This document shows positions 1 to 38,870 of a stretch of 38,870 bases of DNA, in pieces. Each line of letters starts with the position of its first letter. Within the stretch, counting starts at the first letter, position 1. The notes below the pieces were generated by a model that was not told the DNA's origin, ran no database searches, and saw only the letters and a program-made list of their open reading frames with translations. Both the position numbers and the translations under genes were made by a program. Source of the stretch: a bacterium (GTDB lineage Bacteria; B130-G9); assembly GCA_035527515.1 (NCBI GenBank), contig DATLAJ010000107.1, forward strand, positions 1 through 38,870, written 5' to 3'.

Positions 1-1130
1 GTTCGTTAGCCTGCGCGAACTCTAACGGAGCGCCTCCTTCTTCTCGCTATGGTCGTGGGAACACGCTCAACGCATCGCTTAACATGCTCACCTATCACGG
101 GTGGGCAAGAGCTGAGCTTGCGAAGCTCGGGAACTAGAGGGGCGCCCCTAACGCCCCGAACACCTCGGAGCCAGAGGCGACCAGTCCTTCCTCCTCCTCA
201 TCTCTAGCGGAGCTCGAGGTGGTGAGTAGGCTTTGGCTCAGCCCATACGCAGTGAACAGCGTCTGTGCATGTCCCCTTGACCTCACACTTAGCGCTCTAA
301 TGCGGGGGAGCGCTCAGCTCCCCATCATCCTTCTCCTCCTTCTGAGGGGCGTAACCGCACCCCCCCTTGACGGCCATGCCCCCTGACCTGCTTGACCTGT
401 AGTCTGCTGACACTACTTCAGGAGCAGAGCGTCCGCGGAGCTTACAGGAGCAGTCATTGGGGACCGAGAATCCCTATCGCGGCCCAATGAGAGATACCAC
501 TTCAGATTCTCACGAGGCCATATCAGGAGCATGGGGTATTCATTTGCGTGAGAAATTTTTGCGGGTGAAATTCTACCTCTCTCACGGCGGCCTACTTGCT
601 TGCCACTAGAGCGAAACTACGGGGATCGCTATTTTTCTGGTTGTGTCGGTAAGGGCGTTTGATGGTGTTCAGGAAGGGATTTGTGGCGTTTCTCGGCTGG
701 TTTTCACTGTTTTGGGGAGATGCTCGGCGAACATCATTGATGTTCTAGCTCGAGCATACTATCCGGGGATGTGCTCGTCAACGTAGTGTAACCGTCTGTG
801 ACACCCCCCCCTCGCAAGGAAGTGGAGCGAAGCGGAACGTGGAAGCGCTAGCGCCTCACTCGGCTCACCTACAACCTTGAAGGAGCGTGGGAGAAGTCTT
901 ATCAATCAACAGTCAATCGAGTAATCCACCCCACGGGGAAGAGGCCGTCTTCAACTCGTCCTACTGACGGCGTATTTCTCGCTTCTGGGCACTATCTGAC
1001 TGCGATGCTGACGAGCCACGCGAGGGCCGCGCTTTCTGTGAGGACGAGGAGCCATGCAAGAATGTTAGTGATGCGATCGATGGTTGTGTTCATTTCACGT
1101 TCTTCTCTCTTAGGTTTTTTTGCTCGGTTT
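1..1130. other. Gene-free stretch of the mobile element
   Basis: No convincing coding frame is present over about 1.1 kb on either strand. The sequence has C-runs near 360 and 804 and purine/pyrimidine-biased tracts. It has small hairpins, for example a 12-bp palindrome at 138-149 (AGGGGCGCCCCT). It lies 3' of the minus-strand primase. It could hold replication or packaging signals, a decayed gene or a non-coding RNA, but I see nothing that decides between them. Confidence 0.5.
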
Positions 1131-1235
1131 GGACAGGGTTGGACACAGTTATTGCCCTTTTTCGGAAAGTCCCCTCATGAAGAAGAATCCTGGAAGGTTT
1201 CCGAAAAACACTGTTAACCCTGTCCAACCCTGTCC
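1131..1235. repeat. Nested inverted repeat with GGACAGGGTT iterons; candidate origin
   Basis: The outer arms are a perfect 15-bp inverted repeat (1131-1145, GGACAGGGTTGGACA, against 1221-1235). The inner arms are a perfect 11-bp inverted repeat (1158-1168 against 1198-1208). The right side holds two tandem copies of the 10-mer AACCCTGTCC (1216-1225 and 1226-1235). The left side holds GGACAGGGTT followed by the relative GGACACAGTT. It starts six bases past the stop of the Prim-Pol/helicase gene. Satellite islands of the SaPI type have origins built of short iterons in two sets around a melting region, close to the rep gene. A transcription terminator for the primase gene is the main alternative. 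Confidence 0.55.
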
Positions 1236-1240
1236 CAACT

Positions 1241-3382
1241 TCATTTGAGTCGTAGCCCAAAATAGACTGTTTGGCGGCTGTTAGAGGCACTTGAGTGTGG
1301 GCGCTGTTTGTCAAAGTCGTATCGGTTGAGTTGTATGCCAAAAGCAGTGGAAGTTAGGAGATTCGCGTCCATTTCGTGGGCAAATTCGTCGTAATTGGCA
1401 TACAATTTCTCAGCAGTTTCTTTGTAGCCGGCGCCGCGCTCACAATGTTCTCTGAGCCAGACCTCGAGCGGGTTGGAGTCGAGCTCGAACTGGCGGGTGA
1501 TGTCCTTAACTGACTTCGGGATGGCGAGGCCATTTGTGAGCAGCTTGACAGCACCTCGGACGGCCCAGGCTAGGATGCCGGCGCTTTCAGCTCGATAGAG
1601 GGTGTTCCAATACTTCTCAACTCGACCCTGTTCTGGGACCTGGTTCAGAAAGTTGATCCGCAGGATGCGCCGCCAGGTTGCCCAGCTGGTATCAGCAATT
1701 CTGGGCTCGTGGTTACTACAGACCACGAAAGTTGCGACAGGCGTGAACTCAAAGTTCTCTCGATATATCTGCCGGGCGCTGACCGTGCTTCCATCGCAAA
1801 GACCGTTAAGCAGTCCTGTATTGAGCGCTCTTGCGCCGAATTCGTTGGCATCAACAAACCGTTTGCCCTGCAGGTCTGCGACTTCATAAACTTCGCGGTC
1901 ATGGTGATATTGAAGGGTCTTCTTGTCGATGTGTTTGGCATAACCTGAAGCCCCGCTCCCCAAGATGAGTTTCATGGCCTCAACAATTGTGGTTTTGCCG
2001 TTGGCTCCCTTGCCGAGGAAGAGCCACCAGCATTGCTGATCAGCGTTGCCGACTAGCATATAACCACATACTCGTTGGATATGTTCAATGAGCGCCTCGT
2101 TGCCGCTGAAGCAGAATGCAAGGTGCTTGAGCCAGAGCGTGCACTGGGCGGTATGGTCGTATGTTGTTGGTGCGATCTGCGTCATCTTAAAGGCTGGATC
2201 GTGCTTGCGAAGCTGGCCGGTGCGTAGATCGACAATGCCGTTCTGGACATTCAGCAGTTCGGGGTGTTGGTCGAACTCATTCTCCTCAATCAGGATGTCG
2301 GGCAGGACCGTTGCGAGTTCCAAACTGTTGGCGATATTCGAGCGTTTTTCGGAGGAGAACGCCCACTTGACCAGTGCCTTTTGCCTGTCAGGATCACTCT
2401 CTTGGGCGGAAGCAAGAAGTTGCGTTGGTCCGACCCGCTGCACAAGAGCAAACGCCTCGGCATGAGCATCACGCCGCCAGCGTTTGCCATCCCATACTAG
2501 CCAGGCGGACTGTTTAGTCCAGCGGACGAGGCCTCTGGTGAGGAGCTGAAACCGATACGCGTTCCCAAGCTCAGTAGTATGCAGTGCGTTAAGCTCTTGA
2601 GCGGTCTCAGCAGATAGCCTGAACGCCTTCGGGCGATGTGCCTCTGGGACTGCCGGCGCTGGCGCGTAATTTGCGGCACTGTTCGCAATCCCCTGCACTT
2701 CGGCCTCAGGCAACGGCGGAGAGCACTTGCTCTGGTTCTCTGCTTGCAGCGCTGCCAGAATGGCCTCTGGCGCCAAGTTCTTGTGTCGCAATAAACTCGC
2801 CAACCTGAACAGCGTATCGTTCCGCTGCCCCTCATGAATCGTCTCAGGCGACTTGACTGGACACTTGGCCTTGCCCTTGTCGATGAGCGACATGATCTTC
2901 TGCCAGGTTGGCATCGGGAGTGTTGCCATCTCGATGTCGGTCGGGCCGAGCCCAGGCACCCACTGATAGTCCCCCTTCTGGCCGTCGAGGTGAACATGCG
3001 ACCCAGGGCCGAGAACGTAAGCGGAATGCCCGGCCTTGACGTCGATCGAGATGTCGCCGGCTACAACCTTCTGGCTTTTCAGGGGGATACCGGCGGGCGG
3101 TAGATAAAGCCTGTTGAGATGGCCTCTCCATGTCCGAATCGTTAATGTGGGCGGTAGCTCTAGCGTCTTCAAGAACGTCTCGGCTGACGGGGTGTCAGGG
3201 TCGAGGCAGAGACAGCCGTCCAAGCGAAAGGCGATGTTGCACCTATCAGCCCATTGTTCGAGGACGCTGTGGAGCTCAGCGGGGTCCCGAGCTTGCCACT
3301 TATCAAGCAGCGGTGGCGCCTTCCGTCCGGCGAGAATGGGCATCGAGACCCAGTGCAGATCGATGGGGGACGCGTGGCTCAC
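1241..3382 (-). CDS. Prim-Pol / D5-family primase-helicase, replication protein of the element
   Basis: This 713-residue protein probably primes and unwinds the element's own DNA. The N-terminal ~160 residues look like a bifunctional primase-polymerase domain, with an acidic LCLDPD motif (D61 and D63) and a possible catalytic-region histidine near H88. Residues ~185-240 resemble a primase C-terminal helical region. Residues ~370-700 form a D5-like superfamily 3 helicase with the Walker A loop GKGANGKTT at 457-465 and a VDANEFG segment after it. The GTG start is chosen because it forms a GTGA overlap with the stop of the upstream HTH gene, so the two are probably translationally coupled. Fused Prim-Pol/D5 proteins are typical of plasmids, phages and satellites. 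Helicase assignment is firm; the primase active site is less certain. Confidence 0.88.
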   Translation of the reverse strand: MSHASPIDLHWVSMPILAGRKAPPLLDKWQARDPAELHSVLEQWADRCNIAFRLDGCLCLDPDTPSAETFLKTLELPPTLTIRTWRGHLNRLYLPPAGIPLKSQKVVAGDISIDVKAGHSAYVLGPGSHVHLDGQKGDYQWVPGLGPTDIEMATLPMPTWQKIMSLIDKGKAKCPVKSPETIHEGQRNDTLFRLASLLRHKNLAPEAILAALQAENQSKCSPPLPEAEVQGIANSAANYAPAPAVPEAHRPKAFRLSAETAQELNALHTTELGNAYRFQLLTRGLVRWTKQSAWLVWDGKRWRRDAHAEAFALVQRVGPTQLLASAQESDPDRQKALVKWAFSSEKRSNIANSLELATVLPDILIEENEFDQHPELLNVQNGIVDLRTGQLRKHDPAFKMTQIAPTTYDHTAQCTLWLKHLAFCFSGNEALIEHIQRVCGYMLVGNADQQCWWLFLGKGANGKTTIVEAMKLILGSGASGYAKHIDKKTLQYHHDREVYEVADLQGKRFVDANEFGARALNTGLLNGLCDGSTVSARQIYRENFEFTPVATFVVCSNHEPRIADTSWATWRRILRINFLNQVPEQGRVEKYWNTLYRAESAGILAWAVRGAVKLLTNGLAIPKSVKDITRQFELDSNPLEVWLREHCERGAGYKETAEKLYANYDEFAHEMDANLLTSTAFGIQLNRYDFDKQRPHSSASNSRQTVYFGLRLK

Positions 3383-3618
3383 CGGGGGCTCAGGTCAATC
3401 GGCTTGACGCGGGCTCGGCCTAGCAATCGGGCGGTGCGTTCGTTGGCGGGCTGGTGGCCAGAAGCGAGATAGGCGTCAAGGTCCGCCTGCTCAATCCTGA
3501 TGGTGCGCGTGCCGACTCTCACATGCGCGAGAAGGCCGGCCTGAATCTGCAAATAGACGAGCTGGGGCGAAACGCCTAAGAGCTTCGCGGCTTGCTTAAC
3601 GGTGAGAAGATCATGCAT
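3379..3618 (-). CDS. AlpA/excisionase-like helix-turn-helix protein
   Basis: This 79-residue protein has a MerR/AlpA-type winged HTH near its N-terminus, reading LTVKQAAKLLGVSPQLVY, followed by the RIEQADLDAYL helix usual in excisionase-family DNA-binding domains. The ATG at 3618 is chosen because GAGGAG sits at the right distance before it; an in-frame start further upstream at 3675 has no such site. Its stop overlaps the primase start by four bases. In satellites AlpA-like proteins switch on the replication genes and may help excision. Here it is co-transcribed with the primase and divergent from the integrase side, which fits a master-regulator or Xis role. The exact role is inferred. Confidence 0.8.
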   Translation of the reverse strand: MHDLLTVKQAAKLLGVSPQLVYLQIQAGLLAHVRVGTRTIRIEQADLDAYLASGHQPANERTARLLGRARVKPIDLSPR

Positions 3619-3640
3619 AATAAACTCCTCATTAAAATGG

Positions 3641-3669
3641 TTGACGTATCGGTCTATCTTGTGTAGGCT
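3641..3669 (+). promoter_or_regulatory. Candidate sigma-70 promoter for the unknown gene and integrase
   Basis: TTGACG at 3641-3646 is followed after 17 bases by TAGGCT at 3664-3669. The intergenic gap to the divergent HTH gene is only about 100 bp, so it must also hold that gene's promoter and any operator. An interrupted repeat, CACAT then ATGTG, lies just downstream and could be an operator. The -10 is poor. Confidence 0.35.
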
Positions 3670-3718
3670 GTCCACATAGGGTTTGATGTGAAGTTTAGGA
3701 CATTTTGAGGATAGGCGA

Positions 3719-4771
3719 TTGGGAGTAAGGCGGAATAGCCGTAAAGCGGCGGGAGGCTTCGTCGAAGCGATTTGTTTTCGTTTTGGAGGGCTACTAGATG
3801 GGCGTAAAGCAAAGGAATCTGTGGTCGAATTGATTGCTAAGCGTCTTGGAGAAGGTCGTCGTGGGCCGAAGCCGTTTGCTCAAGGAACGCGGTTGTTGAT
3901 GGGGTTTGATGATTTTCTGGTCGAGTTGTTGCAGGAGATAGCGAGCAAGCTGGACGCCAGTTTCCCCCTGAAGGTGGTGGTGTGGACGCGGTTTAGTTAT
4001 CGGGGCGAGACGGGCGGTGTGCAAGTGCTGCGATGGCGGCTGTTTGACGAGCGTCCGAAGCCGTCCATGAGTAAGAGGGTGCTATTTCGGGTGAGTCGTC
4101 AGCGGAGGATTCGCTCTTCTGGGGATTGGGTTCAGCTAGGCGATGGTCGTTTGGGCGAGGGTTCGATTCCTAAGTTTGAGTATGACTATGACGAGGACTG
4201 GCGTTGTTCTCTCTTTCCGGTCGTGGGGGTGCTTCCCAAAGAAGGCGGTGGGATACACGACGAGGACGATTGGGAGTATTGGCGAGCGGGTTACAAGCGA
4301 TCTCTTGTAGGAATGGGACGTAGCCCGACGGATAGGGATGTTGAGGACATGATTGCGAGTCAGTTGCTTGAGCACGGTGGAATTCCTTACCATCTGTCGA
4401 GTGTTTTGGCCGAGATGCATAAGGTCGCACTGCGGGCGAGGCGGCGAGAGAATATGAGTTCGAGTCAAGAGTATGACGATGAGCACACTGGGATTGGCGG
4501 GGCGTTGGCCTGGACAGAGCAGTTGGTTGAAGGCGAGAAAGAGCCTGACAGGGCACCGCTTTCGGTGGCGGATGTTTATCACCCTCGGACGCCAGCAGAG
4601 TGTCGAGCTGTGACCATTGCGTTGCGGGCTGAGGCTCTTGGATTTCATCTTTATGGTGGGCGCGGGCGGTCTATCTCCGGATACATTAGGCGCGTGTATG
4701 GCCGGCGGGCTGCCGCTGTCTTGGGCGCATTGTCGCACTGCAGTCGGCGTCATCGTAAGTTGGGTCGGTGA
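3719..4771 (+). CDS. Unknown element-encoded protein preceding the integrase
   Basis: I do not recognise this 350-residue protein. It is rich in Arg at both ends and acidic in the middle, around residues 145-200, with DYDEDW and DEDDWEYW clusters. It has no signal peptide or membrane segment. The C-terminal ~50 residues (GGRGRSISGYIRRVYGRR and onward) look like a basic helical segment that could bind nucleic acid. The TTG at 3719 is chosen because GAGG lies eight bases upstream and no ATG occurs until well inside the frame. Its stop shares a base with the integrase ATG (TGATG), so the two genes are one translational unit. Coupling to int suggests a role in integration control or element maintenance. 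Confidence 0.65.
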   Translation: MGVRRNSRKAAGGFVEAICFRFGGLLDGRKAKESVVELIAKRLGEGRRGPKPFAQGTRLLMGFDDFLVELLQEIASKLDASFPLKVVVWTRFSYRGETGGVQVLRWRLFDERPKPSMSKRVLFRVSRQRRIRSSGDWVQLGDGRLGEGSIPKFEYDYDEDWRCSLFPVVGVLPKEGGGIHDEDDWEYWRAGYKRSLVGMGRSPTDRDVEDMIASQLLEHGGIPYHLSSVLAEMHKVALRARRRENMSSSQEYDDEHTGIGGALAWTEQLVEGEKEPDRAPLSVADVYHPRTPAECRAVTIALRAEALGFHLYGGRGRSISGYIRRVYGRRAAAVLGALSHCSRRHRKLGR

Positions 4772-5835
4772 TGGCGATAATCAAGCGAACTGGTTCTGAC
4801 ATCTTCTATGTCGATTTCCGGGACCAGGGTGGTTGTCGGCATCGAATCTCAACGGGCACTAGGAGCCGGCGGGTTGCTCTTCAAATCGAGGCGAAGCTCA
4901 AGTCGGACGCAGTGTCGGGCAAGTTCTTTGGGCCGTCCCGTGGGCAGCTGAGGCTTGCGACAGTCCTTCAACGATATGTTGATTGGCAGAAGACTATGGG
5001 GAAGCGCTGGGGTCGGTCTGACCTGGCTATGCGTAATATCCTGCGGGTCCTGAACGGTAGTATCTCGGCTGGTAGGCTCACGGTGATAGATGTTGATCGG
5101 TATAAGCGGGAGCGATTGCAGAGCGTCAAGCCTGGGACTCTTCAGCGTGAATTGACTGTGCTGATCGCAGCGTTGAATCGAGCTGTCGAACGAGGCGAGT
5201 TGAGCGTCAACCCACTTGCGGGTCGAGTAAAACAGATGATGGTTGCTCCTCGTAACCGCGTCTTAGGGGACAGTGAGGTCAATCGTTTGCTTGCCGAGGC
5301 GCAGAACGGGCCGAACTATTTACTGCCGGCACTCGCACTGATGGTTGGGGCGGGTTGTCGTCGAGGTGAAGCTTTGGGGTTGTTATGGCAGGATATTGAT
5401 CTTGATTCGGGGTCAATCATTATCCACGCAGAGAAGACCAAGAAAAGTCGGGTGGTGCCGTTGGCAGGCTGGCTTCAGGACATACTCAAAGCGGTGCCTC
5501 GGGTTGGGGCGACTGTGATTGCTACAAACGAAGGGCAGGCGATCGAAAGCATCAAGCGGAGCTTTCACTCTTGTTGCGAACGTGCGCGGATCGAACACGT
5601 AGTTCTTCACGATCTGCGGCGGACTTTCGGGACACGAATGGCGCGAGCGGGCGCGAGTCCGTGGATCATTCAAAGCTTGCTCGGACATCAGTCATTGCGG
5701 ACGACCCAAATGTATGTTTCAATCTCCGATTCGGCGATGCGCCGTGCTGTTTTTGAGGCATGTCCAGCGCCGGACGGCTTAGGGCTTGGTCAAGACGATG
5801 AGAGTAACAGGATGCATATAAGTGGGCACAAATAA
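4771..5835 (+). CDS. int: Tyrosine site-specific integrase
   Basis: This 354-residue tyrosine recombinase catalyses integration and excision at the tRNA-Gly site. The N-terminal SAM-like/core-binding domain covers roughly residues 60-150. The catalytic domain shows the Arg of GCRRGEAL (R198), the beta-strand Lys near 222, HDLRR giving H280 and R283, LLGH with H306, and the nucleophile in TQMYV (Y315). All key residues are present, so it should be active. ATG 4771 overlaps the stop of the preceding gene; a GTG three bases earlier is an alternative. It ends 60 bp before the tRNA-Gly 3' fragment, the usual place for int beside its att site. Confidence 0.95.
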   Translation: MAIIKRTGSDIFYVDFRDQGGCRHRISTGTRSRRVALQIEAKLKSDAVSGKFFGPSRGQLRLATVLQRYVDWQKTMGKRWGRSDLAMRNILRVLNGSISAGRLTVIDVDRYKRERLQSVKPGTLQRELTVLIAALNRAVERGELSVNPLAGRVKQMMVAPRNRVLGDSEVNRLLAEAQNGPNYLLPALALMVGAGCRRGEALGLLWQDIDLDSGSIIIHAEKTKKSRVVPLAGWLQDILKAVPRVGATVIATNEGQAIESIKRSFHSCCERARIEHVVLHDLRRTFGTRMARAGASPWIIQSLLGHQSLRTTQMYVSISDSAMRRAVFEACPAPDGLGLGQDDESNRMHISGHK

Positions 5836-5894
5836 GGCACAGTGCCGTTTCTGGAAGTCGTTTGATGGGCTAAATAGCCTATAATTGAACACTG

Positions 5895-5949
5895 GAGCAT
5901 CGCCTTGCCAAGGCGAGGGTCGCGGGTTCAAATCCCGTTTCCCGCTCCA
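5895..5949 (+). other. attR: 3' fragment of tRNA-Gly(GCC)
   Basis: The sequence from GAGCATCGCC through the TTGCCAA anticodon loop (anticodon GCC), the T-arm GCGGGTTCAAATCCCGT and the terminal TTCCCGCTCCA matches the 3' three quarters of a tRNA-Gly. The acceptor 5' strand and most of the D-arm are missing and are replaced by element sequence. It is not a functional tRNA. Tyrosine integrases commonly duplicate the 3' part of a tRNA gene like this, leaving an intact copy at the far end of the element. The left limit of identity is approximate. Confidence 0.88.
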
Positions 5950-5981
5950 TTTTGATGCTGAAAGCAGCTGGTATTGGTCCT

Positions 5982-6055
5982 CGGGGCGTGGCGCAGTCTG
6001 GGAGCGCACCGGAATGGGGTTCCGGTGGTCGTAGGTTCAAATCCTATCGCCCCGA
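5982..6055 (+). tRNA. tRNA-Pro(GGG)
   Basis: The cloverleaf folds fully: acceptor CGGGGCG with CGCCCCG, D-stem GCGC/GCGC, anticodon stem CCGGA/TCCGG around the loop ATGGGGT (anticodon GGG), T-stem GTAGG/CCTAT around TTCAAAT, and discriminator A. CCA is not encoded directly after it (the next bases are TAC). It follows the tRNA-Gly remnant, so the ancestral order was probably a tRNA-Gly/tRNA-Pro pair that the element split from its upstream promoter. Confidence 0.95.
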
Positions 6056-6359
6056 TACCCTATCGGGTTTGTGTGGCCGTCGGGAGCTTTGTAGAGGTGC
6101 TCGGCTCAGCAGGTACGTGCCATGCAGATAAACACATCCGGCAAGACCGCCGGGCCAGTAAGTGCACAAAGAGCTTTGAGTTCCTACCGTTAATCCTTTC
6201 TGGGCGTGACTTGGTGGGGCACGGCTTTCGGTTCTTGGCCAAAGAACAGGTAAGCCGGCAGAGTCCAAGCTCTGATCTGTTAAAATTGGCTCAAAGCGTT
6301 ATCCTATTCTGATAGGAGGGTTTTGTAACAGCGACACAACGGTTGGGAAAGGGTCGAGG
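6056..6359. other. Intergenic gap between tRNA-Pro and the lipoprotein gene
   Basis: About 300 bases without a credible gene. A short hairpin, CCTAT-TCTG-ATAGG, lies near 6303-6316. I found no clear terminator after the tRNA and no well-spaced sigma-70 promoter. Confidence 0.5.
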
Positions 6360-7286
6360 ATGAATCGTTACTCAGTTTTTGTGGCTTGTTCCGTTGTTTT
6401 CGTGCTGGCGCTCGCCAGCTGCGGCTTTGGAGGAGAGAAAGGCTTCAGCGGGACGCTGTACTTGCGAAACGGCGACTCGGTATTCTTTGACCACCTCGGC
6501 ACGACGAGCGAGGTAGCAGCGTATCATGTGAGTGGGCGTTTAGGGCAGCAGAGGGTGGCATATAACTTCGCTGATCTGGGGCTCATACTTCTTTCGGACA
6601 AGGAACCTTCGACTGTGATAATCGTGAACAAGCAGGGCGAGCGGTTCACTTTGACCGACTGCGAGCTCAAGGACGGGTTCCTTTACGTCTATAACGATCC
6701 TGTAACACACAAGCTGGATTGGACCAGGGCTGAGCGCAAGGACATCAGCCACATCGTCGTTGGGGAAAGGTCTGGGAAGATCAAGATGAACGTTACGACA
6801 CGCGAGTTCTTCCCGGCGATGTTCGTGTTTGACCCCTTCACGGGCGAGCGGCTTGTTTGGGCCGAGCACGGACACGTGATTCCTGGCGAGGCGCCTGGGC
6901 CGGCGCAAGCTGGCGGCGCGTGGTCGGGCGCAACTTACACACCGGCCGCGGCACAACCTGCGCCAAGAGCTCCCGCTGCCGTGAGCGCAGTTCCCTCACC
7001 AGCCCCAATTCCCGCCGGCGCCACGAGCGATCTGCACCTGACCATTACAACTCCGCAGCTAGCGGTCATCTTTCTCGGGGACGCCGATCTTAGCGTAACA
7101 ATTAAGGGGCCAGAACGCTTTGAGAAGAGGGTCAAGAACGCTGATGCGGACAGGCAATACACACTTGATTTCAAGAAGATTCCCAGTGGTGACTACAAGG
7201 TTGTGGCCAAATACGGCAGCAGGACCGCGGTGAGCATCGTCCGAGTGCTCGGGAAGGATGTCAGCTCCGAGTTGATGTTCGATTAG
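6360..7286 (+). CDS. Predicted lipoprotein of unknown function
   Basis: This 308-residue protein begins with a signal peptide whose hydrophobic stretch ends in the lipobox LASC, so Cys21 would be lipidated and the protein anchored in an envelope membrane. Residues ~25-175 look like a beta-rich globular domain. A Pro/Ala-rich linker (about 178-225) follows. The C-terminal ~80 residues form a small beta domain with an IPSGDYKVVAKYG segment reminiscent of PEGA-like or Ig-like folds. A GTCGAGG stretch just before ATG 6360 serves as a weak ribosome site. The adjacent butyrate genes follow after 132 bp and need not be related. The function is unknown. Confidence 0.75.
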   Translation: MNRYSVFVACSVVFVLALASCGFGGEKGFSGTLYLRNGDSVFFDHLGTTSEVAAYHVSGRLGQQRVAYNFADLGLILLSDKEPSTVIIVNKQGERFTLTDCELKDGFLYVYNDPVTHKLDWTRAERKDISHIVVGERSGKIKMNVTTREFFPAMFVFDPFTGERLVWAEHGHVIPGEAPGPAQAGGAWSGATYTPAAAQPAPRAPAAVSAVPSPAPIPAGATSDLHLTITTPQLAVIFLGDADLSVTIKGPERFEKRVKNADADRQYTLDFKKIPSGDYKVVAKYGSRTAVSIVRVLGKDVSSELMFD

Positions 7287-7418
7287 GCTCCAAGCGGGGC
7301 CAGTTTTAGTATGCAGGTTCGCGGTGCTGGGCATATAGCTTGAAAGACCTATCCAGCTTGAGGATAATAGCGGCGTCTGAATCTTCCTGTTTTCAATTAG
7401 ATTTGCGCTGAGGGTTAG

Positions 7419-8510
7419 ATGGTTAATAGAGACTTGATCATTGTGGTGAATCCCGGCTCCACCTCGACCAAGGTAGCTTTGTTTGGAGAGAATGGCTCCG
7501 TTCTCCAGGAGACAGTCGCCCATGACAGGGCCTTGGTGGCAGCCTCTCGAGTTGTCTATGAGCAGTACGAGTGGAGGATGGAGACGATCCTGAAGATTCT
7601 GGAGAAACTAGAGGGTTGGCAGACTAGAACGCGAGGCGTGGTTGGCCGAGGCGGTCTGCTGCACCCGCTGCCGGGAGGGACATATCTTGTCAACGACGAT
7701 ATGGTGGAGGACCTGAAGGTGTCCCGCTACGGCGATCACCCCTCAAATCTTGGCGCGCCGCTCGCCAAGGGGATCGCAGATAAGCTGGGTGTTCCGGCCT
7801 TCATCGTCGATTCGGTAATGACGGACGAGCTGTGGGACATAGCACGCATCTCGGGCTACGCCGAGATACAGCGAGTATCAACGACGCACGCGCTTAACAT
7901 CAAGGCCACTGCGAGGCGACGTGCTGAGCAGCTCAACAAGCCAATTGAGGATACGAGCTTCGTGGTTTGCCATCTAGGAGGCGGCATCTCGGTGGTGTCG
8001 CTGAAGGGCGGGAAGATCGTCGATATGAATAACGCACTCTTGGGCGAGGGCACGTTCAGCCCCGAAAGAGTGGGCACACTGCCCGTTCGCCAGCTGATAG
8101 ACCTCTGCTTCTCTGGCAAGTTTGCGTCGGCAGGGGAGATGAAACACAAGCTGGTCAAGGAGGGCGGGCTTTACAGCTATCTTAAAACAAATGACCTTCA
8201 GAAGATCGAGCAGATGATTGCAGACGGCGACAAGAAAGCGGACCTGGTCTTTTCGGCGATGGCATTTCAGATTGCCAAAGCGATAGGCGGTGCGGCCTGC
8301 GCTCTTTCGGGGAAGATGGACGGAATACTGATCAGCGGTGGGGCTGCGCAGTCGAAGGTCCTTATAGAACGGATATTAGAAAGGATCAAGTTCCTTGGAC
8401 CGGTTTACGTTCACGCGGGAGAGGGGGAATTGGAGTCGTTGGCGCAGGGGGCGGCACGTGTGCTAGATGGAGTTGAAGAGGCCAAGACCTACGCCAGGAT
8501 TAGCGAGTAG
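7419..8510 (+). CDS. buk: Butyrate kinase
   Basis: This 363-residue acetokinase-family enzyme interconverts butyryl phosphate plus ADP and butyrate plus ATP. The N-terminal phosphate-binding motif VNPGSTSTKVALF is intact. HALNIKATARR and CHLGGGISV follow in family order, and the C-terminal ISGGAAQSK segment completes the ASKHA fold. Length is normal for Buk. It starts at ATG 7419 with a GAGG-type site upstream. The phosphate acyltransferase gene follows 68 bp downstream on the same strand, so the pair probably forms an operon making ATP from butyryl-CoA or branched-chain acyl-CoA. Branched-chain carboxylate kinase is the close alternative. Confidence 0.93.
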   Translation: MVNRDLIIVVNPGSTSTKVALFGENGSVLQETVAHDRALVAASRVVYEQYEWRMETILKILEKLEGWQTRTRGVVGRGGLLHPLPGGTYLVNDDMVEDLKVSRYGDHPSNLGAPLAKGIADKLGVPAFIVDSVMTDELWDIARISGYAEIQRVSTTHALNIKATARRRAEQLNKPIEDTSFVVCHLGGGISVVSLKGGKIVDMNNALLGEGTFSPERVGTLPVRQLIDLCFSGKFASAGEMKHKLVKEGGLYSYLKTNDLQKIEQMIADGDKKADLVFSAMAFQIAKAIGGAACALSGKMDGILISGGAAQSKVLIERILERIKFLGPVYVHAGEGELESLAQGAARVLDGVEEAKTYARISE

Positions 8511-8578
8511 CTTAAGCATGGTTTGCCTCATTGATGTTGCTCGGTGAAATGACAGCGTTTGGGATTTAGGGTGTGATT

Positions 8579-9568
8579 ATGATGGACTCCTTGGGGGCGT
8601 GGATACAGAAACTCGGCGATCGGGCGCCTATAAGAACATTCGAGCGTATGATCGAGGTCTGCGAGTCGCACGCGGCAGATGGGGGTAGCAAGCGTATAGT
8701 TTTGGCTTGTGCTGAGGACGCAAAGCTGATTGAGGCGATAGAGCTTGCCCGTGAGCGAGACATCGTATCTCCCATCTTAGTGGGCAACAGCAGCGCAATA
8801 GAGGCTGCGGCCAGGAGTGTCAGCGTCAACCTTGATGCTTACGAGGTGATTGATGTTCCCGACTACCAGGCTGCACTGAAGGAGTCGGTTGCCATGCTTG
8901 CGCGCGACGATGCGGACATCCTCATGAGGGGCGCCGTGGCTGCCGTCGATTTTTTGAAAGCCGTCCTTGCCCAAAAGCGAGAGCTGGACATCTCTGGCCT
9001 TCTGACACAGGTGTCCTGCCTCAAGATACCAGACTACCATAAGATGCTTCTGATGTCCGACGCGGCAGTCGTGATCAAGCCAACCTTGCAGCAGAAGAAG
9101 GAGATAATTGTCAACGCCATCTCCGTGGCGAACGCGCTGGGCATCAGCGTGCCGAAGGTCGCTTTAATGGCAGCGGTTGAGGTCGTCAACCCGGCGATGG
9201 AGGCGACGAGGGAGAACGCCATCATCTCCAAGATGGGGGACAGGGGCCAGATAAGAGGCGCCGTGATAGATGGACCGCTGTCGCTGGACGTTGCAACGTT
9301 CAAGTCCGCGGCAGAGTTGAAGGGTGTCAAGGGCGAGGTTGCGGGCGATGCCGACATCCTGATTGTCAACAAAATCGAGGAAGGTAACATACTCTACAAG
9401 TCCCTGATCAGGTTCGCCCACGCCAAAACGGGCAGCGTTCTTGTCGGCTCCCGTAAGCCGATGATCATCACCTCCCGCGTCGAGGTGCAGAACAACGAGC
9501 TGCATTCCATCGCGCTTGCCGTGCTTCTGCACACCTTCTACAACAGACGCGCGAGCGAGGCCGCCTGA
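8579..9568 (+). CDS. ptb: Phosphate butyryltransferase
   Basis: This 329-residue enzyme belongs to the phosphate acetyl/butyryltransferase family and converts an acyl-CoA plus phosphate to the acyl phosphate used by the upstream kinase. Family features include RIVLACAEDAKLIEAI near the N-terminus, the central DILMRGAV segment, the VSCLKIPDYHKML region, and the AKTGSVLVGSRKPMIITSR block near the C-terminus. ATG 8579 is preferred because AGGG lies eight bases before it; GTG 8573 is too close to that site. It ends only three bases before the converging methylase gene, with no room for a separate terminator. Confidence 0.92.
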   Translation: MMDSLGAWIQKLGDRAPIRTFERMIEVCESHAADGGSKRIVLACAEDAKLIEAIELARERDIVSPILVGNSSAIEAAARSVSVNLDAYEVIDVPDYQAALKESVAMLARDDADILMRGAVAAVDFLKAVLAQKRELDISGLLTQVSCLKIPDYHKMLLMSDAAVVIKPTLQQKKEIIVNAISVANALGISVPKVALMAAVEVVNPAMEATRENAIISKMGDRGQIRGAVIDGPLSLDVATFKSAAELKGVKGEVAGDADILIVNKIEEGNILYKSLIRFAHAKTGSVLVGSRKPMIITSRVEVQNNELHSIALAVLLHTFYNRRASEAA

Positions 9569-9571
9569 GGC

Positions 9572-11890
9572 TCAGGACTTGCCGGATGCTATCTCGCTTG
9601 GCGGCAGCTCTTGGGCCGCGATCCCATAAATCTCGAACACCGCCTCGTCAATCGTTCGCTCCAGGTCGCTGACTGCTTGCGAGTCCGCAAGCCTGGCCTG
9701 GCGAGCCTCCTTGACTCGAGCCACAATCTCGTCATGCAGGCTCTTGAATCGTTCCTGATCCGACATCGGGGCAACCTTTATCGGGAGCCTGACAAGCGTG
9801 TGAGCGTAGTATTCATATAAGCGCCCCATCTTCTTGGCGATGCGCCGAAAGTAGAAGCCCAGCAGGCTCGAATTGAGCAGACAACAGAGATATTCCGGCA
9901 GAACCGCGTCTCCGGGATTTATGCAATAGACGTCCGCGCTACAGTAATAGCGGCCATAATCGACCGCGAACCTGCTCTCTTCAGCCTTGAACGGGACCAA
10001 TATTTTGGGGGTGGCGGACACGAACTGCTCTGGTCTTCTTGGCCGGATGAGCCTCCACCAGGGTCTATTCATCGGACCAACCTCGTAGCGGCTCTCGAGA
10101 ATGTCCCGGAACCTCGCAAGGTGCCGAGTCAGGTTCGGCATGCTCACCGGGTCTGGTTTCTCCACGATGTAGAGGACATATTGCCCAGAATCCCGCAAAG
10201 CCCATCGATCAAGTTGAGAGTTTTTTACCCACGGCTTGAGAAGTGCCAGTTCCTGCGGCAGTAGTTTCAAGGCGGCAACCTCATCCTTGTAAAGCACGAA
10301 TATGCCCTCCTGAGCCCGCATGGACGCCTGCTGGCCGTCTCCTCGCACCCTGTCCGCCCCAGTGATGAGGCCTGGACTCACCAACGCCACGTCGCCCAGA
10401 ACCGAATCTGAAGCGGCCTCAAGTTTGCGCATCAGCTCCCGCTCTGCCGGAGGCGCTAACACCCAGCGATCGGCGAGCAGCTGCTGCGGCACGTCGAAGC
10501 TCATCCACGCCGATGCGGCGCTCGGCAGAAGGCTCTCTAGACTGACGCGGCCGTCGATCTTGGCCACGCTCGGAGCACGAAAGACCCTGAGCGTGTGCGA
10601 CGGGTTTGGTTTCTCTTTTCTTAGGACCAGCACGCACACCTGAATGCCTCGCCCACCGAACACGGAAACAGTGTTGAAATCGAGCAGATAGACCAGCTCG
10701 GTTTTTCGGGCGAGGAAGCCGCGCAGTGGCGCCGCCTTGTCCGCCCCAAGCCAGTAACGAGGGACCACGTATCCCAAGACGCCTCCCGTGCGGAGGCACT
10801 CGACGCCTCTTTCGATGAAGTAGTAGAAGACGTCTGCCTTCCCATCAAAGACCGAGTAGCGGGCCAAGACCCGCTGCCGATAAGTTGGCGAGTGATGATG
10901 GAATCCAAGATAGGGAGGATTGCCGACTATGACGTCGAACTTCGTGCTCGATGCAGGATTGAGCGGAAACGTCGAGCCATTCGGTTGGTGTGACGGGGAT
11001 GGTCTATTGAAAGGAAGTCCTGATCTTTTGTCTAGGAAGTCGCGCCGATGCAAACTGGCGGCAGTAGTATCGAATTTTCCGTGCAGGCGAAAGCGGAGAA
11101 AGCCCAAACTCAGCTCTGCGAGGGCGAGGGCGGTCGGATCGATGTCGAGCCCGAACAGGTTATCCCCCACGTCAGCTTTGTTCGGGGTCCCTGTCGCATC
11201 GGGTAGCTGCTCAGCCTCAGGCTGCGATTCATACAGAATACGAGCCGCTGCCAGAAGAAAAGCGCCTGAGCCACATGCCGGGTCGAGTATCCTGAGTTTG
11301 GGTGCGGCTTTGGACTGCCTCTTGCGCTCGGAGTGAGCCTTTAGACAAAGCCGGACCAAGAGCTCTGAGAGCCAACCAGGCGTGTAATACTGCCCTTTGT
11401 AGCGTCGAGCACTTCTGCCCTCATCGCACGACTCATACACCCAGACCAAGATGTCATCAGCCAACCAGAATCTGCGCGGCAGCGACTCGGAAAGCAGCCT
11501 GGCCGCGGAATTGATGTCCGCAAGGCGGGCTCCTTTGTCGCTAGAGAGGACGACATCGAGGGCATTGTGAAGGGCTTGGGGCCAGCTGGACGCATCGATG
11601 TTTGCCGGAGGCCACTTTTCCTCCTTAGTCCGCGCAAGCCAGGCCACTGCCGATGCGGCCGCAATTACTACAACGGCGGCCCTGTTCATGGGATGAGGGC
11701 CAGACATAAGAGATGCCGTTCGCCGGCGCGCCTTACGAAGTGCCCTCCTAAGGTCAGCTAGCTGTTCTCGACGAACGATGTTCATGCCCGTGCCTGACAT
11801 CTCCCCGGACATAGCGTTCTCTTGCCCTTCCCAAGCAATCATAGTTGCCTCATCTGACATGTCAGACTCGCTGTATAAAGCGGAAGCCAC
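9572..11890 (-). CDS. Eco57I-like N6-adenine DNA methylase with specificity domain, no nuclease seen
   Basis: This 772-residue protein carries SAM-binding motif I (DPACGSG, 203-209), an acidic motif II region (GLDIDP, ~247-252) and catalytic motif IV (NPPY, 324-327), in the gamma order of N6-adenine methylases. GQYYTPGWL at ~166-174 is the conserved block before motif I in type I/IIG enzymes. Residues ~480-740 resemble a TaqI-like target recognition domain. The N-terminal 160 residues show no PD-(D/E)XK nuclease, unlike full type IIG enzymes, and no separate nuclease gene is beside it. Its start is uncertain: GTG 11890 or ATG 11860. It may be a solitary regulatory methylase or a remnant of a restriction system. 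At 772 residues it is much shorter than BREX PglX. Confidence 0.85.
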   Translation of the reverse strand: MASALYSESDMSDEATMIAWEGQENAMSGEMSGTGMNIVRREQLADLRRALRKARRRTASLMSGPHPMNRAAVVVIAAASAVAWLARTKEEKWPPANIDASSWPQALHNALDVVLSSDKGARLADINSAARLLSESLPRRFWLADDILVWVYESCDEGRSARRYKGQYYTPGWLSELLVRLCLKAHSERKRQSKAAPKLRILDPACGSGAFLLAAARILYESQPEAEQLPDATGTPNKADVGDNLFGLDIDPTALALAELSLGFLRFRLHGKFDTTAASLHRRDFLDKRSGLPFNRPSPSHQPNGSTFPLNPASSTKFDVIVGNPPYLGFHHHSPTYRQRVLARYSVFDGKADVFYYFIERGVECLRTGGVLGYVVPRYWLGADKAAPLRGFLARKTELVYLLDFNTVSVFGGRGIQVCVLVLRKEKPNPSHTLRVFRAPSVAKIDGRVSLESLLPSAASAWMSFDVPQQLLADRWVLAPPAERELMRKLEAASDSVLGDVALVSPGLITGADRVRGDGQQASMRAQEGIFVLYKDEVAALKLLPQELALLKPWVKNSQLDRWALRDSGQYVLYIVEKPDPVSMPNLTRHLARFRDILESRYEVGPMNRPWWRLIRPRRPEQFVSATPKILVPFKAEESRFAVDYGRYYCSADVYCINPGDAVLPEYLCCLLNSSLLGFYFRRIAKKMGRLYEYYAHTLVRLPIKVAPMSDQERFKSLHDEIVARVKEARQARLADSQAVSDLERTIDEAVFEIYGIAAQELPPSEIASGKS

Positions 11891-12013
11891 CTACCAAGCG
11901 GTGGGAATCCGCATCCTCGGCCCATTGTGGGTTTGATGTCTCTGCCTTGTCAAGATACGCCGTGCACAGGCAGCTGCGCTGAGCCGAATGCCTGTGATTC
12001 TTTGCGCGTAAAC

Positions 12014-12043
12014 TTGACAACGGGCGAGCCCATAACCTATATT
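12014..12043 (+). promoter_or_regulatory. Sigma-70 promoter of tRNA-Asn
   Basis: A perfect TTGACA (12014-12019) is followed after 18 bases by TATATT (12038-12043). Transcription would start about 12 bases before the tRNA. The same TTGACA-18-TATATT arrangement precedes rplU, which supports both. Confidence 0.8.
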
Positions 12044-12062
12044 TGTTTGGTAATCATTACAC

Positions 12063-12138
<76 letters not shown>

Positions 12139-12679
12139 CGACCGAAGAGGCCGTCCCAAAAGTCCGTGTGGAGTCGTATGGGCGGTGAATTATGACCCAG
12201 CCTCCTTGCCCCGCCCTATCCGCATTTGGCAAATCATAGGGCTATGAGATGATGACGGTGCAGAGACTCGCACCCGTCGCTTATCTTCGTCCTGTTGCCC
12301 GATTGGTCATACTCGATCGTAATGAATCATCGATTTAGCACGGAGTTTGCCCCTCGACAATCAGATTGGAGCGGGGAACGTAGCGGCTGCCTCGCGGCTG
12401 GAGGGCAGAAGCTCCTGCCCGAAGGGCAGACCATGGGTAGCCGCAGGCGTAGCCTGACGGTCCGAATAGCGCCACAATCCCCCTTTCTAACCTCCCCGTT
12501 GCGTTGCACGCACGGCTATCCCCTGTCGGGGATTACAGCCTGAACTCCTCGTTCGCACCCGTTAGGTGAAAGAAGCAACAACTCGGCTTTCGATATGAAC
12601 TCCCGTGCCTATGTGCCAGCCAGCTTCAGAGATCAACTTCAGAAACGATCAATCTGATTATTGGGGTGCCGTAGTGTCG
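12139..12679. other. Intergenic region downstream of tRNA-Asn
   Basis: I see no credible gene in about 540 bases. It contains several hairpins, such as GGGCAG/CTGCCC near 12400-12420. A larger stem at 12514-12540 has ATCCCC/GGGGAT around a TGTC loop, with outer GGCT/AGCC pairing. The start (12147-12165) has a CCGTCCCAAAAGTCCG stretch that resembles one at 38286. Confidence 0.45.
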
Positions 12680-12708
12680 TTGCTATGTTCCGAAGTTTTA
12701 TGTATGAT
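12680..12708 (+). promoter_or_regulatory. Candidate promoter of the beta-helix gene
   Basis: TTGCTA (12680-12685) and TATGAT (12703-12708) are spaced by 17 bases, giving a start site about 15 bases before the ATG at 12731. The -10 matches five of six consensus bases and the -35 four of six. Confidence 0.45.
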
Positions 12709-12730
12709 CATAGTTGACAGGAGTTTAACT

Positions 12731-14575
12731 ATGAAGCGATTCTATACAACCTTGATGTCTGTTTTTCTGGCAATGCTGCTGCTGGGCGGGAGCCTTTTCG
12801 CGGCGGAGTATCAGGTGAAGCAGGACGGGTCGGGGGATTTCACGGCGATTCAGGAGGCGATCGACGCCGCTGCAACGGGCGACGTGATCATTGTGCATCC
12901 GGGCACGTTCTACGAGAACATCCACTTTCTCGGCAAGAATATCGTCCTGACCTCGACCGACATCTGGGACCGGGACGTTGTTGAGGCGACGATTATCGAC
13001 GGCCAGCAGCTCGGCTCCGTCGTCACGTTCGCTGGCACGGAAAACGAGAGCTGCGAGCTCTCCGGCTTTACAATTACCAATGGCGAGGCGGATTGCGGCG
13101 CAGGGATACTTGCGGAGTCGTGGGATGATGTTGAGTTTTTTCAGGCTGCCGCATCAATCAGCCATTGCTTCATCACAAGCAATACGGCTGCCGCGGGGGA
13201 TTTGACGCGTGGGACTGGGGCGGGCGTGCGCGGCCTAAAGGGGAGGATCTCGCGCTGCATTATCGCCGAAAACTGTGTTGGTAGATCAGGCGGGGGCATG
13301 TATCGGTGTAACGGGAGCTATGTCGACCGCTGTATAATCACCGGCAATTCAGCAGGTTCGGCAGGCGGCGGACTAGGATACTGCGATGGCATCACCATGG
13401 TCAATTGCGTTGTGAGTTCCAACTCCGGTGGCGGCGTTAGTTCTTGTGGAGGGACGATGAGAAGCTGTATTATTGAAAGCAACACTGGAGCTCGTGGGGC
13501 AGGATTAAGCTGCTGGAGCGGGACCATTGCTGACTGCATCATTCGCAATAACAGCTCATCCGGGGATGCCGGCGGCGTGAATTACTGCTTGGGGATCATT
13601 GTGGATACTGTGATCATGGGCAACCATGCAGAGGGCTACGGCGGCGCTTTTTACGCCGACGGTGCGCACACCCAATCACTACTTAATAACTGCCTGATTG
13701 TGGGCAATTCGGCGACAAATGGCGGTGCCTTCGCTGAATGGGTCGGTCATATCATTAACTGCACAATAGTGGGCAATCTAGCAGAGGAGAGGGCCGGGGC
13801 ACTGTACCTTTCGGAGTGGGCTATGATTAGCGATTCCATTGTTTGGGGAAATGAATCTGCAGATGACGAGCAGATCTACAACTACTTCTGGTATGTAGAA
13901 CCCACTTATTCATGCATTCAGGACTGGGACGAAGGCGGCGAGGGGAACATCTCGGACGACCCTCTCTTCGTCACTGGGCCGGACGGCGACTACTACCTCT
14001 CCTCCAAGTTTGCGGGCCAGGACGCCGACAGCCCGTGCATCGACGCTGGCAGCGACTTGGCCTGGCGCCTCGGCCTCTGGGATAGAACGACAAGGACAGA
14101 CGCGGCCGCCGACGAAGGCGCCGTCGATATGGGTTACCACTATGCCGGCGTGCCTGAAACCTCCAAGCCCAAGATAGAGTGCATTCTAGGCCTGCGCGAT
14201 TACATCGCCGGCAATTACTATATTAAGCCGTGGGTTGAGATCCAGAATCCGGGAGAGGACCGAACTGTGGACATCTATGTCGGTTTTGTTCGCCCGGACG
14301 GTTCCATATCAACGGCAACGCCGAGGGGATTTGTTTTGGGACTTGCGCCTTACGTCAGCGGCCTATTCCTGCCCAGGGGTTTCAGCTTTGGCCCCAATCT
14401 GACGTGGATTCAGCTCACCACCGGTGTCTCGTGGGTTAGAGTTCCCTCCAATGCCCCGACCGGCGACTGGCTCTTCGCCGGGGCGATTGCCCCCGCGGAG
14501 GAGCCGCTTAGCGAGTTCCTCGCATTCCACGCAACTCCTTTCACCGTGCGGGAGCCCGAGATGCGGAACCAGTGA
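12731..14575 (+). CDS. Secreted right-handed parallel beta-helix protein
   Basis: This 614-residue exported protein has an N-terminal signal peptide (MKR, a hydrophobic run, cleavage near FAA about residue 24). Residues ~28-75 (DGSGDFTAIQEAIDAA, then DVIIVHPGTFYENI) are the standard entry of pectate-lyase-like beta-helix domains. Residues ~100-400 repeat Cys/Ile/Asn-rich coils, many with GGG or GAG turns, each about 22-30 residues. Residues ~440-480 (DSPCIDAGS) close the helix. A beta-rich C-terminal domain of about 120 residues follows. ATG 12731 is chosen because CAGGAG precedes it and it opens the signal peptide; an in-frame extension to 12605 lacks both. Substrate or partner is unknown. 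No catalytic lyase residues could be assigned. Confidence 0.85.
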   Translation: MKRFYTTLMSVFLAMLLLGGSLFAAEYQVKQDGSGDFTAIQEAIDAAATGDVIIVHPGTFYENIHFLGKNIVLTSTDIWDRDVVEATIIDGQQLGSVVTFAGTENESCELSGFTITNGEADCGAGILAESWDDVEFFQAAASISHCFITSNTAAAGDLTRGTGAGVRGLKGRISRCIIAENCVGRSGGGMYRCNGSYVDRCIITGNSAGSAGGGLGYCDGITMVNCVVSSNSGGGVSSCGGTMRSCIIESNTGARGAGLSCWSGTIADCIIRNNSSSGDAGGVNYCLGIIVDTVIMGNHAEGYGGAFYADGAHTQSLLNNCLIVGNSATNGGAFAEWVGHIINCTIVGNLAEERAGALYLSEWAMISDSIVWGNESADDEQIYNYFWYVEPTYSCIQDWDEGGEGNISDDPLFVTGPDGDYYLSSKFAGQDADSPCIDAGSDLAWRLGLWDRTTRTDAAADEGAVDMGYHYAGVPETSKPKIECILGLRDYIAGNYYIKPWVEIQNPGEDRTVDIYVGFVRPDGSISTATPRGFVLGLAPYVSGLFLPRGFSFGPNLTWIQLTTGVSWVRVPSNAPTGDWLFAGAIAPAEEPLSEFLAFHATPFTVREPEMRNQ

Positions 14576-14610
14576 CTTTCCAGTATCATTGCCATCCCGT
14601 CCTATCTGAT

Positions 14611-14630
14611 GCAAGCCCACGGTAGCTTGC
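14611..14630 (+). terminator. Weak candidate terminator hairpin
   Basis: GCAAGC and GCTTGC form a six-base stem around an eight-base loop 36 bases past the beta-helix stop. No T-run follows, so intrinsic termination is doubtful. Confidence 0.25.
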
Positions 14631-14707
14631 CGAGCCTTCCTTCAACGAAAACAATGCAATCTAGTAACCAACGACGCCTGGTTTGCTCTATCATCCGGAC
14701 AGGCTCT

Positions 14708-14950
14708 TCAACGCTTCAGGCCCTGGGGGGTGCTAAACCAAGCGAAGTAGCTGCCTTCAGCTCCGTTCTCATCGGTGTATTGACTTCTACACGAGTTTCC
14801 CAACCAGGCGTCGCCTCCATACCAGGTGCGGGCGCAGTAGGCTGTGTCATTAGTGTCAAACTGGTCTATGAAGCCCCAGGCCCAGTAGAATGCGTTGTCC
14901 CATCCGCCAGTGTCTCCGGCAATTGTGCCAACATCGCTCCACACGTGCAC
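14708..14950 (-). CDS. Doubtful 80-residue Trp/Tyr-rich ORF, possible gene relic
   Basis: The frame downstream of der on the minus strand encodes a composition unlike random sequence: many Trp, Tyr, Asp, Asn and Gly, with segments such as GGWDNAFYWAWGFIDQ and CARTWYGGDAW. That resembles part of an extracellular beta-rich domain. It has no signal peptide and no good ribosome site before GTG 14950. The frame stays open back to a TGA near the end of der, so it may be a fragment of a decayed secreted protein. It could also be chance coding. I do not recognise a family. Confidence 0.3.
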   Translation of the reverse strand: MHVWSDVGTIAGDTGGWDNAFYWAWGFIDQFDTNDTAYCARTWYGGDAWLGNSCRSQYTDENGAEGSYFAWFSTPQGLKR

Positions 14951-15009
14951 AACACGTCGTTCCCGGAGGCTGATCGCCGGGCGGCTCCCGTTCCGTCAAG
15001 CCGAAACAC

Positions 15010-16335
15010 TCAATGGTGCTTGCGCACGAACACTCGTATCGGGCTGCCATCGAAGCCGAACTCCTCGCGGAGGCGCCCCTCGATGTAGCGCAGGTAGGCG
15101 TCGTTAACATCGTCCGGGCGGTTCGTGAAGATGGCGAACGTGGGGGGACGGACCGACGCCTGCGTCGTGTAGTAGAATCTGACCGGCTTTCTGCGCTTGA
15201 TCATCGGATGCTTGCTGAAAACCTCGTCCTGCATGAACCTGTTCAGGATGCCCGTGCTTATACGTCTCTGGCACTCGTCGTTCACGGCGTCGATCAGCGG
15301 GAACATCGAAAGCAGCCGCTGCCTCGTCACCGCCGAAACGAAGACAATCGGTGCGAATATGGCGAACGACGTTTCGTCTTGGATGCGCTTGATAAAGACA
15401 CCCATTGTCCTGTCGTTCTTCTCAATCAGGTCCCATTTGTTGACCACCAGAATCAGCCCCTTGCCCTGCTCGACCACTACCGACGCGATCTTAGCATCCT
15501 GACTCGTTGCAGGCTGGGTCGCATCCAGCACGAGTAGCGTTACGTCGGACCGGCGGATGCTGCGCTCGGCGACCATGATGCTCTCCTTCTCCAAGAGTTC
15601 TGACACCTTGCTCCGACGTCTTATGCCGGCGGTGTCAATGAGCATGTAGTCTTGCCCCTTGACGCGGACTTTGCTGTCGGTGGCATCGCGCGTCGTGCCC
15701 GCCGTCTCGTGCACGAGCACGCGCTCCTCGCCCAAAAGAGAGTTGACTATCGACGATTTCCCCACGTTCGGACGGCCCACGATCGCGCAGAACGTCGCCT
15801 CGTCAGGCGCGTTCGCCGCCTCAGTTACGGGTGAGGCGATGATGTTGGCCAGGGTCTCTTTCAGGTCGCCGATGCCGAGTTTGTGCTCGGCCGAGATAGC
15901 TAGCACCCGCTCAAAACCCAGCGAATAGAACTCGGCCGCGAGCGATTCCTGGCTTTCCATATCGATCTTGTTGACTGCAACTATCACCGAATCGGTCATC
16001 CGACGCAGGAACGCAGCGGTCTCCTCGTCCTGGGGCAAAAGGCCCGAGCGGCCATCGACCATGAAGATTATCGCGTCGGATTCGGCGACTGCGAACTCAA
16101 CCTGACGTTCGACTGCCCTCGTGATTGAATCAGGTGCGCCTCGCAAAAAACCGCCCGTGTCAACGAGCATGACTGACGTATCATTGACGTCGGCCACCTC
16201 GTAATTGCGATCTCGCGTCACGCCCGGAGTGCCATGCACGATCGCCTTCCGGCGGCCAACAAGCCGATTGAACAGCGTGGATTTGCCCACGTTCGGCCGC
16301 CCCACAATGCTAATGGTCGGTAGTCGTCTTCGCAT
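15010..16335 (-). CDS. der: Ribosome biogenesis GTPase Der (EngA)
   Basis: This 441-residue protein carries two tandem GTPase domains, the hallmark of Der: GRPNVGKST at 12-20 and GRPNVGKSS at 187-195. Each has its own DTGG/DTAG switch and NKxD motif (NKID at 122-125, NKWD in the second). The C-terminal KH-like domain contains the RRKPVRFYYTTQ segment. It acts in late assembly of the 50S subunit. The start is ATG 16335, whose codon overlaps the first bases of the 108-bp direct repeat flanking hicBA, so insertion upstream may have replaced its original promoter. Confidence 0.97.
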   Translation of the reverse strand: MRRRLPTISIVGRPNVGKSTLFNRLVGRRKAIVHGTPGVTRDRNYEVADVNDTSVMLVDTGGFLRGAPDSITRAVERQVEFAVAESDAIIFMVDGRSGLLPQDEETAAFLRRMTDSVIVAVNKIDMESQESLAAEFYSLGFERVLAISAEHKLGIGDLKETLANIIASPVTEAANAPDEATFCAIVGRPNVGKSSIVNSLLGEERVLVHETAGTTRDATDSKVRVKGQDYMLIDTAGIRRRSKVSELLEKESIMVAERSIRRSDVTLLVLDATQPATSQDAKIASVVVEQGKGLILVVNKWDLIEKNDRTMGVFIKRIQDETSFAIFAPIVFVSAVTRQRLLSMFPLIDAVNDECQRRISTGILNRFMQDEVFSKHPMIKRRKPVRFYYTTQASVRPPTFAIFTNRPDDVNDAYLRYIEGRLREEFGFDGSPIRVFVRKHH

Positions 16336-16441
16336 CTTCTCTCAGTTATCAGTTGGCAGTTATCAGTTGTAAGTTAGCCCCAATCCGCAATCCACACCTG
16401 ATACTATGCCCGCAATTCGCGCATCTTCCTATTGAATATCA
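16334..16441 (+). repeat. 108-bp direct repeat, left copy flanking hicBA
   Basis: This copy matches 16994-17101 at 105 of 108 positions by eye; the mismatches are at 16340, 16341 and 16352. The copies are offset by exactly 660 bases and bracket the hicB-hicA pair. Inside each, CAGTTATCA units repeat (CAGTTATCAGTTGGCAGTTA). Confidence 0.93.
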
Positions 16442-16520
16442 AGCGGGAGGTGCTTACCATGTCTTTCTAATTACGCAGTTGTCCGCAGAGCGAAGATTGA
16501 CGATGGAGAAAGGTGGCTAT

Positions 16521-16757
16521 ATGAGGACATTTGACTATACAGTAGTAGTTTGGAAGGAGAAAGAGGCTTACGTCTCAAAATGTCCTGAACTCGGCGTTGC
16601 TAGTTGCGGCGATTCAATCACTGAGGCGACAGAGAACCTTAAGGAGGCAGTAGAGCTTTATCTCGAAAACGCGGAAGCCCTCGGATTATTGGAGGATATC
16701 CAAGAGAGCCTCATAACACGGGAGAAATACACCTCGCATGTAGAAGTCGTAAGGTGA
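16521..16757 (+). CDS. hicB: HicB-like antitoxin
   Basis: This 78-residue protein has the HicB partial RNase H-like fold: a YTVVVWKEKEAYVSKCPELG strand region, SCGDSITEATENLKEAVELYLE helix, then a short tail. It would neutralise the HicA toxin by direct binding. ATG 16521 is chosen because AGGTGG lies about six bases upstream; ATG 16503 is possible. It lacks the C-terminal HTH or ribbon-helix-helix seen in longer HicB proteins, so it may not repress its own promoter. Its stop overlaps the hicA start. The antitoxin-first order is less usual than hicA-hicB but is known. Confidence 0.85.
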   Translation: MRTFDYTVVVWKEKEAYVSKCPELGVASCGDSITEATENLKEAVELYLENAEALGLLEDIQESLITREKYTSHVEVVR

Positions 16758-16993
16758 TGGCGAAACTGCCTGTCCTATCCTCAAAGGAAATAATCCGGGT
16801 GTTGCACGAAGCCGGCTTTGAATATGCTCCCAAGAGGGGAAAGGGAAGTCATTCGGCATTTGTGAAAAGAGATAAGGACAGCACTCGTCTTGTCATTGTG
16901 CCTCATCGAAAGGAGATTCCCAGGGGGACGTTGATTTCAATCTTGGAACAGGCAGGCCTTTCAAAAGAGGAATTCATGGAACTGCTGGGATAG
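16757..16993 (+). CDS. hicA: HicA-like mRNA interferase toxin
   Basis: This 78-residue protein shows the HicA double-stranded-RNA-binding-like fold: LSSKEIIRVLHEAGFEYAPKRGKGSHSAF, then VIVPHRKEIPRGTLISILEQAGLSKEEFMELL. The conserved catalytic His is in KGSHSAF (His32). It would cleave mRNA in a ribosome-independent way when free of HicB. ATG 16757 shares a base with the hicB stop (GTGATG), so it is translationally coupled; GTG 16754 is an alternative. All family features are intact, so the toxin is probably active. Confidence 0.88.
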   Translation: MAKLPVLSSKEIIRVLHEAGFEYAPKRGKGSHSAFVKRDKDSTRLVIVPHRKEIPRGTLISILEQAGLSKEEFMELLG

Positions 16994-17101
16994 ATCTTCC
17001 GTCAGTTATCACTTGGCAGTTATCAGTTGTAAGTTAGCCCCAATCCGCAATCCACACCTGATACTATGCCCGCAATTCGCGCATCTTCCTATTGAATATC
17101 A
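16994..17101 (+). repeat. 108-bp direct repeat, right copy flanking hicBA
   Basis: Second copy of the repeat at 16334-16441. It begins one base after the hicA stop, so the duplicated unit plus hicBA looks like a 660-bp tandem-duplication or recombination unit. Homologous recombination between copies would delete the toxin-antitoxin pair cleanly. Confidence 0.93.
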
Positions 17102-17204
17102 GACAGCAGGCATCTAACATTTGAATTCACGGACGCAGGTGATATTGAATTGATCGCATCGAACGTGCACGAAGGATACGGAATAGAGAGAAGGCGGAGG
17201 GACT

Positions 17205-17507
17205 ATGGTCATTGGTTTTGACATGCCCGAAGGCGGCCTCGCGGCGCTCTGCAGCAAATGGAAGGTCCGCGAACTGGCAGTGTTCGGCTCGGCGCTTCGG
17301 GAGGACTTTGGGCCCGAGAGCGACGTGGACGTGTTGGTGAGCTTCTATCCGGCTGCGACTTGGAGTGGGTGGGACTTGATGGAGATGAAGCACGAACTCG
17401 AAGTCCTGTTCAGTCGTCCGGTTGATTTGGTTGAGAAAGAGGCGCTGCGGAATCCCTGGCGGAAACGGGAGATACTGAGCACATGCCGGGTGGTGTATGC
17501 GGCCTGA
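17205..17507 (+). CDS. mntA: MntA-like minimal nucleotidyltransferase (antitoxin)
   Basis: This 100-residue protein has the minimal nucleotidyltransferase signature, with a GSALREDFGPESDVDVLV block (the G-S motif and the two catalytic Asp of SDVDVLV) and a third acidic position in PVDLVE. In HEPN/MNT pairs MntA modifies the HepT RNase with AMP and so silences it. ATG 17205 follows a good GGCGGAGGG site. The hepT start lies inside its last codons, the normal arrangement. Because hepT is cut short here, this antitoxin may be an orphan left without a target. Confidence 0.9.
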   Translation: MVIGFDMPEGGLAALCSKWKVRELAVFGSALREDFGPESDVDVLVSFYPAATWSGWDLMEMKHELEVLFSRPVDLVEKEALRNPWRKREILSTCRVVYAA

Positions 17508-17625
17508 CCACAGAGATATGGCTCGGTTGTGGGATATGCTAGACGCGGCTCGAGCGGCCATGCAGTTCACCCAGGACATAACTCTTGAGGACTTCCTTGA
17601 AAACAGGATTTGTAGAATGCTTTAA
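17497..17625 (+). pseudogene. hepT: Truncated hepT (HEPN toxin), 42 codons
   Basis: The frame starting at ATG 17497, overlapping mntA by 11 bases, reads MRPDHRDMARLWDMLDAARA and then a typical HepT first and second helix ending at DFLENR. It then diverges to a short tail and stops at TAA 17623. Full HepT proteins are about 110-140 residues and carry the RX4-6H RNase motif further on, which is absent here. The break lies about 30 bases before the mod start, so arrival of the restriction-modification operon probably removed the rest of the toxin. Confidence 0.85.
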
Positions 17626-17639
17626 TCGTGGGGTTAGTT

Positions 17640-19574
17640 ATGACGGCAAGTGAGAAACGCAGAGGCGATCGGGTCGCGACGGAATCCGCGAACTTGCTTG
17701 AGGAGCAGGTTGACAGGTTGCGAGAGCTGTTCCCCGAATGTGTCACGGAGGGGAAGGTCGATTTCGAGAGGCTTCGAGCGACCCTCGGGGATGAGGTCGA
17801 CTCGCGTCCAGAGCGCTACTCCTTTTCATGGGCGGGGAAGCGGGATGCGATCCGCATTCTTCAGATGCGCAGCCGTGCAAGTCTCGTTCCGTGCCGTGAG
17901 GAGTCGATCGATTTTGAGAAAACGAGCAATATCTTCATCGAAGGGGATAACCTGGAGGTCCTGAAGCTTCTATACAAGTCCTACTTCGGGCGGGTGAAGA
18001 TGATCTACATCGACCCGCCTTACAATACCGGCAATGACTTCATTTACCGAGATAACTATACTGATCCTTTAGAGACTTACCTTCAGATCTCGGGTCAGAA
18101 GGACGCGGAGGGTAATCTGCTCACAAGCAATCCAGAAACCTCGGGGCGTTACCACTCGGCCTGGCTCTCAATGATGTATCCGCGCCTGTTCCTGGCACGG
18201 CAGTTGCTCGCCGAGGAGGGCGTGATTCTCATTTCTGCTGACGATCACGAGATAAACGGTCTCCGCATGGTGATGAATGAGATATTCGGCGAGGAGAATA
18301 TGTTAGCCAATCTGGTGTGGCACTTGCCTAGCGGTACCTCAGCGGGGCATTTTACTCGAGCTCATGAGTACATCGTTGCATTTGCGCGGAGCAAGAACAC
18401 CCTCCCGAATTTCCCCTCATCGGACGAAACAGCGGTGACAGGGAGGACAACCATCAGGCCCAGTAGGCTGAATCCTACAAGCAGGATAGATTTCCCTCCA
18501 GGGCTAGAGTTTGAGGGATCTAGCGCGATCTTCAAGGGCATTCTCGGCGATCAGGAACCTGTGAGAATCGTTGGTGGCGCGATGATCTTTGAGAACGGGA
18601 AGCTACGCCAAGGCGTGACGCTGGAGGCCGCATGGAGAATGAGAAATCAAATGATCAGTTGGCTGGGAGGCAAGGAGACCTTTGACACAAAGGGTCAGAG
18701 ACTCGTGAGGATATACTTCAATCGATTCGGTATCCCATGGTACGAAAAACAGAGGGAGTTCACGAATCCTAAATCAGTGGTGCAAGGACCAACGACCAAG
18801 CATGGCACGCTCGAGATTGAGGCAATCTTCGGCGCACGTGTGATGCCCTTCCCCAAGCCCTCGAGCTTGCTCAAGACGCTGATCTCGATTCCCCTCAAGA
18901 GCGACGAAAAATCCATTGTCATGGACTTTTTTGCCGGTTCGTGTCCCGCCGCTCACGCTGTTCTTGAGCTCAATCGTGAGGACGGCGGTAGTCGCCGGTT
19001 CATTATGGTGCAGCTACCCGAGCTGACGTCTCAGGATTCTACAGCGCGGAATGCTGGATTCAAGACTATAGGGGATATCGGGAAGGAGCGTATTCGACGG
19101 GTGATTGCCAAGATCAAGAACGAGTCCGAGGGCGAACTTGAGCTGCAAGACCGCAATGCGCAAGAGGATCTGGGTTTCAGAGTCTTCAAGCTAGCTGAAT
19201 CGAACTACAAGCAGTGGGCTGGCGTGCCAGAGATGGAGCCGGGTGAATACGCAGACGAGATGGCTCTGTTCACCGATCCTCTTGTCAAAGATTTCAAACC
19301 GGAGAACGTGCTTTGGGAAGTGGCTATCAAGGAAGGCTATGGCCTTAATTCTTCGATGGAAAAGCTATCTCTGGAGCAGGCTAATATGGTTTACCGCGTG
19401 ACGGATCCTGATAAGGGCCAATCGCTCTTGGTTTGTTTGGACGAAGTGCTGAATCCGCCAGCCGTGACGGCGCTGGGCCTATGCAGGGACGACCTGTTCG
19501 TCTGTCGGGACGTAGCGCTGAACGATGAGTTGGCCGCAAATCTCGCACTACAATGTCGGTTGAAAACGATTTAG
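17640..19574 (+). CDS. mod: Type III restriction-modification methyltransferase (Mod)
   Basis: This 644-residue beta-class N6-adenine methylase would recognise the system's target and modify one strand, and would guide the Res subunit. Catalytic motif IV DPPYNTG is at 125-131 and precedes SAM motif I (DFFAGS, 429-434), the beta order. The region between, ~200-410, holds the target recognition domain. Motif I continues CPAAHAV where many Mod proteins have GTTAHAV. ATG 17640 is chosen over GTG 17628 because GGGG sits six bases before it. A zinc-ribbon gene and res follow on the same strand, making one operon. Confidence 0.93.
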   Translation: MTASEKRRGDRVATESANLLEEQVDRLRELFPECVTEGKVDFERLRATLGDEVDSRPERYSFSWAGKRDAIRILQMRSRASLVPCREESIDFEKTSNIFIEGDNLEVLKLLYKSYFGRVKMIYIDPPYNTGNDFIYRDNYTDPLETYLQISGQKDAEGNLLTSNPETSGRYHSAWLSMMYPRLFLARQLLAEEGVILISADDHEINGLRMVMNEIFGEENMLANLVWHLPSGTSAGHFTRAHEYIVAFARSKNTLPNFPSSDETAVTGRTTIRPSRLNPTSRIDFPPGLEFEGSSAIFKGILGDQEPVRIVGGAMIFENGKLRQGVTLEAAWRMRNQMISWLGGKETFDTKGQRLVRIYFNRFGIPWYEKQREFTNPKSVVQGPTTKHGTLEIEAIFGARVMPFPKPSSLLKTLISIPLKSDEKSIVMDFFAGSCPAAHAVLELNREDGGSRRFIMVQLPELTSQDSTARNAGFKTIGDIGKERIRRVIAKIKNESEGELELQDRNAQEDLGFRVFKLAESNYKQWAGVPEMEPGEYADEMALFTDPLVKDFKPENVLWEVAIKEGYGLNSSMEKLSLEQANMVYRVTDPDKGQSLLVCLDEVLNPPAVTALGLCRDDLFVCRDVALNDELAANLALQCRLKTI

Positions 19575-19623
19575 AAGTTAAGGCTGGCAGCGCGTGGCAT
19601 CATAGGCAATAGGGAGGATAGAT

Positions 19624-19764
19624 ATGCCAACAACCGGAGAGAAGCCTGGCAAGGGAACGTACAAGTGTCGCAACTGCGGGACTACGGTGACGCTGGATGA
19701 TAGTACCGATACGTTGCCGCCGTGCCCCAAGTGTCATAAGACTGACTTCAGGAAGGTCGGTTAA
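19624..19764 (+). CDS. Small zinc-ribbon protein in the type III R-M operon
   Basis: This 46-residue protein begins MPTTGEKPGKGTYKCRNCGT and has two CxxC knuckles, CRNC (15-18) and CPKC (34-37), about 15 residues apart, which should bind one zinc ion. A strong AGGGAGG site lies seven bases before ATG 19624. It sits between mod and res in the same direction, 49 bases after mod. Similar tiny rubredoxin-like zinc ribbons are encoded elsewhere in bacteria, but I cannot name a proven role. Its place suggests an accessory subunit, a regulator or a DNA-binding adaptor of the Mod-Res complex. Confidence 0.85.
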   Translation: MPTTGEKPGKGTYKCRNCGTTVTLDDSTDTLPPCPKCHKTDFRKVG

Positions 19765-19791
19765 TCTGCGACACACCATCTTCGAGAAGGC

Positions 19792-19827
19792 ATGAACGAG
19801 GCGGACGAGGGCGCCCGCCTCGTTCAT
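19792..19827 (+). promoter_or_regulatory. Perfect 13-bp hairpin upstream of res, with overlapping short uORF
   Basis: ATGAACGAGGCGG (19792-19804) and its exact complement (19815-19827) form a stem with a ten-base loop, 25 bases before the res ATG. There is no T-run, so a terminator is unlikely. The left arm starts with ATG and opens a 27-codon frame that runs to TGA 19873-19875, past the res start in another frame. The res start itself has only a weak ribosome site. The structure could throttle or couple translation of Res. Confidence 0.6.
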
Positions 19828-19852
19828 CATCGTAACGGCGTGGATCAACGAA

Positions 19853-22540
19853 ATGCCAATGCAGTTCAAGTTTGACCCTAATCAGGACTTCCAGCTGCGT
19901 GCTATCGAGTCGGTAGCGGATCTGTTTGAGGGTCAGCCACGCGTCCATCCCGAAGTGACGTTCGCGCTGCGCGCTGGGTTCGCGGCGGTGCCGAATTGCC
20001 TCGATTTGGACGATACATCTTTGCTTGCGAACCTGAATGCGGTGCAGTCTGAAAACGGCATCCCAACGGACAACGCCTTGGAATCGATTGAGAACAGAAT
20101 CGAAACCGCAGACGGGCCCAAGACAGTTGCCTTCCCTAATTTCTCGGTGGAAATGGAGACCGGAACAGGTAAGACGTATGTCTATACCCGGACAGCACTT
20201 GAGCTTTTCCGCCGCTACGGGCTACGGAAGTTCATCATCGTAGTGCCTTCTGTGGCGATACGCGAGGGGGTCCTTAAGAGCCTTCAGGTAACTGAAACGC
20301 ACCTGCTGCAACACTACGAAAACATGCCGTATCGCTATTACGTATATGATTCAAAGAATCTCTCTCAGGTCCGGCAGTTCGCTCTTTCTAACAGCGTTGA
20401 GCTCATGGTCATGACGATTGATTCGTTCAACAAGGCGCAAAACGTAATCCACCAGAGCACAGACCACCTACAAGGGGAGACGCCCATCCACCTTGTGCAG
20501 GCCACGCGACCTATCTTGATTTTGGACGAACCGCAGAACATGGAGAGTGAGTTGCGCATCAAGGCGCTGTCTGCGCTGGACCCTCTTCTGGCACTTCGAT
20601 ACAGCGCGACTCACCGCAATCCCTACAATCTGGTCTATCGCCTTACGCCCTTTGAAGCGTATAGGCACGGCTTGGTGAAGCGCATAGAGGTGGCCTCGGT
20701 CGTGAAAGAGGACGACTTCAATCAGGTCTTTCTGAGGCTCGATCAGATTATGACTCATAAGAACACGGTGACTGCGCGCATTGCCGTTCATAAACTGATG
20801 AGGGACGGAACCGTAAAAGAGAAGACGGTGAAGGTGAAGCGCGGCGACTCGCTTGAGGAAAAATCCTGCCGACCGGAGTATGCGGGGTTCGACGTGGACG
20901 AGATCAACCCTGGCGGCGGTTATGTCCGCTTTGCAAATGACGTCGAATTGAGGAAGGGCGAATCCCGAGGCGCAGATAAGGAAGCGCTTTTCGACGCCCA
21001 GATTCGTTACACCATCGAAGAACACATGCGCAAACAAGAGAGATTCATGGCTGCCGGAGTTAAGGTGCTGTCCCTCTTCTTCATTGACAGGGTTGACAAC
21101 TACGCCCTTGAAGACGGGATCATCCGACGGCTGTTTCTGAGCGCATACCTTGATATCAGGAAGAAGCACCCGGCATGGGAGGACAAGGACCCAAGGGAGG
21201 TGCAGGCCGCCTACTTCGCAGAGAAACGGCGGAAGGCCGGCAATATAGAAGTTCTGGATTCAGTCACGGGAAAGACTAAGGCGGATGAGGCGGCCTACAA
21301 TCTGATCATGAAGGACAAGGAGCGACTCCTTTCCTTTGACGAGCCGGTTGCGTTCATTTTCTCACATTCCGCATTGCGGGAAGGATGGGACAACCCGAAC
21401 GTTTTTCAGATTTGCACGCTAAATCAGACCGCTTCCGAGGTGAAAAAACGTCAGGAGGTAGGGCGCGGGGTGCGTTTGTGCGTTGATCAGTCTGGCGACC
21501 GTCTCCGAGACGAGAGGATCAACGTGCTGACCGTGGTAGCGAACGAAAGCTATGAAAGGTACGTCGCGCGACTGCAATCCGAACTCCAAGAGGACTTTGG
21601 TGGGGATATTCCGCCAAGACCTCCAGACGCCAGACGGCGTGGCAAGGCGACGCTGCGCAAACACTACACCCTCAAACCGGAGTTCAAGGAGCTCTGGGAA
21701 AGGATCAAGCACAAGACGCGATACGCGGTCAAGATCGACACACAGCGGTTGCTAGCTGACGTGGTTCCACAAATCGACGGGGCAGACATCAGCCCCCCAT
21801 GTGTTACAATCACAAAGGCGGAAGTACTCATGGACAGCGAGGATAGTCTGAAGGCCCGCCACATAGCAAAGACCGCGAAGACTCTGTCGAGGCGCGGTCC
21901 CCTTCGGAACCTAGTCCAGATCATGGAGAACCTCATGGAAAACACGTCTCCGGCGATGCGCCTTACGCGGGCCACGCTTCTGGAGGTCTTCAAGCGGGCT
22001 CAGGACAGAAGTCGCGCAACCGATAATCCGCAGGGGTTCGCTACGGCGGCGGTGCGAATCATCAAGGACAGACTTGCGGACCACTTGGTTAGTGGCATCC
22101 AGTATGAGAGGATCAACGATTGCTACGAGATGACCCAACTGGAGGCTGAGATAGACAGTTGGCTAGAGTACTTGGTTCCGGCGGACGCCTCGGTCTATGA
22201 TCACGTCATTTGCGATTCGGAGCTGGAGAAGCAGTTCGTCGAGGGACTAAGCAATCGACGTGACGTCAAGATGTTCGTTAAGCTGCCACCCTGGTTCACC
22301 GTGCCTACGCCCGTAGGCGAATACAATCCCGATTGGGCCATTGTCATGGAAGAGCTGGATGAACACGGCGACCCCGTCGGGAAACCGCTCCTATATCTCG
22401 TGCGTGAGACCAAAGACAGGAATTGGCGAACGGAGCTACGACCTGACGAGCGCCGCAAGATTTATTGCGGAGAGAGACACTTTCGGGGCGCGCTCGGCGT
22501 GGACTACAAAGTAGTCACAGACGCGCGCGAGTTGCCGTGA
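19853..22540 (+). CDS. res: Type III restriction enzyme, helicase-nuclease subunit (Res)
   Basis: This 895-residue subunit cuts unmodified DNA after ATP-driven communication between sites, in complex with Mod. The superfamily 2 helicase shows Walker A as METGTGKTYV (GTGKT 104-108), Walker B as ILDEPQ (225-228), SATHR near 250, and the late motif QEVGRGVRL. The C-terminal PD-(D/E)XK nuclease has NPDW (D827) and RETK (E852, K854). Length is normal and every key motif is present, so the enzyme is probably functional. It ends 16 bases before the converging pyrD gene. Confidence 0.95.
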   Translation: MPMQFKFDPNQDFQLRAIESVADLFEGQPRVHPEVTFALRAGFAAVPNCLDLDDTSLLANLNAVQSENGIPTDNALESIENRIETADGPKTVAFPNFSVEMETGTGKTYVYTRTALELFRRYGLRKFIIVVPSVAIREGVLKSLQVTETHLLQHYENMPYRYYVYDSKNLSQVRQFALSNSVELMVMTIDSFNKAQNVIHQSTDHLQGETPIHLVQATRPILILDEPQNMESELRIKALSALDPLLALRYSATHRNPYNLVYRLTPFEAYRHGLVKRIEVASVVKEDDFNQVFLRLDQIMTHKNTVTARIAVHKLMRDGTVKEKTVKVKRGDSLEEKSCRPEYAGFDVDEINPGGGYVRFANDVELRKGESRGADKEALFDAQIRYTIEEHMRKQERFMAAGVKVLSLFFIDRVDNYALEDGIIRRLFLSAYLDIRKKHPAWEDKDPREVQAAYFAEKRRKAGNIEVLDSVTGKTKADEAAYNLIMKDKERLLSFDEPVAFIFSHSALREGWDNPNVFQICTLNQTASEVKKRQEVGRGVRLCVDQSGDRLRDERINVLTVVANESYERYVARLQSELQEDFGGDIPPRPPDARRRGKATLRKHYTLKPEFKELWERIKHKTRYAVKIDTQRLLADVVPQIDGADISPPCVTITKAEVLMDSEDSLKARHIAKTAKTLSRRGPLRNLVQIMENLMENTSPAMRLTRATLLEVFKRAQDRSRATDNPQGFATAAVRIIKDRLADHLVSGIQYERINDCYEMTQLEAEIDSWLEYLVPADASVYDHVICDSELEKQFVEGLSNRRDVKMFVKLPPWFTVPTPVGEYNPDWAIVMEELDEHGDPVGKPLLYLVRETKDRNWRTELRPDERRKIYCGERHFRGALGVDYKVVTDARELP

Positions 22541-22556
22541 GACCATGAGAATAACT

Positions 22557-23549
22557 TCACTTGTTCAGCGCGAGCGTGCCGACGTAATCCCTCAGCGGCT
22601 GCGGCTGGTCGAGGCGCCGGCGTCTGGCGTCCTCGAAGAGAAAATCGACGATCCCCTCAGCGATTCTGGAGCATACCCGAGCGTCGTAGAACAACGCCGT
22701 GCCGACCGAGATGGCCGAGGCGCCGGCTATGGTGAACTCGAGGGCGTCGCGGGCGCATACGATGCCTCCGGACGCGATGATTGGTATCGAGACAGCTTTT
22801 TGGACACGGTGGACGAGCAGTAGCGACAGCGGCTTTATGGCGGGGCCGGAAAGCCCACCGAAGTTGTTGCCGAGCATGGGGCGTCTGGTGAAAACGTCGA
22901 TGGCAAGCCCTGGGAATGTGTTCGCGACCGTGAGAGCGTCTGCGCCAGCCATTTCACATCTTCTTGCGGTCTCGGCAATCGAGGCGGCGTTTGGGACGAG
23001 TTTCACGATGATGGGCCTTCGATACATTTTCCTTATGGAAGTTACGACCCTGGCGGTTGTGTCCGCATCCTCCCCAATCGGCCTGCCGTTCAGGTTTGGG
23101 CACGAGACGTTTATCTCGATGGCGGAGAAGAGTTCCTGACGGTAGGAGAGAGCCTTTGCGGCATCGATTACGTCCTCCGGACGGTCTCCGCCGACGTTGA
23201 CGATGACGTGCGTATCGATGCCCTGAAGCGCCGGCAGCTTCTCTTGTATCAGCGCCTCAACCCCTATGTTCTCCAGGCCAATGGAGTTGAGCATTCCGGA
23301 TGATGTCTCGAGGATTCTGGGTGCGGGATTGCCGGACTTGGGCTTCAGCGTAACGCCTTTTAGAACTATTGCGCCTACCATGTCGAGCGAGAACCCTTTT
23401 ACCTGCAAATACTCATCGCCATAGCCGAACGTGCCGGACGCGATAATGATTGGGCTTGTCAGCTCGAGCTCACCCAGCGAGGTCTTGAGAAGACTGCGCG
23501 GGTCGATTGTGGCCTCTTGGTCGCGCTCCACGCGGTCTTCAGATGTCAT
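22557..23549 (-). CDS. pyrD: Dihydroorotate dehydrogenase, class 1B type catalytic subunit
   Basis: This 330-residue FMN enzyme oxidises dihydroorotate to orotate in pyrimidine synthesis. Seen motifs are SPIIIASGTFGYG, GMLNSIGLEN, EINVSCPN with the catalytic Cys150, and the FMN phosphate-binding IIASGGI and SVGTALF segments. The class 1 Cys base and the overall sequence fit PyrD of the PyrDK type, but no pyrK is in the window. ATG 23549 overlaps the end of xseA by 11 bases, so the two are translationally coupled. The N-terminal ~24 residues are an extension beyond the usual start of the barrel. Confidence 0.94.
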   Translation of the reverse strand: MTSEDRVERDQEATIDPRSLLKTSLGELELTSPIIIASGTFGYGDEYLQVKGFSLDMVGAIVLKGVTLKPKSGNPAPRILETSSGMLNSIGLENIGVEALIQEKLPALQGIDTHVIVNVGGDRPEDVIDAAKALSYRQELFSAIEINVSCPNLNGRPIGEDADTTARVVTSIRKMYRRPIIVKLVPNAASIAETARRCEMAGADALTVANTFPGLAIDVFTRRPMLGNNFGGLSGPAIKPLSLLLVHRVQKAVSIPIIASGGIVCARDALEFTIAGASAISVGTALFYDARVCSRIAEGIVDFLFEDARRRRLDQPQPLRDYVGTLALNK

Positions 23550-24936
23550 CGTCAGAGCTGTTCTGCGAAATAGATATGTCGTTCACCTGGCAGCCCAGAC
23601 TCCCGTCGGAAAGCGTAACGATAATCGCTGCGCCGAGCCGCGCGTCCCTTGCCCGTGAGAGCGGCTTGCCAGACGCCGCATCCTGGCATATCGCATAGCC
23701 GCGACTCATAACATTCTGGGGCTTGAGCGATATTAGGCGGTCATGCAGCGCCCGATATCTCGTGCTCGAGAGGTCAACCGTGCCACGCATGGACGCCGCC
23801 ATCCTGCTCTCATAGCTCTGAACGACGGACCGTGCTGCTGCGATTTTCTCGGTTGGCACAAGCGTTCGATGTCGCAACGCGAGATGCGAGGCCTGCTGCG
23901 TCCTACGGTCGAGATAGCCCTGTATCCCCCGCTGCAATCTGGCGTCGATGTCGTCCACTCGCTGCATGAAGAGCTCGATCGGACGCTCAGGGGTATTTAG
24001 CCGAAGGACAGCAAAGAGCGTCTTATGTTCCTGTCGCACGAATGCCAGCCTGTCCAGCATCATTCTCAGCACACGACTACGAAGGCTGTTGACCCTTACC
24101 AGCAGTTCGGCCCTGTTCTGCACCACCAGCTCCGCGGCCGCGGATGGCGTGGGTGCACGCAGGTCTGCCACAAAATCGGCAATCGTGAAGTCAACCTCGT
24201 GGCCGACCGCCGAAATAATAGGTATTTTAGATCCCGCAATCGCCCGTGCTACCTGCTCGTCGTTGAACGCCCACAGGTCAATTGCTGCTCCGCCGCCGCG
24301 ACCCACGATCAGAACGTCGCACGCGTCGAGGCGATTCAGCTCCTTGATTGCGTGCGCGATCTCGCCCGGTGCCCTCTCTCCCTGCACCAGAACCGGGTAT
24401 AGAATGATATGCGCCGAGCAGAAGCGGCGCCTCGTCACGTTGAGAATATCGCGAATTGCCGCGCCGGTTCGCGAGGTAACAATGCCGATTGTCTTAGGCA
24501 TCTTTGGGACCGGCCTCTTGCGCTCCGGCGCGAACAGGCCCTCGGCATTGAGCTTTGCCTTGAGCTGCTCGAATGCTAGTTGAAGAGCACCGACGCCTTT
24601 TGGCTCCAAGTAATCGAGGATGATCTGGTATGTGCTGGAAGGTGGATAGCAGCTCACAGCCCCCCTCGCAATGACGGCGAGGCCATTCTCCGGTTTGAAC
24701 CGCAAGAAAATGGCCTTATTACGAAACATGACAGCGCTGATCTGCGCCTTGTCGTCCTTCAGCCGCATGTAGAAATGCCCCACGCTTGAGCGCTTCAAAT
24801 CTGTTATCTCGCCCTCGACCCAAATGTCGAAGAATCGCTTTTGCAGCAAGCCCCTGATCTCCAGAACGAGCTCGGAGACCCTGTAAACCTTGCGGGCTTG
24901 CTGGCCATCGTTGAAGTTGAGTTCCAAGTCTTTCAT
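23539..24936 (-). CDS. xseA: Exodeoxyribonuclease VII large subunit
   Basis: This 465-residue subunit degrades single-stranded DNA from both ends together with XseB. The N-terminal OB-fold covers roughly residues 12-110 (YRVSELVLEIRGLL, IWVEGEITDLKRSSVGHFY, SAVMFR). The catalytic domain contains GIVTSRTGAAIRDIL and GRGGGAAIDLWAFND, and SAVGHEVDFTIAD precedes a long coiled-coil. ATG 24936 is preferred because GGGGG lies close upstream; ATG 24957 lacks a site. No recognisable xseB is adjacent, which is unusual because the two genes are often neighbours. Confidence 0.95.
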   Translation of the reverse strand: MKDLELNFNDGQQARKVYRVSELVLEIRGLLQKRFFDIWVEGEITDLKRSSVGHFYMRLKDDKAQISAVMFRNKAIFLRFKPENGLAVIARGAVSCYPPSSTYQIILDYLEPKGVGALQLAFEQLKAKLNAEGLFAPERKRPVPKMPKTIGIVTSRTGAAIRDILNVTRRRFCSAHIILYPVLVQGERAPGEIAHAIKELNRLDACDVLIVGRGGGAAIDLWAFNDEQVARAIAGSKIPIISAVGHEVDFTIADFVADLRAPTPSAAAELVVQNRAELLVRVNSLRSRVLRMMLDRLAFVRQEHKTLFAVLRLNTPERPIELFMQRVDDIDARLQRGIQGYLDRRTQQASHLALRHRTLVPTEKIAAARSVVQSYESRMAASMRGTVDLSSTRYRALHDRLISLKPQNVMSRGYAICQDAASGKPLSRARDARLGAAIIVTLSDGSLGCQVNDISISQNSSDDDI

Positions 24937-25207
24937 TGAAGCCCCCAGTTCGAGCATTCTTTGTGTGTTGACAACAATGAGAGTATCAGGTGCGGTCCCT
25001 ATGCGTCAATTGCAGGAATCTGAGGGTTTCTATGAAACAAGAACGCGAGAATAGGGGAGAGGCAGACCCCAATTACACTCTGATTCGGACATCAAGAGGC
25101 CGACTAGGTTATGAGGATAGGTCACTGAAGGATGATCCGCGAGGATCACGAAGCCACGGCAAGATTGCCGCTCCGTTCTCCTCGCGCATCTTCATCTCGT
25201 TCCTGGG

Positions 25208-25483
25208 TCAGTGCTCCATCTCTGCTGCTTGGTTCTCATGGGCCATGAATTGCCACAGCGCCTCGGTCGCAACGTCAATGAGCTCGGGATCATCGCTATT
25301 ATTGATGACCTGCTCAAGCTGAACGCGGCATCTCTCCTTCAGCCGTGCGATCTCCTTAGCCAGCGGCTCCATTAGCTTCTGCGCGATCGGGTCGCCCATC
25401 TCAGCATGCCGCTGAATCGTGGCCAGGCCTTGTTCCATCTTCGCAAGATTGAGCTCAAGCTGCGCCAGGATTCTGTTTTTCAT
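25208..25483 (-). CDS. Small helical protein of unknown function
   Basis: The 91-residue product is charged and almost wholly alpha-helical by composition, with heptad-like Leu/Ile spacing in LAQLELNLAKMEQGLATIQ and ARLKERCRVQLEQVI. ATG 25483 is chosen because AGGAG precedes it. It lies 271 bases upstream of xseA in the same direction. XseB was considered because of that position, but its length, acidic pattern and motifs do not fit. I do not recognise a family. Confidence 0.6.
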   Translation of the reverse strand: MKNRILAQLELNLAKMEQGLATIQRHAEMGDPIAQKLMEPLAKEIARLKERCRVQLEQVINNSDDPELIDVATEALWQFMAHENQAAEMEH

Positions 25484-25948
25484 CGAAAACACTCCTAAAT
25501 GTCCATTCTCGATAAACACCAAAACTCTGGAACGTAAACCTGTTTAAACATTATGCTCCAAAAAACCTCTGAACCTTAGGCCGGTAATAACCACTCTAGA
25601 ATCTCATCTGTTCCTATCATTACAAAATTGGCCAAAGTAGTCAAGTCCGCCAGGCCGACGGGGTTTGACCTCAGATTGTTGGTGATTTTCATGCGGACTT
25701 CTTGCATTGCTCCCAGAGTTGGTCGAATCGGTAGAACTCCCTCCCAACCTCCCACATGTGCTCGCAAGCGTGATACTAATCAATTATCTCTATCGCGACT
25801 GGAAAGTGAAAAATCGCTCTGATTCCATATCCATTTGGCGCCATCACCCAACATCCAGTCATTCTCTCGACAAAAACCACCACCGGGTGCATCTCACCAC
25901 CACGTAACAACCCATCCTTGCGGAACTGCTGCGAAGCTGGTCGCGGAC
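25484..25948. other. AT-richer intergenic region upstream of rplU
   Basis: About 465 bases with no clear gene. A 63-codon minus-strand frame at 25576-25767 ends in TDEILEWLLPA but has no ribosome site or family likeness, so I do not call it. The region separates the minus-strand xseA side from the ribosomal operon and must contain the promoter of the small helical protein gene. Confidence 0.5.
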
Positions 25949-25978
25949 TTGACATGAGCAGTGTGGCAGCCCTATATT
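25949..25978 (+). promoter_or_regulatory. Sigma-70 promoter of the rplU operon
   Basis: A perfect TTGACA (25949-25954) is followed by an 18-base spacer and TATATT (25973-25978). The start site would lie near 25985, leaving a leader of about 38 bases, too short for a long regulatory RNA. Confidence 0.82.
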
Positions 25979-26022
25979 CTGTGTGAGATTGGATGTGATC
26001 TGTTCATGAAGGAGTTCCGCTA

Positions 26023-26337
26023 TTGTATGCAGTAATTGAGACAGGTGGAAAACAGTACATTGTTCGAGAGAACGATGTTGTGAATGTTGAGAAGCTCGGA
26101 GTCGAGCCCAACGAAGAGGTTGCTTTTGACGCCGTGCTGATGATTAGCGATGAGAACGGCGAGGTCAAGATCGGCACCCCAACGCTCGAAGGCGCCAAGG
26201 TTCTGGGCGAGGCGCTCGGGGAGACAAAGGGCAAGAAGGTCCTGATAGGCAAGATCAAGCGGCGCAAGAACTATCGGCGTAAGATTGGCCATCGTCAGAC
26301 CTTCTCAAGTGTTAAGATAAGATCGATCGAGGCTTAG
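26023..26337 (+). CDS. rplU: 50S ribosomal protein L21
   Basis: The 104-residue product begins MYAVIETGGKQYIVRENDVV, the canonical L21 start, and carries the family's GKKVLIGKIKRRKNYRRKIGHRQ C-terminal block that contacts 23S rRNA. The start codon is TTG at 26023, fixed by homology at residue 1 and by AAGGAG nine bases before it. An ATG four bases further on is out of frame. It leads the rplU-rpmA-obg-nadD-rsfS cluster. Confidence 0.97.
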   Translation: MYAVIETGGKQYIVRENDVVNVEKLGVEPNEEVAFDAVLMISDENGEVKIGTPTLEGAKVLGEALGETKGKKVLIGKIKRRKNYRRKIGHRQTFSSVKIRSIEA

Positions 26338-26352
26338 TTTTGGAGATTCCTT

Positions 26353-26610
26353 ATGGCACATAAGAAGGGCGTAGGCAGTTCACGAAACGGTCGAGATAGC
26401 TGCTCTCAGCGGCTTGGCGTGAAGAAGTTCGCTGGCGAGAGGGTCCTGTCGGGCAACATCATCGTCAAACAGCGCGGGACGCACATTCTTCCCGGTAGAA
26501 ACGTCAAGCGGGGTAAAGACGACACGATCTTCGCGACATCGGCCGGTATTGTGAGTTTCAGGACGGGCAAGGGCGACCGCAAGACCGTCAGTGTAATAAG
26601 CGAGGTTTGA
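26353..26610 (+). CDS. rpmA: 50S ribosomal protein L27
   Basis: The 85-residue protein starts [20 protein letters not shown], the typical L27 N-terminus that reaches the peptidyl transferase centre, followed by [20 protein letters not shown] and GRGKD-like [13 protein letters not shown]. There is no N-terminal propeptide of the kind processed in Firmicutes. It follows rplU by 15 bases, the standard pairing. Confidence 0.97.
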
Positions 26611-26698
26611 GCACGGACAGCTGCACAAGTCGCGTCGTGAATCCCCCTGATTGGGGCCACTTACTTTCCCGCCCCGCCATGAGACGCTGAAGGGGTCT

Positions 26699-27715
26699 AT
26701 GTTTATAGATTCCGCCACAATTCGGGTCAAGGCCGGAGACGGGGGGGCCGGTTGCGTCTCGTTTCGGCGAGAGAAGTTCGTGCCTCGCGGGGGCCCGGAT
26801 GGCGGAGACGGCGGAGACGGCGGGGATGTCATCGCAGTGGCGCGCGAAGGTCTTAAGACCCTGTTTGACTGCCAGGAGCGGCATTACTACAAGGCTAAGC
26901 GGGGCGGCCACGGAAGCGGAAATAATCGGCACGGTAGAAACGCACCAGACCTCATAATCGCTGTTCCGCCCGGCACGGTTGTGTCCGATGCACCGACGCG
27001 CGAGCAGCTTGCGGACCTGTCACGGCCAGGGGCCGAGTTCCTTGCTGCAAGGGGTGGCAAAGGCGGTAGGGGCAACACTGCCTTCAAATCATCGACAAAC
27101 AGGGCGCCTCGGATGGTAGAGCCCGGTAAGCCCGGTGAATCAGGCATCCTGAGGCTGACGCTCAAGATACTTGCGGATATCGCCCTCGTGGGGCTCCCAA
27201 ACGCTGGCAAATCGAGCCTCATAGCAGCTGTCTCGGCGGCACGGCCGAAGATCGCGGACTATCCGTTCACAACGACAGAGCCGAACCTGGCCGCTATCAA
27301 CATCGGGAACGTCTTTTCGTTCACGATAGCGGACATCCCAGGCCTTATCGAGGGAGCACATTCTGGCCGCGGGCTTGGCATAAGATTCTTGCAGCACATT
27401 CAGCGGGCTAAGGTGCTCGTGCTCGTCGTGGACGTCTCAAAGAGCGCCTCGGTTCCAGCAGTTAAGGCCTGCGAGGTCCTTAAATCCGAGATGGCCTATT
27501 ACGACCCCTCCCTGCCTGATAAGATCGGCTTTCTGGCCGCCAATAAGACCGACCTCGACTGTTCAGAGGCGGCACTAACCGAGCTGAGAAGATTCTGTGC
27601 GGAGCGAAGCGTTGAGATGTTCGAGGTCTCGGCTCTGACGGGAGGCGGCCTTGGGGCCTTAGTGGATGCGCTCTCGTCGAGAATGTCGTTGAGGGAAGCT
27701 GTTGTCGGTCGCTGA
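26699..27715 (+). CDS. obg: GTPase Obg/CgtA
   Basis: This 338-residue GTPase acts in 50S maturation and stress signalling. The glycine-rich Obg fold spans ~1-155 (GDGGAGCVSFRREKFVPRGGPDGGDGG). The G domain follows with GLPNAGKSS at 165-173, DIPGLIEGA, NKTD and a SALTGGG motif. It ends soon after the G domain, so the C-terminal OCT domain of some Obg proteins is absent, as is common. ATG 26699 is preferred over 26651 because AAGGGG precedes it and MFIDSA is the family start. Its end overlaps nadD by 14 bases. Confidence 0.97.
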   Translation: MFIDSATIRVKAGDGGAGCVSFRREKFVPRGGPDGGDGGDGGDVIAVAREGLKTLFDCQERHYYKAKRGGHGSGNNRHGRNAPDLIIAVPPGTVVSDAPTREQLADLSRPGAEFLAARGGKGGRGNTAFKSSTNRAPRMVEPGKPGESGILRLTLKILADIALVGLPNAGKSSLIAAVSAARPKIADYPFTTTEPNLAAINIGNVFSFTIADIPGLIEGAHSGRGLGIRFLQHIQRAKVLVLVVDVSKSASVPAVKACEVLKSEMAYYDPSLPDKIGFLAANKTDLDCSEAALTELRRFCAERSVEMFEVSALTGGGLGALVDALSSRMSLREAVVGR

Positions 27716-28391
27716 ACTGTATCAATCTGCGAACGTTGGTATCCTCGGTGGAACGTTCGATCCGGTGCATCATGGCCACCTGATAGCGGCAGAATGCGTG
27801 CGTGAGTGTCTTTCACTCGACACGGTTCTACTTGTTCCCTGCGACTCGCCGCCTCACAAACCCAAGGGGGCAGTTGCGTCGCCAGCAGAGCGACTTGAGA
27901 TGTTGGGGCTCGCCACGCGGTTTGCTCCCCAGCTCAAGGTCTCAGACGTTGAGCTCTCACGCGGCGGCACGTCCTACACAATTGCCACATTGAGACACTT
28001 TAAGTCTCAATTGCCCCAAACTAGGTTGTTTCTCATTTTGGGTAGTGATGCTTTTAGCGAGATAGAGACATGGAAGGATTACGAGCAGATGTTCTTGGAA
28101 ACGAGTTTCGCCATCATGCTGCGCGGTGGTCATGCTCTACACGAGGTCATTTCCAGGGCGAACCGGCGGCTGGCGGGCTTCTTATCGCATGCCCCTCATG
28201 TTGATAGCCCTGTCGCTGGAGAGTTGGCTTTGAAGAGTGGCTCAAAAATCGTTGTGGTGCACGTGCCACAGGTGGAGTTGTCCGGGTCGATGATACGAAG
28301 GAACATAGAAAAGGGACGGTCGATTCGATACATGGTGCCCGAGGCGGTGCTGGAATACATCAACAATAGAGGTTTGTATCGGGGTGATTGA
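27702..28391 (+). CDS. nadD: Nicotinate-nucleotide adenylyltransferase
   Basis: The 229-residue enzyme adenylates nicotinate mononucleotide in NAD synthesis. GGTFDPVHHGHL at 16-27 contains the HxGH nucleotidyl-transfer motif (H23, G25, H26), and VPCDSPPHKP follows. The C-terminal LSGSMIRRNIEKGRSIRYMVPEAV block is the ISSTxIR-type signature. The likely start is TTG 27702 with GAGGGA before it, inside the end of obg. The overlap with both neighbours indicates one operon. Confidence 0.93.
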   Translation: MSVAELYQSANVGILGGTFDPVHHGHLIAAECVRECLSLDTVLLVPCDSPPHKPKGAVASPAERLEMLGLATRFAPQLKVSDVELSRGGTSYTIATLRHFKSQLPQTRLFLILGSDAFSEIETWKDYEQMFLETSFAIMLRGGHALHEVISRANRRLAGFLSHAPHVDSPVAGELALKSGSKIVVVHVPQVELSGSMIRRNIEKGRSIRYMVPEAVLEYINNRGLYRGD

Positions 28392-28821
28392 AGAGGAAGC
28401 TAAAGACCAAAACGGTGAAGTGAAATCCGAGGACGTTGCTGCGGCCGGTAGCGATTCGGATTCTTCGGCAGATGACGAAACGCAGAGGCTCTTGCTCCTT
28501 ATCCGTGAGTGCATCGAAGAGCGAAAGGGCCGTGATCTCGTTGTTCTAGACCTGACTGAATTGACCCCAATCACAGATTACTTCGTTGTGTGTTCTGGGA
28601 CGTCGTCTATGCACACACGCGCTATCTCAGAACACATCGAGATGTCCTGTAAGAAGGCGGGCTTTAGATATTTTGGGATTGAGGGTCAGCAGAACGGCAA
28701 GTGGGTTCTGATAGATTACGGCGACATTGTGGTCCACATATTTGTTGACGAGACTAGGTGGTTTTACAATCTAGAGCGGCTATGGGGTGACGCGCGGCGA
28801 GTCGAGCTTGAGAGCGAGTAG
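28384..28821 (+). CDS. rsfS: Ribosomal silencing factor RsfS (Iojap family)
   Basis: RsfS binds L14 and blocks subunit joining during starvation. The family core covers roughly residues 36-140 of this 145-residue protein, with GRDLVVLDLTEL, ITDYFVVCSGTS, GKWVLIDYGDIVVHIF and YNLERLWGDA. The first ~35 residues are an acidic, low-complexity extension; a start nearer the core cannot be excluded. GTG 28384 overlaps the nadD stop by eight bases. The nadD-rsfS order is widely conserved. Confidence 0.94.
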   Translation: MIEEEAKDQNGEVKSEDVAAAGSDSDSSADDETQRLLLLIRECIEERKGRDLVVLDLTELTPITDYFVVCSGTSSMHTRAISEHIEMSCKKAGFRYFGIEGQQNGKWVLIDYGDIVVHIFVDETRWFYNLERLWGDARRVELESE

Positions 28822-29061
28822 ATGAGCGCTCGGTCTCTTTCTCAGCTCGCGGCATTGCTGAGAGTACGGGAGGGTGAGAGCTCTGTGTGCAAATAACGCT
28901 GTCGCAAACCAAAATCTCTGTGCGACATCAGGTGCTTACAAGAGGACCGAGGCCGCCGAGGCAACATTTGCGAGGAAATGCGGTCTAATGCCTGCACAGC
29001 AGAAGATACGGTTTTGTAGAGGTGGCGCTTGCACCCGTTTCAGTAAACATCCGGAGGCGAC

Positions 29062-30087
29062 ATGAAGAGCAGAGTTCAAATAGGCTCAAACGTTATCGGG
29101 CCAGGCAACCCAGTATTTCTGATCGCGGAGGTCGGCTCCAACCACAACCAGGACCTCGGCAAGGCCACAAAACTCATCGAGATAGCGGCTCAGGCAAACG
29201 CAGACGCCGTCAAGTTCCAGACATTCACAGCCGAAAAGCTCGTGGCGAGAAGCGAATCGCTTCCGGACGGGACCAACCTCTGCGAGCTCTTCAGCAAATA
29301 CGAACTTCCTCACGAGTGGCATCGCGAGCTTATCGATTGCGCTCATTCGCTCGGCATCGAGTTCCTCTCGTCGCCGTTTGACTTTGAGGCGGTCGATCTT
29401 CTCGATAGTTTGGGCGTGGCGGCCTTCAAGGTCGCGTCGGGCGACCTTGATAACCTGCCGCTTTTGGCCCATATCGCGTCAAAGGGGAGGCCGATTATCC
29501 TCTCTACGGGCATGGGCACACTCAGCGAGGTCGGGACGGCGCTTGCGACGATCGCCAAGCAGGGCTGCGATGAGGTCGTCCTGATGCACTGCGTCTCGAG
29601 CTACCCTTCGCCACCAGACGCCATGAACCTGAAGGCCATCGACACCCTTCGGCAGGCCTTCAAAACCCCGGTTGGGCTATCCGACCACACGCTAGGCTCC
29701 CAGATACCCATAGCCGCAACAGCCCTCGGTATTGACCTTCTGGAGAAGCACTTCACTGATAACAGGGAACAAGAGGGGCTCGACCACTCATATTCGCTAG
29801 AGCCTGACGAGCTCAGTGAAATGGTCCGGGCGGTCAGAACCGTAGAGAAGGCGCTTGGCTCCGGCGAGAAGACATGCCAACCAGCCGAGAGCGAGACTAG
29901 GTATTATGCGCGAAGGAGCCTTTTCGCAAAAAGAAATATCCCGAAAGAGAAGAAGATCGAGCGCGAAGACATCAAGATCGTCAGGCCTCAGCGAGGCATC
30001 GAGCCATCATATTTCAACTTTGTGCTCGGCAAGCGTGCCCAAAGAACCATTGAGGCGGATGAGCCAATCACTTGGGACGTTATATGA
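29062..30087 (+). CDS. NeuB-family sialic/nonulosonic acid synthase
   Basis: This 341-residue enzyme condenses a hexosamine-derived sugar with phosphoenolpyruvate to make a nine-carbon acidic sugar for surface glycans. The TIM-barrel NeuB domain covers ~15-260, with FLIAEVGSNHNQD, DAVKFQTFTAEKL, FLSSPFDFEAVDLL, KVASGDL, ILSTGMGTLSEV and GLSDHT. The C-terminal SAF (antifreeze-like) domain covers ~282-341 (RSLFAKRNIPKEKKIEREDI). GGAGG precedes ATG 29062. No CMP-sugar synthetase or epimerase gene is nearby, so whether the product is Neu5Ac, pseudaminic or legionaminic acid cannot be told. SpsE is another name used for this family. Confidence 0.9.
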   Translation: MKSRVQIGSNVIGPGNPVFLIAEVGSNHNQDLGKATKLIEIAAQANADAVKFQTFTAEKLVARSESLPDGTNLCELFSKYELPHEWHRELIDCAHSLGIEFLSSPFDFEAVDLLDSLGVAAFKVASGDLDNLPLLAHIASKGRPIILSTGMGTLSEVGTALATIAKQGCDEVVLMHCVSSYPSPPDAMNLKAIDTLRQAFKTPVGLSDHTLGSQIPIAATALGIDLLEKHFTDNREQEGLDHSYSLEPDELSEMVRAVRTVEKALGSGEKTCQPAESETRYYARRSLFAKRNIPKEKKIEREDIKIVRPQRGIEPSYFNFVLGKRAQRTIEADEPITWDVI

Positions 30088-30136
30088 GACTGTAGGTTGG
30101 TCCGCAGTGCGAGACGAGCCCGGCACCTGCGACCCA

Positions 30137-30213
30137 CCGACCCAATGCGCCCTGGGACTCCATCTTGCCCGCGCGCTGGCCGCAGACAGACCGGGCGCCG
30201 ACCCAATGCGCCC
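30137..30213. repeat. Pair of 16-bp direct repeats
   Basis: CCGACCCAATGCGCCC occurs at 30137-30152 and again at 30198-30213, in the gap between the converging neuB-like gene and the large secreted protein gene. Only two copies are present. No function is evident. Confidence 0.6.
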
Positions 30214-30252
30214 AGAACGCCTGCCGATCGGCCCGATTGCGCTCCGCGAAGG

Positions 30253-33200
30253 TTACTTCACCGTGAAATAAGGGTATGTGGCGCTTGAGTTGCCGGACTT
30301 ATCGAATGCGACGACCTCGAGCGTCACGTTGCCCGTCAAGAGGCCCGCTGGCATGAACGTCTGGAATGTATAGACGCCGTCATTGGCGTGGTCATCGCCT
30401 TCAAGGCCGTCGTCGTGAAGAAGCACCCCTGTTGGCACGCCGCCCTCGAGAAACAGCTCCACACGCTCGATGTCTGAAAGGCCGTCAGGATCATCAACAT
30501 AGACCAGGGCGCGAACGAGGTTGCCGGCCAGCACCTTATCTCGGCCAAAGAAACCCCCGCCGAGTATGACTGGGGCGCCATTTGCGGTTGTTTCGGCCTG
30601 TCTGACCGTAGCGGGCGCTGTGAAGGTCTGCTCTGAGAAGCTGAGCGGCGCTGACAAGACGCTCAGATACGGCCAGGAGACGCTTTTGTTCCCGGCGATG
30701 TCGGTTGCGAGTATCTCCAGCCTATACACAGCTGGATCGAGGGTGCCAGGCATGAAGCGCTCGGAGAAGGTGAAAATCCCATCGCCGGCGCTCGCGTCGT
30801 CATATTCACCGTCGTCTTTCAGGAATTTTCCCAGCGGGATGCCGCCGTAGCACAGCTCAACATGGCGAACGTCATAGGGCCCATTCGGGTCGAGGACGAA
30901 TGCCCGAACGCCGAGCTGGCAGCTTCCAGATGAATCGACCTCTGCGTTGAAGAACCCGGCGGCGTAAACGCTGGGCGCGAGCCTGTTATTGAACATGATC
31001 ACGTAGGAAGCCCCGGCTGGCACGCCCACGAAGTTGGTGTAATCCTCTAGATGAAGCCAAGCGCCTTGGTTCTTTTGATAGACGTTCAAACTGATGGATA
31101 CGAACTCCTTTACGATCAGAGTGTCCTCATTGGAGAAGATCAGGTAGTACACCTCGTCGTCGGGCAGGTCAACTGCGAACTCGTCGCCGGGCAAGTTGTG
31201 CCGCCAGTCATAGGCAGAAAACGGCTCTCCTTGGCTGTACTTGTGGTAATCCTCCGATTTCAGGATGAAAAAGTCGATATTGCCAGTGCCGGGGCAGTTG
31301 TTCCCGAAAGTGGACATTGGCAGATTGTATTGTGTCTCGTAATCGACGTTATAGGACACGATAACCTTGTAAGGAGATTGGGGAACAGGAGGAAAATCTA
31401 ACGAATCGATCGGGGGCAGCTGAGGCATAACGTTCTCAACCACGAACTCATGCTCGTACTCCTCGTCCGCCACGGTGTTCGTGAGAAGCGGCTCCTGGGG
31501 CAGGTTGGTGTCACCCATACGGCTCTTGACCTTGAACCAGAAGTCTCGTTTGTTCCCGAGCTCCATGACGAGCTCGCCAGTGGAATCAGTATAGGCGGAA
31601 AGTGGGCTGACGAGCTTCTCCTCTGGTTTATTGAAATACCGGACATAGGGAATGACCTGGGCGCAGTCCACGGGGTTGCCCTTCAGGTCCTCGACGCGCA
31701 CGTGGAAACGGCAGACCTTGCTGTACCTGCTGGTCGCGTTGATGGGATATGTATCGCCTCGGTCCTTCAGAATCGCCGACAGGTCCTTGCCGCCTCCCAA
31801 ATCCTTGTCCGACAAAACGCCTTGATTTGCGATTGAGGCGCTCCCAACGTTCCAGCCCACCTGATAGCCATGCCAGCCTCGGTCCCAGAACTCACAGGAC
31901 ACATGGTCCCAGGTGTGGTTGTTGACACCGGCGGATGGGACAAGACATGTTCGGGCCGCGGCGTTGATCATGTCTTGTATCTCGCCACAGTTGCCATTGT
32001 GCTCGAAGCATATCTGATTTGGCTGAATGGGCCGATTACCTCTGGCCTGAAAGGAGAGCATCCGCGACGCCCAGTTGGTGATGACGTCAACCGCCATAGA
32101 GTCATCTTCAAATGGCCGGTAGCGGGGCAGACCTGTGTTTACATAGCTGTCGTCCCAGACGTGCGTCGCCTTCTTAATCACGTCACCCAGAACTGGATAG
32201 GGATTCATCTGGACATCATAGACCGATTCGGAAACGTAGCCTCGGCCAAAGAGTGCCAGACCATCCCAGCTCTCGTTGGCGTCGCATGCCCCGTGGACCT
32301 CCATCACGCCCCCGACCTTGCTCATCCACCACTTGAAGTTGTCCATGAACCCGACCGTTGCGACCGAGGCGTAGAAATCATAAGTCTGGTGCGAGGGGAT
32401 CACGACTTTGGAGAAGTACCCCCATTTGTCCTGGTTGAACATCTCGTCCATTGAGACGAATTCATAGACAATGCTGTTTTGGTCGAGCGTCTCTGCTATT
32501 GGGTCCAGAATCGCCGAATCGTTCGCCCCATCAAGTATTGCTACCTGGTCTTGACCCGGCCCGCGAGGCGCAAGCAGCTCGCCGTTGTAGCCACTGGAGC
32601 GCATTAGCAGGTTCTCGAGCACATTCTTATTACCGGCCTTACTAGCTCGCTCCACCTCGAGAGTAGTGAAAATCACCCGGCCGTAGCTCCATGCCCACTC
32701 GATGAGCAGCGGCCTCTCAACGTCGGGGCCGCCAACAATCACGCCCTCGATTCCGCCCGAATCCAAGTAGCCCGGAGCGGCCGGGTCCCAGCCAGTCAGA
32801 TCGGAAGCGCTGAGCAGGTTCGGCTCCCGAAGCATTAGGTTTAGGCTGTAGTCGTATTCGCTGGATGGGTTGTAGAACAGATACTCTCGCCAGAAATACC
32901 CATACGTGCTCATCTGCTCAGAGAGAATGGGGTTCATTGACGGGTTCTCGTCCCCAAGCTTAGGATGAACCACATACCAGTAATAGATGTCGGCTGGCAG
33001 CTCATACTGAACGGTTGCACCGCTCACGACCGTGTTGTAGATGATCGTTGAGTAGTAGTCGGGGTCAACGCCCGGCTCACCGTAATCTATGATGTCAGCG
33101 TAGGATATATCGGGATCGACGCGGTATAGCAGCTGAGCGTTCACAAGATAGACTTCAGGGTCGGTCGCGCTCAGAATGGACCTCGAAGAATGCGCGACCG

Positions 33201-33588
33201 TGAAGGCCACCTCATCGATAAGACGTGGGTCAGAGATCGACAGCAGAAGCTGCCCGTAGTCCTCCTGATCGTCCGGCGACATCCTCGTGAACATGTCATA
33301 GAGGTCCATCTTCACCCAGTTTGGCACGGTCTCGAGCGAGGCCTCCGCTGACGGGGAGATGATAATTTTGCAGGGAAGGTCTCGGATGTAATCGCCTTGA
33401 GAGTCAAGCTCAACTAAAACGCCCGACTCGCTTTCGGCGCCACGAGAAGTCTGATCAGCATTGTTCGGCACGACAGTTGATTCCGGAAGCGCCTTAACCA
33501 GAGACTGATAGGTCTGAAGTGCCAGGCAATTGCCCCGTAGGCCGACCGACAAGACGACTAGCGCCGCAAACAGCACAACTTTACGCAT
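30253..33588 (-). CDS. Large secreted protein with transglutaminase/PNGase-like core
   Basis: This 1111-residue protein has a signal peptide (MRKVVLFAALVVLSVGL, ending near LA). Residues ~335-500 look like an alpha/beta domain (QVAILDGANDSAILDPIAE to GGVMEVHGACDANES). Residues ~525-580 carry a transglutaminase-like signature: NGNCGE with putative nucleophile Cys534, AAARTCLVPSAG, and DHVSCEFW with His562, followed by GWHGYQVGW. Two C-terminal repeats (DDGEYDDASAGDGIFTF and DDGLEGDDHANDGVYTFQ) mark Ig-like modules. ATG 33588 is chosen for its GGGAGAG site and signal peptide; the frame opens 33 codons earlier. The enzyme class is inferred from motif order. The third catalytic residue was not placed. 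Confidence 0.8.
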   Translation of the reverse strand: MRKVVLFAALVVLSVGLRGNCLALQTYQSLVKALPESTVVPNNADQTSRGAESESGVLVELDSQGDYIRDLPCKIIISPSAEASLETVPNWVKMDLYDMFTRMSPDDQEDYGQLLLSISDPRLIDEVAFTVAHSSRSILSATDPEVYLVNAQLLYRVDPDISYADIIDYGEPGVDPDYYSTIIYNTVVSGATVQYELPADIYYWYVVHPKLGDENPSMNPILSEQMSTYGYFWREYLFYNPSSEYDYSLNLMLREPNLLSASDLTGWDPAAPGYLDSGGIEGVIVGGPDVERPLLIEWAWSYGRVIFTTLEVERASKAGNKNVLENLLMRSSGYNGELLAPRGPGQDQVAILDGANDSAILDPIAETLDQNSIVYEFVSMDEMFNQDKWGYFSKVVIPSHQTYDFYASVATVGFMDNFKWWMSKVGGVMEVHGACDANESWDGLALFGRGYVSESVYDVQMNPYPVLGDVIKKATHVWDDSYVNTGLPRYRPFEDDSMAVDVITNWASRMLSFQARGNRPIQPNQICFEHNGNCGEIQDMINAAARTCLVPSAGVNNHTWDHVSCEFWDRGWHGYQVGWNVGSASIANQGVLSDKDLGGGKDLSAILKDRGDTYPINATSRYSKVCRFHVRVEDLKGNPVDCAQVIPYVRYFNKPEEKLVSPLSAYTDSTGELVMELGNKRDFWFKVKSRMGDTNLPQEPLLTNTVADEEYEHEFVVENVMPQLPPIDSLDFPPVPQSPYKVIVSYNVDYETQYNLPMSTFGNNCPGTGNIDFFILKSEDYHKYSQGEPFSAYDWRHNLPGDEFAVDLPDDEVYYLIFSNEDTLIVKEFVSISLNVYQKNQGAWLHLEDYTNFVGVPAGASYVIMFNNRLAPSVYAAGFFNAEVDSSGSCQLGVRAFVLDPNGPYDVRHVELCYGGIPLGKFLKDDGEYDDASAGDGIFTFSERFMPGTLDPAVYRLEILATDIAGNKSVSWPYLSVLSAPLSFSEQTFTAPATVRQAETTANGAPVILGGGFFGRDKVLAGNLVRALVYVDDPDGLSDIERVELFLEGGVPTGVLLHDDGLEGDDHANDGVYTFQTFMPAGLLTGNVTLEVVAFDKSGNSSATYPYFTVK

Positions 33589-33933
33589 GTCAACTCTCCC
33601 TTTCGCTGTAATCTGTGATTGAGGCAGATAGTCCCTATCTCGGCCACGCCAAATCAAACGCCCGAAGCCCCTATTTTCACCTAACATATCATAGCCCAGC
33701 GCCTCGCAAACTCAAGACGAGCTCCTAAGTTGCGGAAACACGGATTGATGCGGTGGGAACAACAGAGCAAGTCTCGATGTTTTGCACATTGAACGTGCTC
33801 ATAGTGGTTTTCATTGAACGCAAGACTTGGGATGTGAACTCTTGACAACAGCCGGCTATGTTGTAGGTTCTCACACACCTTTTGGTTCTTACGGTCTTGC
33901 TTGGGATGCCAATTAACGGAGTGGTGTATTGTA
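33589..33933. other. Divergent intergenic region between secreted-protein and ABC genes
   Basis: No gene is seen in about 345 bases. A TTGACA at 33842-33847 followed after 16 bases by TAGGTT (33864-33869) is a possible promoter for the rightward ABC operon, but the -10 is weak. The promoter of the leftward secreted-protein gene was not identified. Confidence 0.4.
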
Positions 33934-34881
33934 ATGATTGAGGTGAAGAGTGTAACCAAACGTTTCGGGCCGACGGTCGCGGTCAACAACCTTTCTTTTG
34001 AGGTCAAGACTGGCGAGGTCTTGGGATTCTTGGGGCCCAACGGCGCGGGCAAGACGACAATGATGCGCATAATCACGTGTTACATGCCCGCAACTGATGG
34101 GACCGTAACGGTGGCCGGTCACGACACGCTCACGGACTCGTTCGAGGTGCGGCGGCACATTGGCTACCTGCCAGAGAGTGCGCCTCTGTATCTTGACATG
34201 GATGTAACTGATTACCTGTCGTTCGTGGCGCAGGTTCGAGACATTGCGCCCAACGAACGGCATGAGAAGATCGGGCGGATAGCGGAGGTTTGTGGGCTGG
34301 AGGACGTGATGCGGAAGGACATCGGCACGCTCTCGAAAGGCTTCAAGCAGCGTGTTGGCCTTGCGCAGGCCATGATCCACAACCCGGATATTTTGATACT
34401 AGATGAGCCAACCACAGGCCTCGACCCAGCGCAGATCATCGAGATGCGGGAACTGATTAAGCGCATTGGCCGGGAGAAGACGGTTATTCTCTGTTCTCAC
34501 ATTTTGCCTGAGGTCTCTGCGACTTGCGACAGGATCCTTATCATTAATGAGGGTAAGAAGGTCGCATCGGGCACGCCGGATGAACTGGCCGCGGCGACCG
34601 ACGGGGGCGTAACGATGCAGGCGAAGATATATGGCCCCGAGGCGCAGGTGAGGGAGAAGATCGAGGGGATGAAGCGTGTGATAGGCTGTCGGGTCCTAGA
34701 GAGTCCGCCCGACGGGCCGGTGACTTTCGTGCTCAAGGCGAAGCCGAACGGCGATTTGGGGCATGATGTATTCAAGATGGTGGTTGAGAATGGTTTCAGC
34801 CTTTCCGAGCTGAGAACTGAGCGAATAAGTCTTGAGGATGTGTTCCTGCAACTAACAACGAAGGAGAGGAGCGGCAAATGA
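33934..34881 (+). CDS. ABC transporter ATP-binding protein, GldA/NosF-like
   Basis: This 315-residue ATPase would power the permease encoded next to it. Walker A GPNGAGKTT is at 34-42, the signature LSKGFKQR at 133-140 and Walker B ILILDEP at 153-159, followed by TTGLDP and a switch His in CSHILPE. The C-terminal ~90 residues form the extra domain common in ABC-2-type ATPases. ATG 33934 is preferred over the upstream frame opening because MIEVKSVTKRFG is the family start. The stop overlaps the permease ATG as ATGA. Confidence 0.93.
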   Translation: MIEVKSVTKRFGPTVAVNNLSFEVKTGEVLGFLGPNGAGKTTMMRIITCYMPATDGTVTVAGHDTLTDSFEVRRHIGYLPESAPLYLDMDVTDYLSFVAQVRDIAPNERHEKIGRIAEVCGLEDVMRKDIGTLSKGFKQRVGLAQAMIHNPDILILDEPTTGLDPAQIIEMRELIKRIGREKTVILCSHILPEVSATCDRILIINEGKKVASGTPDELAAATDGGVTMQAKIYGPEAQVREKIEGMKRVIGCRVLESPPDGPVTFVLKAKPNGDLGHDVFKMVVENGFSLSELRTERISLEDVFLQLTTKERSGK

Positions 34882-35594
34882 GGAATATCACTGCGGTATT
34901 CCAGAAGGAGCTTCGGTCATATTTCAACTCTCCGATAGCGTATATTGTGATAGTTCTCTTCGTTGGCTTCTCCGGCTGGCTGTTCTTCAGGAGCTTCTTC
35001 ATGGCGAACCAGGCTTCGATGAGGCTCTACTTCACGATGCTGCCGTGGTTGTTCATGATATTTGCCCCGCTAATAACTATGCGGTTGTGGGCAGAGGAGA
35101 AGAAGCTGAACACCCTGGAGCTTCTGATGACGATGCCGTTGAAGGATTGGGAGGCGGTTCTGGGCAAGTTCTTTGCGAGCCTGTTCCTGATGGTGGTGAT
35201 GCTCCTGCTTTCGCTGCCGCTTGCCCTGTCCGTGTCGGCGTTGGGCAACATGGACTGGGGCCCGGTGGTCGGGGGGTATTTGGGCGCGTTTCTGATGGGA
35301 GCCGCGTACCTTTCGATTGGGCTTTTTGTCTCGTCCGTCACCCAGAACCAGATCGTGGCGGCGGTTACAGGTTTCTTTATTTGCTTCGGGATGTGGATCG
35401 TGGGCGAGAGCATTGTGGTGTTCATGGCGCCGGCCTCGCTTGCTGGCGTGCTGGAGTTCCTCGGCCTGGGGTCCCACTTCGAAAGCATTGGCCGCGGTGT
35501 AATCGATTCTCGCGACATCATCTATTACTTGACGGTCATTGGCTTCTTCCTGTTTCTGAACGTTAAGGGAGTGGAGAGCCGCAAATGGGCATGA
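34878..35594 (+). CDS. ABC-2 type permease, GldF-like
   Basis: This 238-residue membrane protein has about six hydrophobic segments and begins with the family-typical FQKELRSYFNSPIAYIV. RLWAEEKKLNTLELLMTMPL between segments two and three is the cytoplasmic loop contacting the ATPase. The third family member, GldG-like, follows after 28 bases. In gliding Bacteroidota GldA, GldF and GldG form an ABC complex, but close relatives occur in many non-gliding phyla and their substrate is unknown. Confidence 0.92.
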   Translation: MRNITAVFQKELRSYFNSPIAYIVIVLFVGFSGWLFFRSFFMANQASMRLYFTMLPWLFMIFAPLITMRLWAEEKKLNTLELLMTMPLKDWEAVLGKFFASLFLMVVMLLLSLPLALSVSALGNMDWGPVVGGYLGAFLMGAAYLSIGLFVSSVTQNQIVAAVTGFFICFGMWIVGESIVVFMAPASLAGVLEFLGLGSHFESIGRGVIDSRDIIYYLTVIGFFLFLNVKGVESRKWA

Positions 35595-35622
35595 TGATTG
35601 AAGGTTCGAGGAGGCAAAGGTA

Positions 35623-37200
35623 ATGGCTAAACGAGCAACAAGCTACGGAGCCAGTGTCGCGATCTCTGTGGTGATAATCTTGGGCATATTGATCGTCTTG
35701 AACTGCCTATCGAATCTCTATTTCGCGAGGGCTGATCTCACCGAGGACAACCAATATACAGTCTCGGAAGCGACAAAATCTGCGCTGGCCGACCTCGAGG
35801 ACCTCGTTACTATCGAGGCCTATTTTTCCAAGCAGTTGCCGAGCTACGTGATGCCGCTCAAAACTCAGGTGAAAGACCTCTTGGACGAATACAAAGCCTA
35901 TTCCAAAGGGAACTTGCAGGTTGAGTTCATCGACCCCGGTGATGACAAGCAGCTCAAACAGAAACTACAGTTCATGGGGATACCGCCGGTTCAGTTGAAC
36001 GTGATCCAAAAGGACAAGGCGGAGCTCACAACAGTCTATCTTGGGCTTGCCATTCTCTATGAGAACAAGCAAGAGGTCATTCCGCTCATAAGAGGCACCG
36101 AGAACCTCGAGTATCAGATAACGTCGGGCATCAGGAAGGTAACGATGTCAGAGGTGAAGAGCGTTGGTCTGCTGCCCCTGACGGACGGGATGAGTGTTGA
36201 AACCAGTTTCTCGAAACTGAAGGAGGCGCTTCAGAAGCTCTACGATGTGAAGGTGCTCGACTTCAATAGCCCTCGGGGACTAGAGAAGGTCGATACGCTG
36301 CTCATCCTTGGCTCAAAGAAGCTCTCAGACTGGGAGAAGTTCCAGGTCGATCAGGCGATAATGGGCGGAGCGAATGCGATGTTTTTGACCGACATGATCG
36401 ACCGCGAGGAGGGGCAGCTTCAGGCAAAGCCGGCCGAGGCAAACGTGAACGACTTGCTGAATAGCTACGGCTTCCAGGTGAACAGCAATCTGGTGCTCGA
36501 CCGTGTGGCGGCGATGGCGGCGTTCAGCTCGGGTTTCATGTCGTTCAGACTGCCTTATCCGTTTTGGCTCAAGGTTGGGAAAGCGCAGTTGTCCGAGGAT
36601 AGCCCGTCTGTCGGCCTGCTGTCTGCGGTCGTGTTCCCGTGGACGAGCTCTGTGAAGATAAAAGGCAAGGAAGGCGCCGGCGTCAAGTATAACGTTCTGG
36701 CACGCTCCTCGGACGCATCGTGGCTGCAAACTGGTAGGTTCGACCTGAGCCCCCAGCAGAGCTTCTCCAAAACTGCCGGCGGCAGCTACGAGCTAGCCGC
36801 GGAGGGCACTGGAACCTTCAAAAGCCTGTTCGCGGGCAGAGAGGCGCCGAAACCTGAGGGAGATGCGGCGCGTTATGCCAAGGAAGAGCAGGAGACCATT
36901 GAGAAGAGCCCGCCGGTCAAGATCGTCGTTGTGGGCAACTCGTTCATGGTCAATGACAACTTCCTCGCTCGGTACCGCAAGAACGATCTATTTGTCGAGA
37001 ACCTTATCGATGTGATGAACTTGGGCAAGGGGCTTGTCGGCATCAGAACAAGAGGCGCTACCGAGCGCCCACTCGAGGAGGTCTCTGAAGGCGCCAAGCA
37101 ATGGGTCAGATATGGCAACATGTTAGGAATCCCGATTCTCGTCGTGCTATTCGGCCTGTCGAGACACTTCGTCAGAAAAAAACGGAAGAGGGCTTTGTAA
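35623..37200 (+). CDS. GldG-family ABC auxiliary protein
   Basis: This 525-residue protein has an N-terminal membrane helix (~12-32), a large extracytoplasmic domain starting RADLTEDNQYTVSEATKSAL (the hallmark of GldG and related intraflagellar-transport-like domains), and a C-terminal membrane helix (~502-517) followed by basic residues. The topology places the bulk of the protein outside the cytoplasmic membrane. Spacing and family membership tie it to the upstream ATPase and permease. There is a GGAGG-type site before ATG 35623. Confidence 0.9.
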   Translation: MAKRATSYGASVAISVVIILGILIVLNCLSNLYFARADLTEDNQYTVSEATKSALADLEDLVTIEAYFSKQLPSYVMPLKTQVKDLLDEYKAYSKGNLQVEFIDPGDDKQLKQKLQFMGIPPVQLNVIQKDKAELTTVYLGLAILYENKQEVIPLIRGTENLEYQITSGIRKVTMSEVKSVGLLPLTDGMSVETSFSKLKEALQKLYDVKVLDFNSPRGLEKVDTLLILGSKKLSDWEKFQVDQAIMGGANAMFLTDMIDREEGQLQAKPAEANVNDLLNSYGFQVNSNLVLDRVAAMAAFSSGFMSFRLPYPFWLKVGKAQLSEDSPSVGLLSAVVFPWTSSVKIKGKEGAGVKYNVLARSSDASWLQTGRFDLSPQQSFSKTAGGSYELAAEGTGTFKSLFAGREAPKPEGDAARYAKEEQETIEKSPPVKIVVVGNSFMVNDNFLARYRKNDLFVENLIDVMNLGKGLVGIRTRGATERPLEEVSEGAKQWVRYGNMLGIPILVVLFGLSRHFVRKKRKRAL

Positions 37201-38268
37201 GTGCACACCAAAAAGATAATCGTCCTGCTCGTAATCCTGGTCGTTTTATCAGCCGTTGCCTATGTAGCTTACGAATCGAAAAAGCCGCCCGAACGGCCGC
37301 CAGCCGACTCGCAGCAGGCAAAGCTTTTTCCGTCGCTTAAGGCAGACGAGGTAGCACAGATAAAGATCAGGTCGCTTGGGAGCGAAGCTCGGCTTGTTCG
37401 CGACGACAGCGGCACCTGGGTCGTTCCGGATAAGGGCAACTACACGGCGGATGCAAAGGCGATCGACCGGATGCTTGACGCGATAACGACGATGGACAAG
37501 GGCACGGTGGTGTCTCGTAATCCTGAAAAGCAGCTGCTTTATGAGGTGGACAAGATCAAGGGCACCGAGGTTACTGTTCTGGACAAGCACGGCAAGGAGC
37601 TCGCCCATTTCTTTGTTGGCAAGGCAGGGCAGGATTTCTTCAGCACGAACATCTGCCTTGCTGGCGAGAACGAGGTGCGTCTCGTTCACAAGATGCTTTC
37701 CTATATGTTCAAACGGACGGACGGGGATTGGCGTGAGAAGGAGGTATTCACTGACGCAGACGAGGAAAAGCTCGTCAAGTACACAGTCGTAGGTGCGGAG
37801 GGCTCAGCATCGTTTGCGAAGAGCGAGACGGGGACTTGGAGCACGATCGAGCCTGCGGGCAAGGAAGTTGCTCCGGAGGATGCGAAGCGCGCTGTTTCCG
37901 GACTCGCCAAGCTGCGCATCTCTGGCTTTGCCGAGGACAAGAACAAGGACAAGTTCGAGCTCGACAAGCCGAAATGGACGATTACCGCAACGGGGGATGA
38001 CGACAGGCAATACGCGCTTAAGATATGCGGCGAACGGAGCAAGGCGCAGTTTTTCGTTCAGCGGGTTGGTAAGGACACGGTGTTTTACACGAGCAAGTAT
38101 CAAGTCGAGAGGCTCACAAAGCCATACAAAGACGCGCTGGGCATCAAGGAAGAGAAAACCCCGGAGTCTAAGAGCCTCCGTGAACCCAAGAGAGGCAGCA
38201 AGAGGCCGATAACGTCTCGAAATGTAAAAGCGGCCCAGAAGACCAAGGGCGGCAAGTCGAAGAAGTAG
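37201..38268 (+). CDS. DUF4340 domain protein, last gene of the ABC operon
   Basis: This 355-residue protein has one N-terminal membrane helix (KKIIVLLVILVVLSAVAYVAY, ~3-22) and an extracytoplasmic DUF4340-type domain with repeating units, each with a strand pattern such as EVAQIKIRSLGSEARLVRDD and GTWVVPDKG. The last ~40 residues are Lys/Arg-rich and probably disordered. GTG 37201 directly abuts the stop of the GldG-like gene, so translation is coupled. DUF4340 proteins commonly close GldFG-type operons; their function is not established. Confidence 0.88.
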   Translation: MHTKKIIVLLVILVVLSAVAYVAYESKKPPERPPADSQQAKLFPSLKADEVAQIKIRSLGSEARLVRDDSGTWVVPDKGNYTADAKAIDRMLDAITTMDKGTVVSRNPEKQLLYEVDKIKGTEVTVLDKHGKELAHFFVGKAGQDFFSTNICLAGENEVRLVHKMLSYMFKRTDGDWREKEVFTDADEEKLVKYTVVGAEGSASFAKSETGTWSTIEPAGKEVAPEDAKRAVSGLAKLRISGFAEDKNKDKFELDKPKWTITATGDDDRQYALKICGERSKAQFFVQRVGKDTVFYTSKYQVERLTKPYKDALGIKEEKTPESKSLREPKRGSKRPITSRNVKAAQKTKGGKSKK

Positions 38269-38310
38269 GGCTGCATATTATGGAGGCTGTCCAATAAGTC
38301 CGTTTTGCCT

Positions 38311-38388
38311 GTGTAGGGGCGATTCACGAATCGCCCTGGTCTAATCCGATCGGGCACCTTAAGGGCGGTTCGTGAACCGCCCCTACAC
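38311..38388. repeat. Palindromic intergenic repeat with two self-complementary arms
   Basis: The 26-base arms at 38311-38336 and 38363-38388 are inverted copies with two mismatches by eye. Each arm is itself a palindrome of the form GGGCGATTCACGAATCGCCC or GGGCGGTTCGTGAACCGCCC. Such GTAGGGGCG-type repeats recur in many bacterial genomes as non-autonomous elements. Here it could also end transcription of the ABC operon, though no T-run follows. Confidence 0.85.
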
Positions 38389-38479
38389 GAGGTCGATGTC
38401 CTTTTATAGCCACATCTGGGACGCCAGGCCCGTCTGAGCACGGCGCCCATCAGCAGCGGGTCATACCGCCAAGAAGGTG

Positions 38480-38870
38480 TCATCCGCTCGGCGCAAGGCG
38501 GGGCGCATCCTTTCTGCGATATAGGTAGAAGTGATACTTGTAGAAAGCATCCAGCATGTCCGGCGCCTCAACTAGCCTGTAATCGTCGTAAAGTACCTTG
38601 TGATCAAGCAGCATGTTCTCGTAGTTATGCTCGCACCAAGTCCGTCCCATCACGTCAACGAGAAGGATGTAGTCAGGCTTGCGGCGGAAGACATACATCG
38701 GTTTGAACTTAGCGTGTGCCTTGCCCTTCAGATGAGCAATGTAGCGGTCGGTCAGGCCGCGCATGTCTATCACACGAACCCCTGAATAATAGGGGATCAG
38801 GCCCGCCTCGCCCAGCGCCACGGTGGCATTAGATGGGATTCGCTGGTGCATCATCTTGGCCACAGCATAG
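38480..38870 (-). CDS. C-terminal part of a probable membrane glycosyltransferase (runs off the window)
   Basis: The frame is open to the right edge, so the start is outside the window. The visible ~130 residues contain IPSNATVALGEAGLIPYYSG and VIDMRGLTDRYIAH, the pattern found in the periplasmic C-terminal domain of polyprenol-phosphate-sugar glycosyltransferases of the GT-C/ArnT-like kind. DYILLV and a YKYHFYLYRRKD tail follow. Identification rests on this short region only. Confidence 0.55.
   Translation of the reverse strand, partial: YAVAKMMHQRIPSNATVALGEAGLIPYYSGVRVIDMRGLTDRYIAHLKGKAHAKFKPMYVFRRKPDYILLVDVMGRTWCEHNYENMLLDHKVLYDDYRLVEAPDMLDAFYKYHFYLYRRKDAPRLAPSG

Follow-up and report, generated by a model that had tools for sequence, protein, structure and literature searches.

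A ~26-kb island in a tRNA-Gly gene of a candidate-phylum bacterium, with a predicted PICI-type core for integration and replication

What kind of mobile DNA ends in a tRNA fragment at the start of this contig, and how might it move? The window, that is, the whole stretch of DNA analysed here, is the entire contig C107 (38,870 bp), belonging to a metagenome bin of 183 contigs and 3.47 Mb (G000, 96% complete and with 3.6% contamination). The initial annotation of this DNA had guessed an uncultivated lineage, and rightly so, the nearest named relative being Ca. Coatesbacteria. The comparison set consisted of one genome of the same genus (G001, Ca. Coatesbacteria B130_G9) and two of the same family (G002 among them), the next relatives sharing only the domain. 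The window opens with one end of a mobile DNA island of ~26 kb that sits in a tRNA-Gly(GCC) gene, and we describe this island as a member of a new family of tRNA islands with predicted replication of the type found in phage-inducible chromosomal islands (PICIs), in a candidate phylum host. The features of this end are the following.

1-620, no strand: non-coding hairpin-rich module common to other islands, 1-197 being its most conserved part
1127-1239, no strand: putative origin of replication just 3' of the primase gene, with four ~10-bp iterons (GGTTGGACAG-like)
1241-3382, minus strand: primase-helicase (713 aa), a Prim-Pol-like primase fused to a D5/SF3-type helicase, predicted replication initiator
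3379-3675, minus strand: AlpA/excisionase-like HTH_17 protein (98 aa; PF12728 E=6e-13; PHROG excisionase/regulator phrog_66 E=7e-9)
3676-3718, no strand: intergenic gap separating the divergent AlpA-primase and X-int operons, drawn from ORF boundaries
3719-4771, plus strand: protein X (350 aa; TTG start uncertain; 4-bp overlap with int)
4768-5835, plus strand: int, tyrosine recombinase (355 aa; Phage_integrase PF00589 E=2e-27; PHROG integrase E=5e-56)
5822-5844, plus strand: arm-type repeat GTGGGCACAAATAAGGCACAGTG, recurring twice beside the other island end on contig C65 (L006:17719 and L006:17842)
5895-5949, plus strand: attR, a displaced 3' end of tRNA-Gly(GCC), 55 bp long and matched base for base by the 3' part of the intact gene on C65
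5981-6056, plus strand: tRNA-Pro(GGG), chromosomal right flank, found next to an intact tRNA-Gly in two island-free relatives

The integrase, AlpA-like and primase genes of the window are all intact, and their layout is far beyond chance. The catalytic HxLR and LGHxS...Y motifs of the integrase could be recognised in the alignment. The primase-helicase matched D5_N (PF08706, E=1e-26), PriCT_1 (PF08708, E=5e-14) and PF19263, its best PHROG match was a primase (E=4e-99) and the nearest solved chain was the DNA primase 7ola. Its Prim-Pol-like N-terminus is 33% identical to the Pfam Prim-Pol on contig C63; searched against genome_contigs, the window primase gave no relative, and its one match in IMG/VR (32%) was in a phage with tail genes. 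Two proposals of the initial annotation were borne out here. The integrase gene, said to end beside a tRNA-Gly 3' fragment, ends 60 bp before it. The AlpA-like gene, divergent from int, had been described as coupled to a Prim-Pol/helicase, and this coupling is confirmed by the 4 bp that it shares with the start of the primase-helicase gene, together with the Pfam and PHROG matches and the Prim-Pol-like N-terminus. The region between the divergent operons (3676-3718) probably controls both of them. The same annotation had overlooked the X reading frame overlapping int, the iteron array and the repeated module at ~1-620. Protein X belongs to no Pfam or PHROG family, was present in this genome only among 98 genomes, and its predicted fold has a pLDDT of 38, too low to be of use. 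A protein of 230-390 aa occupies the same position in other islands, with no demonstrable homology to X.

The intact tRNA-Gly(GCC) gene is located at C65:30325-30399 and carries the identical 55 bp; it is the second copy that the initial annotation had expected of a simple integration. In G001 the site is uninterrupted, with tRNA-Gly and tRNA-Pro ~30 bp apart, and in G003 tRNA-Gly is also beside tRNA-Pro. The two flanks align to G001 at ~85% identity, that of C65 until tRNA-Gly ends and that of the window starting with the 55-bp core, so that both meet on one G001 contig and overlap by exactly 55 bp. When the C65 flank, a single core and the window flank were stitched together, the alignment ran across the junction for 962 columns. 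The uninterrupted site of a genome of the same genus thus fixes the att core and both ends of the island, which has a specific att site (55-bp core, attL and attR, empty site) with int at one end. Two copies of GTGGGCACAAATAGGGCACA are found at the C65 end of the island and the same motif, with one change, at the int end in the window, the behaviour expected of integrase arm sites, which these repeats probably are. To the right, the window contains a Type II-like N6-adenine methyltransferase/specificity gene between tRNA-Pro and tRNA-Asn (9572-11890), which is chromosomal and outside the island since its counterpart in G001 aligns at 80%. There is also a 108-bp direct repeat with 97% identity between its copies (16334-16441 and 16994-17101).

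The left part of the island, missing from the window, could be recovered as contig C145 (17.7 kb) plus the end of C65, 20 kb in all, giving an island of ~26.05 kb. C65 extends 2.4 kb beyond the tRNA, with a ParB-like gene and then an SNF2 helicase gene of which only the C-terminal half is present, the N-terminal half being at the end of C145; an 8-bp overlap joins them in frame (497 aa). Over 486 residues the joined helicase shares 51% identity with an intact one of 494 aa in plasmid p2-AD3 of Roseomonas mucosa, where the same neighbours are found together (ParB, small nuclease-like protein, helicase, ParB, HATPase and radical SAM). By sequence, then, the C145-C65 join is secured by the split gene and the conserved operon order. 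At its other end C145 starts in a repeat whose next part is base 1 of the window, and the end of C176 shares 67 exact bases with C145 and also holds the first 197 bases of the window at 93%. We infer that window and C145 are joined with ~42 bp missing between them, across a repeat present on four contigs. Read from the left, the island would contain the intact tRNA-Gly/attL, a cargo arranged as ParB/SNF2/nuclease/ParB//HATPase/radical SAM, a kinase and subtilase segment, the ArdC remnant, the non-coding module, the iteron origin, the primase-helicase, AlpA // X, int and attR.

Outward from the module, the cargo begins with small zinc proteins followed by an ArdC-like gene, which in C145 is frameshifted and has its C-terminal part ~9.5 kb away (L022:1862-11858). 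Between both parts there are a response regulator, a 1,589-aa kinase and a subtilase, and beyond them the radical SAM-to-ParB operon. The 9.5-kb segment splitting the gene seems to have been inserted later, or to stem from a rearrangement within the island, and the broken gene may indicate that this copy is partly decayed. The operon itself is a six-gene set (L022:12420-17680 and L006:18079-20000) made up of radical SAM, HATPase, ParB-like, small PD-(D/E)XK-like, SNF2 and ParB-like genes, conserved on R. mucosa p2-AD3 and partly on pNL1, and may represent an undescribed defence or DNA-modification system. With PADLOC its helicase matched the ZorD/DpdE models and the ParB proteins did so only weakly; no named system of PADLOC spans the operon, for which a defence role seems plausible.

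By Pfam and PHROG comparison of the main ORFs, no capsid, tail, portal, terminase, relaxase or type IV secretion genes were found in C145, the end of C65 or the window. The main ORFs of the recovered left part thus show none of the capsid, tail or conjugation genes that, according to the initial annotation, would make the element a prophage or an integrative and conjugative element (ICE). Nor was there support for the packaging or interference genes that had been placed there: nothing like TerS or capsid-size genes appeared in the recovered 20 kb, and the same searches of the main ORFs gave no TerS, capsid-size, interference or cos/pac match, a result that divergent small proteins could escape. 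The recovered island thus has none of the structural, terminase or portal genes of a prophage, and for an ICE there was no relaxase Pfam match in its main ORFs and no type IV secretion marker (PF03135, 0/4 genomes). Having no capsid or tail genes of its own is a feature of PICIs (criteria in PMC6092414).

Fillol-Salom et al. (PMC6092414) describe the PICI origin as an AT-rich region with a set of iterons on either side, placed just 3' of rep, and a similar layout, judged from sequence, is found 3' of the primase here. The iterons of the window are at 1127 and 1137 (forward) and at 1220 and 1230 (reverse), and the stretch between them has a mild AT rise (57% vs 47-48%). Four or more matches within 120 bp were obtained in 1/200 shuffles, for a motif that was chosen after inspection. 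The island on C167 offers a textbook case, free of such post-hoc choice, with two groups of the 9-bp ATGACGCTA, 11 exact copies in all, on either side of a 72% AT tract directly 3' of the primase (L044:17143-17459) and none elsewhere in 17.7 kb. No comparable iteron array was found 3' of the primases of C63, C89 and C59 of G002. As far as layout can tell, this putative origin is the strongest support for the comparison with PICIs.

At least five islands with the X-int // AlpA-primase architecture are present at tRNAs in G000 (window, C63, C89, C167 and C17). In G002, contig C59 has the same architecture and C134 has X-int beside a primase-like gene. The tRNA 3' fragments near int in G000 are Gly (window), Arg (C63 and C89), Ser (C167) and Val (C17), the types other than Gly and Val being read by eye. 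The integrases of the other islands are 27-30% identical to that of the window (an alignment too diverse for use in the contig scan) and their primases are of different types, so the sister islands are not recent copies of one element. The int of C63 is broken by a stop and three other islands of the genome have an open int. A second island, in tRNA-Val(TAC), could be delimited between C42 (left end, L013:6343-19802) and C17 (right end, L043), with an identical 56-bp core and an empty site in G001. On its C42 side it carries NsnA- and PsyrA-like genes, an AbiE pair, a type IIG RM enzyme and an HKD-SNF2 helicase. Contig C176, not assigned to an island, has a DSR2-type SIR2 defence gene (L015:1006-4926, PADLOC E=1e-236) with a diverged copy of the module upstream and a near-identical one downstream.

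This module is shared by islands that have little else in common. Positions 1-197 of the window are 93-96% identical to the ends of C42, C89 and C176, the copies of C42 and C176 share 394 bp at 97%, and window 407-626 has a 73-77% likeness to the start of C176. Frameshifting indels between copies break every reading frame. The C176 copy folds with z -3.8 / -4.4 on the two strands vs shuffles, the good folding of both strands being what inverted repeats would give. In the C42 island the module is inverted relative to the att sites. Rfam detected only tRNAs, and no known large ncRNA, in the window start and sister loci, and there was no match to the module in IMG/VR (two exact patterns) or INPHARED (blastn). 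Islands with integrases only ~30% identical have in common a stretch of 200-394 bp at 93-97% identity, for which a cis signal kept by selection and exchange would be the most economical account. More tentatively, and this we regard as a possibility with the odds against it, the module might act in cis as the packaging site or oriT through which one common helper transfers the islands, and have been swapped between unrelated islands of the same cell. If so, the helper signal would explain the 93-97% identity, and a helper of this candidate phylum could be found by its own copy of the module.

Taken together, the best explanation of the whole is a PICI-like, helper-dependent island of ~26 kb in tRNA-Gly(GCC), to which we assign a probability of about 0.5. 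Judging from the protein families, Int with AlpA as excisionase would excise and integrate the island at the tRNA, and both integrated and empty sites were observed. The layout suggests that the primase-helicase replicates the island from the iterons on its 3' side. Spread would most likely be like that of a PICI, with a helper phage packaging the island by means of a cis signal, the shared module being the best candidate for it, and the cargo of this island and its sisters would, from the gene families represented, mainly protect the host against other phages. PICI-like spread is favoured because the island itself brings no recognised genes for transfer or particles. Its size counts against it, since ~26 kb exceeds that usual for PICIs, though ~9.5 kb correspond to the segment splitting the ArdC-like gene. 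As for the helper, the portal PF04860 (control positive) and VirB4 PF03135 (controls worked) are absent from all four genomes. Terminase matches in PHROGs fall in a 655-659-aa gene of all four genomes that looks like a housekeeping P-loop protein, e.g. UvrB. With no portal, no VirB4 and no credible terminase, there is no sign of a prophage or of a conjugative helper; the favoured reading is an unseen, perhaps virulent, helper phage.

The island could instead be an integrative mobilizable element without a relaxase of its own, excised by Int/AlpA and moved by a conjugative helper using the module as oriT, an explanation that is unlikely and still deserves serious attention. Elements carrying only an oriT have been described (PMC11389934), and the module has inverted repeats and is common to unrelated islands. 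An ArdC-like gene is found decayed in C145 and intact in an island of G002 (ArdcN below the cut-off, PHROG anti-restriction E=1e-6). ArdC-like antirestriction genes are common on conjugative elements, and the remnant keeps conjugative mobilization in play. However, the recovered island has no relaxase, VirB4 is found in 0/4 genomes, and the iteron origin with primase has a PICI-type layout. The same layout, together with AlpA, suits PICIs better than a self-contained, tycheposon-like island that would travel in vesicles or particles or by transformation, with no dedicated helper interaction; we consider such an island slightly less probable than the mobilizable element, even if the tRNA border, tyrosine recombinase and varied cargo match the description of tycheposons (PMC10872708) and no packaging or transfer genes were found.

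Two further readings would take mobility, or the island itself, away. A decayed relic that no longer moves is suggested by the frameshifted ArdC-like gene split by 9.5 kb and by the stop in the int of C63, but it is improbable, given the intact int, AlpA and primase genes of the window, the open int of three other islands and the att cores, identical at 55/55 positions in the tRNA-Gly island and 56/56 in the tRNA-Val island. Identical cores and open int genes make the islands of this architecture look recent. An artefact of assembly or binning, with C145 not lying between C65 and the window, is very improbable. The junction repeat is on four contigs, only C145 is on its other side, and the bin has the contamination given above. 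Against this, C145 and C65 are fixed by the split helicase and operon order, C65 and the window by the empty site, and the other end of C145 is in the same repeat family.

Support is good for the island itself, for both of its ends and for an integration and replication core of PICI type. Islands at tRNAs with such a core exist in a candidate phylum, with two empty sites as proof. Several of them are found per genome, at least one being rich in anti-phage defence, in a phylum where no prophage was seen, and the shared module provides a concrete lead to whatever moves them. The initial annotation had suggested that the locus extends the range of satellites; what holds of this is the PICI-type int/AlpA/primase layout, now with iterons, while the term satellite stays conditional as no packaging or interference gene was found.

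Among known systems, integrative mobilizable elements (including those with only an oriT) have in common with the island an integrase with excisionase, the ArdC-like remnant and a hairpin-rich non-coding segment, but they differ in that the island has no relaxase and its genome no VirB4. P4-like satellites are defined by psu, delta, sid, alpA, epsilon, alpha and integrase (PMC8628076), a gene set that the window island does not possess. They resemble it in int, an AlpA-like regulator, a primase-helicase and defence cargo, whereas Psu, delta, Sid and epsilon are absent from the scanned ORFs, the primase is of the D5_N/PriCT_1 type with a Prim-Pol-like N-terminus and not Pox_D5, and the regulator is HTH_17. 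Tycheposons, compared by description only, are likewise tRNA-anchored, with a tyrosine recombinase, variable cargo and a large size range, features common to most tRNA islands, while the AlpA gene and iteron origin of our island point to PICIs. From the latter it differs in having no recognised TerS, capsid-morphogenesis or interference gene, in its ~26 kb, in having no known helper, in the extra X gene coupled to int, in the divergent X-int / AlpA-primase operons and in its candidate phylum host. Membership of the PICIs is not claimed, as the searches gave neither packaging or interference genes nor a helper. With PICIs such as the SaPIs and EcCICFT073 the island nevertheless shares a specific att site, int, an AlpA-type regulator, the lack of structural genes, accessory cargo and, directly 3' of its primase-rep gene, a more AT-rich stretch with a set of iterons on each side.
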